From Catellatospora bangladeshensis (GTDB taxonomy: Bacteria; Actinomycetota; Actinomycetes; Mycobacteriales; Micromonosporaceae), in NCBI RefSeq assembly GCF_016862575.1, contig NZ_BONF01000038.1:1-64000 (forward strand): 64,000 bases of DNA. The letters run 5' to 3'. Below the pieces are notes generated by a model. That model was not told where the DNA came from and did not search any database. It was given only the letters and a program-made list of their open reading frames with translations. The stretch's first letter is position 1, and each line of letters begins with the position of its first letter. Positions 1-64,000 of this stretch are shown in pieces. A program made the position numbers and the translations under genes.

Positions 1-36
1 CTTATCGTTTTCCGTAGTAGAAGGTGCCCTTCTTAA
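1..36. repeat. Partial palindromic intergenic repeat, copy A (cut by window start)
   Basis: These 36 bases are the exact reverse complement of 1427-1462. They contain one arm (GAAGGTGCCCTTC) of a hairpin whose other arm lies before the window. The same 13-base arm recurs at 1431-1474 and 55100-55176, so this is a dispersed palindrome family, probably acting as a transcription terminator. Confidence 0.7.
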
Positions 37-228
37 CGCTCACCTGCCGCCGTGCCCCGCACGCTGGGCATGTTCGGAGTGCTCGGGCCGCGGTCCGCCT
101 CCGCTTGGCGAAGATCCGCTCGGCGCCTCCGCGATCATCTGCACACAGGCTCGCGCCGCGCGGCGGCGGGAGCGGCGACTGACTGCGCGGGATGCAACCG
201 ATGTCGATAGCTCGGGCGTCGATATATC

Positions 229-1311
229 ATGCGACGTTATATTACGGCTGCCGTTCTACCGCCGATGCTCGTCGGCGTGCTGCTGTCCGCCGGGTGCGCT
301 GGAGTCGCCCCGGCACCGGCCACGGCGCTGCCCGCCGCCTGCGCGAGCGGGCTCCCCGCCGAGGGCACGCCTGAACTCCTTCCCGCCGAGCGGCCGGCGG
401 GCCGGGCTGCGCTGGCCTACCAGGTCGGGTACGAGGCGCCGATCTGGCTGGTGACCAGCACCGGCGAGCGGTACACGATGCCGCCGCTGCCGCCCCGGCC
501 CGCGCAGTCGCCGGATCCGCAGGCGTCCGAGCTGCCGGAGCCGCTGCCGCCGGAACCGCCGCGGCACGACTCGGTACGCGACCTCCGGCTCTCGCCGGAC
601 GGCCGGTGGCTCGCCCGCGCCGTGCACGGCACCGTGGAGCTGCGGGACCTGACCGGCACCCGGGTCGAGCAGCTGCCGGACAGCTTCAACTTCCACTGGT
701 CGCCCGATGGCCGGTGGCTGGTGCTGCAGCGGGAGCACGGCGGCGACCGGCTGCTGCTGTCGCGGTACGACCTGACCCGTGGCGGCGTCCAGGAGTGGGC
801 GCAGCCGGTGCCGAACATGACCTGGCACCTGCTCGGGGTGCGCCCCGACGGCTCGACCGTGCTGCGCGGCAGCCACGAGCTGGCCGGGGGTGGGGGCGAG
901 CAGAACCCGCACGGCGTCGACGAGTCGTGGCTCGTGCTCGACCGCGACGGCCACGAGGTGACGCGGGGCACGCTCCCGGCGCGGCACAGCCTCATCCTGC
1001 TGACCGGGGACACCCTCGTCGGCGTCGGCGGCGGACGTGGTGAGCAGGATGCCGAACCGGCCGTGACGGCCGCGTTCGCGCTGGTGGGCGGGGCGCCACG
1101 GTGGACGGTGACGCATCCGCCGCACCGGCTCGGCCTGTCCTACGGCATCGCCGGGAACCTGGGCGGCGTGCCCGTGATCATGCAATCGTTCGAGCGGGGT
1201 TCGCCGGACCTGGCCGAGACGGTGGAGCTGTACACGGTCGATCCCGCGTCGGGGCGCACCACGCTCGCGTGCCTGATCCCGGAACGGAGCGAAGTCGTGC
1301 TGCCGCGCTGA
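229..1311 (+). CDS. Secreted lipoprotein with propeller-like repeats, function unknown
   Basis: The 360-residue protein begins with a lipoprotein signal peptide: a basic start, a hydrophobic stretch, and lipobox LSAGC with the modified Cys at about residue 23. It should be anchored on the outer face of the membrane. A proline-rich stretch at about residues 85-112 follows. Two SPDGRWL motifs (around residues 123 and 157) are of the PD40/WD40 type seen in TolB-like propellers. No catalytic motif was recognised. The gene stands alone and is flanked by inverted copies of one 36-base repeat (1-36 and 1427-1462). The substrate or partner is unknown. Confidence 0.75.
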   Translation: MRRYITAAVLPPMLVGVLLSAGCAGVAPAPATALPAACASGLPAEGTPELLPAERPAGRAALAYQVGYEAPIWLVTSTGERYTMPPLPPRPAQSPDPQASELPEPLPPEPPRHDSVRDLRLSPDGRWLARAVHGTVELRDLTGTRVEQLPDSFNFHWSPDGRWLVLQREHGGDRLLLSRYDLTRGGVQEWAQPVPNMTWHLLGVRPDGSTVLRGSHELAGGGGEQNPHGVDESWLVLDRDGHEVTRGTLPARHSLILLTGDTLVGVGGGRGEQDAEPAVTAAFALVGGAPRWTVTHPPHRLGLSYGIAGNLGGVPVIMQSFERGSPDLAETVELYTVDPASGRTTLACLIPERSEVVLPR

Positions 1312-1377
1312 GCCCACGGCCCCCGAACAGAACCCGCCGCATCGAGCCCACGGCCTCCGAGCAGGACCCGCCGCATC
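1310..1377. repeat. Two tandem 34-bp direct repeats
   Basis: Units 1310-1343 and 1344-1377 both begin GAGCCCACGGCC and end CCCGCCGCATC, and differ at three positions. The first unit overlaps the stop codon of the lipoprotein gene. They may arise from slippage; no function is evident. Confidence 0.7.
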
Positions 1378-1426
1378 GAGAGGTGCACGACGCCGGCTCC
1401 GACGCCCGGGCACTGCGGGCCGAGGG

Positions 1427-1474
1427 TTAAGAAGGGCACCTTCTACTACGGAAAACGATAAGAAGGTGCCCTTC
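1427..1474. repeat. Palindromic intergenic repeat, copy B (probable bidirectional terminator)
   Basis: Arms GAAGGGCACCTTC (1431-1443) and GAAGGTGCCCTTC (1462-1474) form a perfect 13-bp stem around an 18-base loop. It lies between the converging lipoprotein gene and the gene ending at 1485, as expected for a shared terminator. Bases 1427-1462 are an inverted copy of 1-36. Confidence 0.75.
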
Positions 1475-1484
1475 CTTGGGAGGG

Positions 1485-2003
1485 TTAGGCGACGGGGATG
1501 CGGCGCCAGAAGCCGACGGGGAGGTTGACCTCGGGTTCGCCGGTGAGGCCGTTCTCGTCCATGGCGTTGAAGAGGGCCACACGGAGGTCGCCGAAGAAGA
1601 ACTCCAGGGCGTGCAGGACGTGCGGGCGCCAGGCGGTGGGGCTGATCCGCTCGATGATGTTCACGCGGGTCAGCGCGCGGCCGCGGGCGCTGAGGATGGC
1701 GGGGTGGGTGTCGGCCCACCAGTCCAGGCGCAGGCCGGGCCAGTCGAGCTGGGCCTGCAGATCGATGGTGTCCCAGCTGATCGCGCACTCGTCGAACTTG
1801 CGGTGCGTGATCTCGATGTTGGCGTCGGGGAAGCCGAAGACCACCGGGCCGCCGGTGAACCAGGCCTCGGCGTCGAGATCCCAGACGAGCCAGGAGCCGA
1901 CCAGGGGCTGCCCGATGACCCGGGCGAAGCGGGAGCGGTGCGCCGCCGCCAGCGCGCCGGCGTCGTGGTGCCAGACCGGGTCGTACCCGTCGATGCCCAG
2001 CAC
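1485..2003 (-). CDS. Conserved-looking hypothetical protein
   Basis: A 172-residue protein whose function I do not recognise. The start is a GTG at 2003, chosen because AGGAGG lies 6 bases upstream; the open frame extends to 2096 but has no comparable ribosome site there. The product is rich in aromatic residues, with no signal peptide or membrane segment. It reads from LGIDGYDPVWHHD near the start, through WLVWDLDAEAWFTGG, to an EPEVNLPVGFWRRIPVA end. It lies downstream of the aldolase gene on the same strand, separated by a strong terminator, so it is probably transcribed separately. Confidence 0.65.
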   Translation of the reverse strand: MLGIDGYDPVWHHDAGALAAAHRSRFARVIGQPLVGSWLVWDLDAEAWFTGGPVVFGFPDANIEITHRKFDECAISWDTIDLQAQLDWPGLRLDWWADTHPAILSARGRALTRVNIIERISPTAWRPHVLHALEFFFGDLRVALFNAMDENGLTGEPEVNLPVGFWRRIPVA

Positions 2004-2116
2004 TGCGGACCTCCTGTCCTCCAGACGCGGATTCGGACGATCGTACCGATTACCGTCAGCGAAGCCGGGGAGGCGGGGCGGCGAGCGCGTGCCCATCTTC
2101 TGCGGAGATCACGAAA

Positions 2117-2156
2117 AGCGGTCATGATCTGCGATGTTCCGCAGATCATGACCGCT
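2117..2156 (-). terminator. Rho-independent terminator of the aldolase gene
   Basis: A perfect 17-bp stem (2117-2133 with 2140-2156) and 6-base loop. On the minus strand it is followed by a short T run (CGCTTTTCG). It lies 37 bases past the aldolase stop. Confidence 0.85.
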
Positions 2157-2192
2157 GACAATTACCGCGCCCGGCGCGCCGGGCGGACCGGA

Positions 2193-3215
2193 TTACTTGA
2201 TCCGGGTGCCGGTGGAGCGGAGGTCCTGGCAGGCCTGCGCGACGCGGGCGGCCATGCCGGACTCGGCGGCCTTGCCCCAGGCGCGCGGGTCGTACTGCTT
2301 CTTGTTGCCGACCTCGCCGTCGATCTTCAGCACGCCGTCGTAGTTGCGGAACATGTGCTCCACGACCGGGCGGGTGAACGCGTACTGGGTGTCGGTGTCC
2401 ACGTTCATCTTGACCACGCCGTAGTCGACGGCGTCGCGGATCTCCGACAGCAGCGAGCCGGAGCCGCCGTGGAACACCAGGTCGAACGGCTTCTCCTTGC
2501 CGTACTTGGCGCCGACCTGCTCCTGGATCTCCTTGAGGATCTCCGGGCGGAGCTTGACGTTGCCCGGCTTGTACACGCCGTGCACGTTGCCGAAGGTGAG
2601 GGCGGTCATGTAGCGGCCCTTCTCACCCAGGCCCAGCGCGGCGGCGGTGGCCAGCGCGTCCTCGACGGTCGAGTACAGCTTCTCGTCGATCGCGCCGACG
2701 ACGCCGTCCTCCTCGCCGCCCACGACGCCGACCTCGATCTCGAGGACGATCTTCGCGGCGTGGGTCAGCGCCAGCAGCTCCTCGGCGATCTGCAGGTTCT
2801 CGTCCAGCGGCACGGCCGAGCCGTCCCACATGTGGGACTGGAACAGCGGGTTCTCGCCCCGGGCCACCCGCTCGGCGGAGATCGCCAGCAGCGGGCGGAC
2901 GAAGCCGTCAAGCTTGTTCTTCGGGCAGTGGTCGGTGTGCAGCGCGACGTTCACCGAGTACTTCTTGGCGACCTCGTGCGCGAACGCGGCGAAGGCGACC
3001 GAACCGGTGACCATGTCCTTGATGGTCGGGCCGGACAGGTACTCGGCGCCGCCGGTGGAGACCTGGATGATCCCGTCGCTCTCCGCCTCCGCGAAGCCCT
3101 GCAGCGCGGCGTGCAGCGTCTGCGAGGAGGAGACGTTGATCGCGGGGTAGGCGAACGCGCCGGCCTTGGCGCGGTCGAGCATCTCGGCGTAGACCTCAGG
3201 GGATGCGATAGGCAT
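2193..3215 (-). CDS. fbaA: Class II fructose-bisphosphate aldolase
   Basis: This cytosolic zinc enzyme cleaves fructose 1,6-bisphosphate to glyceraldehyde 3-phosphate and dihydroxyacetone phosphate in glycolysis and runs in reverse in gluconeogenesis. The 340-residue length fits the long class II (FbaA) group. Visible signatures are YPAINVSSSQTLHAAL near the N-terminus, the zinc and catalytic segment ALHTDHCPKN at about residues 92-101, FHGGSGS at about residue 250, and NVDTDTQYAF, which binds substrate phosphate. Ribosome site TAGGAGCG precedes the ATG. It is a single-gene unit with its own terminator at 2117-2156. Confidence 0.97.
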   Translation of the reverse strand: MPIASPEVYAEMLDRAKAGAFAYPAINVSSSQTLHAALQGFAEAESDGIIQVSTGGAEYLSGPTIKDMVTGSVAFAAFAHEVAKKYSVNVALHTDHCPKNKLDGFVRPLLAISAERVARGENPLFQSHMWDGSAVPLDENLQIAEELLALTHAAKIVLEIEVGVVGGEEDGVVGAIDEKLYSTVEDALATAAALGLGEKGRYMTALTFGNVHGVYKPGNVKLRPEILKEIQEQVGAKYGKEKPFDLVFHGGSGSLLSEIRDAVDYGVVKMNVDTDTQYAFTRPVVEHMFRNYDGVLKIDGEVGNKKQYDPRAWGKAAESGMAARVAQACQDLRSTGTRIK

Positions 3216-3362
3216 CTGTGAACGCTCCTAGCGTCGTGCAGTAACGCGGCTGGCCGCGGCGGTGGCGTCGCGCCCGCGCATGGTGGCTGGCGGGAAGACC
3301 GCACTGTCCTCGTTACGGAAGTATTGCCTACGTCACTTGACCTGGCGAATCGGCCCCTGGCG

Positions 3363-3743
3363 TCACGCTTCGTCCCTGTCCGGGACCAGCAGGCTGAGCG
3401 CCCAGCTCACGATGCCCATGACGATGGCACCCCAGAACGCGGGCCAGAAGCCGTCGATCTGGAAGGGCAGCTTGAACACCCCGGCCAGCCAGTCCACGAG
3501 CAGGAACAGCAGCGCGTTGACCAGCAGCGCGAACAGGCCGAGCGTGATCACGTAGAAGACGCAGCCGAAGAGGTGGATGACGGGTTTCAGGATCGCGTTC
3601 ACCAGCCCGAAGATCAGCGCCACCACGATGAGGGTGATGATGCTGCGCACGGTGGTGGCGGCGGTGACCTCGATGCCGGAGACGATCAATGTGGTGATCC
3701 ACAACGCCACCGCGTTGATCACCCAACGGATCAGAAAGCCCAT
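3363..3743 (-). CDS. Phage-holin-family (YvlD-like) small membrane protein
   Basis: A 126-residue integral membrane protein with four predicted transmembrane helices, roughly residues 3-22, 30-50, 57-88 and 100-120. It carries the LVNAILKPVI motif typical of the bacterial phage-holin family IV/YvlD membrane proteins. The name is historical; chromosomal members are not known to lyse cells. The start at 3743 (MGFLIRWV) matches the usual family start; an upstream in-frame Met would add nine polar residues. It lies upstream of fbaA on the same strand with a gap of about 150 bases. Confidence 0.85.
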   Translation of the reverse strand: MGFLIRWVINAVALWITTLIVSGIEVTAATTVRSIITLIVVALIFGLVNAILKPVIHLFGCVFYVITLGLFALLVNALLFLLVDWLAGVFKLPFQIDGFWPAFWGAIVMGIVSWALSLLVPDRDEA

Positions 3744-3812
3744 ATGGTCATCTTCTACGCCGGAACTCACATCTGCTGGCGAACTGCCGAGGGCACGTCA
3801 TACCGTGAAGCA

Positions 3813-4034
3813 ATGACCGAGAACGTGGCGGGGAACGCGTACGCAGACGACGTGCCCGAAGCCGACGCGCTCGAACAGTCGGCCCAGGCCACCTCCCTGG
3901 CGGACGACGACATCATCAACGCCCTCCCCGACGAGCCGCTCGGAGAACCGGACGGGCCGGTGCCACCGGCCTCCGAGTGGGACGAGGTCGAGCAGAGGGT
4001 GGTCGTCGTGCCCCCCGACGAGGACTACTCCTGA
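3813..4034 (+). CDS. Small acidic hypothetical protein
   Basis: A 73-residue, strongly acidic protein (MTENVAGNAYADDVPEADA to PPDEDYS) with no signal peptide, membrane segment or known domain. The frame is open well upstream, but the ATG at 3813 gives the compact product and leaves the upstream part as the promoter region between divergent genes. It precedes the DedA gene by about 90 bases. Function unknown; the identification rests on composition and position only. Confidence 0.6.
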   Translation: MTENVAGNAYADDVPEADALEQSAQATSLADDDIINALPDEPLGEPDGPVPPASEWDEVEQRVVVVPPDEDYS

Positions 4035-4123
4035 AGCAGCCGTCCTCCCCCAGGTAGTGCCGCCTCCTCGACTCCATGGACGTGTCAGGGAGTTCGCAAC
4101 ATTGCCCGGTACTCTTGGGCGGC

Positions 4124-4891
4124 GTGACCGTAGTCGACTCTCTCCAGGCCCTGGCCATGCCCCCGCTGGCCTCCGCCGACTTCAACCCGCTGGACCCCAA
4201 GGCCTGGCTGGAGCTGTTCGGCCCGGCCGCCCTGTTCGGTGTCTGCTTCATCCTCTTCGCCGAGACCGGCCTCATGATCGGTTTCTTCCTGCCGGGCGAC
4301 TCCCTGCTGTTCATCGCGGGTGTGTTCGCCTCCGGCTTCCTGGAGTCGCACGGTGTGCAGCTGCCCATCGGCTGGCTGCTGGTGCTCGGCCCGATCTGCG
4401 CCATCATCGGCGCGCAACTGGGCCACTGGCTCGGCGCCAAGTACGGGCCACGGATGTTCAACAAACCCGATTCACGCCTGTTCAAGCAGGATTACGTGCG
4501 TAAGGCCGAGCACTACTTCGTGAAGTTCGGCCCGCGCCGCGCGGTGGTGCTGGCCCGGTTCATCCCGATCGTGCGCACCTTCCTGAACCCGGTGGCCGGC
4601 GTGCTGGGCATGCCCGCCAAGCAGTTCTTCGTGTGGAACGTGGTCGGCGCGATCCTCTGGGTCGACGGCATCCTGCTGGCCGGCTACCTGCTGGCCGAGC
4701 AGATCATCACCGCCATCGGCGGTCCGGAGCACATCGACAAGTACATCCTGCCGATGGTGTTCCTGATCGTCTTCCTGTCGCTGATCCCCGTCTTCATCGA
4801 GATGATCCGCGACCGCAGGGAGAAGCGGCGCAACGCGCGGCTGGGCGGCGGCGACGACACCGTCGTCATGAGCAAGATCGACGCCTTCTGA
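4124..4891 (+). CDS. DedA-family membrane protein
   Basis: A 255-residue polytopic membrane protein of the DedA (SNARE-associated/VTT) superfamily, whose members are linked to undecaprenyl-phosphate or phospholipid translocation. Family signatures include FAETGLMIGFFLPGDSLLFIAGVFASG (residues about 45-72), GAQLGHWLGAKYG, and VVLARFIPIVRTFLNPVAGVLGM with the conserved Arg residues. The GTG start at 4124 is preceded by a TACTCT -10-like hexamer 8 bases upstream, which fits a leaderless transcript. An ATG at 4076 would add 16 unlikely residues. It converges on the vWA gene across a hairpin at 4908-4945. Confidence 0.92.
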   Translation: MTVVDSLQALAMPPLASADFNPLDPKAWLELFGPAALFGVCFILFAETGLMIGFFLPGDSLLFIAGVFASGFLESHGVQLPIGWLLVLGPICAIIGAQLGHWLGAKYGPRMFNKPDSRLFKQDYVRKAEHYFVKFGPRRAVVLARFIPIVRTFLNPVAGVLGMPAKQFFVWNVVGAILWVDGILLAGYLLAEQIITAIGGPEHIDKYILPMVFLIVFLSLIPVFIEMIRDRREKRRNARLGGGDDTVVMSKIDAF

Positions 4892-4907
4892 GGCTGCCCC
4901 GTTCACG

Positions 4908-4945
4908 AGCGAAGCTCCCGCCGGACGATCGGCGGGAGCTTCGCT
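4908..4945. terminator. Bidirectional terminator, AGCGAAGCTCCCGCC family
   Basis: A perfect 15-bp stem, 4908-4922 with 4931-4945, and an 8-base loop between two converging genes. Closely related arms occur at 15539-15588 and 51875-51928, so this is a repeated terminator sequence. Confidence 0.85.
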
Positions 4946-4960
4946 GTTCAGCAGGCGGGA

Positions 4961-6688
4961 TCAGGCGAGCAGAGCGCGCAGGAAGATCGTCTCCATCTGG
5001 GCGGGGTCGGTGACCTGGAAGGCGACGCCGCCGGTGGTGTCGGCGACGGCCTGCAGGTCGGCCAGCTTCACGTCGGGGCCGAGGCCCAGCAGGACCACCC
5101 GGATCGGCTTGGTCACGTCGGCGAGCTTCTCCAGCTCCTTCTGTACGGTGCGCAGCGCCATGCCGGAGCCGTCCCGGCCGTCGGTGAAGACCACCAGGGT
5201 GTTGCTGCGCGCCGGGTCGTAGCCCTTCAGCAGCTCCCGGTAGCCCGCGATGACCGACTGGTAGAGCGGGGAGACGTCGGTGGGTTGCGGCGCGGCCTGC
5301 CGGACCGCGGTGAGCAGCTTCGAGCGCTGCGACCTGGTCAGCTCGCCGAGCGGCACCAGCGGCACGTGGCCCTTGCCCGCGAACGCCCACAGGCCCAGCT
5401 CGCTGTCGTCGGTGAACAGGCGCAGGCCGTTCTCGGCGGCGCTGCGCAGCACCTGCATCCGGACCGCGGTGTTGCCGCCGCCGGTCATCGTCCGGCCCAT
5501 CGACGAGGTCGCGTCGACCAGCGCGATCACCCGGGACGGGGTCTTGGCCGCGACCCACACCGTCATCGCGCCGCGGACCTTGTTCATGTCCGCCAGCGGC
5601 TGCACGAACACCCCGGCCGAGGTGATCCCGTGGCCGGTGGGGAAGCCGGTGGAGACCTGCCCGTCCGGCGAGCGCAGCCCGTTCTCGGCGAACACGGACT
5701 TGTACTCGCCGCCGCGTACCGCCTGCGAGAACATCGCCGCGGCGGTGGCCAGCGGGCGCGGCTGGCGGGACCGGACGGCGAAGGGGAAGTCGAGGGTGGG
5801 CGCCTCGGCCAGGGTGACCGCGGCCATGGGGGCCTTCGCCTTGGCGTTGTAGGCGATCACCGACTGCTCGCTCACCGGCGCGGCGGTCAGCCCGGCCGCG
5901 TACGCCTTCCACAGCGCCTCGACGTCGGGCACCGGCCCGCCGATGGCGCGGTAGACGCCGACCAGGTTGGGCAGGTCCTTCTCCTGCGCGACGACCGCGT
6001 CGGACAGCATCATCGCGCCGACCATGCCGGCGGTGTCCCGGCGCGGCTCGACCACGCCGAGCTTGAGCGCCGACGGCTTGGCGAACAGCATCTGCTTGAG
6101 CAGCGGGGCGTCGATGCCGCCCTTGACCTTGTCGCCGAGCTGGCGGGCCACGGTCTCGGGCACCGCGAGCACCACCGGGCTGGCCGCGACGGACGGGGCG
6201 TCGGCCTCGAACAGGTCGCGGTCGACGCCGCGTACCCGGCCCAGCCAGTACGTCGAGTCCGGCACCCAGACGACGGGCAGCTCGGAGTCCTGCGGCGTGG
6301 GCGCGGGCTTGTCGGCGACGTCGATGTTGCCGCCGGCCCAGGTGCCGAGGGAGTTGGCGAGCTGGTAGGAGGGCTTGGCGACGACCTCGACGCGTACGCA
6401 GTCCTCACCGACCAGCGGGTTGGTGGCGCTCCAGCGGTTGCCGATCTCGGTGAGGGCGGGGGCGATCGCGGGGTCGGCGGCGACGGTCAGCTTGATCCCC
6501 GCGCTGCCGCAGCCGTCGGCGTCCGCGCTGACGCCGCGCACCACGACGGTGGCGAGGCCGCACAGGGACAGCACGCCGACGATGATGACGGGGATGCGCA
6601 CGGCGCGGCGGCCGAACAGCCCTGTTCGGCGGGGGGCGGCGGGCAGCTCGGGGGCGTCCCAGCTGTGTCGGATGTGCCGTCCGGACAT
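4961..6688 (-). CDS. Membrane-anchored substrate-binding/von Willebrand factor A protein
   Basis: A 575-residue protein with one transmembrane segment near residues 29-52. An extracellular domain resembling bacterial solute-binding protein type 11 (about residues 65-330) is followed by a vWA domain (about 365-570). The vWA part has a MIDAS-like VDATSSMG motif, where the usual DxSxS is DATSS, and the TDGRDG motif, so metal-dependent adhesion is plausible. This SBP-vWA architecture is widespread in actinobacteria but its role is not established. It is monocistronic and ends at the hairpin it shares with dedA. An adhesion or envelope-assembly role is inference only. Confidence 0.85.
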   Translation of the reverse strand: MSGRHIRHSWDAPELPAAPRRTGLFGRRAVRIPVIIVGVLSLCGLATVVVRGVSADADGCGSAGIKLTVAADPAIAPALTEIGNRWSATNPLVGEDCVRVEVVAKPSYQLANSLGTWAGGNIDVADKPAPTPQDSELPVVWVPDSTYWLGRVRGVDRDLFEADAPSVAASPVVLAVPETVARQLGDKVKGGIDAPLLKQMLFAKPSALKLGVVEPRRDTAGMVGAMMLSDAVVAQEKDLPNLVGVYRAIGGPVPDVEALWKAYAAGLTAAPVSEQSVIAYNAKAKAPMAAVTLAEAPTLDFPFAVRSRQPRPLATAAAMFSQAVRGGEYKSVFAENGLRSPDGQVSTGFPTGHGITSAGVFVQPLADMNKVRGAMTVWVAAKTPSRVIALVDATSSMGRTMTGGGNTAVRMQVLRSAAENGLRLFTDDSELGLWAFAGKGHVPLVPLGELTRSQRSKLLTAVRQAAPQPTDVSPLYQSVIAGYRELLKGYDPARSNTLVVFTDGRDGSGMALRTVQKELEKLADVTKPIRVVLLGLGPDVKLADLQAVADTTGGVAFQVTDPAQMETIFLRALLA

Positions 6689-6875
6689 GGGTGACTCCCA
6701 GGTGGGAAGCGGCGGCGCCGGGCCCTGCGGCGGGGGTTACCGAGGCGGCAGCACGCCGAATATCGCGTCAGCTTAGAGGCCCGGCAGCCTTCTGCAACCA
6801 CGTGTTCATGCTTTTCACTCACGGTTGCCGCAGCGTGCGCTGCGTGACATCCACGCCCGTCCAAGGTCACTGAAA

Positions 6876-6923
6876 GCGTCGTGGGGCGCACACTCCGTGA
6901 TCGGAGTGTGCGCCCCACGACGC
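6876..6923. terminator. Perfect 22-bp stem hairpin
   Basis: Arms 6876-6897 and 6902-6923 are perfectly complementary with a TGAT loop, giving a 48-base near-perfect palindrome. It lies just past the arsR-type stop (6941) and before the vWA promoter region. A terminator for the regulator gene is likely, but there is no clear T run. Confidence 0.7.
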
Positions 6924-6940
6924 ATCAGGGCCTTGCCGGG

Positions 6941-7309
6941 TCAGCGAGCCTTCTTCGTCGCGCGCTTGCGCGGCGGGGTCAGCAGCTCGGCGACGGTGGC
7001 GATGGCGGACGGCACGAGGCTGTAGTAAGCCCACACGCCGCGCTTGTCGCGGTTGAGCAGGCCGGCCTCGGTGAGGATGCGCAGGTGGTGGCTGACGGTC
7101 GGCTGGGACAGGCCCAGCGGAGCGGTCAGGTCACAGACGCACGCCTCGCCCTCGGGGGCGGACTGGATCAGGCTCAGCAGCCGGAGGCGAGCCGGATCGG
7201 CCAGCGCCTTCAGCACGCCGGCGAGACGCTCCGCGTCGGCACGCTCGATCGGCTCACCGGCGAGGGGCGAGATTTGAGGCAGCGGGGTTTCCACCAGAGC
7301 TGTTCCCAC
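6941..7309 (-). CDS. ArsR/SmtB-family metal-sensing repressor
   Basis: A 122-residue winged-helix repressor. The ACVCDL motif in helix alpha3 (about residue 55) matches the thiol site used by arsenic and soft-metal sensors (ELCVCDL in ArsR). The recognition helix follows as LGLSQPTVSHHLRIL, then the wing KRGVWAYYSL. The GTG start at 7309 is preceded by GGAAGGAAG. The C-terminus is basic (PPRKRATKKAR). No metal resistance gene is adjacent: the neighbours are pyrE and a vWA protein, so the regulated target is elsewhere or autoregulatory. Sensing arsenite or another thiophilic metal is inferred from the motif. Confidence 0.88.
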   Translation of the reverse strand: MGTALVETPLPQISPLAGEPIERADAERLAGVLKALADPARLRLLSLIQSAPEGEACVCDLTAPLGLSQPTVSHHLRILTEAGLLNRDKRGVWAYYSLVPSAIATVAELLTPPRKRATKKAR

Positions 7310-7376
7310 GTGATTTCTTCCTTCCAACAACAGCATCGATCCACCTACATATTACCAGGTACGGATCGGAGTTCCG

Positions 7377-7907
7377 TTAGGCCGACAGGCCAAGGTCCGC
7401 CAACGTATAGGCGGCTCGGTACGACAGTCCGGCAGCACGCACCGTATCGCCCGCGCCTCGATCGACAATAACCGCAACACCGATGACCTCGGCACCCGCC
7501 TCCCGCAGTGCATCAATAGCGGCGAGAACACTACCGCCCGTAGTCGAGGTGTCCTCGACAGCGAGCACGCGGCGACCGGCCACGTCCGGTCCTTCGATAC
7601 GGCGCTGCAACCCGTGCGCCTTACCGGCCTTGCGGACGACGAAGGCGTCCAGGGGCCGGGGCGAGGTGTGCAGCATCGCCGTGGCGACCGGGTCGGCGCC
7701 CAGCGTGAGGCCACCCACGGCGTCGAAGTCCCAGTCCTCGGTCAGCTCGTTGAGCACGCGCCCGACCAGGGGCGCGGCCGCGTGATGCAGGGTGATCCGG
7801 CGGAGGTCGACGTAGTAGTCGGCCTCCTTCCCGGAGGACAGGACAACCTTCCCCCGCACCACCGCGAGATCAGTGATGAATTTACGCAGGTCGTCGCGGT
7901 CGGACAT
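7377..7907 (-). CDS. pyrE: Orotate phosphoribosyltransferase
   Basis: Transfers the phosphoribosyl group of PRPP to orotate, forming orotidine 5'-monophosphate in de novo pyrimidine synthesis. At 176 residues the length is normal. The PRPP-binding signature VLAVEDTSTTGGSVL (about residues 113-127) and the FVVRKAGKAHG loop (about 90-100) are both present. The start at 7907 (MSDRDDLRKF) is preferred over an upstream codon at 7946. It is upstream of the ArsR gene on the same strand, about 65 bases apart. Confidence 0.95.
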   Translation of the reverse strand: MSDRDDLRKFITDLAVVRGKVVLSSGKEADYYVDLRRITLHHAAAPLVGRVLNELTEDWDFDAVGGLTLGADPVATAMLHTSPRPLDAFVVRKAGKAHGLQRRIEGPDVAGRRVLAVEDTSTTGGSVLAAIDALREAGAEVIGVAVIVDRGAGDTVRAAGLSYRAAYTLADLGLSA

Positions 7908-7985
7908 GGGACGGAGACTACTCGCCGATCCTGAGAGCTCGATCAAGGGGGTGTCCCGCGATCCGGGCAGACTCTTGCGCGACGG

Positions 7986-8855
7986 TCAGTTGCCGCCCTC
8001 ATTGTCGCGCCCGGTGCGCACCCGAGCGCTTCGCGCGAGCCGCCGGAGCAACCGGGTCGGCGTGTGCCGCATGAATCCCACGAGCACCTTGTACTTCCAG
8101 CTCGGCACGCTCACCGTGCGGCCCCGCCGCAGGTCACGCAGCCCGTCGGCGACCACCTGGGGTGCCTGCAGCCACAGCCAGTCAGGCGTCTTCGTCATGG
8201 TGATCCCGGCCCGGTCGTGGAACTCCGTACGGGTGAAACCGGGGCACAATGCCATGACCCGTACACCTTGGTGCGCTACGGACAGCGCCACCGACTCGCT
8301 GAAGTTGGTGACCCACGCTTTACTCGCCGGATAGGTGCTGCCGGGCATCGCCGCGCCGAACCCGGCGACAGATGAGACATTGATGACATCTCCCCGCCCC
8401 CGGGCCGCCATCACCGGCAGCGCCGCGTGCGTCAACCGCATCACCGCCTGCACGTTCACCGCGAGCAGGTGCAGCTCCTGCTCCACAGTGGACCTGAGGA
8501 AAGGGGTGTTCAGCGACAGGCCGGCGTTGTTGACAAGCAGGTCAACCGGCCGGGCCGAATCACGCAGCCGTTCCTCCACCAGTTCACAGCCGTCGGTGGT
8601 GGACAGGTCCGCCGCGAGGACCGCGGCCTTCACCCCGTACGTCCTGCTCAGCGCCTCGGCGAACTCCGCGAGCCGGGCCGCGTCCCTGGCGACCAGGACG
8701 AGGTCCCAGCCGTCGGCGGCCAGGCGCACCGTGAACGCGCGGCCGATGCCGGCGGTCGCGCCGGTGACCAGCGCGGTGCGGCGTGCGCCGGACGGCTCCG
8801 CGGCAGGCTCGGCCTGGGTCTCGGGGACGGCGGTGTGGGCAGCGGAGGAGGACAT
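7986..8855 (-). CDS. Short-chain dehydrogenase/reductase
   Basis: A 289-residue classical SDR oxidoreductase. The nucleotide-binding motif TGATAGIG (about residue 31), NNAG (about 110), the catalytic Ser in NVSSVAG (about 160) and the YPASK active-site motif (about 175) are all present. An Arg in LVLVARDAARL suggests NADP preference. The substrate is unknown. The N-terminal 25 residues are a low-complexity extension. Ribosome site GAGGTGAG lies just before the ATG, and the gene follows a membrane-protein gene by only 9 bases, so the two are probably co-transcribed. Confidence 0.9.
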   Translation of the reverse strand: MSSSAAHTAVPETQAEPAAEPSGARRTALVTGATAGIGRAFTVRLAADGWDLVLVARDAARLAEFAEALSRTYGVKAAVLAADLSTTDGCELVEERLRDSARPVDLLVNNAGLSLNTPFLRSTVEQELHLLAVNVQAVMRLTHAALPVMAARGRGDVINVSSVAGFGAAMPGSTYPASKAWVTNFSESVALSVAHQGVRVMALCPGFTRTEFHDRAGITMTKTPDWLWLQAPQVVADGLRDLRRGRTVSVPSWKYKVLVGFMRHTPTRLLRRLARSARVRTGRDNEGGN

Positions 8856-8864
8856 CAGCTCACC

Positions 8865-9521
8865 TCAGACGGTCGGGGGAGGCGCGGCGGGGGTGTCGGC
8901 GCCCGGCGGCAGGGCGCGCTTCCGGCTGAAGAAGAGGTTCGCGGCCGGGAGGGCGAGCAGCACCGCAGTGGCAATGTAGCCGAGAACCTGGCCGGCGGAG
9001 GAGAGTCCGGTGAGCCCGGCCCACCAGCCGGGGAACGAGTCCACGAGCGCCTGCACGCCACGCGTGACGGACGGGTCGCCGCCGCCCTGCACGGTCACGT
9101 TACCGGTGCCCAGGGTGGTCGCGCCGGAGATGCCGCAGCAGGCGAGCATGATGCCGAGGCCGCAGACCACCCAGGTGACCACGCGGGCGACCTGGCTGCC
9201 CTGCCACACGCCCCAGGCCAGGATCGCCAGCACGATCGCCGCGAGCACGGCGGCCAGGGCGCTGATGACCAGCCCCGTCTTCAGGCTGGTCTCGATCGGG
9301 CCGAGGTCCGCCGGGTCGACGCCCGCGAGCACCGCCCGGACCCGGAAGTGGTTGAGCACGGTGTTGATCGCGGCCAGGTGCAGGATCGCGTTCACCACGT
9401 TGAGCAGGGCCAGCAGGCCGAGGATCGCGGTTGCGGCGGTGACCACGGCGGGACGCCCGTGCTCGGCGCTCGGATGGGCCGGATTCACCGGCTCCACCGG
9501 CTGCGAAGCGGAATGCGACAT
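8865..9521 (-). CDS. Four-helix hypothetical membrane protein, paralogue 1
   Basis: A 218-residue protein with a polar N-terminus and about four transmembrane helices. Features are AILGLLALLNVVNAILHLA near the N-terminus, the RVVTWVVCGLGIMLACCG segment in the middle, and a last helix ending LLALPAANLFFSRKRA. The same layout and motifs occur in the gene at 9670-10299, so the two are paralogues. Start 9521 is supported by a GGGGGT ribosome site. It lies 9 bases before the dehydrogenase gene. Function not recognised. Confidence 0.75.
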   Translation of the reverse strand: MSHSASQPVEPVNPAHPSAEHGRPAVVTAATAILGLLALLNVVNAILHLAAINTVLNHFRVRAVLAGVDPADLGPIETSLKTGLVISALAAVLAAIVLAILAWGVWQGSQVARVVTWVVCGLGIMLACCGISGATTLGTGNVTVQGGGDPSVTRGVQALVDSFPGWWAGLTGLSSAGQVLGYIATAVLLALPAANLFFSRKRALPPGADTPAAPPPTV

Positions 9522-9615
9522 TGGCGTACCCCCGAAACGAGCGGCGCGAGTCATGCTCCAGATCGGAAGTTACCCCTATCACCTGTACTTATGTGCCTGA
9601 TTCGGGATAACACAG

Positions 9616-9657
9616 ACAGCGCGGGACCGGTGCCCATGAGCACCGGTCCCGCGCTGT
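9616..9657 (-). terminator. Hairpin between the two membrane paralogues
   Basis: An 18-bp perfect stem (9616-9633 with 9640-9657), 6-base loop, just after the stop of the upstream minus-strand gene (9670). It is a strong GC stem without a clear T run. Confidence 0.75.
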
Positions 9658-9669
9658 CGTCAGCCCAGG

Positions 9670-10299
9670 TCAGACCGGGTACGCCGGCGGCGTCCACTCC
9701 GGCGCGGGCTTGCGGAAGAAGTTGTTCGACGGCGGCAGCGCCAGCAGGATGATCACGGCGAGCAGGGCGAGCAGCTGCACCACGGTGATCACGATGCTCA
9801 CGCCCGTGGTCCAGTCCGGCATCTGCTCCGACAGCCGCTTGGTGATCTCCTCCTGGTCGATCCCACCCGCGCTGCCCCCGGTCAGCGAGGCGGTCATCGC
9901 CTGACCGGCCAGGCCGAACCCGCAGCAGCACAGGCCGATGCCGCCGATGACCCAGGTGGTGACCCGGGCCCACTGCTTGCCCCGGTTCACGAACAGGCCG
10001 AGGATCACGAACAGCACGGCGATGACCACGGTCAGCACCGCGCCGCCGTACGCCGCGCCCATCACGATCGCGGCGCTGCTCTCGGCCATCGACGGGTCGG
10101 CGCCGCCCTGCCGGTAGATGTCCTCGATCTCGCTCGCGGACAGCGCGGAGTACGTGTAAACGGACAGCGCCGCGCTCAGCACGAGCAGGGCCGAGGTCAG
10201 ATAGAGCAGCATGCTGGAGGCGGTGACCGTGCCGGGCCGCGGACCGGCGCCGGGCGCGGGCGGGACCAGGTAGCCGCTCGGAGGTGGCGTGTACGACAT
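9670..10299 (-). CDS. Four-helix hypothetical membrane protein, paralogue 2
   Basis: A 209-residue protein. A proline-rich cytoplasmic start (MSYTPPPSGYLVPPAPGAG) leads to four predicted helices, with RVTTWVIGGIGLCCCGFG in the middle and a LLALPPSNNFFRKPAPEW end. It matches the neighbouring protein at 8865-9521 in helix order and in the CCG and LALP...NFF motifs, consistent with tandem duplication. The loop with EIEDIYRQGGADPSM corresponds to an extracytoplasmic segment in both. Start 10299 is chosen over a codon at 10395 that would prepend unrelated sequence. Function unknown. Confidence 0.75.
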   Translation of the reverse strand: MSYTPPPSGYLVPPAPGAGPRPGTVTASSMLLYLTSALLVLSAALSVYTYSALSASEIEDIYRQGGADPSMAESSAAIVMGAAYGGAVLTVVIAVLFVILGLFVNRGKQWARVTTWVIGGIGLCCCGFGLAGQAMTASLTGGSAGGIDQEEITKRLSEQMPDWTTGVSIVITVVQLLALLAVIILLALPPSNNFFRKPAPEWTPPAYPV

Positions 10300-10363
10300 G
10301 CGGACACCGTAATCGCTGCTCGCCACGCGCGCCTGCGACCTCAGATCGATCGCCGCTCCCTCC

Positions 10364-10924
10364 TCAGGAGGAGGCCAGCTCCTCCACGGCGACATGCGCC
10401 CAGGGCAGGCCGGGCGCCGCGATCAGGTCACCAGGCACCCAGCGGCCGGTCGGCACGTACGGGCCGTCGTCGACGAGCTGGTGGGTGTACACCGCGAGCG
10501 CGGGCTTGGACTCCACCCGCCAGTAGTGCGCGACCCCCGCGTCCGCGTACTCGGCGGGCTTGTGCTTGCGATCCGCGGTCTCAGTGCCGGGCGAGACGAC
10601 CTCGACCGCCAGCATCACCTGCTCGGGGCGATAGGAGTAGCCGTCGGGGTCGTACGCGTCCGCCCGGACCACCAGCACGTCGGGGTTGCGCCGGTGATCA
10701 TCCGACAGGAACAGCTCCTGCTCGCGCAGCACGCGCAGCTCCGGCGGGCAGACCTGGCGCAACACGGCGACTAACGCGTCGACCAGGTCCTGATGCCGAC
10801 CGGTCGGCGGGGTCATGAAGGTCAGCACTCCGTCCACGAGCTCGATGCGGGGGTTCGGAGGCAGCGCCTCGTATTGAGCGCCGGTGATCCGGACCCCGAT
10901 CAGCGGCGGCAACACCTGGGTCAT
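10364..10924 (-). CDS. Uma2-family (DUF820) putative restriction-endonuclease-fold protein
   Basis: A 186-residue protein of the Uma2 family, which has a PD-(D/E)XK-like nuclease fold. Visible family motifs are ELVDGVLTFMTPPTGRHQ (about 28-45), RNPDVLVVRA (about 79-88), LAVEVVSPGTETADRKHKPAEYADAGVAHYWRV (about 106-138) and a C-terminal PWAHVAVEELA. The acidic residues of NPDV, AVEV and the DRxxK motif form the predicted active site. No modification enzyme is adjacent. Such genes are often multicopy and of unknown role in actinobacteria. Confidence 0.85.
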   Translation of the reverse strand: MTQVLPPLIGVRITGAQYEALPPNPRIELVDGVLTFMTPPTGRHQDLVDALVAVLRQVCPPELRVLREQELFLSDDHRRNPDVLVVRADAYDPDGYSYRPEQVMLAVEVVSPGTETADRKHKPAEYADAGVAHYWRVESKPALAVYTHQLVDDGPYVPTGRWVPGDLIAAPGLPWAHVAVEELASS

Positions 10925-10987
10925 GACTTGCCCCCCTTCACTCGATCCAGTCTCGGACGTCCGTCAGGCCAGCGTCAACATGACTTC

Positions 10988-11020
10988 GAGGGTAGGCGGC
11001 GCCGGCCGCCACCTACCCTC
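10988..11020 (-). terminator. Probable clpB terminator
   Basis: Arms 10988-11000 and 11008-11020 pair over 12 of 13 positions around GCCGGCC. It lies 17 bases past the clpB stop codon on the minus strand. Confidence 0.65.
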
Positions 11021-11037
11021 GTCATCGTCTGCCCAGG

Positions 11038-13617
<2,580 letters not shown>

Positions 13618-13646
13618 ACGCTCCCTCGGCTGAGTGCTCCGAACAA

Positions 13647-13669
13647 AGTTGAGCCTACTGCACTCAACT
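13647..13669 (-). promoter_or_regulatory. HAIR operator (HspR-binding inverted repeat) of clpB
   Basis: Read on the minus strand it is AGTTGAGT-N7-GCTCAACT, one base from the HAIR consensus CTTGAGT-N7-ACTCAAG core. It sits 30 bases upstream of the clpB start, where bound HspR would block transcription. Confidence 0.85.
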
Positions 13670-13703
13670 TGGCCCGGCCAGTCTGGAGGGACGTTGTCGT
13701 CGC

Positions 13704-14864
13704 TCACATCAGGGTGAGCTCCACCCATTCGCGCTGCCAGCCGTCGCCGCGGCCGAGATGGATCCGGCCGGGCACGTTCTGGCGGCCGAACAGGGTGCCG
13801 TCGGGCAGCACGCCGATCCAGTCCAGCCGCGGCGTTCCGGGCACCGCGACGTAGCGGTCCGCCAGGTAACCGACGCCCTCCGGGCCGGCGATCGCCAGCA
13901 GGCCGCTGCCCGCCGGTGCCACCGAGTACGGATGGTTCGGCTGCTCCCGGATGCCCTCGATCGGGCGGGGCCGCCACGCGCCACCCGTCAGCTGCCAGAC
14001 CAGCGGCAGGCCGGTGCCCTTGAGCACCGAACCGCCCAGCAGCGACGTGCCGCCGCCCAGGCTCGACATCGGATCCTGCTCGCCGATCAGCCACGCGTCA
14101 CCGGTGGGGGAGACCCGCACGAACAGCGCGAACAGCTGCCGTCCGGGCTGCTCCGGCACGGCCAGCCGCTGCCACGTCACGCCGCCGTCGGTGCTGCGCG
14201 CGGTCTCCCTGCCCTTGTCGAAGCGGGTGAGCCAGATCGTGCCGTCCCGGGTGACCGTGGCGCCCCCGCCCTGGTAGCCGTCCGGCAGCGGCACGGGCTT
14301 CCCGGTCCGGTAGTCGGTGAGCACGGCCTCGGTCGAGGTGTACTCGACGCCGAAGGGCACGCCCGTGGCCGCGCGGTGGTCCCGCGGGACCTCGCGCGCG
14401 AAGGTGTACGTCCGCCCGCCGTCCCGGGACAGGTGGTAGCCGTTGGTCTCGCTCCACAACGAGAGCTGCTGCGGGCCGTCGACGTAGAGCTGGAGGTTGT
14501 GGCCGTCGCGGTCCGGGACCGGGCGGGGCTGCCAGGTGGCGCCGCCGTCGGCGCTGGCGAACAGCAGCCCGCCCCGGCACGGCCCGTTGGTCGGGCAGTC
14601 GCTGAACAGGGCATACCCGTGCCGGGCGTCGGCGAACTCGATGAAGGCCTGGTATCCCTGCGGCACCCCGGCCACCCGGACGGTGCGCTCGGTGACCACC
14701 GCCCGCGCCGGGGGAGCGGAACGGTCCGTCACGGGGGCGGACGTGGCCGGGGCCGGCGCCGCCGGGTCGCCCGGCGAGCACGCCGCGGCCAGGCCCGCCA
14801 CGAGGCAGAGCAGCAGCAGCGGGCGCGCCCGGCCCGTGCGGCGATTCACGCTGGTGAAAGTCAT
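13704..14864 (-). CDS. Secreted BNR/Asp-box repeat lipoprotein
   Basis: A 386-residue exported protein with a hydrophobic signal and a lipobox-like GLAAAC (Cys about 29), then a Pro/Ala/Thr-rich linker. At least three Asp-box motifs of the sialidase-type propeller are visible: SADGGATW (about 108), SRDGGRTY (about 146) and STDGGVTW (about 225). Asp-boxes are structural and do not prove sialidase activity; no catalytic Arg triad was identified. It is upstream of clpB on the same strand, but the HAIR site lies between them. Probably a cell-surface beta-propeller of unknown ligand. Confidence 0.8.
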
Positions 14865-15092
14865 ATCGGGACGAGCCCTGAGCCGCCCGGCGGGTTCCCG
14901 CCGGACGCGCCCGAGCGTGCCCCTGACGCCCGGCTGGCGTGCCCGGTTGGTCGCGGTGCGTAACAGGTTGATGAAAGTACTGGCTGTGACCTTCCCTTGA
15001 CCAGGCAGGGCACGCTAGCGTGTCGCGGCAGCAGCGCCGCTGACTCTGGCCGCGTCTCCCACAGCCCGCTTTCATTCCAGCGGAGGATAACG

Positions 15093-15524
15093 ATGAGCGC
15101 TCCCCCGGCGGTGTTCCGTGGCTTCGCGAACCCGGTCGACCCCACGCCCAACGAGTTGCGGACCTGGGCGTACGCACCGGAATCCGTGCCCCTCACCGCG
15201 ATGCCCCCGGACTGGGACCTGCTGGTCTCCGGCGACCGGCTCATCAACACGCTGTTCGACCTGGCCATGGACACCAGCTGCCCGGCCCGCCGCTTCGCCC
15301 TGCACTGCCTCTACATCTACGCCGCCGACGCGATCCGCACCGGCTTCAAGGCCCACCCCCGGCGCAAGCTGCGCAAGCTCGTCGAGGAGGCCGAGGAGGA
15401 GGGCGACGAGCAGATGGCGGTATGGGCCCACAACACCCGCGTGCTGCTGGCCCGGCCCGGCCTGTTCGACTACAACGACTGGTGCGAGGGCGGCCTGGTC
15501 CGCCACGGCCGCCGCCTGCAGTAG
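15093..15524 (+). CDS. Conserved-looking actinobacterial hypothetical protein
   Basis: A 143-residue soluble protein. The start at 15093 is fixed by GGAGGATAACG immediately upstream. Mostly helical composition, with DTSCPARRFALHCLYIYAADAIRTGF (about 65-90) and an acidic stretch EEAEEEGDEQ (about 105), ending HNTRVLLARPGLFDYNDWCEGGLVRHG. No family recognised. It is transcribed alone, divergent from the BNR lipoprotein across about 230 bases, and ends at the repeated terminator at 15539. Confidence 0.7.
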   Translation: MSAPPAVFRGFANPVDPTPNELRTWAYAPESVPLTAMPPDWDLLVSGDRLINTLFDLAMDTSCPARRFALHCLYIYAADAIRTGFKAHPRRKLRKLVEEAEEEGDEQMAVWAHNTRVLLARPGLFDYNDWCEGGLVRHGRRLQ

Positions 15525-15538
15525 CCGTTCTGCCACGT

Positions 15539-15588
15539 GAGCGAAGCTCCCGCCGTGCTGTCGCAACAGCATGCCGGGAGCTTCGCTC
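15539..15588. terminator. Bidirectional terminator, GAGCGAAGCTCCCG family
   Basis: A 14-bp perfect outer stem (15539-15552 with 15575-15588), with further inner pairing of GTGCTGT with ACAGCAT. It lies between converging genes, and its arms match the hairpins at 4908 and 51875. Confidence 0.85.
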
Positions 15589-15613
15589 GTTCAGCGGTCG
15601 GGCAGCGGGACGG

Positions 15614-15829
15614 CTACTTCGGATCCATCTTGTCGATCGCGCTCTTAGCCGCGTCCTGCGCCTTGTCGACGTGGCCCGCGTACTTGCCGCCGGTCTTGTC
15701 GTCGACGGCGTCGCCCGCCTGGTCGACCATGTCTTTGGCCTTGTCCTGCATCTGCTTGGCCTTGTCCGAGGCCTCGTCGCCCTTGCCGTCCATGCCGAGG
15801 GCGTCCTTGGCCTTGTCCAAAATGCCCAT
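15614..15829 (-). CDS. Rv0909/MT0933-like small antitoxin-family protein
   Basis: A 71-residue, highly charged, helical protein of Lys/Asp/Ala repeats (MGILDKAKDALGMDGKGD, then DKTGGKYAGHVDKAQDAAKSAIDKMDPK). This matches the MT0933-type antitoxin family typified by mycobacterial Rv0909. The start is the ATG at 15829, since GGAGGGGG is correctly spaced for it; the ATG two codons earlier abuts the ribosome site. No toxin gene of the Rv0910 type lies next to it, so a toxin-antitoxin role here is doubtful and a general stress or scaffold role is equally possible. It follows hspR by 76 bases on the same strand. Confidence 0.8.
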   Translation of the reverse strand: MGILDKAKDALGMDGKGDEASDKAKQMQDKAKDMVDQAGDAVDDKTGGKYAGHVDKAQDAAKSAIDKMDPK

Positions 15830-15905
15830 CTTCATCCCCCTCCGGGCAGCCCGACAATTCGGACTTATCCCTGGTACGAGGATACCGGCCGAGCCCGGCG
15901 CGGGC

Positions 15906-16313
15906 TCAGCCTTCGCTCGAACGCGGACGCCAGACCACCAGCGCCGTCGAGGTGCGCGTGCTCGGCAGCAGCTCGCTGCGCGGGAACGCGGAGATCGCCT
16001 CCAGCTGCGCCAGCCGCGCCTCGGCGTACGCCAGCCGCTCCTGCATGTGCTGCAGCCGCTCGCGCAACTCCAGCACCAGGCGCTCCTGGTCGATGATCCG
16101 CCTGACGCCGGCGAGGTTGACGCCCTCCTCCTGGCTCAGCCGCTGGATCTCACGCAGCAGCTCGACGTCGCGCAGGCTGTAACGGCGGCCGCCGCCCGCG
16201 GAGCGCCCCGGCTCGACCAGACCCATCCGGTCGTACTGCCGCAGCGTCTGCGGGTGCATGCCGGCCAGCTGCGCGGCCACCGAGATGAGCAGCACCTTGG
16301 CGTGTTCATCCAC
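15906..16313 (-). CDS. hspR: MerR-type heat-shock repressor HspR
   Basis: A 135-residue transcriptional repressor that binds HAIR operators, with DnaK as co-repressor in Streptomyces. The helix-turn-helix is [22 protein letters not shown] (about 12-33), with the HPQTLR recognition motif characteristic of HspR. The wing [14 protein letters not shown] follows, then a coiled coil (about 78-112). GTG start at 16313 with a near-perfect GGAGGTGATC ribosome site. It is the last gene of dnaK-grpE-dnaJ-hspR, 6 bases after dnaJ, giving a classical autoregulatory loop. Targets in this window are dnaK (two sites) and clpB (one site). Confidence 0.96.
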
Positions 16314-16319
16314 TGTGGA

Positions 16320-17483
16320 TCACCTCCGTTCCAGGTGGTCCCGCCGGACGGGCGGGGCCAGCTCGGTGAAGCGCACCAGCGCCTCCCGAGCCTCCTCGGA
16401 CAGCTGCTGCGGCACCACTATCTCCACGGTAACCAGCAGGTCTCCGCTGTGGCCATCACGTTTGGGCACACCCTTGCCGCGCACCCGCAGCAGGCGCCCG
16501 CTCGGCGTGCCCGGCGGCACCTTGACCTTCATCATGCCGTCCAAAGTGGGCACCCGGACCTCGGCGCCGAGCACCGACTCGGCGTAGGTGACCGGGATGG
16601 TGACGGTCAGGTCGTCGCCGTTGCGGCCGAACATCGTGTCCGGGCGCACGATCGCCCGGATGTAGAGGTCGCCGGGCGGGCCGCCGCGCTCGCCCGGCTC
16701 GCCGCGCCCGGCCAGCCGGATGCGCTGGCCGTCGGCGACGCCCGCCGGGATGCGTACGGTCAGCGTACGGGTCTTGGTCACCCCGCCGGTGCCCGCGCAC
16801 TCCGGGCACTTGTGGTCGACCACGGTGCCCACGCCCTGGCAGTCGCGGCACGCCTCGGCGAAGCCGAACGCGCCCTGGTTGCGGTTGATCACACCCGCGC
16901 CGTGACAGAACTTGCAGGTGCGCGGCCGGGTGCCCGGCTTGGCGCCGTCGCCGTGGCAGGTGTCGCAGACGCCGAGCGTCCGCAGCGTCAGCGGCTGGGT
17001 CGTGCCCTGCACCGCGTCCGCGAAGTCCAGGAAGATCTCCGCCTCGACGTCGCGCCCACGGGCCGGGCCGCGTGGCGGCGCGCCGGTGCCGGGCCCGCCG
17101 GAGAAGATCGAGCCGAACAGGTCGGCGAACCCGGCGCCGCCGAAGCGCTGGTCGCCGCCCCCGCGACCGCCGCCGTGGCCGAACAGGTCGGACATGTCGA
17201 AGGGCTGGCCGCCGGAGCCGCGCGCACCGCGCCGGAACGCGCCCGACTCGAACAGCGAGCGCATCTCGTCGTACTCGCGCCGCCGGTTCTCGTCGGAGAG
17301 CACGTCGTACGCCTCCGACACGGACTTGAAGCGCTCCTCCGCGGCGGCGTTGCCGGGGTTGTGGTCCGGATGCAGCTCACGTGCGAGCCTGCGGTACGCC
17401 CTCTTGATCTCTGCGGACGTGGCGTCCTTGGCCACCCCGAGCACCGCGTAGAAGTCCTTCTCCAGCCAGTCTTTCGAGCTCAT
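16320..17483 (-). CDS. dnaJ: Co-chaperone DnaJ
   Basis: A 387-residue Hsp40 that stimulates DnaK ATPase and presents substrates. The J domain is at about residues 8-75 with HPD at 38-40, followed by a Gly/Phe-rich linker. The four zinc-finger repeats CDTCHGDG, CKFCHGAG, CRDCQGVG and CPECAGTG (about 162-225) and the C-terminal peptide-binding domain complete the type I architecture. It lies 80 bases after grpE with a hairpin between, and 6 bases before hspR. Confidence 0.97.
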   Translation of the reverse strand: MSSKDWLEKDFYAVLGVAKDATSAEIKRAYRRLARELHPDHNPGNAAAEERFKSVSEAYDVLSDENRRREYDEMRSLFESGAFRRGARGSGGQPFDMSDLFGHGGGRGGGDQRFGGAGFADLFGSIFSGGPGTGAPPRGPARGRDVEAEIFLDFADAVQGTTQPLTLRTLGVCDTCHGDGAKPGTRPRTCKFCHGAGVINRNQGAFGFAEACRDCQGVGTVVDHKCPECAGTGGVTKTRTLTVRIPAGVADGQRIRLAGRGEPGERGGPPGDLYIRAIVRPDTMFGRNGDDLTVTIPVTYAESVLGAEVRVPTLDGMMKVKVPPGTPSGRLLRVRGKGVPKRDGHSGDLLVTVEIVVPQQLSEEAREALVRFTELAPPVRRDHLERR

Positions 17484-17511
17484 CCAGTACCCCCTCCCCC
17501 TGTCGCGACCG

Positions 17512-17552
17512 AGGCTCCCCTCCCGCTCGCGTACGCGGCGGGAAGGGAGCCT
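17512..17552 (-). terminator. Hairpin between grpE and dnaJ (attenuator or processing site)
   Basis: Arms 17512-17526 and 17538-17552 pair over 14 of 15 positions. It sits inside the heat-shock operon 12 bases past the grpE stop and could reduce read-through into dnaJ-hspR or stabilise the upstream mRNA. Confidence 0.6.
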
Positions 17553-17563
17553 GGGTCATGTTG

Positions 17564-18408
17564 TCATTCCGGTGCCGCGACGGCCACCATGGCCGGGCGC
17601 AGCAGGCGCTCGCCCAGCAGGTAGCCCCGGCGCATCACGTCGATGCAGGTCGGCTCGGTGACCTCGGCGGACGGCAGGTGCGCCACCGCCTCGTGCCGGT
17701 TCGGGTCGAAGGGGTCGCCCTTCTCCCCGAACGCGGTCAGGCCGAACTTCGCCACGACCGCGCCGAGCTGCTCGGCGACCGCGCCGAACGGCCCGGTCAG
17801 GTCGCCGTGGTCGCGCGCCCGGTCCAGGTCGTCCAGGATCGGGAGCAGTGCCGACAGCACCGAACCGGTGGCCAGGTCAGCGGCGACCGTGCGGTCGCGC
17901 TCCACCCGCCGGCGGTAGTTGGCGTACTCGGCGGACACCCGCTGCAGGTCCGCCGTGCGCTCCTCCAGCGCGGTGCGCAGCTGCGCCAGCTCCGCGCCCA
18001 GCGCGGCGGGCACCGCACCGGCCTCGGGCTCGGCCGCCGGCTCCGCGGCAGGCTCGGCCTCGACGACCTCGCCCTCCACGGCCTCGGCGGTCTCGGTGGC
18101 AGGCGCGGCCTCGGCCTCGGCGGCCTCCGGCACGCCCAGGTCGACGGTCTCCGTCTCGACGGTGACCGCCTCGGCGACGACCTGCTCGGGTGCGTCCTGC
18201 GGGGGGTTCCCGGCTGCCGGAGTCTCCTCCTGCACCGGCGTGCTCTGCTGCGTCGGGGTGCTCGGCTCGGTGTCGGCCGCCTGGGCGGCCGGGGTCTCCG
18301 GCTGCTCGGACATGGTCGCTCCGCTCGGGCTGATCTTGCGCTTGTTCTTGATCACGATGCGCTCGCCGGCGGGCGGTTGCTCCGCCGGCGAGGCACCCTT
18401 TGCTCCGG

Positions 18409-18412
<4 letters not shown>
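17564..18412 (-). CDS. grpE: Nucleotide exchange factor GrpE with long acidic N-terminus
   Basis: Releases ADP from DnaK. It has 282 residues, longer than the usual 180-220 because of an Ala/Glu/Pro-rich extension (about 35-140). The core follows with the dimerising helix ([32 protein letters not shown]) and the C-terminal beta domain ([36 protein letters not shown]). The GTG start at 18412 overlaps the dnaK stop by 4 bases (GTGA), so translation is coupled. It also includes the IVIKNKRKI segment resembling the start region of other actinobacterial GrpEs. An internal ATG at 18313 is an alternative start. Confidence 0.93.
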
Positions 18413-20250
<1,838 letters not shown>

Positions 20251-20290
20251 GTTCGTGTTCCTCCAAGATCAGAGTTGCCGGACCGTCAAG

Positions 20291-20309
20291 TTGAGTCCGG
20301 ACGACTCAA
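20291..20309 (-). promoter_or_regulatory. HAIR operator 1 of dnaK
   Basis: A perfect HAIR core: TTGAGT-N7-ACTCAA on either strand. On the minus strand a TTGACA -35 at 20336-20331 is followed, 17-19 bases on, by TATTGAGT. The -10 region therefore overlaps this operator, and bound HspR would occlude the promoter. Confidence 0.9.
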
Positions 20310-20344
20310 TACTGACACGGGAGCCGAAACTGTCAAGCGGAAGG

Positions 20345-20363
20345 TTGAGCCCGTCACACTCAA
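20345..20363. promoter_or_regulatory. HAIR operator 2 between dnaK and the divergent GTPase gene
   Basis: TTGAGC-N7-ACTCAA, one base off the HAIR core. It is 95 bases upstream of dnaK and 50 bases upstream of the GTPase start at 20413, so it could act on either promoter. Confidence 0.85.
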
Positions 20364-20412
20364 GTTTGACGGTGTCCTAGTGAGTTGTCCCATTTCCGCT
20401 TAGGCTTCCCCT

Positions 20413-21036
20413 GTGTATGACCAACGAGTAACCGAGGGCGGGGCGGCCCGGACCGCACCTCTGCTCGCGGTGGTCGGAGGGCCGACCGGCGCGGGCAAGT
20501 CGACGCTGGTCAACAGCCTGGCGCGAGCCCCGATCAGCGCCACCGGCATCCTCCGCCCCACCACCCGCAAACCGGCCCTGGCCTGCCACCCCCGCAGCGT
20601 GGCCGCGATGTCCTGGCTCGGGATCCCGCCGATCGCGGCACCCGCCCTCCCGGCGCACCTCGCGATCGTGGACGCGCCGGACGTGAACGCCGTCGACCAG
20701 ACCAACCGGTCCGCGACCGAGGCCGTGTTCGAGCGGGCCGACCTCTGGATCTTCCTGACCACGGCGGCCCGCTACGCTGACGCCCAGGCGTGGCGGGACC
20801 TGCGCGCCGCGCAGCAGCGAAGGGTCGATCTCGCCGTGATCCTCGACCGCGTTCCCAGTGCGGCCGCGGACGAGATCCTGCCGCACCTCACGCAACTGCT
20901 CGGCGAGCCGGTGCCGCTGTTCGTGGTCGCGGAGTCCGAGCTCGACCGGCAGGGCATGCTCGCCGAGAGGGTGGTCACTCCGATCTGGGAGTTCCTCCAC
21001 AAGTGCGCGAGTGCGAAACTTGCCGAGGCAACATGA
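20413..21036 (+). CDS. YfjP/dynamin-like P-loop GTPase, short form
   Basis: A 207-residue P-loop NTPase. Walker A is VGGPTGAGKSTLVNSL (about 21-36), a switch-like GILRPTTRKP follows (about 45-54), and the Walker B/G3 equivalent is IVDAPDVN (about 87-94). A typical NKxD G4 motif is missing: the expected place reads VILDRVP. No membrane helix is evident. The GTG start at 20413 has TAGGCT six bases upstream, fitting a leaderless transcript. It is followed 27 bases on by a longer relative sharing the GILRPTT motif. It is divergent from dnaK across HAIR sites, so heat-shock control is possible. Substrate and role unknown. Confidence 0.78.
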   Translation: MYDQRVTEGGAARTAPLLAVVGGPTGAGKSTLVNSLARAPISATGILRPTTRKPALACHPRSVAAMSWLGIPPIAAPALPAHLAIVDAPDVNAVDQTNRSATEAVFERADLWIFLTTAARYADAQAWRDLRAAQQRRVDLAVILDRVPSAAADEILPHLTQLLGEPVPLFVVAESELDRQGMLAERVVTPIWEFLHKCASAKLAEAT

Positions 21037-21063
21037 CGTCGAGGAGAGCGGAAGGAGGGCCCG

Positions 21064-22362
21064 GTGACCCACGCCACCCCCGGTAGTGAGTCCGTCGCCA
21101 CCAAGCTCGACATCGTCCAGCAGGTCGTGGACCTCGCGGGCGAGCACCTCGCCGGTGAGCCGGCGCTGGAGAACGCGCGGGTGATCGCCGAGCGCTCGGC
21201 GGACCGGCTGCGGCTGTCCCGGGGCTTCACCACCATCGCGCTGGCCGGCACCACCGGCAGCGGCAAGTCCAGCATGTTCAACGCGTTCACCACGATCGAC
21301 CGGTCGCCCGCGGGCATCCTGCGCCCGACCACCTCCGAGCCGTACGCATGCGTGTGGGGCAGCCTGACGTACGCCGACGAGCTGCTGGACTGGCTCGGCG
21401 TCTCCTCGCGGCGCCGGTTCACGCGCGAGTCCGCGCTCGACGCCAACGACGAGGCCGGCCTGCGCGGCATGATCCTGCTCGACCTGCCCGACGTCGACTC
21501 CGTCGAGCCGCGCCACCGCGCCGAGGTGGACCGGCTGCTGCACCTGGTCGACGTCGTGGTCTGGATCTGCGACCCGCAGAAGTACGGTGACCAGCTCGTA
21601 CACGAGGGTTACCTGCGCCAGCTCGCCAGCCAGCGCGACGGCCTCATCGTCGCCCTCAACCAGACCGACAAGCTGCAGCCCGCCCAGCTGCCCAAGGTCG
21701 GCGCCGACCTGCGCCAGCTGCTCGACGACGGCGGCCTGGGCAAGGTGCCCCTGGTCCCGACCTCGGCGACCGGCGACGTGCCCGCGCTGCCGACGAGCAA
21801 GCGCGGCCCGATCAAGCCCAAGCCCGGCCCGTTCGTCACCGAGCGCTCCACCCGCGGCTACCCCGGCGTGGCCGTGCTGCGCGCCCTGCTGGAGCCGGTC
21901 ATCCTGCGCGGCACCGTCGCCGAGGAGGCCGTCGACCGCGACCTCACCGCGACCCTGGCCGACTTCGCCAAGCTGGTGGGCAACCCGGTCACCCCGCCGT
22001 CGATCAACTCCCTGGTCCGCGGGCTGGCCTCGGCCGGCACGGACGCCGCCCGCGTCGAGCAGTCCGTCCAGGCGTTCGCCGCGAGCGCCGCGGCCGGCCT
22101 GCCCGGCCCCTGGGCACGAGCCGTCGAGACGGCCGCCCGGTCCCGCCTCGGCGAGCTGCCCGCGGCACTGAGCCAGGCCGTCGCGTACGCCGACGCGCAG
22201 CGCCCGCGCCGCGCGTGGCTGCCCGGTGCGAAGAAGCGCGCCGACGCCCGCACCGAGACGATCCTGCGCGCCGAGATCGACAAGGTCGCCCTGCGTTACG
22301 TGGTGGAGCCCGTCCGCCGGGCCCTCACCGCCTACGAACGCACCCGCACCACCCTGACCTGA
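21064..22362 (+). CDS. YfjP-family (dynamin-like) GTPase
   Basis: A 432-residue protein. G1 is LAGTTGSGKSSMFNAF (about 60-75), with GILRPTTSEPYACVWG after it (G2 Thr, about 84-99). G3 is LLDLPDVDSV (about 139-148) and G4 NQTDKL (about 199-204). A helical C-terminal half (about 270-432) follows, ending in a basic region. It is shorter than the 500-600-residue YfjP proteins and lacks their hydrophobic C-terminal hairpin. It is second in a two-gene operon with the short GTPase. A membrane-remodelling or stress role by analogy with dynamins is inference. It converges on the PG-repeat gene across two palindromes. Confidence 0.82.
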   Translation: MTHATPGSESVATKLDIVQQVVDLAGEHLAGEPALENARVIAERSADRLRLSRGFTTIALAGTTGSGKSSMFNAFTTIDRSPAGILRPTTSEPYACVWGSLTYADELLDWLGVSSRRRFTRESALDANDEAGLRGMILLDLPDVDSVEPRHRAEVDRLLHLVDVVVWICDPQKYGDQLVHEGYLRQLASQRDGLIVALNQTDKLQPAQLPKVGADLRQLLDDGGLGKVPLVPTSATGDVPALPTSKRGPIKPKPGPFVTERSTRGYPGVAVLRALLEPVILRGTVAEEAVDRDLTATLADFAKLVGNPVTPPSINSLVRGLASAGTDAARVEQSVQAFAASAAAGLPGPWARAVETAARSRLGELPAALSQAVAYADAQRPRRAWLPGAKKRADARTETILRAEIDKVALRYVVEPVRRALTAYERTRTTLT

Positions 22363-22397
22363 CCACCTTTTCCCGCAACCCGCGGGCTTCCACCGTC

Positions 22398-22462
22398 AAG
22401 ATCGCCGTCTCGTGTCACTTTGTGCAGCCTGACCGCACCTCCCGACACGAGACGGCGATCTT
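22398..22462. repeat. Large palindromic element 1 (REP-like)
   Basis: Arms 22398-22416 and 22444-22462 form a perfect 19-bp stem (AAGATCGCCGTCTCGTGTC) with a 27-base loop. The element is nearly repeated at 22523-22587. It lies between converging genes. Confidence 0.85.
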
Positions 22463-22522
22463 TTCCATCCGGCGGCCGCCAACCGGCCACCATTTCCGGG
22501 AAACTGCCGCCTCCTAACACGC

Positions 22523-22587
22523 AAGATCGCCGTCTCGTGTCAGTTTCTGCGGTCTAACCACACCTTCTGACACGAAACGGCGATCTT
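22523..22587. repeat. Large palindromic element 2 (REP-like)
   Basis: Arms 22523-22543 and 22567-22587 pair over 20 of 21 positions. It has the same arm sequence as element 1, and the loops are related but diverged (TTTGTGCAGCCTGACC versus TTTCTGCGGTCTAACC). Direct tandem duplication of a palindrome. Confidence 0.85.
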
Positions 22588-22614
22588 CACAGAGTCGGAC
22601 CGTCCATGGCGGCG

Positions 22615-24096
22615 TCAGCGGTGGCGGAAGGTACCCGCGTCGCCGTGGCGCGCCTTGGACCCACCGACCCGGGACCTGCCTGCCCCGGACTTGCCGGACT
22701 CGGACTTGCCGGAGTTGGACCTGCCACCCTGGAACTCGGCGGCCTTCCGGTGCTTCGCCTTGCGGACGTGCTGGCGCCTTTCTTCGTCGCCGCCTGCCCT
22801 GCGCTCGGCCGGCTTCAGCCGCGCCACGAGACCTGAGCGTTCCGTGGCCTCGCGCACCTTGCCACGTGGGCTGCTCGCCTCACGGCGGTTTGCGGTGCGC
22901 ACCTCGGGTGCCGTCACCTCGACCGGGGCGACCCGCGCCGACCCGAACCGGGCAGGGACCACCCGAGTGCCGGACGGCAACCCGTGTGTTGCCTTCGCAA
23001 CCCAGAAGTTGCCATCCCCGGAGGCAGACCACTTCCGCTTCGCGGCGGACAGCCCTCCCGGCAGAGCCTTCAGCGAACCGCGCTGCCCCTGGCGAACGCG
23101 GGACACCGCAGGCCGTGCGTGATCGCGGCTGGCAGAGCCCCGCAGGTCGCGAGGCATTGCCCCACGCGCGAGCACCGGCTGGCGCACGCCGTCCGCCACC
23201 ACCACGCGACCACGTCCGCTCCCGTCGCCGTCGCCACCCGGCTCGCACGGCTCACCCTGACCGGACCAGCCGCCCTGGTCGTGGCGGTGCCAGCGCCAGG
23301 GGAGGTGCGGCCGGTCCGGACGAGCGTGGCCGCCGGACACCCAGGGACCCCCCGGGAAGGCGGGCCCGCCGGGGATAGGGCCGCCCGGCAAGGGACCCCC
23401 GCCGGGCAGGCCCGGCCCACCCGGTAACGACGGGCCAGGGATCGACGGCTCACCGGGAAACGACGGCTCGCCGGGAAACGACGGGCCGGGGAGCCATGGG
23501 CCAGGGAACGACGGGCCAGGGAACGACGGGCCAGGGAAAGACGGCTCGCCGGGAAAGGCGGGGCCGGGATCGGCCGGGGCGGGCGGGACCGGCCGCACCG
23601 CACCGGGCTTGGGCGGATGGGCCACCGGCCGCCAGACCGGCCGCAGCGGCGGCGCCACGATCGGAGCCTGATGCTCCAGCAGCGGATCATCGGCGGTGCC
23701 GCCCGGCGGCTCGGCGGGCTCCGCGTCGTCGTGCACGGCGGCCTGGGCGAGGCCGGGGTCGGCCTGGGGCGCCGGCCGGACCGGACGTTCAGGCAGCCGG
23801 AGCGAGGGCGGGGCGAGATGATCACCGGGCACCACGAACGGCTGCAGCGGCCCGGCCAGGCGGGCGCCGAAGTCGGGATCTACGCCGTCCAGCCCGGCCC
23901 GCAGCACGATCCAGCTGGGCACTGCGGTCAGGCCGACCAGCAGCGAGACGAGCAGGCCGTACCGGCGGGACGGGGGACGGGCGGGACGGGTCCGGGCGAA
24001 CGCCGCGGGCGCCACGGGCGCCGGTGCCGCCGCCGGGACGGGCTGGGGTCTCGGCGGGGCGCCGAAGACGTCTTCCAGGAAACTTTCGTCGGGCAT
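22615..24096 (-). CDS. Membrane-anchored PG-repeat (collagen-like) protein
   Basis: A 493-residue protein. The start at 24096 (MPDESFLEDVFGAPP) has ribosome site AAGGAGC. A short proline/alanine-rich cytoplasmic part precedes one transmembrane helix (about 47-68). An extracellular proline-rich region is followed by about a dozen repeats of the type S-F-P-G-x-P (about residues 175-245). The C-terminal half is basic, Arg/Lys-rich, and ends with repeats of GKS, GRS and GGSKARHG. The hexapeptide repeats arise from 18-base DNA repeats near 23440-23560. No known enzymatic domain. A surface or wall-spanning stalk is a reasonable inference, and the repeat number may vary between strains. Confidence 0.7.
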   Translation of the reverse strand: MPDESFLEDVFGAPPRPQPVPAAAPAPVAPAAFARTRPARPPSRRYGLLVSLLVGLTAVPSWIVLRAGLDGVDPDFGARLAGPLQPFVVPGDHLAPPSLRLPERPVRPAPQADPGLAQAAVHDDAEPAEPPGGTADDPLLEHQAPIVAPPLRPVWRPVAHPPKPGAVRPVPPAPADPGPAFPGEPSFPGPSFPGPSFPGPWLPGPSFPGEPSFPGEPSIPGPSLPGGPGLPGGGPLPGGPIPGGPAFPGGPWVSGGHARPDRPHLPWRWHRHDQGGWSGQGEPCEPGGDGDGSGRGRVVVADGVRQPVLARGAMPRDLRGSASRDHARPAVSRVRQGQRGSLKALPGGLSAAKRKWSASGDGNFWVAKATHGLPSGTRVVPARFGSARVAPVEVTAPEVRTANRREASSPRGKVREATERSGLVARLKPAERRAGGDEERRQHVRKAKHRKAAEFQGGRSNSGKSESGKSGAGRSRVGGSKARHGDAGTFRHR

Positions 24097-24410
24097 CGGA
24101 GTGCTCCTTGGGGGCACGGGGGGAATTGGCCCAGAATGCCCCAAACAACGCCATGATCCGGGTATTTGACGTATTCCCCGGCCCAGATTTTCTGGCTGAC
24201 GGTTGCCAATATCACGTGCCTGGCCTGTGACTGCCGCCACCGATACGGCAGTATGGGGGCCAGGCGGCAGCGTGGCCGTGGTCACCGCGTACTCCGGACT
24301 CACACTGCCGCAGCCAGGCGTCTTCGCCCCACGAGGGACTCGACGTGGCGCCAACCGATGCGCGGCAGACACACCCCGTCGCCGACGCACCACTGACAGG
24401 GAGAACACGG
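24097..24410. other. Divergent intergenic region upstream of the dehydrogenase operon
   Basis: 314 bases without a gene. It holds the ribosome site of the PG-repeat gene at the left and that of pdhA (CAGGGAGAACACGG) at the right. A 7-bp inverted repeat ACTGCCG/CGGCAGT with 9-base spacing (24230-24252) could be an operator. No convincing -35/-10 pair could be fixed by eye. Confidence 0.5.
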
Positions 24411-25553
24411 ATGACCAGAGTCGAGCGCGCGGCTCCGCGCCGCGGCGGCAAGCGCTCGGGACCCCCCGAGCCGGAGTTCGTACAGCTCCTCACCCCCGAG
24501 GGCGAGCGAGTCTCACACCCCGACTACTCCGTCGACTTCACCGACGACGAGCTGCGCGGTCTCTACCGCGACCTGGTCACGGTGCGCAAGCTCGACGCCG
24601 AGGCGACCGCCCTGCAGCGCCAGGGTGAGCTGGGCATCTGGGCCAGCCTGCTGGGCCAGGAGGCGGCGCAGGTCGGTTCCGGCCGGGCGCTGCGCACGCA
24701 GGACATGGCCTTCCCGACGTACCGCGAGCACGGCGTGCTCTACTGCCGCAACATCGACCCGATCATGCCGCTGGGCCTGTTCCGGGGTGTCGACCAGGGC
24801 GGCTGGGACCCGGTGGCGAACCGGTTCAACACGTACACGATCGTGATCGGCGCGCAGACCCTGCACGCGACCGGGTATGCGATGGGCGTGGCCAAGGACG
24901 GCAAGGTCGGCGACGACGACGAGACCAGCGAGGCGGTCATCGCCTACTTCGGCGACGGCGCGACCAGCCAGGGCGACGTGAACGAGTCGTTCATCTTCAG
25001 CAGCGTCTACAACGCGCCGATCGTGTTCTTCTGCCAGAACAACCAGTACGCCATCTCCGAGCCGCTGGAGCGCCAGACCCGCATCCCGCTGTACCAGCGC
25101 GCGGCCGGCTTCGGCTTCCCCGGCATCCGGGTGGACGGCAACGACGTGCTCGCGACGTACGCGGTGACCCGCGCGGCGCTGGACAACGCGCGCCACGGCC
25201 AGGGCCCGACCCTGATCGAGGCGTACACCTACCGCATGGGCGCGCACACCACCTCCGACGACCCGACCCGCTACCGGGTGGCCAGCGAGGTGGAGGCGTG
25301 GCAGGCCAAGGACCCGATCGTGCGCATGCGGCTGCTGCTGGAGAAGCAGGGCCTGGCCGACGAGGCGTTCTTCAAGGCCGTGGACGAGCAGGCCCGGGTC
25401 GAGGCGGTCAAGCTGCGCGAGCGGGTGCTCTCGATGCCGGACCCCGACCCGGTGACCATGTTCGACCACGTCTACCCCAACGGCTCGCCGCTGGTCGACA
25501 AGCAGCGCGCCGAGTTCGAGACCTACCACGCCTCGTTCGAGGGGAGCCACTGA
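24411..25553 (+). CDS. pdhA: 2-oxoacid (pyruvate) dehydrogenase E1 component, alpha subunit
   Basis: A 380-residue thiamine-diphosphate enzyme subunit that, with the beta subunit, decarboxylates a 2-oxoacid and transfers the acyl group to the E2 lipoyl arm. The ThDP motif GDGATSQGDVNE starts at about residue 181, followed by FFCQNNQYAIS. The phosphorylation-loop region reads YRMGAHTTSDDPTRYR (about 272-287). The start at 24411 (MTRVERAAPRRGGK) follows AGGGAGA. The stop is 2 bases before the E1 beta ATG. Pyruvate is the likely substrate from the E1alpha N-terminal type, but branched-chain 2-oxoacids cannot be excluded from sequence alone. Confidence 0.9.
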   Translation: MTRVERAAPRRGGKRSGPPEPEFVQLLTPEGERVSHPDYSVDFTDDELRGLYRDLVTVRKLDAEATALQRQGELGIWASLLGQEAAQVGSGRALRTQDMAFPTYREHGVLYCRNIDPIMPLGLFRGVDQGGWDPVANRFNTYTIVIGAQTLHATGYAMGVAKDGKVGDDDETSEAVIAYFGDGATSQGDVNESFIFSSVYNAPIVFFCQNNQYAISEPLERQTRIPLYQRAAGFGFPGIRVDGNDVLATYAVTRAALDNARHGQGPTLIEAYTYRMGAHTTSDDPTRYRVASEVEAWQAKDPIVRMRLLLEKQGLADEAFFKAVDEQARVEAVKLRERVLSMPDPDPVTMFDHVYPNGSPLVDKQRAEFETYHASFEGSH

Positions 25554-25555
25554 TC

Positions 25556-26539
<984 letters not shown>

Positions 26540-26555
26540 GGAAGGGGAGCGCAGC

Positions 26556-27983
26556 ATGGCGATCAACCAGTTCCCCCTGCCCGACCTCGGTGAGGGTCTG
26601 ACCGAGGGCGAGATCCTCAAGTGGCTCGTCGCCGAGGGCGACGTCATCGAGCTCAACCAGCCCATCGTCGAGGTGGAGACCGCCAAGGCCGCGGTCGAGA
26701 TCCCGGCGAAGTGGGCTGGCAAGGTCGTCAAGATCTACGTGCCCGAGGGCACCGTGGTCGAGGTCGGCTCGCCGATCATCTCGATCGACACCGGCAGGGA
26801 CGCCGGGCCGGTCGGCGATGACATGTCGCAGGGCGCCGCCGCCCAGGCCGAGAAGGCCGCGGGCGAGGCGACCGGCGGGCTCATCGGCGAGACCACGGCC
26901 AGCGGCCGCACCGCGGTGCTGGTCGGCTACGGCCCGCGGGTGACCGCGGCCAAGCGGCGCGCCCGCAAGGGCGACGAGGCTCCGGCCGCCCCGGCTCCGG
27001 CCGCCCCGGCTCCGGTCGCGGCGGCTCCGGTCGCGCCTCCGGCCCCCGCGAAGCCCGCCTCCGCCCCGGCCGCCCCGGCGGCTCCCGCTCCGGCGGGGCA
27101 GAACGGGCACGCCGTGCTGGCCAAGCCGCCGGTCCGGATGCTGGCCCGCAACCTGGGCGTGGACCTGTCCACCGTGGCGGGCACCGGGCCGCAGGGCTCG
27201 ATCACCCGCGACGACGTGCAGTCCGCCGTGTCGGCCCCGGCCGCCGCGCCGGCTCAGCGCGTCGCCATGGCCCCGGGCCAGCGCGAGACCCGCATCCCCA
27301 TCAAGGGGGTACGCAAGCTGACCGCCGCCAACATGGTGGCCTCGGCCTTCACCGCGCCCCACGTCACCGAGTTCCTCACGGTGGACGTGACCCGGTCGAT
27401 GAAGGCCCTGGACCGGCTCAAGGCCGACCGGGAGTGGCGGGACGTGCGCGTCTCCCCGCTGCTGCTGGTCGCCAAGGCGGTGCTGCTGGCGGCCAAGCGC
27501 CACCCGATGGTCAACTCGTCGTGGGACGAGGCGGCGCAGGAGATCGTGGTCAAGGACTACGTGAACCTGGGCATCGCCGCGGCCACCGAGCGCGGCCTCA
27601 TCGTGCCGAACATCGCCGACGCGGGGAGCCTGTCCCTGCGGGAGCTGGCGGACGCGATGACCGACCTGGTGCAGACGGCGAAGTCGGGCAAGACGCCGCC
27701 GTCGGCGATGTCCGGCGGCACGTTCACGATCACCAACGTGGGCGTGTTCGGCGTGGACACCGGCACCCCGATCCTGCCCCCGGGCGAGGCCGCGATCCTG
27801 GCCTTCGGCGCGGTGCGGGAGACCCCGTGGGCGCACAAGGGCAAGGTCAAGCTGCGTCAGGTGACCACGCTCGGCCTGTCGTTCGACCACCGGATCATCG
27901 ACGGTGAGCTGGGCTCGAAGTTCCTCCGGGACATCGGCGCGTTCCTCACCGACCCCGAGGCCACGCTGCTCGCCTGGACCTGA
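26556..27983 (+). CDS. pdhC: Dihydrolipoyl acyltransferase (E2) of the 2-oxoacid dehydrogenase complex
   Basis: A 475-residue E2 core. It has one N-terminal lipoyl domain (about 3-78) with the lipoylated Lys in VETAKAAVE (about residue 44). An Ala/Pro-rich swinging linker (about 140-190) and the E3/E1-binding domain VRMLARNLGVDLSTVAGTGP (about 193-225) follow. The catalytic domain ends with LSFDHRIIDGELGSKFL, giving the active-site His and Asp (HxxxDG, about 445-450). Its stop codon overlaps the next start by one base (TGATG), so the flavin-reductase-like gene is co-translated. No E3 gene is present in the window. Confidence 0.95.
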   Translation: MAINQFPLPDLGEGLTEGEILKWLVAEGDVIELNQPIVEVETAKAAVEIPAKWAGKVVKIYVPEGTVVEVGSPIISIDTGRDAGPVGDDMSQGAAAQAEKAAGEATGGLIGETTASGRTAVLVGYGPRVTAAKRRARKGDEAPAAPAPAAPAPVAAAPVAPPAPAKPASAPAAPAAPAPAGQNGHAVLAKPPVRMLARNLGVDLSTVAGTGPQGSITRDDVQSAVSAPAAAPAQRVAMAPGQRETRIPIKGVRKLTAANMVASAFTAPHVTEFLTVDVTRSMKALDRLKADREWRDVRVSPLLLVAKAVLLAAKRHPMVNSSWDEAAQEIVVKDYVNLGIAAATERGLIVPNIADAGSLSLRELADAMTDLVQTAKSGKTPPSAMSGGTFTITNVGVFGVDTGTPILPPGEAAILAFGAVRETPWAHKGKVKLRQVTTLGLSFDHRIIDGELGSKFLRDIGAFLTDPEATLLAWT

Positions 27984-28483
27984 TGATCCACGACACCGAT
28001 CCGTTCGCGACCCCGGAGTCGGCGCGCAGTTCCGTGCGCCGGCTCCGGGGTCGCTTCGGCATGACCGTCTGCCTGTGGACGGCGCCTGGCCCGGCCGGGC
28101 TGACCGTGTCGTCGACGCTGGTCGGCGACGGCGACCCGGGGCGGGTGCTGGGGCTGATCGACGAGGAGTCGGAGCTGTGGCCCGCCATCGAGGCGGCCGG
28201 GGTGTTCACCGTGGTGCCGCTCGGCGAGCCGCACCGGCAGCTCGCGGACCGCTTCGCCGGGCTGATGCCCGCGCCCGGCGGGCTGTTCCGGCAGGAGGCC
28301 TGGGAGCAGACGCCGTACGGGCCGGTCCCGGCGGGCTCGGGGACGTGGGCGGGCTGCCGGCTGGACGCGGCGCGTCCCTTCGGCTGGGGGCTGCTCGTCG
28401 AGGGCACCCTGGAGCAGATCACTCTGGGTGACGCCGCCGTTCCGCTGATTCACCATCGTGGCAGGTACACGACACTGTCGTGA
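27983..28483 (+). CDS. Flavin-reductase-like domain protein
   Basis: A 166-residue protein resembling the FMN-binding split-barrel (flavin reductase-like) family. Features are FGMTVCLWTAPGPAGLTVSSTLV (about 25-47), where a T-S-ST segment would meet the flavin phosphate, and a C-terminal ALIHHRGRY-like PLIHHRGRYTTLS end. Several positions usual in the family are replaced, so flavin binding is uncertain. The ATG overlaps the E2 stop by one base, making it the fourth gene of the dehydrogenase operon, an unusual companion. A redox accessory role is inference. Confidence 0.7.
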   Translation: MIHDTDPFATPESARSSVRRLRGRFGMTVCLWTAPGPAGLTVSSTLVGDGDPGRVLGLIDEESELWPAIEAAGVFTVVPLGEPHRQLADRFAGLMPAPGGLFRQEAWEQTPYGPVPAGSGTWAGCRLDAARPFGWGLLVEGTLEQITLGDAAVPLIHHRGRYTTLS

Positions 28484-28579
28484 TCTAGGCGAGCCACGCG
28501 TGAGAACAGCCTGTGAGCTGCCGCGCCACGGCTGGGCGGTGCACCCGCGTTGTCGCCATCGCCTCGTAGGCTTGGTTTC

Positions 28580-30064
28580 ATGTCCAACCAGTCGCCTGAC
28601 CAACCCGAGGCCGGCAACCCCCAGGCTGGAGACGCCGATGAGGCCCCCGCCAAGCCGGCGCAGCGCCCCACCGGCCGCGCGTCGGTCGGCCGCGCCTCGG
28701 TGACCCCGCCGCCGGACGCCGACAAGGACGCGGGCAAGGTCTCCGACGCGGCCGCCGCAGCCCTGCGCACGCCGACCTCCGGTCGCGCCTCGGTGCCCGA
28801 CAAGTCGGCGGGCAAGGTCTCCGACGCCGCCGCCGCGGCGCTGCGCACCCCGACCTCGGGCCGGGCCTCGGTGCCCGGCCGGACGTCCACCCCGGGCCGG
28901 GCCTCGGTGCCGTCGCGCCCGTCGGGTTCGGCCTCGTCGCGCCCGTCGGGTGCGGGTCCGGCCGGATCGTCCGGCCGGGGCGGGCGGGGCGGCTCGGCGC
29001 GGGTGCCGGTCAGCGGCGCGGGCAACACGTACGGCACGGCGAAGCGCAAGATCCAGCCGAAGTGGGGCCGGATCGGGCTGGTCGCCGTCATCGCGCTGGC
29101 CCTGTGCGCGGGCCTCGGCCTGGGCGGCACCTGGATCTACGCCAAGATCGTCGAGGGCAACCTCAACCGCAACGACCCGTTCTCCGCGCTCACCGGCGGG
29201 CGCCCGCCCAAGACGGAGTCCGGCGCCCTGAACATCCTGCTGGTCGGCAGCGACTCGCGGGACCCGGACGCGCCCACCGACAAGGGCGGCGAGTGGCGCA
29301 CCGACACCATGATCATCATGCACATCCCGTCCTCCCAGGACCGGGCGTACCTGATCTCGATGCCGCGCGACCTGCACGTGTACATCCCCAAGGAGGCCTC
29401 GGCGGCCGACTGCGGCACCCGCAAGGCGAAGCTGAACGCGGCGTACGCGTTCGGCGGCCTGCCGCTGCTGGTGAAGACGATCGAGTGCTACTCGTCGGTG
29501 CGCATGGACCACGTGATGCTGATCGACTTCGGCGGCTTCAAGGAGGTGGTCGACGCCCTCGGCGGCGTCGACATGAAGATCGAGAGAACGATCACCTCGA
29601 TCCACAAGCCGAAGCGCACCTTCACCAAGGGCACCATGCACCTCAGCGGGGAGGAGGCGCTGGACTACGCGCGCCAGCGCAAGCAGTTCCCGGACGGCGA
29701 CTTCGCCCGGATGCGCCACCAGCAGCAGCTGCTCAAGGCGATGCTGGACAAGGCCGCCAGCGGCGGCACGCTGACCAACCCGAGCAAGCTGCACGGCTTC
29801 CTGGAGGCGATCACCGGCGCGGTCACCGTCGACCAGGACTTCAGCCTGGTGGACATGGCGCTTCAGTTCAAGGGCATCCGCAGCGAGGATCTGACGTTTA
29901 TGACCAACCCCCATCTGGGCAGTCAGATGGTGAACGGGGAGAGCGTCGTGGTGTCGGACCGGGAGAAGGCGGTCGCCCTGTACGAGGCGGTCAACAAGGA
30001 CACCGTGAAGCAGTGGTACGAGGTCAACGTCAGCCCGCCGCCATCACCCAAAGCGAATAATTAA
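28580..30064 (+). CDS. LytR-CpsA-Psr (LCP) family cell-wall glycopolymer ligase 1
   Basis: LCP enzymes transfer undecaprenyl-linked glycopolymers to peptidoglycan on the outer membrane face. This 494-residue member has a long, Ser/Pro/Ala-rich cytoplasmic N-terminus containing a 26-27-residue tandem repeat (AGKVSDAAAAALRTPTSGRA, about 53-105). One transmembrane helix follows (about 165-188), then the LCP domain: LNILLVGSDSRD (about 215), LISMPRDLHV (about 258), LIDFGGFKEVVDALGGV and RMRHQQQLL. The conserved Arg/Asp residues are present. The ATG at 28580 has TAGGCT seven bases upstream, so it is probably leaderless. It is first of four adjacent LCP genes and the most divergent of them in its N-terminus. 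Confidence 0.92.
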   Translation: MSNQSPDQPEAGNPQAGDADEAPAKPAQRPTGRASVGRASVTPPPDADKDAGKVSDAAAAALRTPTSGRASVPDKSAGKVSDAAAAALRTPTSGRASVPGRTSTPGRASVPSRPSGSASSRPSGAGPAGSSGRGGRGGSARVPVSGAGNTYGTAKRKIQPKWGRIGLVAVIALALCAGLGLGGTWIYAKIVEGNLNRNDPFSALTGGRPPKTESGALNILLVGSDSRDPDAPTDKGGEWRTDTMIIMHIPSSQDRAYLISMPRDLHVYIPKEASAADCGTRKAKLNAAYAFGGLPLLVKTIECYSSVRMDHVMLIDFGGFKEVVDALGGVDMKIERTITSIHKPKRTFTKGTMHLSGEEALDYARQRKQFPDGDFARMRHQQQLLKAMLDKAASGGTLTNPSKLHGFLEAITGAVTVDQDFSLVDMALQFKGIRSEDLTFMTNPHLGSQMVNGESVVVSDREKAVALYEAVNKDTVKQWYEVNVSPPPSPKANN

Positions 30065-30130
30065 CAGCGAAGATATCTCCCAAATCGGGGCAAATACATC
30101 CGATCTGGTCTATGCCTCCTCGCCGGTACG

Positions 30131-30160
30131 TAGACCGAGCCATTACAGTGGCTCGGTCTA
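30131..30160 (+). terminator. Hairpin between LCP genes 1 and 2
   Basis: A perfect 12-bp stem (TAGACCGAGCCA and its complement) with loop TTACAG, 66 bases past the first LCP stop. It suggests that LCP 2 has its own promoter or reduced read-through. Confidence 0.75.
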
Positions 30161-30188
30161 CTGCTGACTCATACCCCCGGGGGCAAGC

Positions 30189-31451
30189 GTGGCCAACAAG
30201 TCGCGGCGAGGCGGTGCCAAGAACACCGTCCCGAGCCAGCGGAGCCGTCGGCCTGCTGCCGACCCCTACGGCGACGAGTACGACGCCTACGACGAGCCCG
30301 CCCCCCGCAAGGCCGGCCACTCCCTGAAGAAGGGCGGCGGCAAGGGCAGGAAGAAGTCGTCGGGCAGGAAGGCCTCGGCCCCGCTCTGGGCCAAGCTGAC
30401 CGTGACGCTGGGCGCGCTGCTGATGATGGTGGCCGGCGGCGCGATCGTCGGCATCAGGTCGCTGGTCGGCAACGTCGAGGACACCGTGCAGGTGGTCAAC
30501 GTGCTGGACGACGGCAAGGAGGGCGGCCCGAAGGGCAACAACCTCAACGGCCCGATCAACATGCTGCTGCTCGGCATCGACGTGCGCGCGACGCAGGAGA
30601 AGAACAACGCCCGCGCCGACACGGTGATCCTGCTGCACATCCCGGCCACGCACGACCAGGCGTACCTGATGTCGATCCCGCGCGACACGATGGTCGAGAT
30701 CCCGAAGAACACCAAGACCCGCTACAACGGCGGGACCGACCGCATCAACGCGGCCTTCTACTTCGGCGCGCAGAACGGCGGCGGCTGGGCCGGCGGCCTG
30801 TCCCTCACCGCGAAGACGGTGAGCAACCTGACCGGGATCGAGTTCAACGGCGCCGCGGTGATCGACTTCGGCGGCTTCAAGAAGGTCATCGACGCGCTGG
30901 GCACGGTCAACATCTGCGTGGAGAGCAACACCGAGTCGCTGCACTACTACCACGTCGACGGCAAGGTGAAGTACGTCAACGAGAACGAGGCGCACCGCCG
31001 CGGGCTCAAGGCGTACATGCACAAGAAGGGCTGCCGCGAGATGCCGGGCTGGGAGGCCCTGGACTACTCGCGCATCCGCAAGTCGCTCGACGACGGCGAC
31101 TACGGCCGCCAGCGCCACCAGCAGCAGCTGATCAAGGCGATGGCCAAGAAGGCCGGCTCCAGCGGCGTGCTCACGGACATGGGCAAGATCAATGGTGTGC
31201 TCAAGGCCGTCGGCGAGTCCATGATCCTGGACACCCACGGCACCCAGCTGATCGACTTCCTGTTCACCCTCAAGGACCTGGCCGGTGCCGACCTGGTCCT
31301 GCTCAAGACGAACGCGGGCTGGTTCAACAGCACCGGCTCGGGCGGCGAGCAGCTCAGCGAGGGCACCATGGACATGTTCCGGGCCGCCAAGAACGACACC
31401 CTCGGCCAGTTCACGCTCCTCAACCCGCAGTTCGTCAACCGGGAGAAGTAG
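30189..31451 (+). CDS. LCP family cell-wall glycopolymer ligase 2
   Basis: A 420-residue membrane-anchored LCP protein. A basic cytoplasmic tail precedes the transmembrane helix LWAKLTVTLGALLMMVAGG (about 65-88). In the LCP domain are INMLLLGIDVRA (about 123), LMSIPRDTMVEIP (about 160), VIDFGGFKKVIDALG, a Cys-containing insert between NICVES and HKKGCREM, and RQRHQQQLIKAMAKKAG. GTG start at 30189, preceded by a CCCCCGGGGG run acting as a weak ribosome site. It is closely similar to the next gene, so one of them is a recent tandem duplicate. Confidence 0.92.
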   Translation: MANKSRRGGAKNTVPSQRSRRPAADPYGDEYDAYDEPAPRKAGHSLKKGGGKGRKKSSGRKASAPLWAKLTVTLGALLMMVAGGAIVGIRSLVGNVEDTVQVVNVLDDGKEGGPKGNNLNGPINMLLLGIDVRATQEKNNARADTVILLHIPATHDQAYLMSIPRDTMVEIPKNTKTRYNGGTDRINAAFYFGAQNGGGWAGGLSLTAKTVSNLTGIEFNGAAVIDFGGFKKVIDALGTVNICVESNTESLHYYHVDGKVKYVNENEAHRRGLKAYMHKKGCREMPGWEALDYSRIRKSLDDGDYGRQRHQQQLIKAMAKKAGSSGVLTDMGKINGVLKAVGESMILDTHGTQLIDFLFTLKDLAGADLVLLKTNAGWFNSTGSGGEQLSEGTMDMFRAAKNDTLGQFTLLNPQFVNREK

Positions 31452-31502
31452 CACCGGCACCACGCACCGCCTCTCACTCAACGCGCGGACCTGGGGAGTC
31501 AC

Positions 31503-32741
31503 GTGGCGCAGTCATCGACGCTGGACAGAGACGAGCACCACGGCGCAGTGCCGCGCCAGCGCGACGCCGGCGGTTCCAGCGCGCGCAAGAAGAAGCGCAA
31601 GCGCGGTGCGCCGCTGTGGGCGAAGCTCACCGTGACCTTCGGCGCCGTGCTGATGATGGTGGCGGGCGGCGCGCTGATCGGCCTGCGCACCGTGATCGGC
31701 GATCTGGAGGGCAGCATCCAGGTCGCGGAGCCCGGCATTCTGGAGGCCGAGCCCGGCGCCCCGGCCGAGCCCGCGGGCAGGGCCCTCGACGGCGCCTTCA
31801 ACGTGCTGCTGCTCGGCATCGACACGCGCAAGGGCCAGGACCTCAACGACGCCCGGTCGGACACCATCATGGTGCTGCACGTGAACGCGGCGCACGACCA
31901 GGCGTACCTGATGTCGCTGCCGCGCGACCTGCTGGTCGAGATCCCCGAGTTCAAGAAGGCGAAGTACCCGGGCGACAGCGAGGACCTGATCAACGCGGCC
32001 TTCTTCCACGGCGCGCAGCACGGCGGCGGCTGGTCGGGCGGGCTGGAGCTGGCCGCGAAGACCGTCGGCAAGCTGACCGGGCTGAAGTTCCAGTCAGCCG
32101 CCGTGATCGACTTCGGCGGCTTCCGGACCGTGATCGACGCGCTCGGCTCGGTGTACATGTGCGTGGAGGCGGACACCAAGTCGATCCACACCTTCGTCGT
32201 CAACGGCACGCCGACGTACGTGCCCAAGATGAGCGACGGCGCCGAGGCGGCGAACTACGCCTCCCGCACGGGCAACAAGCAGTACGTGCACAAGAAGGGC
32301 TGCCGGGAGATGGCGGGCTGGGAGGCCCTGGACTTCGCCCGCCAGCGCTACACCGTCGCGGACGGCGCGGGCGACTACGGCCGCCAGCGCCACCAGCAGC
32401 AGCTGATCAAGGCGATGGCCAAGAAGGCCGGCTCGGCGGGCGTGCTGGCCGACTTCGGCAAGGTCCGCGAGCTGATCCAGGCCGCCGGCAAGTCGATGCT
32501 GCTCAGCCTCCCGGCCGGGATGGACGTGACCGACTTCCTGTTCACCATGAAGGACCTGGCCTCGGCCGACCTGGTGCTACTGAAGACCAACGCGGGCTAC
32601 TACAAAAGCGTGATCGTCAACGGGGACTACAAGGGCGAGCGGCTCGACAAGACCACCGAGGAGATGTTCCGCGCCGCCAAGAGCGACAAACTGGGCAACT
32701 TCGTTCTTATCAACCCACAGGTCGTCAACAACGAGAAGTAG
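31503..32741 (+). CDS. LCP family cell-wall glycopolymer ligase 3
   Basis: A 412-residue protein with the same plan as LCP 2: basic N-terminus (KKKRKRGAPLWAKLTVTFG), transmembrane helix at about 38-62, FNVLLLGIDTRKG (about 98), LMSLPRDLLVEIPEF (about 136), VIDFGGFRTVIDALGSV, the MCVEAD to KKGCREM two-Cys insert, and RQRHQQQLIKAMAKKAGS. It starts at GTG 31503, about 50 bases after LCP 2, with no clear terminator between, so the two are probably co-transcribed. Confidence 0.92.
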   Translation: MAQSSTLDRDEHHGAVPRQRDAGGSSARKKKRKRGAPLWAKLTVTFGAVLMMVAGGALIGLRTVIGDLEGSIQVAEPGILEAEPGAPAEPAGRALDGAFNVLLLGIDTRKGQDLNDARSDTIMVLHVNAAHDQAYLMSLPRDLLVEIPEFKKAKYPGDSEDLINAAFFHGAQHGGGWSGGLELAAKTVGKLTGLKFQSAAVIDFGGFRTVIDALGSVYMCVEADTKSIHTFVVNGTPTYVPKMSDGAEAANYASRTGNKQYVHKKGCREMAGWEALDFARQRYTVADGAGDYGRQRHQQQLIKAMAKKAGSAGVLADFGKVRELIQAAGKSMLLSLPAGMDVTDFLFTMKDLASADLVLLKTNAGYYKSVIVNGDYKGERLDKTTEEMFRAAKSDKLGNFVLINPQVVNNEK

Positions 32742-32787
32742 TTTCCCAATCGCCGGTTGCCGGGGTGGGCGGTCCATACCCTGAAGG

Positions 32788-34014
32788 GTGAGGATCTCTC
32801 ACCTCCCGGGAGGCGGCGTGGGCAGCACCGCATGGCGCCCCGGCGGCGGCAGGGCGCCCAGGGGCCGGACGCGGGCCTCCGGGGTCGGGTGGCCCCCGAA
32901 CGCGGCTTCCCGCGGCAGGGCGATGCCCCGCTCCGGTCTCGGCTGGCCGGAGGCGCAGCGCCTGATCCGGGTGGTCCGGGCGCCTGCCGGAGCCCCGGCC
33001 CGGCGCGCGCGGCGCTGGCCCCAGCTCGTCGCCGCGCTCACGGCCTGCCTGGTGCTGCTCGTCGGGGGCGGCCTGGTGGCCGGCCGGGCGCTGGTCGACC
33101 GGTACGAGTCGAGCGTCGGCCGGGAGGTGCTGCTCGACCCGAGCGCCCGGGACCTGACCGACTCCTACGTGGGCTGGCGCCGCCTCACCGGGCCGCTCAA
33201 CTACCTGCTCATCGGCTCCGACCTGCGCGCCGCCAACCCGGGCGCGGGGCAGCGCTCGGACAGCATCCTGGTGGTCCAGGTGGACCGCGACCTCAACCAC
33301 GCGTACGTCATCTCCATCCCGCGCGACCTGCGGGTGGACATCCCCGAGTTCGGCGGCACGTCGTTCGGCGGGGCGCGGCAGCGCATCAACGCGGCGTTCG
33401 AGTTCGGCGGGGGCGGCAGCGGCGGCGTGCAGCTGCTCTCGGCCACGCTGAGCACGCTGACCGGCATGCGCTTCGACGGCGCGGCGGTGATCGACTTCGG
33501 CGGTTTCAAGCAGGTCATCGACTCGCTCGGTGGGGTCACCATGTGCGTGGACACCGAGGTGCGGTCGATCCACACCAAGCGGCTGTTCCCGGTCGGCTGC
33601 CGGCAGATGAACGGGGCCGAGGCGCTGGACTACTCCCGGCAGCGCTACGGCCTGCCCGACGGCGACTACGACCGGCAGCGCCACCAGCAGCAGCTGCTCA
33701 AGGCGATCCTGACCAAGGCGATGGAGAGCGGAGTCACCCGCAACCCGCTGCGGCTGGACCAGTTCATCCGCGGCATCGGGCAGTCGCTGACCGTGGACAC
33801 CGGCGAGGCGACGCTCACCGACCTGGTCGTGGCGCTGCGCAACATCAGGCCGGACTCGCTCACCGGCATCCGCGTGCCGTCCCACCCGCAGAACATCGGC
33901 GGGGTGTCGTACGTGCTGCTTGATCCCGCGGCCGACAGCCTGTTCCAGGCGATGCGCGACGCGGATCTGGCCGCCTGGGTGCGGGCGCATCCGGAGTGGG
34001 TCAATTCCATCTGA
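32788..34014 (+). CDS. LCP family cell-wall glycopolymer ligase 4
   Basis: A 408-residue member. An Arg/Gly/Pro-rich N-terminus leads to a transmembrane helix (about 80-100). The LCP domain has LNYLLIGSDLRAAN (about 137), VISIPRDLRVDIPEF (about 174), VIDFGGFKQVIDSLGGVTMCVD and RQRHQQQLLKAI. It lacks the longer insert of LCP 2 and 3 between the two Cys. The start is uncertain: GTG at 32788 has a TACCCT hexamer five bases upstream (leaderless), while GTG at 32818 has ribosome site GGGAGG. It is the last of the array and is followed directly by a rhodanese gene. Confidence 0.9.
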   Translation: MRISHLPGGGVGSTAWRPGGGRAPRGRTRASGVGWPPNAASRGRAMPRSGLGWPEAQRLIRVVRAPAGAPARRARRWPQLVAALTACLVLLVGGGLVAGRALVDRYESSVGREVLLDPSARDLTDSYVGWRRLTGPLNYLLIGSDLRAANPGAGQRSDSILVVQVDRDLNHAYVISIPRDLRVDIPEFGGTSFGGARQRINAAFEFGGGGSGGVQLLSATLSTLTGMRFDGAAVIDFGGFKQVIDSLGGVTMCVDTEVRSIHTKRLFPVGCRQMNGAEALDYSRQRYGLPDGDYDRQRHQQQLLKAILTKAMESGVTRNPLRLDQFIRGIGQSLTVDTGEATLTDLVVALRNIRPDSLTGIRVPSHPQNIGGVSYVLLDPAADSLFQAMRDADLAAWVRAHPEWVNSI

Positions 34015-34031
34015 CCTCTACACTTGCAGGC

Positions 34032-34367
34032 GTGTTCGCTGCGCAGATCCCCACCGCCACGGTCGCCGAGGTGCCGGCCGACGCCTACCTGCTCGACGTC
34101 CGGGAGGACGACGAGTGGACCGCCGGTCACGCCCCGCAGGCCGTGCACCTGCCCATGATGCAGATCCCGGTGCGCATGGCCGAGGTGCCGCAGGACCGCG
34201 ACGTGTACGTGGTCTGCCGCGTGGGCGGCCGCTCCGGCCAGGTCGTGGCCTACCTGCGCCAGCAGGGCTGGGACAACGTCACCAACGTCGACGGCGGCAT
34301 GACCGGGTGGGCCGCGGCCGGCCGGCCCGTGGTCGCCGACGAGGGCCGCCAGCCCCAGATCATCTAG
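34032..34367 (+). CDS. Single-domain rhodanese-like sulfurtransferase
   Basis: A 111-residue cytosolic rhodanese. LLDVREDDEWTAGHAPQAVHLPM is at about residues 19-41, and the active-site Cys heads the loop CRVGGRSGQ (about 66-74). DNVTNVDGGMTGWAAAGRPV closes the domain. The GTG at 34032 is preceded by TACACT with a 7-base gap, an exemplary leaderless -10. It probably carries sulfane sulfur; the acceptor is unknown. The next gene begins two bases after its stop. Confidence 0.9.
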   Translation: MFAAQIPTATVAEVPADAYLLDVREDDEWTAGHAPQAVHLPMMQIPVRMAEVPQDRDVYVVCRVGGRSGQVVAYLRQQGWDNVTNVDGGMTGWAAAGRPVVADEGRQPQII

Positions 34368-34369
34368 TG

Positions 34370-35143
34370 ATGACCCGCACCCCCGACCCGTCGCCGCTGG
34401 TGTTCGCCCATCGCGGCTCCTCCGCCGCGCTCCCCGAGCACACGCTGGCGGCGTACGCCCGTGCGCTGCGCGAGGGCGCGGACGGGATCGAGTGCGACGT
34501 GCGGCTGACCCGCGACGGCCACCTGGTCTGCGTGCACGACCGGCGGGTGAACCGGGTCAGCGACGCGCGCGGGCCGGTCGCCTCCTACACGCTGGCGCAG
34601 CTGCGCGGCTTCGACTTCGGCTCGTGGCACCCGGGCGGCGCGCCGTGCGGCGTGCTGACGCTGGACGAGCTGATCGACACCGCGCGGCAGGCGGGGCGCC
34701 CGGTGCGCATGCTGATCGAGACCAAGCATCCCAACCGGTACGGCAAGGCGGTGGAGTACCGGCTGCGTGCGCTGCTGAACCGGCACGGCCTCAGCGGCGG
34801 GTCGCCCACCGCGCCGGTCCGGGTGACGGTGATGTCCTTCTCTCCGCTCGCGGTGCGCCGCTCGCGTGAGCTGCTGCCCGCGCTGCCCACGGTGCAGTTG
34901 ATGGACCTGCTGCCGCCGGGGCTGCGGGTGCGGCGGCTGCCGTTCGGCACCCGGATCGCCGGGCCCGGGCTGGAGCTGGTGCGCCGCCGACCCGACCTGG
35001 TGCGGCGGCTCAAGGCGGGGGGCCAGCAGGTCTATGTCTGGACGGTCAACTCCACGGACGACGTCGATCTGATGCTGAAGCTCGGCATCGACGGCATCAT
35101 CACGGACCGTCCGGCTGAGGTGCTCGCACACCTCGGTCGTTGA
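34370..35143 (+). CDS. Glycerophosphodiester phosphodiesterase
   Basis: A 257-residue TIM-barrel hydrolase that splits glycerophosphodiesters into sn-glycerol 3-phosphate and an alcohol. The N-terminal catalytic signature FAHRGSSAALPEHTLAAY (about 12-29) has the conserved HRG and ENT-like (here PEHT) residues. GIECDVRLTRDGHLVCVHD (about 39-57) supplies the metal-binding Glu/Asp and catalytic His, and MLIETKHP (about 115) the third metal ligand. VWTVNSTDDVDLMLKLGIDGIITDRP closes the barrel. No signal peptide. It overlaps transcriptionally with the rhodanese gene (2-base gap). Confidence 0.93.
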   Translation: MTRTPDPSPLVFAHRGSSAALPEHTLAAYARALREGADGIECDVRLTRDGHLVCVHDRRVNRVSDARGPVASYTLAQLRGFDFGSWHPGGAPCGVLTLDELIDTARQAGRPVRMLIETKHPNRYGKAVEYRLRALLNRHGLSGGSPTAPVRVTVMSFSPLAVRRSRELLPALPTVQLMDLLPPGLRVRRLPFGTRIAGPGLELVRRRPDLVRRLKAGGQQVYVWTVNSTDDVDLMLKLGIDGIITDRPAEVLAHLGR

Positions 35144-35177
35144 ATCATCACCGAGTGGTCACAAAGCCTGGCGCGGA

Positions 35178-36431
35178 ATGCTTCCGGCGGGCAGGATCCT
35201 GCTTGTGGAGGTGGCCTACCGGGAGCTGACGCTGGGGATCGCGGCACTTTTCAGCGACCCCGAGACGGCTCACGGCGGCCTGCCCGCGCTGGACCGCCTG
35301 CTGCACCTGGGGCAGTACGCGCTGGGCGCGCCCGGCATGGCGATCGCCGAGCTGAACGAGGCCGGCTCCGGCCGGGTGATCGCGGCCTCGGGCACCGCCG
35401 CCTGGGCGCTCGGCCGCCCGGTGCAGCCGTACGTGGTGGCCGCCGCCTGCCGTCCCGGCCCGCCCACCTACCGCATCGAGCTGGGCGCCATCGACGACGA
35501 GTCCTCCGACCAGATGGCCTCCCTGGGCAGCCGCTGGATCATGCTGCACCGGGTCGACGTCGACGGCGCCCCGGTGGCGCTGCTCGGCGCGTTCGTCGCC
35601 GAGGACCGCGCCGCCGACCCCGACGAGCTGGCCGTCATGGCGCTGCTGGGGGCGACCGTCGGGCGGCTCTACGCCGAGCAGGCCGGCCTGCCCGTGCAGA
35701 GCCACGGCAACCTGGGCGAGCTGGCCGACCGCGAGCTGTTCATCGCGGTGACCAGCCACGAGCTGCGCACGCCGGTGACGGTCATCAAGGGGTACGCCGA
35801 CACGCTGCGCGACCACTGGAGCCAGCTCGACGAGAAGGCCCGCCGGGACGCGGCCCGGGTGATCGGCCAGCGCAGCGACGAGCTGGCGCGCCTGGTCGAC
35901 CGGCTGCTCGCGGCGAGCACCGACAGCGCCGCCGGCACCCTCTCGCTCGGCCCGTTCGACCTGGTGGAGGCGCTGCGCCAGGCCGCCGCGAACCTGCCCG
36001 CCGACCTGCGCCGCCGGATCCGGCTGGAGCTGCCGGAGCGGATGCCGCTGGCGTACGGCGACCGCACCACCATCCCGAACGTGCTGACCGAGCTGGCCAC
36101 CAACGCGGACAAGTACTCGGGCCGCGACGAGCCGGTGGTGCTCAGCGCGGCGCACGATCGCCGCACGGTGCTGTTCCAGGTACTCGATCGAGGGATCGGG
36201 ATAGCCCCTGAGCAGGTGCATCGGGTGTTCGAGCGGTTCTGGCAAGCGGACAGCGGCGACGGACGGCGGTACGGTGGTGCCGGTCTGGGTCTTTATCTCG
36301 TCCGAAAGACTATTGAGCGACAAAACGGTTGGGTGTCCTTACGTCCCCGGGATGGGGGAGGTACGGTCGCAGAGGTACGCCTGCCGCGAGGTGACGTGAA
36401 AAGGGATGCACCGGCATCCGGGGAGGCATGA
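35178..36431 (+). CDS. Soluble histidine kinase with GAF-like sensor
   Basis: A 417-residue cytoplasmic kinase without membrane helices. A GAF-like N-terminal sensor region (about 15-175) precedes HisKA with the phosphorylated His in TSHELRTPV (about residue 194). The HATPase domain has an N-box variant LATNADKYS, DRGIGIAP (G1), FERFWQADSG and GGAGLGLYLV (G2). No response regulator is adjacent. Instead, the next gene, overlapping by four bases, encodes another GHKL ATPase. The ATG at 35178 has only a weak ribosome site, and GTG codons at 35205 and 35211 are alternatives. The signal is unknown. Confidence 0.88.
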   Translation: MLPAGRILLVEVAYRELTLGIAALFSDPETAHGGLPALDRLLHLGQYALGAPGMAIAELNEAGSGRVIAASGTAAWALGRPVQPYVVAAACRPGPPTYRIELGAIDDESSDQMASLGSRWIMLHRVDVDGAPVALLGAFVAEDRAADPDELAVMALLGATVGRLYAEQAGLPVQSHGNLGELADRELFIAVTSHELRTPVTVIKGYADTLRDHWSQLDEKARRDAARVIGQRSDELARLVDRLLAASTDSAAGTLSLGPFDLVEALRQAAANLPADLRRRIRLELPERMPLAYGDRTTIPNVLTELATNADKYSGRDEPVVLSAAHDRRTVLFQVLDRGIGIAPEQVHRVFERFWQADSGDGRRYGGAGLGLYLVRKTIERQNGWVSLRPRDGGGTVAEVRLPRGDVKRDAPASGEA

Positions 36432-36844
36432 TCGTGTCGATGGCTGTCGCTGAGCGGGCCTGGTGCGTGGTGGTGCCCCATCACGCCCGTGGCGCCCAGC
36501 AGGCTCGGCACCGGCTCGCCGCCGCCCTCGCGGACGCGGTCGACGCCACCCTCCTCTCCGACGTGGTCTCCGTCGCCGCCGAGCTGGTCGGCAACGCGGT
36601 GCGGCACGCCGAGCCGCTGCCCGGCGGGGTGGTCCGGCTGGCCTGGCGGCTGCGTACGGTCGACTCCCGGCACGTCATCGAGGTGCGGGTGACCGACGGC
36701 GGGGCCAACGGGCTGCCCCGGCCGCGCACCGCCGGCGCCGAGGACCCGGACGGCCGCGGCCTCACCATCGTCGACGCGCTCGCCGTCCGCTGGGGTGTCG
36801 AGCGGGACGGTCTCGGGCAGAGCGTCTGGGCGGAACTAAGCTGA
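36428..36844 (+). CDS. RsbW-like ATP-binding (GHKL) regulatory protein
   Basis: A 138-residue stand-alone HATPase_c_2 domain of the anti-sigma-factor/RsbW type. Motif N is VSVAAELVGNAVRHAEPLPGG (about 47-67), and G1/G2 equivalents are VTDGGANGLPRPR and DGRGLTIVDALAVRWGV. It overlaps the histidine-kinase stop by 4 bases (ATGA), so translation is coupled; a GTG at 36434 is an alternative start. In actinobacteria such proteins bind sigma factors or anti-sigma antagonists. A partner-switching role downstream of the kinase is inference. Confidence 0.85.
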   Translation: MIVSMAVAERAWCVVVPHHARGAQQARHRLAAALADAVDATLLSDVVSVAAELVGNAVRHAEPLPGGVVRLAWRLRTVDSRHVIEVRVTDGGANGLPRPRTAGAEDPDGRGLTIVDALAVRWGVERDGLGQSVWAELS

Positions 36845-36921
36845 CCCGCGTCACCGAGCGCGGCGAGTGCCCGGCGGGGCCCCGCGCCTCGGGGCCGCTG
36901 CGGGCGTAGCGAGGAGTTTTC

Positions 36922-37797
36922 GTGAGCAAGAAGAACCGGCTCGACAAGAAGCAGCCGAAGCAGCCGAAGGTGCGCGACGTCTTCGTGGCCCGGCCGTTCG
37001 AGGGCCTTGCCGCCGAGACGGAGTACGTGGCCCTGCGCGAGCTGGTGCCCGCGGCCACCGCGCCGCTGAAGCTGTCCCCGGAGTACGCGGAGAAGTACGG
37101 CGACCGCACGGTCACGCTGGCCACCATCCTGCCGATGGCCTGGCCCGCGCTGACCAAGCCGGACGGCCGGGTGCTGCTCGGCCTGCAGCGCCACGAGCGC
37201 TCCGGCGACGTCAACCGCGACCTCGCGGTGGCGCTGCTGGCCGCGCTGGAGGGCGAGCCGGGCGCGCCGGTGGACGTGCCGCCGCTGCCGGGTGAGGGCC
37301 CGCGCCTGGGCGACATCCTGGTCGACGCGCCGCTGGAGGTCACCGTGCACGACGGGTTCGACTTCTGGCTGGACGCCGACCAGGAGCGCGACGCCGAGGT
37401 GACCGCCTCGCTGGAGGCGGCCAACGCGTCGGTGTACCCGACGGTCCGGATGACCTCGGCGGACTCGGCGTACTGGTGCCGGGTGCCGGAGAAGTCGCAC
37501 GTGCGCTGGGTGCTGCCGGACGGCGAGGACGTGGCGCTGAACGCGCTGTCCCGGCTGTCGGCGGCGGGCGAGCTGAAGCTGACCGACGAGACCAAGTTCG
37601 CCGGCATGTTCCGGGCGCACGGCCTGCTGGTCCCGGTGTGGGACCTGCCGTCGGCGCCCGAGGCCGGGGCCTGGGAGGAGTCGCTGGCCGCGGTCGCCGC
37701 GCGCTATGCCGCGGCGAAGGCGGTGACGGAGCCGCTCACGCCGGAGCAGCGCCGGGCCCGCCAGGGCCTGCTGGGACGCCAGCTGACGCTGCGCTGA
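36922..37797 (+). CDS. DUF5926 family protein
   Basis: A 291-residue cytosolic protein of a conserved actinobacterial family without known function. It has a basic start (MSKKNRLDKKQPKQPKVRD), then VFVARPFEGLAAETEYVALRELVPAATAPL (about 20-50), an ATILPMAWPAL segment, LEVTVHDGFDFWLD, and a C-terminal region ending EQRRARQGLLGRQLTLR. The ATG at 36922 follows GAGGAG with good spacing. It is probably monocistronic and ends at two strong hairpins. Confidence 0.85.
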   Translation: MSKKNRLDKKQPKQPKVRDVFVARPFEGLAAETEYVALRELVPAATAPLKLSPEYAEKYGDRTVTLATILPMAWPALTKPDGRVLLGLQRHERSGDVNRDLAVALLAALEGEPGAPVDVPPLPGEGPRLGDILVDAPLEVTVHDGFDFWLDADQERDAEVTASLEAANASVYPTVRMTSADSAYWCRVPEKSHVRWVLPDGEDVALNALSRLSAAGELKLTDETKFAGMFRAHGLLVPVWDLPSAPEAGAWEESLAAVAARYAAAKAVTEPLTPEQRRARQGLLGRQLTLR

Positions 37798-37813
37798 CCG
37801 GCGCTTTCACGCG

Positions 37814-37850
37814 GTGATGAGGGGGCGTGAGAATCACGTCCCCTCATCAC
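37814..37850 (+). terminator. Strong hairpin after the DUF5926 gene
   Basis: Arms 37814-37830 and 37834-37850 pair over 16 of 17 positions with a GAA loop, starting 17 bases past the stop. Confidence 0.8.
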
Positions 37851-37888
37851 GGTGGATCTGCCGCGTGAACACTTGGAGAATGAAGTTG

Positions 37889-37928
37889 AATCGGACATTC
37901 ATCGATTCACTCGCGCGAATGTCCGATT
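37889..37928. terminator. Second hairpin in the same intergenic region
   Basis: Perfect 12-bp arms AATCGGACATTC (37889-37900) and its complement (37917-37928), 16-base loop. Its role is unclear: a second terminator, or part of the leader of the NERD-like gene. Confidence 0.6.
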
Positions 37929-38012
37929 TGGCCCCCTGACACCCGCCCGACCCGTCACGTACGGTAAGGGACACCTAACTCAATGCGTGTCGTTCCACCC
38001 CGGAGGCACCCC

Positions 38013-38744
38013 ATGACCGTCTACCCCGAGCGCGCGCCCTTCCTGCGCCCGACTGTCGGACGCTCCCCGAGCCTGCCGGTGCCGTCAGGACCAGACACCG
38101 CTCCACCACCCGCCTCCCCGATGGACTGGGCCCGCCGCCGCCGAGCCGAACGCGGCCTGCGCCGCATGTCGGCCGCCGAGGACCGCGCGGTGCACCGCCT
38201 CGGCCGGGACTGGCACGTCATCGAGTGGCCCAGCGTCCCGCTCGCCGCCCAGGCTCCGCTCCCGGGCAGGCCGAAGCAGCCGGACGGCGCCGGGTTCCTC
38301 GCCATCGGCCCCGGCGGCCTGTTCAGCGTCTCGCTCGCCCAGCACGGGCGCAGCCGGGTGCTGATCGCCGGTGACGTGGTGCAGATCGGCGGGCGCCGCC
38401 CGCCGTACATCTCCCAGGCGCGCCGGGACGCCAAGCGCGTGGCCAAGGCGATCTCCGCGGCGATCGGCCAGGACATCAAGGTCTTCGCCGTGCTGGCCTT
38501 CGTCGGCAATGGACCGATCAGCGTCAACGGCCTGCCCAAGGAGTGCATCGTCACGTCGTACCGGGAGCTGGACAAGGTGCTCGACTCCACCGGCCGGCGG
38601 CTGTCCGGCTCGACCGCGGAGAAGCTGTCACAGGTGGCCCGCAATCCCGCGATCTGGGTCAACCGGCCCTACCCCGGGGCGTCGGGTTACACCTGGCATC
38701 CAGAGGGCGCCGCCCCCGGTGACAAGGGCACTGCGCGCGGGTAA
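38013..38744 (+). CDS. NERD-like (nuclease-related) domain protein, catalytic motif degenerate
   Basis: A 243-residue protein that follows the NERD domain pattern. There is a helix with AAEDRAVHRLG (about 48-58), then GFLAIGPGGLFSVSL (about 90-104), then RVLIAGDVVQIGGRRPPYISQARRDAKRVAKAI (about 110-142). In active NERD domains the GP-G-F motif is flanked by a catalytic Asp before it and an Asp/Glu-x-Lys after it. Here these positions read GAGF and SVSLA, so nuclease chemistry is doubtful. The start at 38013 follows CGGAGG. Possibly a binding rather than cutting protein; function unknown. Confidence 0.72.
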   Translation: MTVYPERAPFLRPTVGRSPSLPVPSGPDTAPPPASPMDWARRRRAERGLRRMSAAEDRAVHRLGRDWHVIEWPSVPLAAQAPLPGRPKQPDGAGFLAIGPGGLFSVSLAQHGRSRVLIAGDVVQIGGRRPPYISQARRDAKRVAKAISAAIGQDIKVFAVLAFVGNGPISVNGLPKECIVTSYRELDKVLDSTGRRLSGSTAEKLSQVARNPAIWVNRPYPGASGYTWHPEGAAPGDKGTARG

Positions 38745-38755
38745 CGTGAGCAGCG

Positions 38756-39184
38756 ATGACCCACATCGAGCTCTCCCTCTCCCCGCTGGAGCCGATCGCC
38801 GCCGACCCGCTGCACAGCTGGTCCGCCCCGGTTACCACGGCTGAGGAGTCGTGTTTGGTCATCGACGCCGGCGGGATCATCATCGCCGCCTCCACGGCCT
38901 GGACGAGGCTGCTGGTCCTGGAGCCGCCCAGCGAGCTGACCGGCAGCCACGTCCTCGACGTCCTGTGCCTGATCGACTTCACCGCCGCCGGCAACGAGCT
39001 GGGTGAAGCAGAGCGCGAGCAGATCCCCCCGCTGCTCGCGCTCACCTCCAAGCGGCCCGCCCGCGGCCTGCTCCGCGTGCGCGGCCCCGAGGGCGCCGGC
39101 AGCCGCACGCTGGACGCCGTGGCCACCCCGCTGTGGCAGAGCGGTCAGGTCGTGGGCTCGCTGAGCTTCTTCGCGGCGGTGTGA
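38756..39184 (+). CDS. Stand-alone PAS-like domain protein
   Basis: A 142-residue protein whose core (about 30-140) resembles a PAS fold: EESCLVIDAGGIIIAASTAWTRLLVL, ELTGSHVLDVLCLIDF, then TLDAVATPLWQSGQVVGSLSFFAAV. No output domain is attached. It lies 12 bases after the NERD-like gene and probably shares its transcript. It may sense a small ligand or mediate protein contact; neither can be read from the sequence. Confidence 0.7.
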   Translation: MTHIELSLSPLEPIAADPLHSWSAPVTTAEESCLVIDAGGIIIAASTAWTRLLVLEPPSELTGSHVLDVLCLIDFTAAGNELGEAEREQIPPLLALTSKRPARGLLRVRGPEGAGSRTLDAVATPLWQSGQVVGSLSFFAAV

Positions 39185-39222
39185 CCGACGGTGGGAGCGC
39201 GAGCGCGCTAATCTCGTTCCCC

Positions 39223-39741
39223 ATGCCCCTCCGTCCGAATCGACCGTCCCGTCCGGCGGCCGCGGCCGCCGCGTGCCTGGTGGGGTCGGCCCTGCTCAGC
39301 GGCTGCGGAGTGCCCCCGGAGTTGCAGCCCACGCCCGGTGGCGTCGTCCCGCAGCCGACCGTCTCGCCCGTGCCCGCCAGCCTCCCGCCCAGCTTCACCC
39401 TGCCCTCGCTGTCGGCTCCGCCGAGCACCACCGCCGCGCCGTTCCCGGAGGCGGTGGCCGGCCCCTGCCTCGGCAAACCGAGCGCCGACCAGGTCGTCGC
39501 CGCGGTACGCCGGAAGACCTCGATCCTGCCCGGCAGCGGCTCGGTCACCGTCGTGCAGCAGCCGGTGTGCGCCGGGACCTGGCAGTACACCGTCGTCTCC
39601 ATCCCGGACCGGGAGCCGCTGCAGGTGGTCACCAAGGGCGCCCCGGCCGTGCTGGAGGTGGTCACCGCGGGCACCGACATCTGCACCATCGAGGTCCGCA
39701 ACTTCGCCCCGCCCGGCATCCGCATCGCGGCCAGCTGCTGA
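39223..39741 (+). CDS. Small secreted lipoprotein, function unknown
   Basis: A 172-residue protein with an Ala-rich signal peptide and lipobox LLSGC (Cys about 28). A Pro/Ser/Thr-rich tether (about 35-80) leads to a compact C-terminal domain (about 85-172) with four Cys (GPCLGKP, QQPVCAG, TDICTIEV and the terminal Cys), possibly two disulfides. Start at ATG 39223 with TAATCT eight bases upstream, so leaderless. It precedes pheA on the same strand by about 40 bases but is functionally unrelated. Confidence 0.75.
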   Translation: MPLRPNRPSRPAAAAAACLVGSALLSGCGVPPELQPTPGGVVPQPTVSPVPASLPPSFTLPSLSAPPSTTAAPFPEAVAGPCLGKPSADQVVAAVRRKTSILPGSGSVTVVQQPVCAGTWQYTVVSIPDREPLQVVTKGAPAVLEVVTAGTDICTIEVRNFAPPGIRIAASC

Positions 39742-39784
39742 CGTGGAGCGGGCCGGGCGCCGGACGCGGTACTAGGCTGGCTCC

Positions 39785-40738
39785 ATGCCTGGAGTCCCGC
39801 CGACGCGCTTCGTCTACCTCGGCCCCGAGAGCACCTTCGCCGAGCAGGCGCTGCTCACCATCCCGGCCGCCGAGCGGGGCATCCGCACGCCGGCCCGCAG
39901 CGTGCCCGAGGCGCTGGAGTCGGTGCGCCACGGCGACGCCGACGCGGCGCTGGTGCCGTGGGAGAACTCGATCGGCGGCGCGGTCGGCGTCACCTTCGAC
40001 GAGCTGGTCGACGGCGAGCCGCTCGTGATCACCCGCGAGGTGGTCATCCCGGTGGAGTTCGTGCTCGCCGCCCGCCCGTCCACCACGCTGGCCGGGATCC
40101 GCTCGATCGCGGCGCACCCGCAGGCGTCCACCCAGTGCCGCGCCTGGCTGCGGGCGTACCTGCCGGACGCGATCGTGGTCGACGTGCTCTCCAACGGCGC
40201 CGCCGCGGCCGGGGCGTCCGCCGGGGAGTACGACGCCGCGATCTGCGCCCCGATCGCGATCCAGCGCTTCGGCCTGCACCAGCTCGCCGACAAGATCTCC
40301 GACCACCCGGACGCCGCGACGCGCTTCGTGCTGCTGTCGCGCCCCGGGCCGCCGCCCGAGCCGACCGGCAACGACGTCACCTCGCTGGCCGTGTGGATCT
40401 CGCACGACCGGGTCGGCGCGCTGCTCGCCGTGCTGACCGAGCTGGCCGTGCGCGGCGTGAACCTGACCCGCATCGAGTCGCGGCCCACCGGCGAGCGGCT
40501 CGGCCGCTACGTCTTCTTCCTCGACTGCACCGGGCACGTCGCCGAGGGCCGGGTCGGCGAGGCGCTGCAGGGCCTGCGCCGCATCTGCGCGGCGGTGCGC
40601 TTCCTCGGCTCGTACCCCCGGGCGGGTCTGGGCGGCACGCCGGAGCAGCCGGTGCCGCCGCCGCCCGGCCTGTCCGACCCCGACTACGCCGACGCGGCCG
40701 CCTGGCTGGGCCGGCTGCGCCGCGGTGAGCTGTCCTGA
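39785..40738 (+). CDS. pheA: Prephenate dehydratase
   Basis: Converts prephenate to phenylpyruvate in phenylalanine synthesis. 317 residues, normal for the monofunctional enzyme. The dehydratase domain starts FVYLGPESTFAEQAL, with VPWENSIGGAVGVTFD (about 57-72) and the TRF catalytic motif in DAATRFVLLS (about 177). The C-terminal ACT domain has GALLAVLTELAVRGVNLTRIESRPTGERLGRYVFFLD (about 212-247), where ESRP is the phenylalanine-binding motif, so feedback inhibition is expected. The ATG at 39785 is preceded by TAGGCT and six bases, a leaderless arrangement. Confidence 0.97.
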   Translation: MPGVPPTRFVYLGPESTFAEQALLTIPAAERGIRTPARSVPEALESVRHGDADAALVPWENSIGGAVGVTFDELVDGEPLVITREVVIPVEFVLAARPSTTLAGIRSIAAHPQASTQCRAWLRAYLPDAIVVDVLSNGAAAAGASAGEYDAAICAPIAIQRFGLHQLADKISDHPDAATRFVLLSRPGPPPEPTGNDVTSLAVWISHDRVGALLAVLTELAVRGVNLTRIESRPTGERLGRYVFFLDCTGHVAEGRVGEALQGLRRICAAVRFLGSYPRAGLGGTPEQPVPPPPGLSDPDYADAAAWLGRLRRGELS

Positions 40739-40740
40739 CC

Positions 40741-41094
40741 ATGCCGGTGGAGATGAGCCGCGAGCGCTTCGAGGAGCTGGTCGCCGACGCCCTCGACGAG
40801 GTGCCGCAGGAGCTGCTCGACCTCATGCGCAACGTCGTGATCCTGGTCGAGGACGAGTCGCCGCCCGGTGAGCCGGAGCTGCTCGGGCTCTACGAGGGGC
40901 ACGCGCTCACCACCCGGGGCTGGGACTACGCGGGCGTGCTGCCCGACCGGATCACCATCTACCGCAACCCGATCCTGCGCGTCTGCGACACCGACGACGA
41001 CGTCGTCGAGGAGGTCGCGGTCACCGTGGTGCACGAGATCGCCCACCACTTCGGCATCGACGACGACCGCCTGCACGAGCTGGGCTGGGGCTGA
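40741..41094 (+). CDS. Zincin-like metallopeptidase family protein
   Basis: A 117-residue protein with the zinc-binding HEIAHHFGIDDDRLHELGWG motif at its C-terminus (HExxH plus a downstream Glu), as in the minimal metallopeptidase family (DUF1025) conserved beside pheA and serS in many actinobacteria. The start MPVEMSRERFEELVADALDEVP is typical. The ATG is two bases after the pheA stop, so they form an operon. Peptidase activity has been inferred for the family from the motif; the substrate is unknown. Confidence 0.92.
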   Translation: MPVEMSRERFEELVADALDEVPQELLDLMRNVVILVEDESPPGEPELLGLYEGHALTTRGWDYAGVLPDRITIYRNPILRVCDTDDDVVEEVAVTVVHEIAHHFGIDDDRLHELGWG

Positions 41095-41222
41095 GACACC
41101 CCGGCTTACCCTGATCTTCACCCTGACCTTCGGCGGCTGAGTCGGTAAGGCGACGTTGTTTCTTGTGCAGGTCATCTACGCTCGGTGCGTTTCTCCACCC
41201 CCGTTCTATGGAGGATGACGAC

Positions 41223-41960
41223 ATGCAGAGCGCACTCTTCGCTGCCGAGAACCTGGAGAAGGAGTCCTCCACTCCCGGTCTGACGCTGCAGAACTCGAAG
41301 ATGCTGAAGATCGAGCTCAACGGCGAGGTCATGGCGCGGACCGGCGCGATGGTTGCCTACCAGGGGCAGGTGCAGTTCCAGGCGCTCGGCTCCGGCGGCG
41401 CCGCCAAGTGGCTCAAGAGCAAGCTCACCGGCGAGGGCATCCCGCTGATGAAGCTGACCGGCCGCGGCGACGTGTTCCTCGCCGACCGGGCCGCCGACGT
41501 GCACCTGATCGACCTGGGCCCCGGCGACCACCTCAGCGTCAACGGCACCAACGTGCTGGCCTTCGAGTCGACCCTGAACTACGACATCAAGATGGTCCAG
41601 GGCATGGGCATGTTCTCCGCGGCCGGCCTGTTCAACTGCGTCTTCAGCGGCCAGGGCCGGATCGCCATCACCACCAAGGGCACCCCGGTGGTGCTGACGG
41701 TGGACCAGCCCACCTACGCCGACCCGCAGGCCGCGATCTGCTGGTCGGCCAACCTGCAGACCGGCTACCACCGCGCGGAGCAGCTGGGCATCGGCACGCT
41801 GCTGGGCCGCTCCACCGGTGAGGCGTTCACCATGAGCTTCCAGGGCCAGGGCTTCGTCGTGGTGCAGCCGTCCGAGGAGCCCCCGGCGGGCATCGCCGGC
41901 GGCACCGGCGGCGGCCAGCAGCAGGGCGGCGGCCTGCTGGGCGGCCTGCTCAACGGCTGA
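41223..41960 (+). CDS. AIM24 family protein
   Basis: A 245-residue protein of the AIM24/DUF124 family, a double beta-jelly-roll-like fold named for a yeast mitochondrial protein. Family segments include LNGEVMARTGAMVAYQGQVQF (about 34-54), GRGDVFLADRAADVHLIDL (about 80-98), LSVNGTNVLAFESTLNYDI, GLFNCVFSGQGRIAITTKGTPVVL, and a Gly/Gln-rich tail after residue 225. Start at 41223 with GGAGGATGA upstream. A strong terminator follows at 41977-42011. Biochemical function not established. Confidence 0.88.
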   Translation: MQSALFAAENLEKESSTPGLTLQNSKMLKIELNGEVMARTGAMVAYQGQVQFQALGSGGAAKWLKSKLTGEGIPLMKLTGRGDVFLADRAADVHLIDLGPGDHLSVNGTNVLAFESTLNYDIKMVQGMGMFSAAGLFNCVFSGQGRIAITTKGTPVVLTVDQPTYADPQAAICWSANLQTGYHRAEQLGIGTLLGRSTGEAFTMSFQGQGFVVVQPSEEPPAGIAGGTGGGQQQGGGLLGGLLNG

Positions 41961-41976
41961 CCAGCACGACCGTCCC

Positions 41977-42011
41977 GAAAGCAGGCTCCTCCTCGCGAGG
42001 GGCCTGCTTTC
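41977..42011 (+). terminator. Terminator of the AIM24 gene
   Basis: A 15-bp stem with one G-T pair (41977-41991 with 41997-42011), loop CTCGC, T-rich end (GCTTTCTC). It begins 16 bases past the stop. Confidence 0.85.
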
Positions 42012-42037
42012 TCAGTTGTACGTGGCATGATGCGCCC

Positions 42038-42706
42038 ATGTCCTCCGAACCGGACGTGGTGGAGTTCGGCCCGGCGAGCGCACCCGCCCCGCGACGTGCC
42101 TCGCCGCGATGGCACACGGTCGCGACGAGTCCTCGCCTGACCACCGCCCTCATCGTGCTCGGGGGTGCCGCCGCGCTCGCTTCGCTGCTCAGCGAGTGGC
42201 AGCGGATCGACACCCCCGGCAGCACCCCCAGTGACTCGTACTTCCTGGGCATCCCCGATCTCGTCAGCTCGGTATGGAACGTGCCGGTCGGCCCGGTCTA
42301 TCTGGGCGGGCTGCTGCTGCTCGCTCCGACGATCGCACTGGCCCTGCTCGGACCACCGGTGTCCCGGGCCGCCGCCCGGGTGGCCGGGATGAGCGGCGCC
42401 GCCGCGCTGTTCACCGTCCTTGCGGCGGCGGCCGGTTCGATGGGCGACCTTCGGCAGACCCCTCAGCTGTGGGCAATCGAGCCTGAGCTGCTCGAACGCT
42501 TCACGGTGCAGCTCGGACGCGGGTTGTGGGCGGCGCTCGTGGGTATCTCGCTGCTAGGGCTCGCGCTGCTGACAGCGCACCGGCGAGATCCGGCCAGCCC
42601 GGTGGCCAGACCAGCCGGCGGCGTCGGCGAGGAGCCCGACGACCAAGAGGACCGCGACATGGAGCTGACGGTATCCACCGCCGCCCCTTTCATCCGCCGT
42701 CCCTGA
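42038..42706 (+). CDS. Hypothetical four-helix membrane protein
   Basis: A 222-residue protein with a polar N-terminus and about four hydrophobic segments (about 33-50, 82-105, 113-132, 155-175), ending in an acidic cytoplasmic tail (EEPDDQEDRDMELT). No known family recognised. It is convergent with the small-gene operon ending at 42712, only 5 bases away, and marks the left edge of a stretch with less extreme GC content. Confidence 0.65.
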   Translation: MSSEPDVVEFGPASAPAPRRASPRWHTVATSPRLTTALIVLGGAAALASLLSEWQRIDTPGSTPSDSYFLGIPDLVSSVWNVPVGPVYLGGLLLLAPTIALALLGPPVSRAAARVAGMSGAAALFTVLAAAAGSMGDLRQTPQLWAIEPELLERFTVQLGRGLWAALVGISLLGLALLTAHRRDPASPVARPAGGVGEEPDDQEDRDMELTVSTAAPFIRRP

Positions 42707-42711
42707 TGTCC

Positions 42712-42945
42712 TCACCGCCCGGTTCGCACTCTCACGAGAATGTCGCTCGGCAGGACCGGCACCACCTTCCCGGCCTGAGGGCCCTCGGTCAGCTCGACAG
42801 CGGGCCACCCCAGGTGACTCTTGTCGACGCCAACGATTCGACCGACCGAGTCAGGATGCCGGGCTAGCGCGACATGATCACCGAGGAATACCTCCTCGCC
42901 GCTGGCGATGATCCAGCGGGCCGTACTACCCGCTGTCACGGTCAC
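42712..42945 (-). CDS. Small hypothetical protein, third gene of an overlapping small-gene operon
   Basis: A 77-residue beta-rich protein (MTVTAGSTARWIIASGEEVFLGDHVALARHPDSVG, ending VVPVLPSDILVRVRTGR). The GTG start at 42945 overlaps the preceding gene by 20 bases. The size and SGEEVFLGD, ALARHPDSVGRIVGVD pattern suggest a small SH3-like barrel, but this is only an impression. No homologue recognised. Confidence 0.5.
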   Translation of the reverse strand: MTVTAGSTARWIIASGEEVFLGDHVALARHPDSVGRIVGVDKSHLGWPAVELTEGPQAGKVVPVLPSDILVRVRTGR

Positions 42946-43114
42946 CGGACCTCAAGTGAGTGATGATCGACACTAGGAGCCGAGTCGGACCGTTCCATGC
43001 ACTCCTCCGCCACTCCGCCTGCTCGGCCTGGACGGTCTGAAGCAGGCTCGTCGGTTCGCTCGCCCAGCTGGGCACGCGGACCGGCAACTGCTCCGCGGGT
43101 GGCTGTTCGATCAT
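42926..43114 (-). CDS. Small hypothetical protein, second gene of the operon
   Basis: A 62-residue protein (MIEQPPAEQLPVRVPSWASEP to THLRSGDRDSG). Its ATG at 43114 overlaps the stop of the upstream gene by 4 bases (ATGA), and its end overlaps the next gene by 20 bases. The overlaps are the main evidence that it is translated. No domain recognised. Confidence 0.45.
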   Translation of the reverse strand: MIEQPPAEQLPVRVPSWASEPTSLLQTVQAEQAEWRRSAWNGPTRLLVSIITHLRSGDRDSG

Positions 43115-43296
43115 GCCTCTGCTCCGTTCAGCCGAATGGCCGCGAACCTTCGCGCCCATTCGGCCTGGGTGCATGGGTGCCACACGAGGCGGCTCCAGTG
43201 CTGCTTGCAGGCGCGGCACATGCCCATGGCGCTGGGCGTGTGGCTCATGAGCACTTCCTCAACCAGCTCGACCAGCGAGTCACGGCTCTCGTTCAT
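43111..43296 (-). CDS. Small Cys-containing hypothetical protein, first gene of the operon
   Basis: A 61-residue protein (MNESRDSLVELVEEVLMSH, then MCRACKQHWSRLVWHPCTQAEWARRFAAIRLNGAEA). The CRAC with a downstream HPC could bind zinc. The start at 43296 has GGGAG four bases upstream; a GTG at 43329 is an alternative. It reads away from the XRE regulator gene across about 180 bases, so that regulator is a candidate controller. No homologue recognised. Confidence 0.5.
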   Translation of the reverse strand: MNESRDSLVELVEEVLMSHTPSAMGMCRACKQHWSRLVWHPCTQAEWARRFAAIRLNGAEA

Positions 43297-43480
43297 GAGT
43301 CTCCCGATGTCCGAGACGGACGCGCCCACGGTGCGAGTGGGCGCGCCCGTCAGTCCGGGTCTCCTACCGTCGCCGTCTCATGACCACCGACGGCAGGGAC
43401 CTCCCTCGACCGCCACTTACGGTGCGCAAATGGCGACTACCAGGACGGTATCGATGACATCGGCGCATGTAGACTGACGA

Positions 43481-44083
43481 GTGGTACGGGTAGTCATAGC
43501 TTCGTCGCACAGAATCAGGCTTTCTTCTATGCGATCATCAGCGGGAAGACTGCACGGCAGTCGAGGTTTGCCCGGTAGGCGCGGGCTGACAAGCGGCTAC
43601 ACCATGAAGCTGATCAGAGAGTCGCTCGACCTGACGCAGGCCCAGCTTGCCGAAGTGCTGAATATTGATCTTGCGACCGTCCAAGGCTGGGAATCGGGAC
43701 GCCGACCCGTCACATCGCTCCGGGTTTCCGATCTGGCGGCCCTTCGTGCACGCCTCATCCACCGAGGCGCAAACCCTCAACTCTTTGACGTGCTGCGTGA
43801 TGCGATAGAAGCGGATCTCGTGATGGACTCTGCGATCCAGCACGGTGCCGGTGAGCCGATCGTGTCTGCCGGGCATCCGCTGGCCGCCACCGTCCATCGA
43901 CGCAACCTGACGAATCTGATCACGTGGACGTTGACCGGCTCCCTCCCCTCACAGCTTTGCCGACCTGGTGAAGCCCAGTCCACGTCGGCGAGGACCAACC
44001 AGCTCATGGCCGGAGTTCGGGGCAGAAGAGCGTTCACTTTTCTTCGCTCACCTGTTACGGATCGCCGACGAATGCCGTGGTGA
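43481..44083 (+). pseudogene. Frameshifted XRE-family regulator, N-terminal part
   Basis: The helix-turn-helix lies in SGYTMKLIRESLDLTQAQLAEVLNIDLATVQGWESGRRPVTSLRVSDLAALRARL (about 38-93 of the GTG start at 43481). TAGACT lies five bases upstream, a leaderless arrangement. The helical sensor region begins well (FDVLRDAIEADLVMD, LTNLITWTLTGSLP), but from about 43950 the frame degenerates into Arg/Ser-rich sequence and stops at 44083. The expected continuation is found in the +1 frame (next entry). Either a true pseudogene, a sequencing error in the C-rich run near 43941-43950, or, less likely, programmed frameshifting. Confidence 0.72.
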
Positions 44084-44651
44084 GGCCGACTCCCTCATGC
44101 GGAGGCAGGCGATATATCTTCTGGCGTTCGACACGAATCCGGCAACAGCAGACTGGCTGCTCGGTGAGCACCGCCGTTCGCTCAAGCAGGCGCGGGCGAC
44201 CAATGACGTGCCGTCATGGGTCTCGGTTCGGTCCGCGTCGGTCGCTCTGGCGCGGTACGGGCAGCAGGAGCCGCTCATCGACTTCGTGGCGACCGGCCTG
44301 AGGGATGAGCTTCATGCAACCGCCAACCTCAACTACTGGACGTACTGGGTCGGCGAAGGTGCACATACCTATACCGACGACACCTTCATGATCTCGAATG
44401 ACCCTCGGCGAGGGATCGGGAGCGTGCTCTTCGGCCACCTGGTCGAGCGCCTAGCCGACGACTCTGAGCAAGTAGAGCTTTACGTGCACACCCTGTGGCA
44501 GCTTTTGCTGGTCAATCCGAGAGTCGTCGCCGGCGCTCCGGCGATGCGGGCCGCCGCCCAACGCAAGATCGAAGAGCTGAGCGCCGCACCGCTCACAGGC
44601 GCCGCCAGGCAGAAGCTGTCTGACGTAGCCTACGGTCTGCGACTCTCGTGA
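43968..44651 (+). pseudogene. Frameshifted XRE-family regulator, C-terminal part
   Basis: From about 43935 the frame is open and carries the helical-repeat half of the same protein: WPEFGAEERSLFFAHLLRIADECRGEADSLMRRQAIYLLAFD, then ATANLNYWTYWVGE and a helical end. The domain cannot stand alone as a regulator. The GTG at 43968 has no ribosome site, supporting a disrupted single gene of about 390 codons. Its stop overlaps the GTG 44648 codon region of the HD gene, so the pair forms one transcript. Confidence 0.68.
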
Positions 44652-44668
44652 CAGCAAGGAGCGGAAAC

Positions 44669-45259
44669 GTGGACGACGCTGCCCCGGCACGTGCGGCTGA
44701 CGAAGCGAAGGCGGCGGGTTTGGCGCAGCTTGCCTTCGAGCTGGGGGTGCTCAAATCCATGCGTCGCGCAGGATGGTGGCACGCGGGCATCCGCGACCCG
44801 GAGTCGGTCGCCGAGCACAGCCTCCGGGTCGCGCAGCTTGCCTCACTGATCGCCGCTGAGGAGGGTGCCGATCCCGCGCGAGCGGCGATGATGGCGATCT
44901 GGCACGACTCGCAAGAGACCCGGACCGGGGATCTGCCGCATACGGCGCGGGCATACCTCAGTAAGCCGGATCCCCAGAAGATCACCGCTGATCAGACCGC
45001 AGCTTTGCCGGACCGTGCCGCCATGACCGTTCGCGAGGCGGTGGCCGAGTACGAGTCTCAGGAGACAGCCGAAGCCGTCTGCGCGCATGATGCCGACAAG
45101 CTCGAATGCCTCCTGCAGGCCGTGGAGTATCGGATGGCCGGAAACGCCGCGGTCGAGGGGTGGATCATCTCGTCGCGGAATGCGCTACGCACGGAGACGG
45201 CGAAGTCGATCGCCGAGGCGGCTCTCACCATCTCGCCGCTCAAGTGGCGCAACCGTTGA
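44669..45259 (+). CDS. HD-domain phosphohydrolase (YfbR/HDDC2-like)
   Basis: A 196-residue metal-dependent phosphohydrolase similar to 5'-deoxynucleotidases of the YfbR/HDDC2 type. GVLKSMRRAGWWHAGIRDPESVAEHSLRVAQLA (about 24-56) supplies the first His, AMMAIWHDSQETRTGDLPHTARAYL (about 70-94) the HD pair, and CAHDADKLECLLQAVEY (about 140-156) the distal Asp. The start at 44669 has AAGGAG seven bases upstream; a GTG at 44648 overlapping the upstream stop is the alternative. It is coupled to the frameshifted XRE gene. Dephosphorylation of deoxynucleoside monophosphates is inferred. Confidence 0.85.
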   Translation: MDDAAPARAADEAKAAGLAQLAFELGVLKSMRRAGWWHAGIRDPESVAEHSLRVAQLASLIAAEEGADPARAAMMAIWHDSQETRTGDLPHTARAYLSKPDPQKITADQTAALPDRAAMTVREAVAEYESQETAEAVCAHDADKLECLLQAVEYRMAGNAAVEGWIISSRNALRTETAKSIAEAALTISPLKWRNR

Positions 45260-45364
45260 TCGACAGACTGCCGGGTGCACCGGAGCCGCACGACGACACC
45301 ACGCGCAGAACCCGACGGCAATACTGACGCGAAGCTCCGAACGCGGGCCGGTACGCTTTTCGAC

Positions 45365-46636
45365 GTGATTGATCTGCGTCTGCTCCGTGAGGACCCCGAC
45401 ACCGTACGAGCGAGCCAGCGGCTGCGCGGCGATTCCGTCGACGCCGTCGACGACCTGCTGCGCGCCGACGAGTCTCGGCGGTCGGCGGTGGCGTCCTTCG
45501 AGGCGCTGCGCGCGGAGCAGAAGCAGCTCGGCAAGCTGATGCCCAAGGCCGCCGGCGACGAGAAGGCCGCGCTGCTGGCGCGGACCAAGGACCTCTCGGC
45601 CGCGGTGAAGGCGGCCGAGGCCGCGGTCAACGAGGCGGAGACGGCCCTGCGCAACGCCCAGTTCGCCATCGCGAACGTGGTGCAGGAGGGCGCGCCCGGC
45701 GGCGGCGAGGACGACTACGTCGTGCTGCGCGAGGTCGGCGAGCGCCCCGCGCTGGACTCGCCGCGCGACCACCTGGAGCTGGGCGAGCGGCTCGGGGCGA
45801 TCGACACCGAGCGCGGCGCGAAGGTGTCGGGCGCCCGCTTCTACTACCTCACCGGCGTCGGCGCGCTGCTGCAGCTCGGTCTGCTCCAGATGGGCCTGTG
45901 GCAGGCGGTCGAAGCCGGATTCACTCCGGTCATCCCGCCGGTGCTGGTCAAGCCGGAGTCGATGGAGGGCACCGGTTTCCTGGGCTCGCACGCGGCCGAG
46001 GTCTACCACCTGCCCGCCGACGACCTCTACCTGGTCGGCACGAGCGAGGTGCCGCTCGCGGCGTACCACAAGGACGAGATCCTGAACCTGAACGCCGGGC
46101 CGCTGCGCTACGCCGGGTGGTCGAGCTGCTTCCGCCGGGAGGCGGGCTCGTACGGCAAGGACACCCGCGGCATCATCCGGGTGCACCAGTTCGACAAGGT
46201 CGAGATGTTCTCGTACTGCCCCGCCGAGCAGGCCGCCGAGGAGCACCTGCGCCTGCTGGCGTGGGAGGAGGAGATGCTCGGCAAGCTGGAGCTGGCGTAC
46301 CGGGTGATCGACGTGGCCGCGGGCGACCTCGGCTCGTCGGCGGCGCGCAAGTTCGACTGCGAGGCCTGGCTGCCCACCCAGAACCGGTTCATGGAGGTCA
46401 CCTCGACCTCGAACTGCACCACGTTCCAGGCCCGGCGGCTGAACACGCGGCACCGCGACGCGGACGGCAAGACCCACATCGCCGCGACGCTGAACGGCAC
46501 CCTGGCCACCACCCGCATGATGGTCGCGCTCCTGGAGCAGCACCAGCAGGCGGACGGCTCGGTGCGGGTGCCCAAGGCGCTGCAGCCCTTCGTGGGCGGC
46601 CGCGACGTGCTGGAGCCCGTCAAGGCCGGGGCCTGA
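45365..46636 (+). CDS. serS: Seryl-tRNA synthetase
   Basis: Charges tRNA-Ser in the cytosol. The 423-residue class II synthetase has the N-terminal coiled-coil tRNA-binding arm (about 30-110). Motif 2 is in [34 protein letters not shown] (about 248-281), and motif 3 in [19 protein letters not shown] (about 377-395). The serine-binding [10 protein letters not shown] is at about 227. The GTG at 45365 is preceded by TACGCT and seven bases, fitting a leaderless mRNA. It precedes a HAD phosphatase gene by 5 bases. Confidence 0.97.
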
Positions 46637-46641
46637 CCGGC

Positions 46642-47547
46642 GTGCCCGACCACGGGGGTTCGGGGCACACCGAGGTGCCGGAGCGGGACGTCGTACGGCA
46701 GGCGGAGCCGCGCAGCCACGCGCTGCACCCGGTCCGCCTGCCCAAGCTGGTCGCGACGGACCTGGACGGCACGGTGGTCCGGTCCGACGAGACCGTCAGC
46801 GGGTTCACCCACGCGGTCTTCGACCGGGTGCGCGCGGCCGGCATCCCCATCGTGGGGGCGACCGGCCGCGGCCCCCGGCTGGAGGAGCTGAGCCGGGTCG
46901 ACCTGCCGCACGCCGACCTGCTGGTGCTCGGCGGCGGCGGGCGGGTGCTGGACCTGCGCGACCCGTCCGCGCCGCGGGTGCTGCGCGACGCGCGGCTGCC
47001 CGGCACGGTGGTCGCCGGCCTGGTCGCGGCGCTGGAGGCCCGGCTGGGACGGGTGAAACTGCTGGTCGAGGTGCTCGACGCGCAGCGGGCGCCGCTGTGG
47101 GGCGACGACGTCACCGACTGGCCGTACCCGGACGATCTGGTGACCCGGCCGCGCGAGGAGTCGCTCTGCTACGACGTGATCAAGGCGTTCGTGAAGACCG
47201 ACGACACCGACGCGGACACGCTGCTGCGTACGGCGCGGGAGCTGGTGCCGCCGGAGACGGCCGCGTTCACCCATTCGGGTCTGGGCTGGGTCGAGGTGAC
47301 CCCGCCCGGCGTGGACAAGGCCACCGGCCTGTCCGTGGTCGCCGCGGAGCTGGGCATCGACCCCGCCGACGTGCTGGTCTTCGGGGACATGCCGAACGAC
47401 ATCCCGATGTTCCTGTGGGCGGGACACCGGGTCGCGGTGGCCAACGCCCACCCGGAGGTGCTCGCCCTGGCCGACGAGGTGACCCTCTCCAACGACCGCG
47501 ACGGCGTCGCCGTCTACCTGGACAGCCTGCTCAAGCGCGAGGGCTGA
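46642..47547 (+). CDS. HAD-superfamily Cof-type sugar-phosphate phosphatase
   Basis: A 301-residue hydrolase. HAD motif I is LVATDLDGTVV (nucleophile Asp about 40), motif II ATGRGPR (about 73), and motif IV VFGDMPNDIPMF (about 250). The large type IIB cap between them marks the Cof subfamily, which typically acts on sugar or cofactor phosphates. The GTG start is five bases past serS, so it is co-transcribed; this serS-HAD pairing is common in actinobacteria. The substrate cannot be predicted. Ends at the hairpin 47555-47588. Confidence 0.9.
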   Translation: MPDHGGSGHTEVPERDVVRQAEPRSHALHPVRLPKLVATDLDGTVVRSDETVSGFTHAVFDRVRAAGIPIVGATGRGPRLEELSRVDLPHADLLVLGGGGRVLDLRDPSAPRVLRDARLPGTVVAGLVAALEARLGRVKLLVEVLDAQRAPLWGDDVTDWPYPDDLVTRPREESLCYDVIKAFVKTDDTDADTLLRTARELVPPETAAFTHSGLGWVEVTPPGVDKATGLSVVAAELGIDPADVLVFGDMPNDIPMFLWAGHRVAVANAHPEVLALADEVTLSNDRDGVAVYLDSLLKREG

Positions 47548-47554
47548 GACGGCT

Positions 47555-47588
47555 GCGCCCTTCCTGCCCCGATGGGCGGGAAGGGCGC
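47555..47588. terminator. Bidirectional terminator between the HAD and bpa genes
   Basis: A 15-bp stem with one G-T pair (47555-47569 with 47574-47588) and loop CGAT, between converging stop codons. Confidence 0.85.
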
Positions 47589-47599
47589 CTCGCGCACGA

Positions 47600-48130
47600 T
47601 CAGAGGTACTGGCCGGTGCTGGTGGTCTTGCCCGGCTCCGGGTGCGCGCCCGGCGGCAGGGCGGGCATGTTGCGCATCTGCTCCAGCTGCATGCGTGCGG
47701 CCATCTGCTGCGCGACCAGCGCGGCCTGGATGCCGTGGAACAGGCCCTCCAGCCAGCCGACCAGCTGGGCCTGGGCGATCCGCAGCTCGGCCTCCGACGG
47801 CGTGGTGCCCTCGGTGAACCGGACGGAGATGCGCTCCAGCTCGTCGCGCAGCTCGGGGGACAGGCCGTCCTCCAGCTCGTCCACGGAGCGGCGGTGGATC
47901 TCGACGAGGCGCTTGCGGCCCGCCTCGTCCAGGGGCGCGGCCCGGACCTCCTCCAGCAGCTGCTTGATCATGCTGCCGATGCGCATCACCTTGGCGGGCT
48001 GCTCGATGAGGCGGCTCGGGTCGTCCTCGCGGCCGGTGGCACCGTCCGCGGTCACCTCAACGGTGCCGATGGGACGGCCGTCCGGGCCGACGACCACTAC
48101 GCTCTTCTCGTCGGGCTGCTGCTGGCTCAC
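47600..48130 (-). CDS. bpa: Bacterial proteasome activator Bpa/PafE
   Basis: An ATP-independent ring-shaped activator that opens the 20S proteasome gate in actinobacteria and promotes degradation of unfolded proteins. 176 residues, matching the family (formerly DUF2587). The helical core is LIEQPAKVMRIGSMIKQLLEEVRAAPLDEAGRKRL (about 41-75), with SPELRDELERISVRF and ELRIAQAQLVGWLEGLFHGIQAALVAQQM (about 115-143). The C-terminus is a flexible tail ending GQYL, the residues that dock into proteasome alpha-subunit pockets. The same last four residues end the protein at 51942-52973. No proteasome subunit gene is in the window. Confidence 0.95.
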   Translation of the reverse strand: MSQQQPDEKSVVVVGPDGRPIGTVEVTADGATGREDDPSRLIEQPAKVMRIGSMIKQLLEEVRAAPLDEAGRKRLVEIHRRSVDELEDGLSPELRDELERISVRFTEGTTPSEAELRIAQAQLVGWLEGLFHGIQAALVAQQMAARMQLEQMRNMPALPPGAHPEPGKTTSTGQYL

Positions 48131-48326
48131 GGCGGACCTCCTCAGGCGGCGAACCCACCCATCCTAGATCCCGAGACAAGCGACAATGTTGATCATTGAC
48201 GAGAGTCCCGGGACACGGTAGAACGCCACAGTGGGTCAAAGGAGCACGTGCCCACATCGTTCGGCGTCACCCCTGACGGACGGATCGCGAAATTCGCGTC
48301 CGGCCGATGCCACTCTGGAGGACACA

Positions 48327-49517
48327 TTGGACGGCCTTGACCGTCGCAGGCTGCTTCGTCTGCTGACCGGTGTCGGTGTCGCCGGCGCGACCGGCGGGCT
48401 CGCTGCCTGCGGCAGCTCTTCGACGCCGACCAGCCGGAGCGGCGTCAGCATCGGTCTGCTCGTCCCCGCCACCGGAGCCAACAAGGCCATCGGCGCCGAC
48501 CTCGAACTCGGCTTCCGGCTCTACCTCGACCTGCACGGCGGCATGCTCGGCTCCCGCCCGGTGCAGGTGATCGTCGAGGACGAGGGCGAGACTCCCAAGT
48601 CCGGCGGCGACGCCCTGGGCCGGCTGCTCGACCAGCACGTGCTCGCCGTCGCCGGGGTGGCCAACCCCGACCTGCTGCCCGCCGTCCGCGACAAGGTCGA
48701 GGAGTCGAAGGTCCCGCTGCTGGCCACGCACGCGACCCCGGCCGGCATGCCCAGCTCGAACTTCATCTGGCGCACCGCCTTCCTCAGCGACGAGCCCGCC
48801 CGCGCCATCGCGCTCTACCTGCGCCGCCGGATGGGTGGCAGCCGGGTCAGCCTGATCGGCGTCAGCAGCAGCTCGACCGCCGAGCTGTTCAACGGCTTCC
48901 AGCAGGTCTACGGCACCGGCTTCCAGGAGCCGATCACGGTGCGCGCCGGCATCAAGCCGACCGCGGCCGAGTTCGCCGCGGCCGCCGGCCAGATCAAGAA
49001 CCAGAACCCGCGGGCGATCTTCTGCAACCTGCCCAGCACGCACCTCGACGCCTTCAAGGACGCGCTGCGGAACGCCGGCGGCAGCGCCCTGGCCGGCCTG
49101 CCGCTGTACGCGCCCGGCGTGGTGGCCGAGGGCGTCGCCCTGGACGCGCTCGGCGACGGCGGCCGCGGCCTCTACACCGCGATGCAGTACTCCGCGGACC
49201 TGAACAACGTGGCCAACCACTCCTTCTCGTCGCTGTTCCAGGCGAAGTACCAGCGCACGCCCACCGCGTTCGCGGTCGCCGCCTACGACGCGGCGGCGGT
49301 GCTGGACCAGGCGCTCACGCTGGCCGGGGACGGCACCATCACCTCGCAGCGGATCAACTCGCTGCTGTCCAGCGTCGGCCAGGTGATCAGCCCGCGCGGC
49401 AACTGGCAGTTCAACCAGAACCGCTCGCCGCAGCAGAAGTGGTACCTGCGCAAGGTCGAGAAGGACGGCCCCATCCTGTCGAACGTGCTGATCAGCGACC
49501 TCGCTACCCTCGGGTAG
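48327..49517 (+). CDS. Branched-chain-amino-acid-type ABC transporter substrate-binding lipoprotein
   Basis: A 396-residue periplasmic-binding-fold (type 6) protein. The TTG start at 48327 is chosen because GGAGG lies 5 bases upstream and it begins directly with a twin-arginine-like lipoprotein signal (DRRRLLRLLTGVGVAGATGG, lipobox LAAC). A GTG at 48231 would add 32 unlikely residues. The mature part has VSIGLLVPATGANKAIGADLELGFRLYLD (about 43-70) and GGMLGSRPVQVIVEDEGETP. No permease or ATPase genes are adjacent, so it is an orphan binding protein. An Lrp regulator follows with 1-base overlap, hinting at amino-acid sensing or uptake. Confidence 0.85.
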   Translation: MDGLDRRRLLRLLTGVGVAGATGGLAACGSSSTPTSRSGVSIGLLVPATGANKAIGADLELGFRLYLDLHGGMLGSRPVQVIVEDEGETPKSGGDALGRLLDQHVLAVAGVANPDLLPAVRDKVEESKVPLLATHATPAGMPSSNFIWRTAFLSDEPARAIALYLRRRMGGSRVSLIGVSSSSTAELFNGFQQVYGTGFQEPITVRAGIKPTAAEFAAAAGQIKNQNPRAIFCNLPSTHLDAFKDALRNAGGSALAGLPLYAPGVVAEGVALDALGDGGRGLYTAMQYSADLNNVANHSFSSLFQAKYQRTPTAFAVAAYDAAAVLDQALTLAGDGTITSQRINSLLSSVGQVISPRGNWQFNQNRSPQQKWYLRKVEKDGPILSNVLISDLATLG

Positions 49518-49948
49518 TGCAGTTGGACGACGTTGACCAGCGGATCATCGCCGCGCTCCTGAGCGACGCGCGCACCACGTACGCCGAGATCGGCTCGGTG
49601 GTGTCGCTGTCCGCTCCGGCGGTCAAGCGGCGGGTCGACCGGCTGCGTTCCGGCGGCGTCATCAAGGGCTTCACCGCCGTCGTGGACCCGGCGGCGGTGG
49701 GCGGCGGCACCGAGGCCTTCGTCGAGCTGTTCTGCACCGGGCGCACCACCCCGGCGCAGATCACGCAGGCCACCCGCCGCCATCCGGAGGTGGTCGGGGC
49801 GTACACCGTCTCCGGCGAGGCCGACGCGCTGGTGCACCTGCGCGCGGCCGACATCGCCCACCTGGAGCAGGCGCTGGAGCGGCTGCGCGCGGAGCCCTTC
49901 ATCACCAGCACCCGCAGCATGATCGTGCTGTCCCGCCTGGTCGACTGA
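49517..49948 (+). CDS. Lrp/AsnC-family transcriptional regulator
   Basis: A 143-residue regulator. The N-terminal helix-turn-helix is VDQRIIAALLSDARTTYAEIGSVVSLSAPAVKRRVDRLRSGGVI (about 6-49), and the C-terminal RAM/ACT-like ligand domain spans about 60-140, with VVGAYTVSGEADALVHLRAADIAHLEQALERL. The GTG at 49517 overlaps the stop of the binding-protein gene by one base. TACCCT six bases before it, inside that gene, gives it a possible leaderless promoter of its own. An amino-acid effector is likely but unidentified. Confidence 0.9.
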   Translation: MQLDDVDQRIIAALLSDARTTYAEIGSVVSLSAPAVKRRVDRLRSGGVIKGFTAVVDPAAVGGGTEAFVELFCTGRTTPAQITQATRRHPEVVGAYTVSGEADALVHLRAADIAHLEQALERLRAEPFITSTRSMIVLSRLVD

Positions 49949-50013
49949 GGCCGTCCCCGGCGCTGCCCGGCGCGACGGGAGCCGGACCGCCCGGCGGCGC
50001 GTCGAAGACGGGC

Positions 50014-51867
50014 ATGAGACGAACTGTGCTGTGTCTGGCGGCGCTGCTGCTCCTGGCGGGCTGCACGGTCACCGACGAGCCGCCGCGATCGGCCGAGGAG
50101 CCGACTCCAGGACCCGCCCCGGAGTTACGGCTGGTGGCGTACGACTCCTGCGATGAACTGCTCAAGTCGGTCCGCACCGCCGCCAAGGAGGCGGTGCGGC
50201 CCTGGGGCTTCGACCACGGCGGCATGATGTGGGCGACAGCGGCGGACAGCGGGATGCGGGCGGCAGGGGGCCCGCAGGCGCTGTCCGACAAGGCGGCCCC
50301 CGCGTACTCCGGCACGAACACGCACGAGGCCGGGGTCGACGAGCCGGACATCGTCAAGACCGACGGCCGCCGCATCGTGACCGTGCTCGGCGAGACGCTG
50401 CGGGTCATCGACGCGGCCTCCCGGCAGGCGACCGGCTCGCTGCACCTCGGCCCCGGCTCGCACCAGCTGCTTCTACAGGGTGACCGGGCGCTGGTGCTCA
50501 CGGCAGGCTGGGGCCTCCCGGCGGGTTGGGACCTTCCGGCGGCCCGCGGGCTGGCCGACAGCGCCCGCATGCGGCCCGGCATGTCCGCCACCCGGGTACG
50601 CCAGGTGGACCTGACCGGCGCGCCGAAGGTCACCGGCTCCTACGAGATCGGCGCCGAGCTGACCGACTCGCGGATGGTCGGCGGGGTCGTGCGGGTCGTG
50701 GTGACGTCGCACCCGCTGATCGAGTTCCCGTGGCGGGACAAGCTCACCGACTCCGAGCGCATCGCCGCCAACCGGAAGCTGATCGACCAGGCGCCACTGG
50801 AGAAGTGGCTGCCCGCGTACACCAGTGACGGGGTCGCCGGGCGGCTGGACTGCGGCGACGTCAGCCGCCCGGACCGGTTCAGCGGCACCGCCACGGTGAC
50901 CGTGCTCAGCTTCGACCTCGCGGCCGGGCGGGCGCTCGGCGACGGCGCGCCGGTGGGCGTGCTGGCCGACGCGAACACCGTCTACGGCAGCGGCCCGCAC
51001 CTGTACCTGGCCCACGACGAGCGCTGGCGCGGCGACCAGGCACTCGGGCGCACCGAGCTGTACATGTTCGACGTGACCGGGCCGCGGCCGGTCTTCGCCG
51101 CCTCCGGCAGCGTGCCGGGCTGGCTGCTCAACCAGTACTCGCTCAGCGAGCACGACGGGGTGCTGCGGGCCGCCACCACGACGGGTCAGCCGTGGGGCAG
51201 CCAGCCGAGCAGCGAGTCCACCGTGTACACACTGCGCCGCGACGGCGGGCAGCTGCGGCAGCTCGGCAAGCTGGGCGGGCTGGGCAAGGGCGAGCGCATC
51301 TACGCGGTGCGCTTCCTCGGGCCCGCCGGCTACGTGGTGACCTTCCGGCAGACCGACCCGCTCTACGCCGTGGACCTGCGCGACCCGGCCCGCCCGCGGC
51401 TCACCGGCGAGCTGAAGATCCCCGGTTTCAGCAGCTACCTGCACCCGCTGGACGGCGGGCGGCTGCTCGGCGTCGGGCAGGACGCCACCGAGCAGGGCAG
51501 GACCACCGGCCTGCAGGTGTCGCTGTTCGACGTCGGCGGCAGCGACCCGAAGCGCCTGGACCAGCAGAAGATCGCGCACGGCTGGAGCGAGGCCGAGCAC
51601 GATCCGCACGCGTTCCTGTACTGGCCGGACACCCGGATGCTGGTCGTGCCGTACATGGCGTACGACGGCGGGCAGCGGGCGGGCGCGCTGGTCTACCGGG
51701 TGGGCAGCGACCGGCTGGAGAAGATCGGCGAGGTGAGCCGGGCCGAACTCAGCTATCCGCGGCGCTCCCTGGTGGTCGGCGACACCCTCTGGGTCGTCGG
51801 CGACACGGTCGCCGTGGCGACCCCGCTGGCCGCCCCCGGCCCGGCCCTGGCGCGGGTACTGCTGTAA
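50014..51867 (+). CDS. Secreted beta-propeller domain lipoprotein
   Basis: A 617-residue lipoprotein (signal peptide with LLAGC, Cys 17) of the beta-propeller family whose signature is NTHEAGVDEPDIVKTDGRRIV (about 106-126). It continues with propeller blades to the C-terminus, for example LRVIDAASRQATGSLHLG, PLYAVDLRDPARPRLTGELKIPGFSSYLHPLDG and HGWSEAEHDPHAFLYWPDTRMLVVPYM. A His/Asp-rich segment (DHGGMMWATAADSGM) is notable. No enzymatic residues are known for the family. Monocistronic, ending at the repeated terminator at 51875. Confidence 0.88.
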   Translation: MRRTVLCLAALLLLAGCTVTDEPPRSAEEPTPGPAPELRLVAYDSCDELLKSVRTAAKEAVRPWGFDHGGMMWATAADSGMRAAGGPQALSDKAAPAYSGTNTHEAGVDEPDIVKTDGRRIVTVLGETLRVIDAASRQATGSLHLGPGSHQLLLQGDRALVLTAGWGLPAGWDLPAARGLADSARMRPGMSATRVRQVDLTGAPKVTGSYEIGAELTDSRMVGGVVRVVVTSHPLIEFPWRDKLTDSERIAANRKLIDQAPLEKWLPAYTSDGVAGRLDCGDVSRPDRFSGTATVTVLSFDLAAGRALGDGAPVGVLADANTVYGSGPHLYLAHDERWRGDQALGRTELYMFDVTGPRPVFAASGSVPGWLLNQYSLSEHDGVLRAATTTGQPWGSQPSSESTVYTLRRDGGQLRQLGKLGGLGKGERIYAVRFLGPAGYVVTFRQTDPLYAVDLRDPARPRLTGELKIPGFSSYLHPLDGGRLLGVGQDATEQGRTTGLQVSLFDVGGSDPKRLDQQKIAHGWSEAEHDPHAFLYWPDTRMLVVPYMAYDGGQRAGALVYRVGSDRLEKIGEVSRAELSYPRRSLVVGDTLWVVGDTVAVATPLAAPGPALARVLL

Positions 51868-51874
51868 TCACCCT

Positions 51875-51928
51875 GTGAACGAGGCTCCCGCCACGCTGTT
51901 GGGACAACGCGGCGGGAGCTTCGTTCAC
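51875..51928. terminator. Bidirectional terminator, GAGGCTCCCGCC family
   Basis: An 18-bp stem with one G-T pair (51875-51892 with 51911-51928) between converging genes. Arms are closely related to those at 4908-4945 and 15539-15588. Confidence 0.85.
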
Positions 51929-51941
51929 GAAAAGGCAGAGG

Positions 51942-52973
51942 TCAGAGGTACTGGCCGATGCGGGTCTCGGACGGCGGGGTGATGGCGGGCTTGTCGCCCT
52001 CGCCGAAGAAGCGCTTGCCGCCGAACTCGCCGTGCAGCCGGTCGTCCAGCTCGTCGGCCAGGCCGGTCATCACCTGGATCGCCAGCGCCAGGTGGCTGGC
52101 CTGGAAGTCGCGGCCGAACACCGGGATCGAGGCCCACACGGTGCCCGAGGTGCAGTAGAGCCGGCCGATCGGCATCCGGTTGGTCAGCTCGGACAGCTTC
52201 ACGAACAGCTTCTCGCCCGGCTCGATGTCGGTCAGCACCGGCGAGAACACGTCGATCAGCGGCGGCTCGTCGCGCACCCGGACGAACACCATCGCCGAGC
52301 CCGCCCGGATGCCGATGTCGCCGTCACCGTCCACCTGCAGCGCGTCCGGGTCGGTCTTCAGCATCGCGGACACCACGATGCGCACCCGGTCGGCCAGGTC
52401 CAGGCCGCTGGCGTCCAGCGAGTCGATGGACGGCAGGAACGCGTCCACGGTGGACTCGTGCCGGGCGGTGGCCAGCGGCTCGACGGCGACCGGCTCCTCC
52501 TCCTGGTCGTGCGCCTCGTAGACGAGGAACGCCGGGTGCGGCGCACCGTAGACGTCGCGCAGCGTGCGGGTGATGACCGCGGCCAGCGCGTCCGGCGCGC
52601 CGGTCATGCCGAAGTTCTCCCGGGAGCCGGCCACCACGCCGGGCGGCGACCAGCCCAGCGCGACCATCGCGGCGATCGCGGGCCGCTCCAGCCGGAAGCC
52701 CTCGGGCAGATTCGCGTTGCTGACCGCCCGCGCCTGCAGGGTGCCGTCGACGAGGTGCTCCACGCTCACGCCGTACACCGCTGAGCCGGTGCCGGAGGCG
52801 GTCGGGTCGAGCGCCAGCTCCAGCTCGGCCCCGACGGGCAGCGCGGGCAGGACCCCGGCCAGCGCGCGGGCGAAGTCACGCCACGCCTCGGCGACCTTCG
52901 CATGCAGGTCCGCGGTGGTGGGCTCGTCCAGCAGCCCGGCCTCGGCCAGGCCCGGGTTCGACAGTTCCGACAT
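51942..52973 (-). CDS. TY-Chap/YbjN-like protein with C-terminal GQYL proteasome-type motif
   Basis: A 343-residue cytosolic protein. Start 52973 is supported by GAGGAGG with 7-base spacing. The N-terminal part (about 20-160) resembles the TY-Chap N-terminal domain: EAWRDFARALAGVLPALPVGAELELAL, RLERPAIAAMVALGWSPP and ITRTLRDVYGAPHPAFLVYEAHD. The second part (about 190-325) resembles YbjN/type III secretion chaperone-like folds: LADRVRIVVSAMLKTDPDALQVDGDGDIGIRAGSAMVFVRV, then LFVKLSELTNRMPIGRLYC and HLALAIQVMTGLADELDDRL. A flexible tail (about 325-343) ends ETRIGQYL. GQYL is the proteasome-docking C-terminus of Bpa and of Mpa/ARC-type activators, so binding of the 20S proteasome is a testable inference. 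It lies downstream of the mobA-DUF6457 pair. Confidence 0.8.
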   Translation of the reverse strand: MSELSNPGLAEAGLLDEPTTADLHAKVAEAWRDFARALAGVLPALPVGAELELALDPTASGTGSAVYGVSVEHLVDGTLQARAVSNANLPEGFRLERPAIAAMVALGWSPPGVVAGSRENFGMTGAPDALAAVITRTLRDVYGAPHPAFLVYEAHDQEEEPVAVEPLATARHESTVDAFLPSIDSLDASGLDLADRVRIVVSAMLKTDPDALQVDGDGDIGIRAGSAMVFVRVRDEPPLIDVFSPVLTDIEPGEKLFVKLSELTNRMPIGRLYCTSGTVWASIPVFGRDFQASHLALAIQVMTGLADELDDRLHGEFGGKRFFGEGDKPAITPPSETRIGQYL

Positions 52974-53137
52974 CGGCACGCCTCCTCGTCGAACCTGGCT
53001 CATCCCCCGGGATGCCTGTGGACAAACCACGTTCCTCCGTCACCGAGACATTACCGACCGGAATACTGTTCGCGTAGTCGGCCTTTTGACGCGAGAAACC
53101 GATTACGCGCCGATCGGCGTCGATGGCATCCGAGGGG

Positions 53138-53383
53138 TCAGGACGGTTCGGCGGCGCCCATACGCTGGGCGAGCGCGCTCAAGCGGGCGGCCAGCTCCGC
53201 GGGATCGCCGCCCCGGCCGACCGCCAGGCCGAGCAGGAACGCCCCGACCGGGGCGCCCGGCCGTACGGTGTTGTGCGCGACGTCACGGGCCAGGTCCAGG
53301 ATCAGCGTGACGTCAACGTCGGCGCGGGGCACCCCCAGCTCCGCGCAGGCCGCCTCGGTGAAGTCATGCAGGTCGACGCTCAT
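53138..53383 (-). CDS. DUF6457 family small protein
   Basis: An 81-residue helical protein (MSVDLHDFTEAACAELGVP, then VTLILDLARDVAHNTVRPGAPVGAFLLGLAVGRGGDPAELAARL). Start 53383 with GAGGAGG upstream. It overlaps the end of the mobA-like gene by 20 bases; this small family often neighbours or is fused to MobA-type nucleotidyltransferases in actinobacteria. A molybdenum-cofactor accessory role is inferred from that association only. Confidence 0.8.
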   Translation of the reverse strand: MSVDLHDFTEAACAELGVPRADVDVTLILDLARDVAHNTVRPGAPVGAFLLGLAVGRGGDPAELAARLSALAQRMGAAEPS

Positions 53384-54032
53384 GGCGTGCCTCCTCGTCC
53401 TCCTCGTCGCCGCCGGCGGCGACGGTTCGATCCTCCCGGCCGGCGCGCTCGGCCCGCGCCAGCTCGTCCGGGGTGTCGCAGTCGTACCACGGCGGCGGGC
53501 CGTCCCCGGCCCAGGCCACCTGCGCCACGTCCACGCCGTCCAGCAGCCTCCGCATCGACGCCCCGTGCGGGTCGGCCGGCAGCGCGGCCCGCAGCGCGGC
53601 GATGCGCCACATCGCGCACAGGTGCTGCCGCCGCCCGCCGTTGTCCACGAAGAGCGCCACGCCGGGCGCGGCACTCCGGTCCGTCTCGCCGGTGAGGCTG
53701 TCGGCCAGCGCGCCGATCGCATCGGCGGTCAGGAACGGCAGGTCCGCCGCGGTGATCAGGACCAGGCCCGCCGCGGGCAGGTGTGCGGCGCCCGCGGCGA
53801 GCGCGGCGACCGGACCGCCGCCCGGCGGCTCCTCGCGCGTCAGCACCGCGTGCTCGGGCAGCTCGGGGGCCAGCTCCGGCGGGCCCACCACGATCAGCGG
53901 GCGGGCGGCGGCGACCGCGGCGAGCACGCGCCGCAGCATCGGCACCCCACCCACGGGCAGCAGCGGTTTGGCGGGATCGCCCATCCGGCGGCCCGCGCCT
54001 CCGGCCAGCACCAGCGCGGCGTACGCGCTCAT
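53364..54032 (-). CDS. mobA: MobA-like molybdenum cofactor guanylyltransferase
   Basis: A 222-residue nucleotidyltransferase that would attach GMP to molybdopterin to form the MGD cofactor. The signature is ALVLAGGAGRRMGDPAKPLLPVGGVPML (about 5-32) with the GTP-binding LAGG-x3-RMG and the Lys. LITAADLPFLTADAIGAL (about 90-107) is the second metal/nucleotide motif. Start 54032 follows GGGAGGTG. The C-terminal tail is acidic and low complexity. Divergent from the DUF4192 gene. MoaA and MoaD are encoded 6 kb away. Some relatives transfer CMP rather than GMP. Confidence 0.87.
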   Translation of the reverse strand: MSAYAALVLAGGAGRRMGDPAKPLLPVGGVPMLRRVLAAVAAARPLIVVGPPELAPELPEHAVLTREEPPGGGPVAALAAGAAHLPAAGLVLITAADLPFLTADAIGALADSLTGETDRSAAPGVALFVDNGGRRQHLCAMWRIAALRAALPADPHGASMRRLLDGVDVAQVAWAGDGPPPWYDCDTPDELARAERAGREDRTVAAGGDEEDEEARHERRPA

Positions 54033-54127
54033 CGCACCTCCCCCGGCCCTGTGGACGGACCGGCGTGTCGTCCACAGGAAAACGATCATCGCTGTTCCCG
54101 TGCGGCAGCGGCGGCGAGGCTGCCCGC

Positions 54128-55096
54128 ATGACCACGGACACCCCGGCCTACCGCCTCACCGAGCGGGCCGACCTGCTCGGATACGCGCCCTACCTGCTCG
54201 GCTTCCATCCGGCCGACAGCGTCGTCGTGATGGGACTGCGCGGCGACCGCATCGTCGTCGCTGCCCGCGCCGACGTCGCCGGGCCCCGCACCGAGACGGT
54301 ACGCCGCTTCGCGCAGGTGCTGCGCGCGGCGGGCCGGGGCCGGGACGCGGTCGGCTCGGTCGTGCTCCTCGGCTACGGGCCCGGCGCCGGGGCGGCCGAC
54401 GCGACCAGGCACGCCGCCGACGCGCTCGACGCGCGGGGCTACCACGTACGCGAGGTGCTGCTGCAGGACGGCGACCGCTACCACTGCTTGCAGTGCGACC
54501 GGTGCACCCCGGCGGAGGGCGCCCGGTTCGACCCGAGCGCCACGGCCGCGGCGGCGATGGCCACGTACGAGGGCCTGGTCGCCCTGCCGGACCGGGACGC
54601 CGTCGAGCGCCAGGTCGAGCCGGTCGGCGGCCTCGCCGCGGCCGCCATGACCCAGGCCGTCGACCGGGCCGAGGAGCGCCTGGCCGCCCTGCTCGCCGAC
54701 GGCGGCGACGCGGCCCTGGTCACGGCGGGGGAGGCAGCCGTCGAGGCGGCGCTGGACGTGGCCGGGACCGGCGGCCGCCTCGATGACGACGCCGCCGCCT
54801 GGCTCATCGTGCTGCTGCACGACCTGCGCTGCCGTGACCACGCCTGGCAGCGCACCGACGCCGCCGCCTGGCAGCACGAGCTGTGGCTGGACCTCACCCG
54901 CCGCGCCGAGCCGGCCCTCGCCGCCCCGCCCGCCGCGCTGCTGGCCTGGTCCGCCTGGCGCGCCGGCAACGGCGTGCTGGCCCGCGCCGCCCTCGACCGC
55001 GCCCTGCACGCCGACCCGGCGTACTCCCTGGCCCACCTGCTCACCGACGCCCTGGACCGCGCCGTCCCACCCCACTCCATCCACCCCTGGCCCTGA
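54128..55096 (+). CDS. DUF4192 domain protein
   Basis: A 322-residue actinobacterial protein of the DUF4192 family. The N-terminal signature is RADLLGYAPYLLGFHPADSVVVMGLRGDRIVVAARAD (about 13-49). The middle has VVLLGYGPG, HVREVLLQDGDRYHCLQCDRCTP (Cys cluster, about 108-130), and the C-terminal helical part WSAWRAGNGVLARAALDRALHADPAYSLAHLL resembles a TPR-like repeat. ATG at 54128. Function unknown. The gene is followed by a palindromic repeat. Confidence 0.9.
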   Translation: MTTDTPAYRLTERADLLGYAPYLLGFHPADSVVVMGLRGDRIVVAARADVAGPRTETVRRFAQVLRAAGRGRDAVGSVVLLGYGPGAGAADATRHAADALDARGYHVREVLLQDGDRYHCLQCDRCTPAEGARFDPSATAAAAMATYEGLVALPDRDAVERQVEPVGGLAAAAMTQAVDRAEERLAALLADGGDAALVTAGEAAVEAALDVAGTGGRLDDDAAAWLIVLLHDLRCRDHAWQRTDAAAWQHELWLDLTRRAEPALAAPPAALLAWSAWRAGNGVLARAALDRALHADPAYSLAHLLTDALDRAVPPHSIHPWP

Positions 55097-55099
55097 ACG

Positions 55100-55176
55100 G
55101 AAGGGCACCTTCCTCAGCTCGCGTCAGCGAGATGAGCGGCAGCCCAGCACGCGTTGCGTGATAGAAGGTGCCCTTC
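55100..55176. repeat. Palindromic intergenic repeat, copy C
   Basis: Arms GAAGGGCACCTTC (55100-55112) and GAAGGTGCCCTTC (55164-55176) are identical to those at 1431-1474. The loop here is 51 bases and unrelated, with internal short stems such as CTCGCGTCAGCGAG. It sits just before the fructosamine-kinase gene. Confidence 0.75.
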
Positions 55177-55204
55177 TCAACCTCTGCGGTCCGCGCGGCT
55201 CAGA

Positions 55205-56107
55205 ATGGGAGCCGTGGATCTGGCCTACCTGCGTGCGCACCCGCACCTGCTGCCGACGTTCCTGCATCACCAGCGCATCCGGGAGACCCCGGTCGACGGC
55301 GGGTCGATCTGCCACACCAGCAGGCTGACCTTCGACGACGGCGAGTCGATCTTCACGAAGTCGTGGCCCGAGGCCGGTGGGCGGGCCCCGGGCGGGTTCT
55401 TCGCCGCCGAGGCGAACGGGCTGCGCTGGCTGGCCGAGACGGGCACGGTGGCCGTGCCCGAGGTGCTGGTCGACACGCCGGACCTGCTCGGCATGGCCTG
55501 GATCGAGCACGGGCAGCCGTCGGCGCGGGCCGCCGAGGAGTTCGGGCGCGCCCTCGCCGGGCTGCACCGGGCCGGGGCACCCGCGTTCGGGGCGGCCTGG
55601 GCCGGCTTCCACGGCTCCGCCCCGATGGACAACACGCCCGGTCCGGGGCCGTGGCACGCGTGGTACGCCGAGCGGCGGCTGGCCGCGTACCTGCGGCTCT
55701 CCGTGGACCGCGGCGCGCTGGAGCAGGCCGATATCGCCCGCGTCGAGCGGGTGATCGCAGGCGTGGACCGGGTCGGCGGTGACGAGGCGCCCGCGCGCAT
55801 CCACGGCGACCTGTGGACGGGCAACCTGCTGTGGGGTGCCGACGGGCGCTGCTGGCTGGTGGACCCGGCGGCGCACGGCGGCCACCGCGAGACCGACCTG
55901 GCCTACCTGGGCCTGTGGGGCGGGGCGCCGCACCTGGAGCGGATCCTGTCGGCGTACGCCGAGGCCTGGCCCCCCGCCGACGGCTGGCGCGAGCGCACCC
56001 CGCTGCACCAGCTCTCCATGTACCTCCTGCACACGGCCCTCTTCGGCGCCGCCTTCGCCCCCGGCGTCCGCGACACCACCGCCGCCTGCCTCCCCCTCAT
56101 CACCTGA
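55205..56107 (+). CDS. Fructosamine kinase family protein
   Basis: A 300-residue kinase-fold protein of the fructosamine-3-kinase/ketosamine kinase family, which phosphorylates glycated amines and so allows deglycation. The catalytic loop is ARIHGDLWTGNLLWG (about 198-212), with WLVDPAAHGGHRETDLA (about 218-234) giving the DFG-like Asp. An N-terminal lysine segment (SIFTKSW) and WIEHG hinge are visible. Start ATG 55205; GTG 55214 is a possible alternative. It ends at a palindrome shared with the convergent pnkp gene. Confidence 0.88.
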   Translation: MGAVDLAYLRAHPHLLPTFLHHQRIRETPVDGGSICHTSRLTFDDGESIFTKSWPEAGGRAPGGFFAAEANGLRWLAETGTVAVPEVLVDTPDLLGMAWIEHGQPSARAAEEFGRALAGLHRAGAPAFGAAWAGFHGSAPMDNTPGPGPWHAWYAERRLAAYLRLSVDRGALEQADIARVERVIAGVDRVGGDEAPARIHGDLWTGNLLWGADGRCWLVDPAAHGGHRETDLAYLGLWGGAPHLERILSAYAEAWPPADGWRERTPLHQLSMYLLHTALFGAAFAPGVRDTTAACLPLIT

Positions 56108-56119
56108 CCCGTGCAGGCA

Positions 56120-56179
56120 GCAGTTTCGGGGAAAGTGCGGCTTCCGGGAGGCCGGTAGGTGCAGTTTCCCCGAAACTGC
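56120..56179. terminator. Inverted repeat between converging genes
   Basis: Arms 56120-56138 and 56161-56179 (GCAGTTTCGGGGAAA type) pair over 18 of 19 positions with a 22-base loop. Position suggests a shared terminator for the kinase and pnkp genes. Confidence 0.75.
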
Positions 56180-56189
56180 CGAGCCGCCT

Positions 56190-58799
56190 CTAGAGGCGGG
56201 GGTCGGTGGGTTCGGATTCGCTCGCGAGGATCGCGAAGACGAGTTCGTGTACGCGCCAGAGCGGCCCGTCGCGGCCGACCGTGTCCAGGGCGGCGAGGCC
56301 CAGGCCGTGCTCGCGCAGGGCGAGCGCGCGCTTGCGGCCGAGCTTGCGCTGGCGGAGGCGGGCGAGCTGGTCCGGCTCGGTGTAGGAGGGCCCGTAGATG
56401 ATGCGCAGGTACTCCCGGCCGCGGCACTTCACGCCGGGCTGCACCAGGCCTTTCGCGCCGCGCACGGAGAGCCCGGCGTACGGCTTCACCACCATGCCCT
56501 CGCCGCCCGCGCCGGTCAGCGCGAGCCACCAGTCCGTCGCCTCGGCGATCGCGCCGTCGGAGGCGTCCCCGGTCAGGTCGAGCACCAGGCGGCGGGTCGG
56601 GGTGAACGCCGCCGGATCGGCCGCGACCAGCCGGTCGGCCACGGACAGGTGCCAGCCGTGGTCGGCGTCGGTGAACGACCGGCCCTCCGCCGCGAGCACC
56701 GCGAACGGGGCGAGCGTGATCCCGTCGACCCCTTCGACGGGGGCGACGTACCGGCGGTAGGCGTCGGTGAAGGCGTGCACGTCACGCAGGACGCCGCCGA
56801 GCCGCTCACGCTGGGCGGCCACGTCCAGCCCGCGGGCGGCGGCCACGTCGAGCACCTCCAGGGCGGCGGGCAGTGCGGCCCGGCCGGCGGCGCCGACCGC
56901 GGCGTACTGGTGGATCAGCGGCTGCGCCTTGGCCGACCAGGGCAGCAGCTCGCAGTCGAGCAGCAGCCAGTCGGTGTCCAGCTCGTCCCACAGCCCGGCC
57001 GCGGTGACCGCGGCGCGCACCTTGGCCAGCAGCTGCTCGGTGCGGTCCGGGTCGAAGAAGGGCCGCCCGGTGCGCGTGTAGATCACGCCGGTGGCGCCGT
57101 CGTCGACGAAGCGCTTGGCGGCGACGGCCGCGTCCTTGCAGACCAGCACGACCGCGCGGGAACCCATGTGCTTCTCCTCGCAGACCACCCGGTCCACCCC
57201 GGCGGCGCGCAGGTCGGCCAGCGCCTCGGCCGGGTGCTCCAGGTAGCCGTCCACGGCCGAGGTCGAGGACGGGGCCATGGTCGGCGGCAGCCAGAGCAGC
57301 CAGCGCGGGTCGACCGCGAACCGGCTCATCACCTCCAGCGCCGCCGCGGAGTGCTCGGCGGGCACGGTAACGGTGCCGTACGGCGTCTGCACGTGCCGGC
57401 GCCCGGTGACCTCGGACAGCCACAGCGCCCCCGCCGCACGATCGGGCACCGGGGCGGCCCGCAGCGGGCGGGCCGGCTCGTAGTACCGCTCGGTGGCGGT
57501 GACCTCGACCAGCTCCCGCTCGGGGTAGCGCAGCGCGGTCAGCTTGCCGCCGAACACGGCTCCGGTGTCCAGGCAGATGGTGTTGTTGACCCACTCCGGG
57601 ACGACCGTGGGCGTGTGACCGTAGACGACCATGGCACGGCCGCGGTACTCCTGCGCCCACGGGTAGCGCACGGGCAGGCCGAACTCGTCGGTCTCGCCGG
57701 TGGTGTCGCCGTACATGGCGAAGGAGCGCACCCGGCCCGACGCCCGGCCGTGGTAGGCCTCCTTCAGCCCGGCGTGCGCGACCACCAGCCGGCCGCCGTC
57801 CAGCACGTAGTGGCTGATCAGGCCGTCCAGGAACGGAGCCAGGCCGTCGACCGGGTCGGCCGCCAGCTGCGCGACGGTCTCGGCGAGACCGTGGGTGAGC
57901 TGCACCTGCCGCCCGCGCAGGTGGCGCAGCAGCTTGTTCTCGTGGTTGCCGGCCACGCACAGCGCCCGGCCTCCCGCGATCATGTTCATGACCAGGCGCA
58001 GCACGCCGGGCGAGTCCGGCCCGCGGTCCACCAGGTCGCCGACGAACACGGCGGTACGCCCCGCGGGGTGGCTCGCGTCCACCGCCCGCCCGGACGCGTC
58101 CCGGGTCAGCTCCCAGCCGAGCGCGGTGAGCAGCCGCTCCAGCTCGGCCCGGCAGCCGTGCACGTCGCCGACCAGGTCGAACGGGCCGGTCAGCTCGGTG
58201 CGGTCGTTGAACAGCTTCTCGTAGCGCAGCTCGACGGCGTCGGGATCCTTCACCACGTACACCTTGCGGAAGCCCTCGCGGGCCAGCCGGTTCAGTGAGT
58301 GCCGCAGGTCGCGGTGCTGGCGGCGCAGCACCTCGCGGCCGAACGCCCGGTCGGGCCGGGCCTGCGTGCGCTCCCAGCACAGCGGCTCGGGCGTGTCCAC
58401 GACGATCGCCACCGGCAGGACGTCGTGCGCTTTGGCGACCTCGACCAGGGCGGTGCGGGCGTGCTGCTGCACGTTCGTCGCGTCGACCACGGTGAGCCGC
58501 CCGGCCCGCAGCCGCTTGCCCGCGACCAGGTGCAGCACCTCGAAGGCGTCCTTCGTGACCGACTGGTCGTTCTCGTCGTCGGCGAGCAGCCCCCGGAACG
58601 CGTCACTGGACAGCACCTGGGTGGGCAGGAAGTGCCGGCGCGCGAAGGTGGACTTGCCCGATCCGGAGATGCCGACCAGCACGACCAGCGACAGCTCGGG
58701 CAGCGTGACGACGGTGGGATCACCAGCCCGGCCCGTCCGCTCGGCGAAGGTGCCGGCGGCGGCCGGCTCGGTCGTGGTGGGTTCGTCGTGCTCGGTCAT
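56190..58799 (-). CDS. pnkp: Bacterial polynucleotide kinase-phosphatase-ligase Pnkp (RNA repair)
   Basis: An 869-residue three-domain RNA-repair enzyme. The 5'-kinase has P-loop GISGSGKST (about 40). A binuclear metallophosphatase (GDVHGC at about 210, GDLVDRGPDS, AGNHENKL) follows. The C-terminal adenylyltransferase/ligase has the motif I Lys in EEKHMGSRAV (about 540) and MVVKPY (motif V). In characterised systems it forms a complex with Hen1, heals broken tRNA ends and seals them, with Hen1 required for ligation. The ATG at 58799 overlaps the hen1 stop by four bases (ATGA), fixing the start and coupling the genes. Confidence 0.96.
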   Translation of the reverse strand: MTEHDEPTTTEPAAAGTFAERTGRAGDPTVVTLPELSLVVLVGISGSGKSTFARRHFLPTQVLSSDAFRGLLADDENDQSVTKDAFEVLHLVAGKRLRAGRLTVVDATNVQQHARTALVEVAKAHDVLPVAIVVDTPEPLCWERTQARPDRAFGREVLRRQHRDLRHSLNRLAREGFRKVYVVKDPDAVELRYEKLFNDRTELTGPFDLVGDVHGCRAELERLLTALGWELTRDASGRAVDASHPAGRTAVFVGDLVDRGPDSPGVLRLVMNMIAGGRALCVAGNHENKLLRHLRGRQVQLTHGLAETVAQLAADPVDGLAPFLDGLISHYVLDGGRLVVAHAGLKEAYHGRASGRVRSFAMYGDTTGETDEFGLPVRYPWAQEYRGRAMVVYGHTPTVVPEWVNNTICLDTGAVFGGKLTALRYPERELVEVTATERYYEPARPLRAAPVPDRAAGALWLSEVTGRRHVQTPYGTVTVPAEHSAAALEVMSRFAVDPRWLLWLPPTMAPSSTSAVDGYLEHPAEALADLRAAGVDRVVCEEKHMGSRAVVLVCKDAAVAAKRFVDDGATGVIYTRTGRPFFDPDRTEQLLAKVRAAVTAAGLWDELDTDWLLLDCELLPWSAKAQPLIHQYAAVGAAGRAALPAALEVLDVAAARGLDVAAQRERLGGVLRDVHAFTDAYRRYVAPVEGVDGITLAPFAVLAAEGRSFTDADHGWHLSVADRLVAADPAAFTPTRRLVLDLTGDASDGAIAEATDWWLALTGAGGEGMVVKPYAGLSVRGAKGLVQPGVKCRGREYLRIIYGPSYTEPDQLARLRQRKLGRKRALALREHGLGLAALDTVGRDGPLWRVHELVFAILASESEPTDPRL

Positions 58800-60205
58800 G
58801 CGGGCACCTCCTCGGCGACGGCGGTCTCGGTCTTCGTGAACAGGGCCAGCTGGGTCGGCGGGCCGACCTCGGGATCGGCGTCGCCGACGTCGCGCAGCGC
58901 ATACGCGTAGCCGTAGTCGGCGGCGACCCGGTCGCACCAGGCGGTGAACTCGGCGCGGGTCCACTCGAAGCGGTGGTCGTCGTGCCGGTGGCCGCCCTCG
59001 GCCAGGCCCTCGTAGCGCACGTTGTACTCGACGTTGGGCGTGGTCACCACGACCGCGCCCGGCTTGGCGTCGCCGAACACCGCGGCGCACAGCGCGGGCA
59101 GCCGGGGTGCGTCCAGGTGCTCGATGACCTCCATCAGCACGGCGGCGTCGTACCCGCGCAGCCGCTCGTCGACGTAGGTCAGCGCGGACTGGATCAGCTT
59201 GATCCGGGCGCGCTGCCGGTCGGGCAGCCGCTTGAGCCGCAGCCGCCGCTCGGCGATCTCCAGCACCTTCGGCGACACGTCCGCGCCGACGATCTCGGTG
59301 TAGCGCCGGTCCCGGATCAGGTCACCCAGCAGCGCGCCCCCGCCGCAGCCCAGGTCGAGGACCCGGGTCGCGCCGGTGTCGGCCAGCGCGGCGAGCACGG
59401 CGGCGCGCCGGCGTACGTTCAGCGGCTTGGTCTTCTCCACCGCGGGGCCCTCGGCGACGGAGTCGTCGGCGGGCGCCTCCTCCAGCGGAGCCAGCGCCGC
59501 GTCCGCCTTCGCGGCCAGCGCCCGGCTGTGCGCCAGGTAGCGCCGGATGATCAGCGCCCGTTCCGGGTGCCCGGCCAGCCAGCCGTCGCCGGCGCGCAGC
59601 AGCTTCTCGATCTCGTCGGGCGCGACCCAGTAGTGCTTGGCGTCGTCCAGCACGGGCAGCAGCACGTAGAGGTGGTTCAGCGCGTCGGCCAGGCGCAGCT
59701 CGCCGGTGAGCGTCAGGTCGACGTAACGGCTGTCGCCCCACTCCGGAAACGCCGGGTCGAGTGGCAGCACGGTGCCCCGCACCGTCCAGCCGAGCGGCGT
59801 GAACAGGCGCTCGGCCAGCTTCAGCCCGCCCTTGGCGCGCAGCGACGGCACGCCGATCTCCAGCGGGATCGCGGTCGCGGCCAGCTCGGGCCGGTCCTTG
59901 GAGACACCGCGCGCGGCGGTGCGGAAGACGCGGTTCAGCGCGGCGGCGAGCAGGCTGGACGCCGCGTACGGCCGGTCGTTGACGTACTGGTTGAGCTGCT
60001 GCCCGTCGGCGCGGGTGTCGGCCAGCCGTTGCGGGTCGATCTCGACGAGCAGCGCGGCGGTGCAGCGCTGCTCGCTCGCCTCCGGGTACAGCACGGTGGC
60101 CGTACCGCTGCTGAGGTCGAAGGTGTGCACCCGGTCCGGGTGCTTCACCAGCAGGAAGCCGAGGTCGGTGGCGGGACGGTGCGTGGTCGAGAGGGTCAGC
60201 AACAC
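58796..60205 (-). CDS. hen1: 3'-terminal RNA ribose 2'-O-methyltransferase Hen1
   Basis: A 469-residue partner of Pnkp. The N-terminal half (about 1-240, MLLTLSTTHRPATDLGFLLVKHPDRVHTF) is the region that activates the Pnkp ligase in known systems. The C-terminal methyltransferase has the AdoMet motif LDLGCGGGALL (about 280) and the Hen1 metal ligands EVIEHLD (about 355) and HDDHRFEWTRAEF (about 395). It methylates the 2'-OH at the break so the repaired RNA resists a second cut. GTG start at 60205; divergent from moaA by 64 bases. No ribotoxin gene is adjacent. Confidence 0.96.
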   Translation of the reverse strand: MLLTLSTTHRPATDLGFLLVKHPDRVHTFDLSSGTATVLYPEASEQRCTAALLVEIDPQRLADTRADGQQLNQYVNDRPYAASSLLAAALNRVFRTAARGVSKDRPELAATAIPLEIGVPSLRAKGGLKLAERLFTPLGWTVRGTVLPLDPAFPEWGDSRYVDLTLTGELRLADALNHLYVLLPVLDDAKHYWVAPDEIEKLLRAGDGWLAGHPERALIIRRYLAHSRALAAKADAALAPLEEAPADDSVAEGPAVEKTKPLNVRRRAAVLAALADTGATRVLDLGCGGGALLGDLIRDRRYTEIVGADVSPKVLEIAERRLRLKRLPDRQRARIKLIQSALTYVDERLRGYDAAVLMEVIEHLDAPRLPALCAAVFGDAKPGAVVVTTPNVEYNVRYEGLAEGGHRHDDHRFEWTRAEFTAWCDRVAADYGYAYALRDVGDADPEVGPPTQLALFTKTETAVAEEVPA

Positions 60206-60269
60206 GGCCGGGATCCTGCCAGGTGGCCAGGGACCGCGCATGCCGTTAACGGCGCGGTAGGTTCGTAAG

Positions 60270-61274
60270 GTGACCTCCGCGCACCCTGGACTGATCGACC
60301 GGTACGGCCGTCGCGCCGTCGATCTGCGGGTCTCGCTGACGGATCGGTGCAACCTGCGCTGTTCGTACTGTATGCCCCCGGAAGGCCTCCCCTGGCTGCC
60401 GAAGGCCGAGATCCTCACCGACGGCGAGGTGCTCCGGCTGATCACGATCGCGGTGACCCGGCTCGGCGTCGAGGAGGTGCGCTTCACCGGCGGGGAGCCG
60501 CTGCTGCGCCCCGGCATCGTGGACATCGTGGCCGGTTCGGCGGCGCTGTCGCCCCGGCCCCGGCTCTCGGTCACCACGAACGGCATCGGCCTGGCCCGCC
60601 TCGCCGTGCCGCTGCGCGACGCCGGGCTGGACCGGGTCAACGTCTCGCTGGACACCATCGACCCGGAGCGCTTCGCCGCGATCGCGCTGCGCCGCCGCTT
60701 CCAGGACGTGATCGACGGGCTGTCCGGCGCCGCCGCGGCCGGGCTGACCCCGGTGAAGCTCAACGCGGTGCTGCTGCGCGGCGTGAACGACGACGAGGCC
60801 CCCGCGCTGCTGCGATTCGCCCTTAAGCACGGGTACGAGCTGCGTTTCATCGAGCAGATGCCGCTGGACGCCCAGCACGGGTGGAGCCGCGACAAGATGG
60901 TCACCGCGGACGAGATCCTGGCGTCGCTGACCACGGAGTTCGACCTCACCCCCGACCCCGCCGAGCGGGGCGGCGCACCGGCCGAGACGTGGCTGGTCGA
61001 CGGTGGTCCGGCGAAGGTCGGCGTGATCGCCTCGGTGACCCGGCCGTTCTGCGGCGACTGCGACCGGACCCGGCTGACCGCCGACGGGCAGGTGCGCAAC
61101 TGCCTGTTCGCCCGGGGCGAGACCGACCTGCGCGGGCTGCTGCGCGGCGGGGCCGAGGACGAGGAGATCGCGCAGCGCTGGCGGGACGCGATGTGGGGCA
61201 AGATGCCCGGTCACGGCATCGACAACCCGCGCTTCCTGCAGCCCACCCGGCCCATGTCCGCCATCGGGGGATGA
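60270..61274 (+). CDS. moaA: GTP 3',8-cyclase MoaA
   Basis: A radical SAM enzyme for the first step of molybdenum-cofactor synthesis (GTP to 3',8-cH2GTP). 334 residues. The N-terminal 4Fe-4S motif is CNLRCSYC (Cys 27, 31, 34), with FTGGEPLLR (about 72-80). The second cluster is in FCGDCDRTRLTADGQVRNCLF (about 258-278). It ends with the GG dipeptide essential for activity. The GTG at 60270 has TAGGTT six bases upstream, so leaderless. It overlaps moaD by four bases. Confidence 0.97.
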   Translation: MTSAHPGLIDRYGRRAVDLRVSLTDRCNLRCSYCMPPEGLPWLPKAEILTDGEVLRLITIAVTRLGVEEVRFTGGEPLLRPGIVDIVAGSAALSPRPRLSVTTNGIGLARLAVPLRDAGLDRVNVSLDTIDPERFAAIALRRRFQDVIDGLSGAAAAGLTPVKLNAVLLRGVNDDEAPALLRFALKHGYELRFIEQMPLDAQHGWSRDKMVTADEILASLTTEFDLTPDPAERGGAPAETWLVDGGPAKVGVIASVTRPFCGDCDRTRLTADGQVRNCLFARGETDLRGLLRGGAEDEEIAQRWRDAMWGKMPGHGIDNPRFLQPTRPMSAIGG

Positions 61275-61519
61275 ACGTGATCACGATCCGCTACTACGCG
61301 GGCGCGCGCGCCGCAGCCGGGGTCGGCGAGGAGCGCCTGCCCGCGGGGCTGGACCTGACCCAGCTGGTCAAGGAGCTGAGCACCGCGCACGGGGACCGGC
61401 TGGGGCGGGTGCTCCTTTCAGCCAGCTTTCTGGTTGACGGGCTAGCCTGGCACGACCGCCGCGCGCCCATTCCGTCCGGCGCGACCGTGGACGTGCTTCC
61501 GCCCTTCGCCGGCGGGTGA
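61271..61519 (+). CDS. moaD: MoaD-type molybdopterin synthase sulfur carrier
   Basis: An 82-residue ubiquitin-fold protein whose C-terminal Gly-Gly (PPFAGG) is thiocarboxylated and donates sulfur to precursor Z. It starts MNVITIRYYAGARAAAGVGEE, and LPSGATVDVLPP-like IPSGATVDVLPPFAGG closes the fold. ATGA overlap with moaA couples translation. MoaE is not in the window. Confidence 0.93.
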   Translation: MNVITIRYYAGARAAAGVGEERLPAGLDLTQLVKELSTAHGDRLGRVLLSASFLVDGLAWHDRRAPIPSGATVDVLPPFAGG

Positions 61520-61530
61520 AAGGACACCCC

Positions 61531-62844
61531 GTGCTGCAAGCAGTGCTGTTCCTCAGCATGGTGCTGGTCGTCGTCGGCCCGATCCACTGGTATCTGTGGA
61601 AGCGGCTGGTCAAGGACACCACCACCACGCGGCGCGGGCGCCGGATCGGCACCGCGGCGATCGTCGCGCTGGCGGTGGCGCTGCTGGCGGCGTTCATCGT
61701 GCCCCGGGTGATCGGCGCGAAGGCGTCCTGGATCATCCCGCTGGTCGGCTACATGTGGCTGGCCGTGCTGTTCTACCTGCTGGTCGTCCTGCTCGTGCTG
61801 GAGATCCCCCGGCTGGTCGCCAACCGCATCTGGGCCCGCGGCCCGATGCGGGCGGTTGCTCCGGACGCGGTCGGCACCGCACAGGCCGAGCCGGTGCGCG
61901 TAGCGGCCACCTCCGCGGAGGCCGCCCTGGCCGAGCCGGGCCTGCCTGAGGCAGCCGCGCGACCGGCGGACGGTCCGCCCGCGAACGGCCCCCTTCCCCC
62001 GGCTGCCGGGCCGGTCGATCCGTCGCGGCGGCTGCTCATCGCCCGCGGGGCGGCGATCTTCGCGGGGCTGACCGCGGTCGGCATCACCGGGTACGGCGTC
62101 CGGACGGCACTCGGTGACCCGGTGCTGAAGCGGGTGCAGATCCCGCTCGCGAAGCTGCCGCGCGGCCTGGACGGCTACAAGATCGCCCTGGTCAGCGACA
62201 TCCACCTGGGCCCGCTGACCGGCGTCGAGCACAGCCGCCGCATCGTGCGCTCGATCAACGGCATGAACGCCGACCTGATCGCGGTGGTCGGCGACCTGGT
62301 CGACGGCAGCGTCGCCGAGCTGGCCGACGAGGCGGCGCCGCTGCGTGAGCTGAGCTCCCGCGACGGGGCCTACTTCGTCACCGGCAACCACGAGTACTTC
62401 TCCGGCGCCGAGGAGTGGCTGGTCGAGGTGGACCGGCTCGGCATGCGGCCGCTGCAGAACGAGCGGCTGGAGATCCGCGGCCTGACCCTGGCCGGCGTCA
62501 ACGACCTGAGCGGCGGCGACCTGGGCGAGGGCGGGCCGGACTTCGGCAAGGCGCTGGACGGCCGCGACCCGGCCAAGCCCGTCGTGCTGCTCGCGCACCA
62601 GCCGATCCAGGCGTTCGAGGCGGCGAAGCACGGCGTCGACCTGCAGCTGTCGGGGCACACCCACGGCGGGCAGATGGTGCCGTTCAACCTGATCGCGGGG
62701 CTACAGCAGCCGGTGATCTCCGGCCTCGGCGAGGTGGACGGCACGCAGGTGTACGTCACCAACGGCGCCGGCTTCTGGGGCCCGCCGGTGCGGGTCGGCG
62801 CGCCGCCGGACATCACCCTGATCGAGCTGCGTTCGCAGGCCTGA
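61531..62844 (+). CDS. Membrane-anchored metallophosphoesterase
   Basis: A 437-residue protein. Three N-terminal transmembrane helices (about 1-20, 42-62, 70-95) and a Pro/Ala-rich linker lead to a fourth hydrophobic segment (about 170-185). The calcineurin-like phosphoesterase domain follows: VSDIHLGP (about 222), VVGDLVDG (about 252), GNHEYFSG (about 285), LLAHQP and LSGHTHGGQMVPF (about 375-387). Such YkuE-like enzymes may act on UDP-sugars or phospholipids at the membrane. GTG start at 61531 with AAAGGA upstream; GTG 61516, overlapping the moaD stop, is the alternative. Confidence 0.88.
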   Translation: MLQAVLFLSMVLVVVGPIHWYLWKRLVKDTTTTRRGRRIGTAAIVALAVALLAAFIVPRVIGAKASWIIPLVGYMWLAVLFYLLVVLLVLEIPRLVANRIWARGPMRAVAPDAVGTAQAEPVRVAATSAEAALAEPGLPEAAARPADGPPANGPLPPAAGPVDPSRRLLIARGAAIFAGLTAVGITGYGVRTALGDPVLKRVQIPLAKLPRGLDGYKIALVSDIHLGPLTGVEHSRRIVRSINGMNADLIAVVGDLVDGSVAELADEAAPLRELSSRDGAYFVTGNHEYFSGAEEWLVEVDRLGMRPLQNERLEIRGLTLAGVNDLSGGDLGEGGPDFGKALDGRDPAKPVVLLAHQPIQAFEAAKHGVDLQLSGHTHGGQMVPFNLIAGLQQPVISGLGEVDGTQVYVTNGAGFWGPPVRVGAPPDITLIELRSQA

Positions 62845-62945
62845 CCTGCGGCGCCGCGCGCGGTCGCGGTGCCGCGTGAGGTAACAACTCTCACTGAAGC
62901 GCGTGGCGGTTGCCAATGGACCCGCCACACATGTCAGGATGCGAC

Positions 62946-64000
62946 GTGCCCCCCGTCTGGACCGCTGATCTGCATATCCACTCGCGGTATTCGCGTGCGT
63001 GCAGCAAGGACCTCGAGCTGCCCACGCTGGCGTGGTGGGCGCGGCGCAAGGGCGTGGCACTGCTCGGCACCGGCGACGTCACCCACCCGGCCTGGTACGA
63101 GCACCTGCGCGAGCAGCTGCGCGAGGCCGAGCCCGGCCTGTACCGGCTGTCCCCCGAAGCGGAGCGGGACGTGGCGCAGCGGCTGCCCGCCCGGCTGGCC
63201 GCGGGCGAGCCCGCCCGGTTCATGCTCAGCGCGGAGATCTCCACGATCTACAAGCGCGGCGAGCGCACCCGCAAGGTGCACCACCTGATCTACCTGCCCG
63301 ACCTGGAGGCCGCGCAGCGCTTCCGCGACCGGCTGGGCCGGGTCGGCAACCTGGCCAGCGACGGCCGCCCGATCCTGGGCCTGGACTCGCGGGACCTGCT
63401 GGAGATCACCCTGGAGGCGAGCCCGGACGCGTACCTGGTCCCGGCGCACATCTGGACGCCCTGGTTCTCGGCGCTGGGCTCCAAGTCGGGCTTCGACGCG
63501 ATCGCCGACTGCTACGCCGACCTGGCCGGGCACATCACGGCCGTGGAGACCGGCCTGTCCAGCGACCCCGCAATGAACCACCGGGTGTCCAGCCTGGATG
63601 GATACGCCCTGGTCTCGAACTCCGACGCCCACTCGCCGCAGGCGCTGGCCCGGGAGGCCACCCGCTTCGACTGCGCGCTGGACTACCACGCGCTCAAGGC
63701 CGCGCTGGCGGGCGCGCCGGGCCTGGCCGGGACGATCGAGTTCTTCCCCGAGGAAGGCAAGTACCACGGCGACGGGCACCGCGACTGCGGCGTGAACTGG
63801 ACCCCCGCCCAGTCGAAGGCCACCGGCGGGATCTGCCCGGTGTGCCACCGGCCGCTGACCATCGGCGTGCTGGCCCGGGTCGAGGCGCTGGCCGACCGGC
63901 CCGAGGGCGCGCCCGCGCCGAACGCCCGCCCGGTCACCCACCTGGTGCAGCTGCCGGAGATCGTCGGCGAGCTGGAGGGCGTCGGCCCGAAGACCCGCAC
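62946..64000 (+). CDS. EndoQ-like PHP-domain endonuclease (partial, runs off the window)
   Basis: The frame is open from the GTG at 62946 to the window end, giving 351 complete codons without a stop. A PHP domain opens ADLHIHSRYSRACSKDLELP (about 6-25), with LGTGDVTHPAWYEHL (about 37-51), LVPAHIWTPWFSALGSKSGFDAI (about 158-180) and VSNSDAHSP (about 220-228). A zinc-ribbon-like CGVNWTP, ICPVCHRPLTIG (about 280-305) follows, then a helix-hairpin-helix-like GVGPKT. This is the arrangement of endonuclease Q, which nicks DNA 5' of deaminated bases in archaea and some bacteria. In-frame ATGs at 62916 and 62931 are alternative starts; AGGA fits 62946. Confidence 0.85.
   Translation, partial: MPPVWTADLHIHSRYSRACSKDLELPTLAWWARRKGVALLGTGDVTHPAWYEHLREQLREAEPGLYRLSPEAERDVAQRLPARLAAGEPARFMLSAEISTIYKRGERTRKVHHLIYLPDLEAAQRFRDRLGRVGNLASDGRPILGLDSRDLLEITLEASPDAYLVPAHIWTPWFSALGSKSGFDAIADCYADLAGHITAVETGLSSDPAMNHRVSSLDGYALVSNSDAHSPQALAREATRFDCALDYHALKAALAGAPGLAGTIEFFPEEGKYHGDGHRDCGVNWTPAQSKATGGICPVCHRPLTIGVLARVEALADRPEGAPAPNARPVTHLVQLPEIVGELEGVGPKTR

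What the first reader, a model, noticed from the sequence alone, without database searches (positions are those of the whole stretch)
51942..52973. TY-Chap/YbjN-like protein ends in GQYL, the docking tail of proteasome activators
The last four residues of this protein (IGQYL, stop) are the same as those of Bpa/PafE encoded at 47600-48130. The terminal DNA (GGCCAGTACCTCTGA) is identical over 15 bases. In actinobacteria a C-terminal GQYL is what Bpa and the Mpa/ARC ATPase insert into 20S proteasome alpha-pockets. Here it is carried on an unrelated scaffold: a TY-Chap-like N-terminal domain plus a YbjN/secretion-chaperone-like domain, with a flexible, Pro/Thr-containing tail just before the motif. 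A chaperone-fold protein with a proteasome-binding tail would be an additional activator, adaptor or delivery factor. I know of no description of such a protein, but I could not search.
Basis: partly seen in the sequence, partly recalled or inferred. Interest (0 to 1): 0.85.

Follow-up and report, generated by a model that had tools for sequence, protein, structure and literature searches.

The report
Chaperone-like protein with proteasome-docking tail
A little-known bacterial chaperone-like protein ends in the same short tail that known partners use to plug into the proteasome, and that tail has stayed fixed across a bacterial family while the stretch before it changed freely, so it is probably an undescribed helper of the bacterial proteasome.

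Summary
The gene at 51942-52973 (minus strand) encodes TY-Chap3 and TY-Chap1 domains, a variable disordered linker, then GQYL. The genome looks like Catellatospora (Micromonosporaceae). The full-length orthologue ends in G-x-Y-L in 89 of 89 family genomes that have it, out of 101 searched. In 133 distinct orthologues G, Y and L are each invariant; only x varies (M 119, Q 11, G 2, L 1). Published work says this position can change freely, while Y and L touch the 20S alpha-ring. Synonymous codons vary and linkers nearly all differ, so selection acts on the protein tail. Relatives in four other family-level groups also end in GxYL. Of 26 other relatives in the class draw, 23 were read and lack the tail; 22 of these are in proteasome-bearing genomes. 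A same-architecture homologue on a gammaproteobacterial plasmid lacks it too. Bpa lies within 10 kb in 56 of 87 genomes; Bpa and ARC keep GQYL. Best reading: a 20S-docking TY-chaperone, analogous to archaeal PbaB, that delivers clients or opens the gate. Docking is strongly inferred; delivery, activation, inhibition or assembly is undecided. My searches found no description of it in print.

The parts
51942..52973 (-). TY-Chap3 + TY-Chap1 protein with GQYL end, 343 aa
   Evidence: translation; Pfam; orthologues in 89 of 101 family genomes
52524..52889 (-). TY-Chap3 domain, residues 29-150
   Evidence: PF22552 E 1.1e-24; AlphaFold2 model of residues 1-176, mean pLDDT 88.0
52002..52400 (-). TY-Chap1 domain (type III secretion chaperone / YbjN fold), residues 192-324
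51957..52004 (-). variable, predicted disordered linker, residues 324-339
   Evidence: residues 316-343 pLDDT under 50; linker length 12-21 aa and 123 distinct linkers among 133 orthologues
51945..51956 (-). GQYL docking tail, residues 340-343
   Evidence: G, Y and L invariant in 133 of 133 distinct orthologues; x is M/Q/G/L
47600..48130 (-). Bpa/PafE, neighbouring proteasome activator, ends GQYL
   Evidence: PF10759; Bpa and TY-Chap matches start within 10 kb of each other in 56 of 87 genomes with both

Best explanation
It is a soluble chaperone-fold protein that docks on the 20S proteasome. Two TY-chaperone domains in one chain bind unfolded or exposed peptide segments of client proteins. 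A disordered linker of 12-21 residues lets the C-terminal G-x-Y-L reach the pockets between PrcA subunits, the pockets that ARC/Mpa and Bpa use. Occupying these pockets tethers client-loaded chaperone over the pore and may open the gate, giving an ATP-independent and Pup-independent route, as archaeal PbaB does with its disordered HbYX tail. Shown here: the domains, the invariant tail against a drifting linker, selection at protein level, presence with PrcAB, and the two pocket residues in the own-genome PrcA. Inferred: docking (about 0.85), client binding (about 0.6), delivery or gate opening rather than another docking role (about 0.5).
For: 89 of 89 family orthologues end GxYL. In 133 distinct orthologues G, Y and L are each 133 of 133, with codons GGC92/GGG32/GGT6/GGA3, TAC108/TAT25 and CTC86/CTG37/CTA5/TTG5, and all three stops used. 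Residues 7 to 16 from the end have entropies of 1.8 to 3.5 bits against 0 for G, Y and L. The varying position is the one reported as freely mutable in GQYL (passages). Y173 and L174 of Bpa contact R26 and K52 of PrcA (passage); the own-genome PrcA has R24 and K50 at the matching places by the two-residue offset. ARC ends GQYL in 30 of 30 loci read, 29 distinct; Bpa in 73 of 73 distinct complete ORFs. Relatives elsewhere also end GxYL: f21 2 of 2 orthologues, f11 3 of 3, f49 1 of 1, f55 1 of 2 with the other AGYI. These genomes have PF00227 matches. A gammaproteobacterial plasmid homologue with both domains has no tail. Linker and tail are predicted disordered. PbaB is a precedent (passages).
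Against: No binding or activity data. 12 of 101 family genomes lack the gene at E 1e-10 (10 of 89 among the good-quality ones) although all 101 have a proteasome, so it is not core. 23 other TY-Chap relatives whose ends were read lack the tail, and 22 of them lie in genomes with proteasome genes. In 12 of these the protein stops within 18 residues of the domain; in most others further sequence follows the domain. So the scaffold alone does not call for the tail. Tail-less TY-Chap1 paralogues with TPR-like repeats exist in the same family (L099, L100). There is no evidence for a ring, which the known activators form. The gene lies on another contig than ARC and PrcBA (C38 against C45). Conserved C-termini occur for other reasons too: the neighbouring periplasmic-binding-protein gene ends ATLG in 70 of 82 loci.
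Confidence: 0.66

Rival explanations
1. It docks on the 20S alpha-ring but is an assembly chaperone, plug or competitor rather than a delivery factor: like eukaryotic PAC1-PAC2 it caps immature or idle core particles, or displaces ARC and Bpa.
For: HbYX tails serve this role in PAC1 and are reported for archaeal PbaA (passages). Nothing in the sequence indicates a ring. The dominant MYL ending fits Hb-Y-X strictly. A 2025 review says nothing is known of how activator docking is regulated (passage).
Against: Absent from 12 of 101 family genomes that do have the proteasome, so core assembly does not need it. The scaffold is a peptide-binding chaperone type by its described relatives (passage).
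Confidence: 0.2
2. The tail binds something other than the proteasome, for example a PDZ domain, a Clp-type adaptor or a partner chaperone, and the match to GQYL is convergent.
For: Short C-terminal motifs ending in hydrophobic residues are used by other receptors (general knowledge). 22 proteasome-bearing genomes have tail-less TY-Chap relatives.
Against: The residues needed for 20S docking (Y, L, with G) are fixed and the dispensable one drifts. T or P commonly precedes the motif in this protein and in Bpa and ARC. The gammaproteobacterial homologue has no tail.
Confidence: 0.11
3. Chance or shared descent of DNA with the neighbouring bpa gene (a copied end).
For: 16 identical terminal bases and bpa 4 kb away.
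Against: Relatives vary at synonymous sites, mostly read GMYL while Bpa reads GQYL, and keep the tail when bpa is far off: 12 genomes with both genes on one contig but more than 30 kb apart.
Confidence: 0.03

Closest known systems
Bpa/PafE (PF10759), bacterial proteasome activator
   Same: Not an ATPase; conserved domain, variable 15-20 residue stretch, then conserved GQYL; neighbour in many of these genomes
   Different: Dodecameric ring; P0001 has no PF10759 match
Mpa/ARC proteasomal ATPase
   Same: GQYL at the end of a flexible segment
   Different: AAA+ ring that unfolds Pup-tagged substrates; P0001 has no AAA match
Archaeal PbaB / eukaryotic PAC1-PAC2
   Same: Non-ATPase, chaperone-like protein with a disordered HbYX tail; the PbaB tetramer both holds unfolded protein and activates the 20S (passages)
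   Different: No PAC2-family match in the Pfam scan; occurs in archaea and eukaryotes
TY-Chap1/TY-Chap3 proteins (Pfam PF22551, PF22552; YbjN and type III secretion chaperone superfamily)
   Same: Same domains; predicted peptide-binding chaperones (passage)
   Different: Described in ADP-ribose-linked conflict systems; no proteasome link in the passages seen
Cpa, Cdc48-like proteasome interactor
   Same: Additional actinobacterial proteasome partner
   Different: AAA+ ATPase without the HbYX/GQYL end (passages)

Membership tests
TY-Chap (PF22551/PF22552) | profile matches over the curated cut-offs | tested here: met
   144.8 and 87.8 bits against 27
TY-Chap (PF22551/PF22552) | type III secretion chaperone / YbjN fold of TY-Chap1 | tested here: met
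   [not shown]
TY-Chap (PF22551/PF22552) | TY-chaperone fold, permuted, of TY-Chap3 | tested here: inconclusive
   confident model but no clear solved match
TY-Chap (PF22551/PF22552) | binds client peptides | not testable with these tools
   predicted in the literature only (passage)
20S-docking proteins with GQYL/HbYX end | conserved C-terminal G-x-Y-L | tested here: met
   133 of 133 distinct orthologues
20S-docking proteins with GQYL/HbYX end | flexible segment before the motif | tested here: met
   pLDDT under 50 for 316-343; variable linker
20S-docking proteins with GQYL/HbYX end | host has PrcAB with the pocket residues that contact Y and L | tested here: met
   PF00227 in all 101 family genomes; R24 and K50 in own PrcA by offset; residue roles from a passage
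20S-docking proteins with GQYL/HbYX end | absent from proteasome-free genomes | tested here: inconclusive
   one proteasome-free genome (G342) and one gammaproteobacterial plasmid, both with tail-less relatives; too few
20S-docking proteins with GQYL/HbYX end | binds 20S through the tail | not testable with these tools
   needs experiment
Bpa/PafE | PF10759 domain | tested here: not met
   no PF10759 match at E 0.01
Bpa/PafE | dodecameric ring | not testable with these tools
   no oligomer prediction available
PAC1-PAC2/PbaB | PAC2-family domain | tested here: not met
   Pfam scan lists only TY-Chap1 and TY-Chap3 at E 0.01

The most novel reading that the evidence does not exclude
TY-chaperones with proteasome-docking tails form an unrecognised class of non-ring, non-ATPase 20S partners found in several lineages of Actinomycetota: a bacterial counterpart, by convergence, of archaeal PbaB and eukaryotic PAC1-PAC2, in which a secretion-chaperone-type fold hands clients to the proteasome without Pup or ATP. 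The tail was gained or lost several times on the same scaffold. It was missed because proteasome work uses mycobacteria: six genomes of family f2 (which I take for Mycobacteriaceae) had a TY-Chap relative in the class draw, and none has the tail.
Probability: 0.5. Interest if true: 0.9.

Novelty: new variant of a known kind. Interest (0 to 1): 0.78.

Why it matters
Only ARC/Mpa, Bpa/PafE and Cpa are named as partners of the bacterial 20S proteasome in the passages I saw, and a 2025 review says nothing is known of how activator docking is regulated (passage). A further docking protein on a chaperone scaffold would give a new route into the proteasome, or a new control on docking. It would make the question of Pup-independent substrate delivery directly testable in soil actinomycetes. 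It would also be another case, beside PbaB and PAC1-PAC2, of a chaperone-like protein armed with a docking tail.

Tried and rejected
Chance match: rejected by conservation and by the ORF background. DNA-level element or gene conversion from bpa: rejected by synonymous variation, by the GMYL/GQYL split between the two genes, and by retention where bpa is distant. Overlap with a downstream gene: the sequence shows an intergenic hairpin-like stretch at about 51884-51919 instead. Synteny as proof of a functional link: not used as such. The neighbourhood (MobA-like, DUF6457, Lrp, beta-propeller) is kept as a block, so bpa nearby may be passive. Control on neighbours' ends: the last four residues vary in Lrp, DUF6457, beta-propeller and a phosphotransferase-like gene (name recalled, not scanned), vary partly in MobA and serS, and are conserved in the periplasmic binding protein (ATLG 70 of 82). 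My frames there for HAD, DUF4192 and the polynucleotide kinase were rough, so those rows are not used. The DUF6457 frame given was wrong and found nothing; the right frame matches PF20058.

A frame-disrupted bpa in L177, which I first suspected from the one background ORF, was rejected: the bpa there is intact and ends GQYL.

Single or several origins of the tail: the tree of 42 TY-Chap1 domains needs 5 changes of the label, and well-supported branches force at least 2, but long branches make it unsure. There L285 (AGYI) was counted as tail-less.

Phages: no relative at E 1e-5. Plasmids: one record. Modelling the tail in the PrcA pocket was not possible: no complex prediction tool.

Rows not read before counts: in the class draw G214 (no locus) and G452 and G339 (ORF runs off the locus). 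12 of the 14 second matches inside the own family were not read; the two read (L099, L100) lack the tail. ARC ends were read in 30 of the 41 genomes searched.

Full report
What is there. The minus-strand ORF 51942-52973 encodes 343 aa. Pfam gives TY-Chap3 at 29-150 (E 1.1e-24) and TY-Chap1 at 192-324 (E 1.5e-42); NCBIfam gives nothing at E 0.01. The last residues are RIGQYL. Bpa, 4 kb away on the same strand (47600-48130; PF10759, E 1.1e-72), ends TGQYL. The shared terminal DNA is 16 bases. The window's genome (8.8 Mb, 99.69% complete) looks like Catellatospora: the closest named matches are Catellatospora at 85-91% identity and other Micromonosporaceae genera follow; the family name is my assignment from those names.

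Conservation. In the own family, 89 of 101 genomes have the orthologue at E 1e-10, and all 89 end in GxYL: GMYL 78, GQYL 10, GLYL 1. Of 80 named loci from genome contigs (the best 80 of 203 relatives found), 80 end GMYL (71) or GQYL (9); these partly repeat the first set. After removing rows with the same last 120 residues, 133 distinct orthologues remain, two of them the f21 proteins. G, Y and L are each invariant in 133; x is M 119, Q 11, G 2, L 1. The 12-21 residues before the motif are almost never the same twice (123 distinct of 133) and are rich in G, E, D and P; positions 5 and 6 from the end lean to T (107 of 133) and R (112 of 133). Codons vary synonymously at all three invariant positions and all three stops are used, so the constraint is on the protein. 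The pattern of conserved domain, free stretch and conserved last four is what was described for Bpa itself (section 16 of PMC4254994).

Why the pattern points to the proteasome. Passages in PMC6017811 and PMC12288473 state that Q of GQYL can be changed freely or is not essential (both citing Jastrab 2015, which I did not read). A passage in PMC11953334 gives Y173 and L174 of Bpa contacting R26 and K52 of the alpha subunit. So the residues that matter are those fixed here, and the free one is the one that drifts. The own-genome PrcA aligns to solved actinobacterial alpha subunits with an offset of two residues. Its R24 and K50 then match R26 and K52; the alignment to the mycobacterial chain itself was not printed, only its ranges. 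ARC ends GQYL in 30 of 30 loci read, 29 distinct. Bpa ends GQYL in 73 of 73 distinct complete ORFs held. Thus the known partners keep GQYL while TY-Chap mostly has GMYL, which also satisfies Hb-Y-X.

Proteasome co-occurrence. All 101 family genomes have proteasome matches, including the 12 without TY-Chap. In the class draw, 32 of 394 genomes have a relative at E 1e-6. Six carry the tail (three f1, two f21, one f11). Of the other 26, 23 ends were read and none has the tail; two ran off the locus (G452, G339) and one had no locus (G214). Of those 23, 12 stop within 18 residues of the domain, while in 10 of the others 94 or more residues follow it. Of the 29 non-f1 genomes, 28 have PF00227 matches; G342 (81% complete) has none, and its relative has no tail. 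In the phylum draw (8 of 396 with a match, four of them seen before) the new ends are GAYL (f49), GGYL and AGYI (f55) and PDWT (f98); all four genomes have proteasome matches. All three f11 genomes carry AGGYL; G110 gave one PF00227 match, G152 two. A homologue on a plasmid of Candidatus Methylocalor cossyra (26.4% identity over 90%) has both TY-Chap3 and TY-Chap1 and ends ...NAYKH with no tail. So no tail was found without a proteasome, but the contrast set is small, and outside the own family the proteasome rate in genomes lacking TY-Chap was not measured.

Origins. On a tree of 42 TY-Chap1 domains the tail label needs 5 changes, against 14.1 in shuffles; branches with good support force at least 2. 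One genome (G142) has both a tailed and a tail-less TY-Chap1 protein. In the own family, tail-less TY-Chap1 paralogues end in TPR-like repeats. This suggests gain or loss of a module on one scaffold.

Neighbourhood. The Bpa and TY-Chap matches start within 10 kb of each other in 56 of 87 genomes with both; in 12 more both are on one contig but 31 kb or more apart, counted linearly; in 19 they are on different contigs (coordinates typed). Where bpa was found within the fetched locus, it is on the same strand in 68 of 72 and downstream in 70 of 72. The block also holds MobA-like, DUF6457, Lrp and beta-propeller genes, so this may be plain synteny. The tail persists where bpa is elsewhere.

Structure. 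The full-length model (39 sequences) has mean pLDDT 65.5, with 316-343 under 50. Its C-terminal domain matches secretion chaperones and YbjN proteins, and the profile matches the solved protein 2plg at E 3.9e-8. The N-terminal domain alone models well (mean pLDDT 88.0) but has no clear solved match. No oligomer could be predicted. Type III secretion chaperones work as dimers (general knowledge), so two chaperone domains per chain may form a pseudo-dimer; that is inference.

Mechanism. The closest working analogue is archaeal PbaB: a non-ATPase tetramer whose last 19-23 residues, with HbYX, are disordered, which activates the 20S and holds unfolded protein (passages, PMC3605417). I propose that the TY-chaperone holds client segments and tethers them over the 20S pore by one or more tails. 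Whether it opens the gate, only delivers, or instead plugs, competes or assists assembly is undecided; anatomy alone cannot tell.

Literature. 'TY-Chap' is in 2 of the held papers, one relevant (PMC9503650, passages); it gives TY-Chap1 to 3 as predicted chaperones in ADP-ribose-linked systems. 'YbjN' with 'proteasome': none. GQYL with proteasome: 12 papers. Other searches show no TY-Chap-type proteasome partner in the titles and abstract starts listed. PMC8755798 was seen in passages only. ProEnd (PMC11475706, passages) catalogues HbYX proteins, 982 in Actinobacteria; its main text has no YbjN or Micromonospora, but its database could hold some of these proteins unremarked. The library lacks most subscription papers and preprints, so absence in print is not proven.

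Verdict. It is a new variant of a known kind: a docking tail known from activators, on a scaffold not known, from my searches, to carry it.

Noticed in passing
L177:9802-10266: An out-of-frame ORF overlapping an intact bpa (L177:9651-10178) and reaching 88 bases beyond it also ends APGQYL; probably not a gene, perhaps a repeated gene end.
   Followed up: partly
L099:2581-3798 and L100:2575-3882 (minus strands): Own-family tail-less TY-Chap1 paralogues followed by weak TPR-like repeats.
   Followed up: partly
L302:4031-4981: TY-Chap3 + TY-Chap1 protein on a plasmid of a methanotrophic gammaproteobacterium, near a transposase and a serine recombinase, suggesting that this chaperone type can move between phyla.
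   Followed up: partly
L285: f55 relative ends AGYI, a possible drifted or degenerate docking tail in a proteasome-bearing genome.
   Followed up: no
[not shown]
   Followed up: partly
window 56190-58808 and 58796-60190, minus strand: Polynucleotide kinase-phosphatase-ligase (PNKP_ligase E 4.7e-167) and Hen1 (Hen1_L E 8.9e-107): a bacterial RNA-repair pair.
   Followed up: partly
window 48231-49517: Periplasmic-binding-protein neighbour whose last four residues are also conserved (ATLG in 70 of 82 loci), unlike most other neighbours.
   Followed up: no
G000:C46:11140-11349 (L002): A second, weak TY-Chap-like match (E 0.003, 43% identity over query residues 79-152) elsewhere in the same genome.
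   Followed up: no
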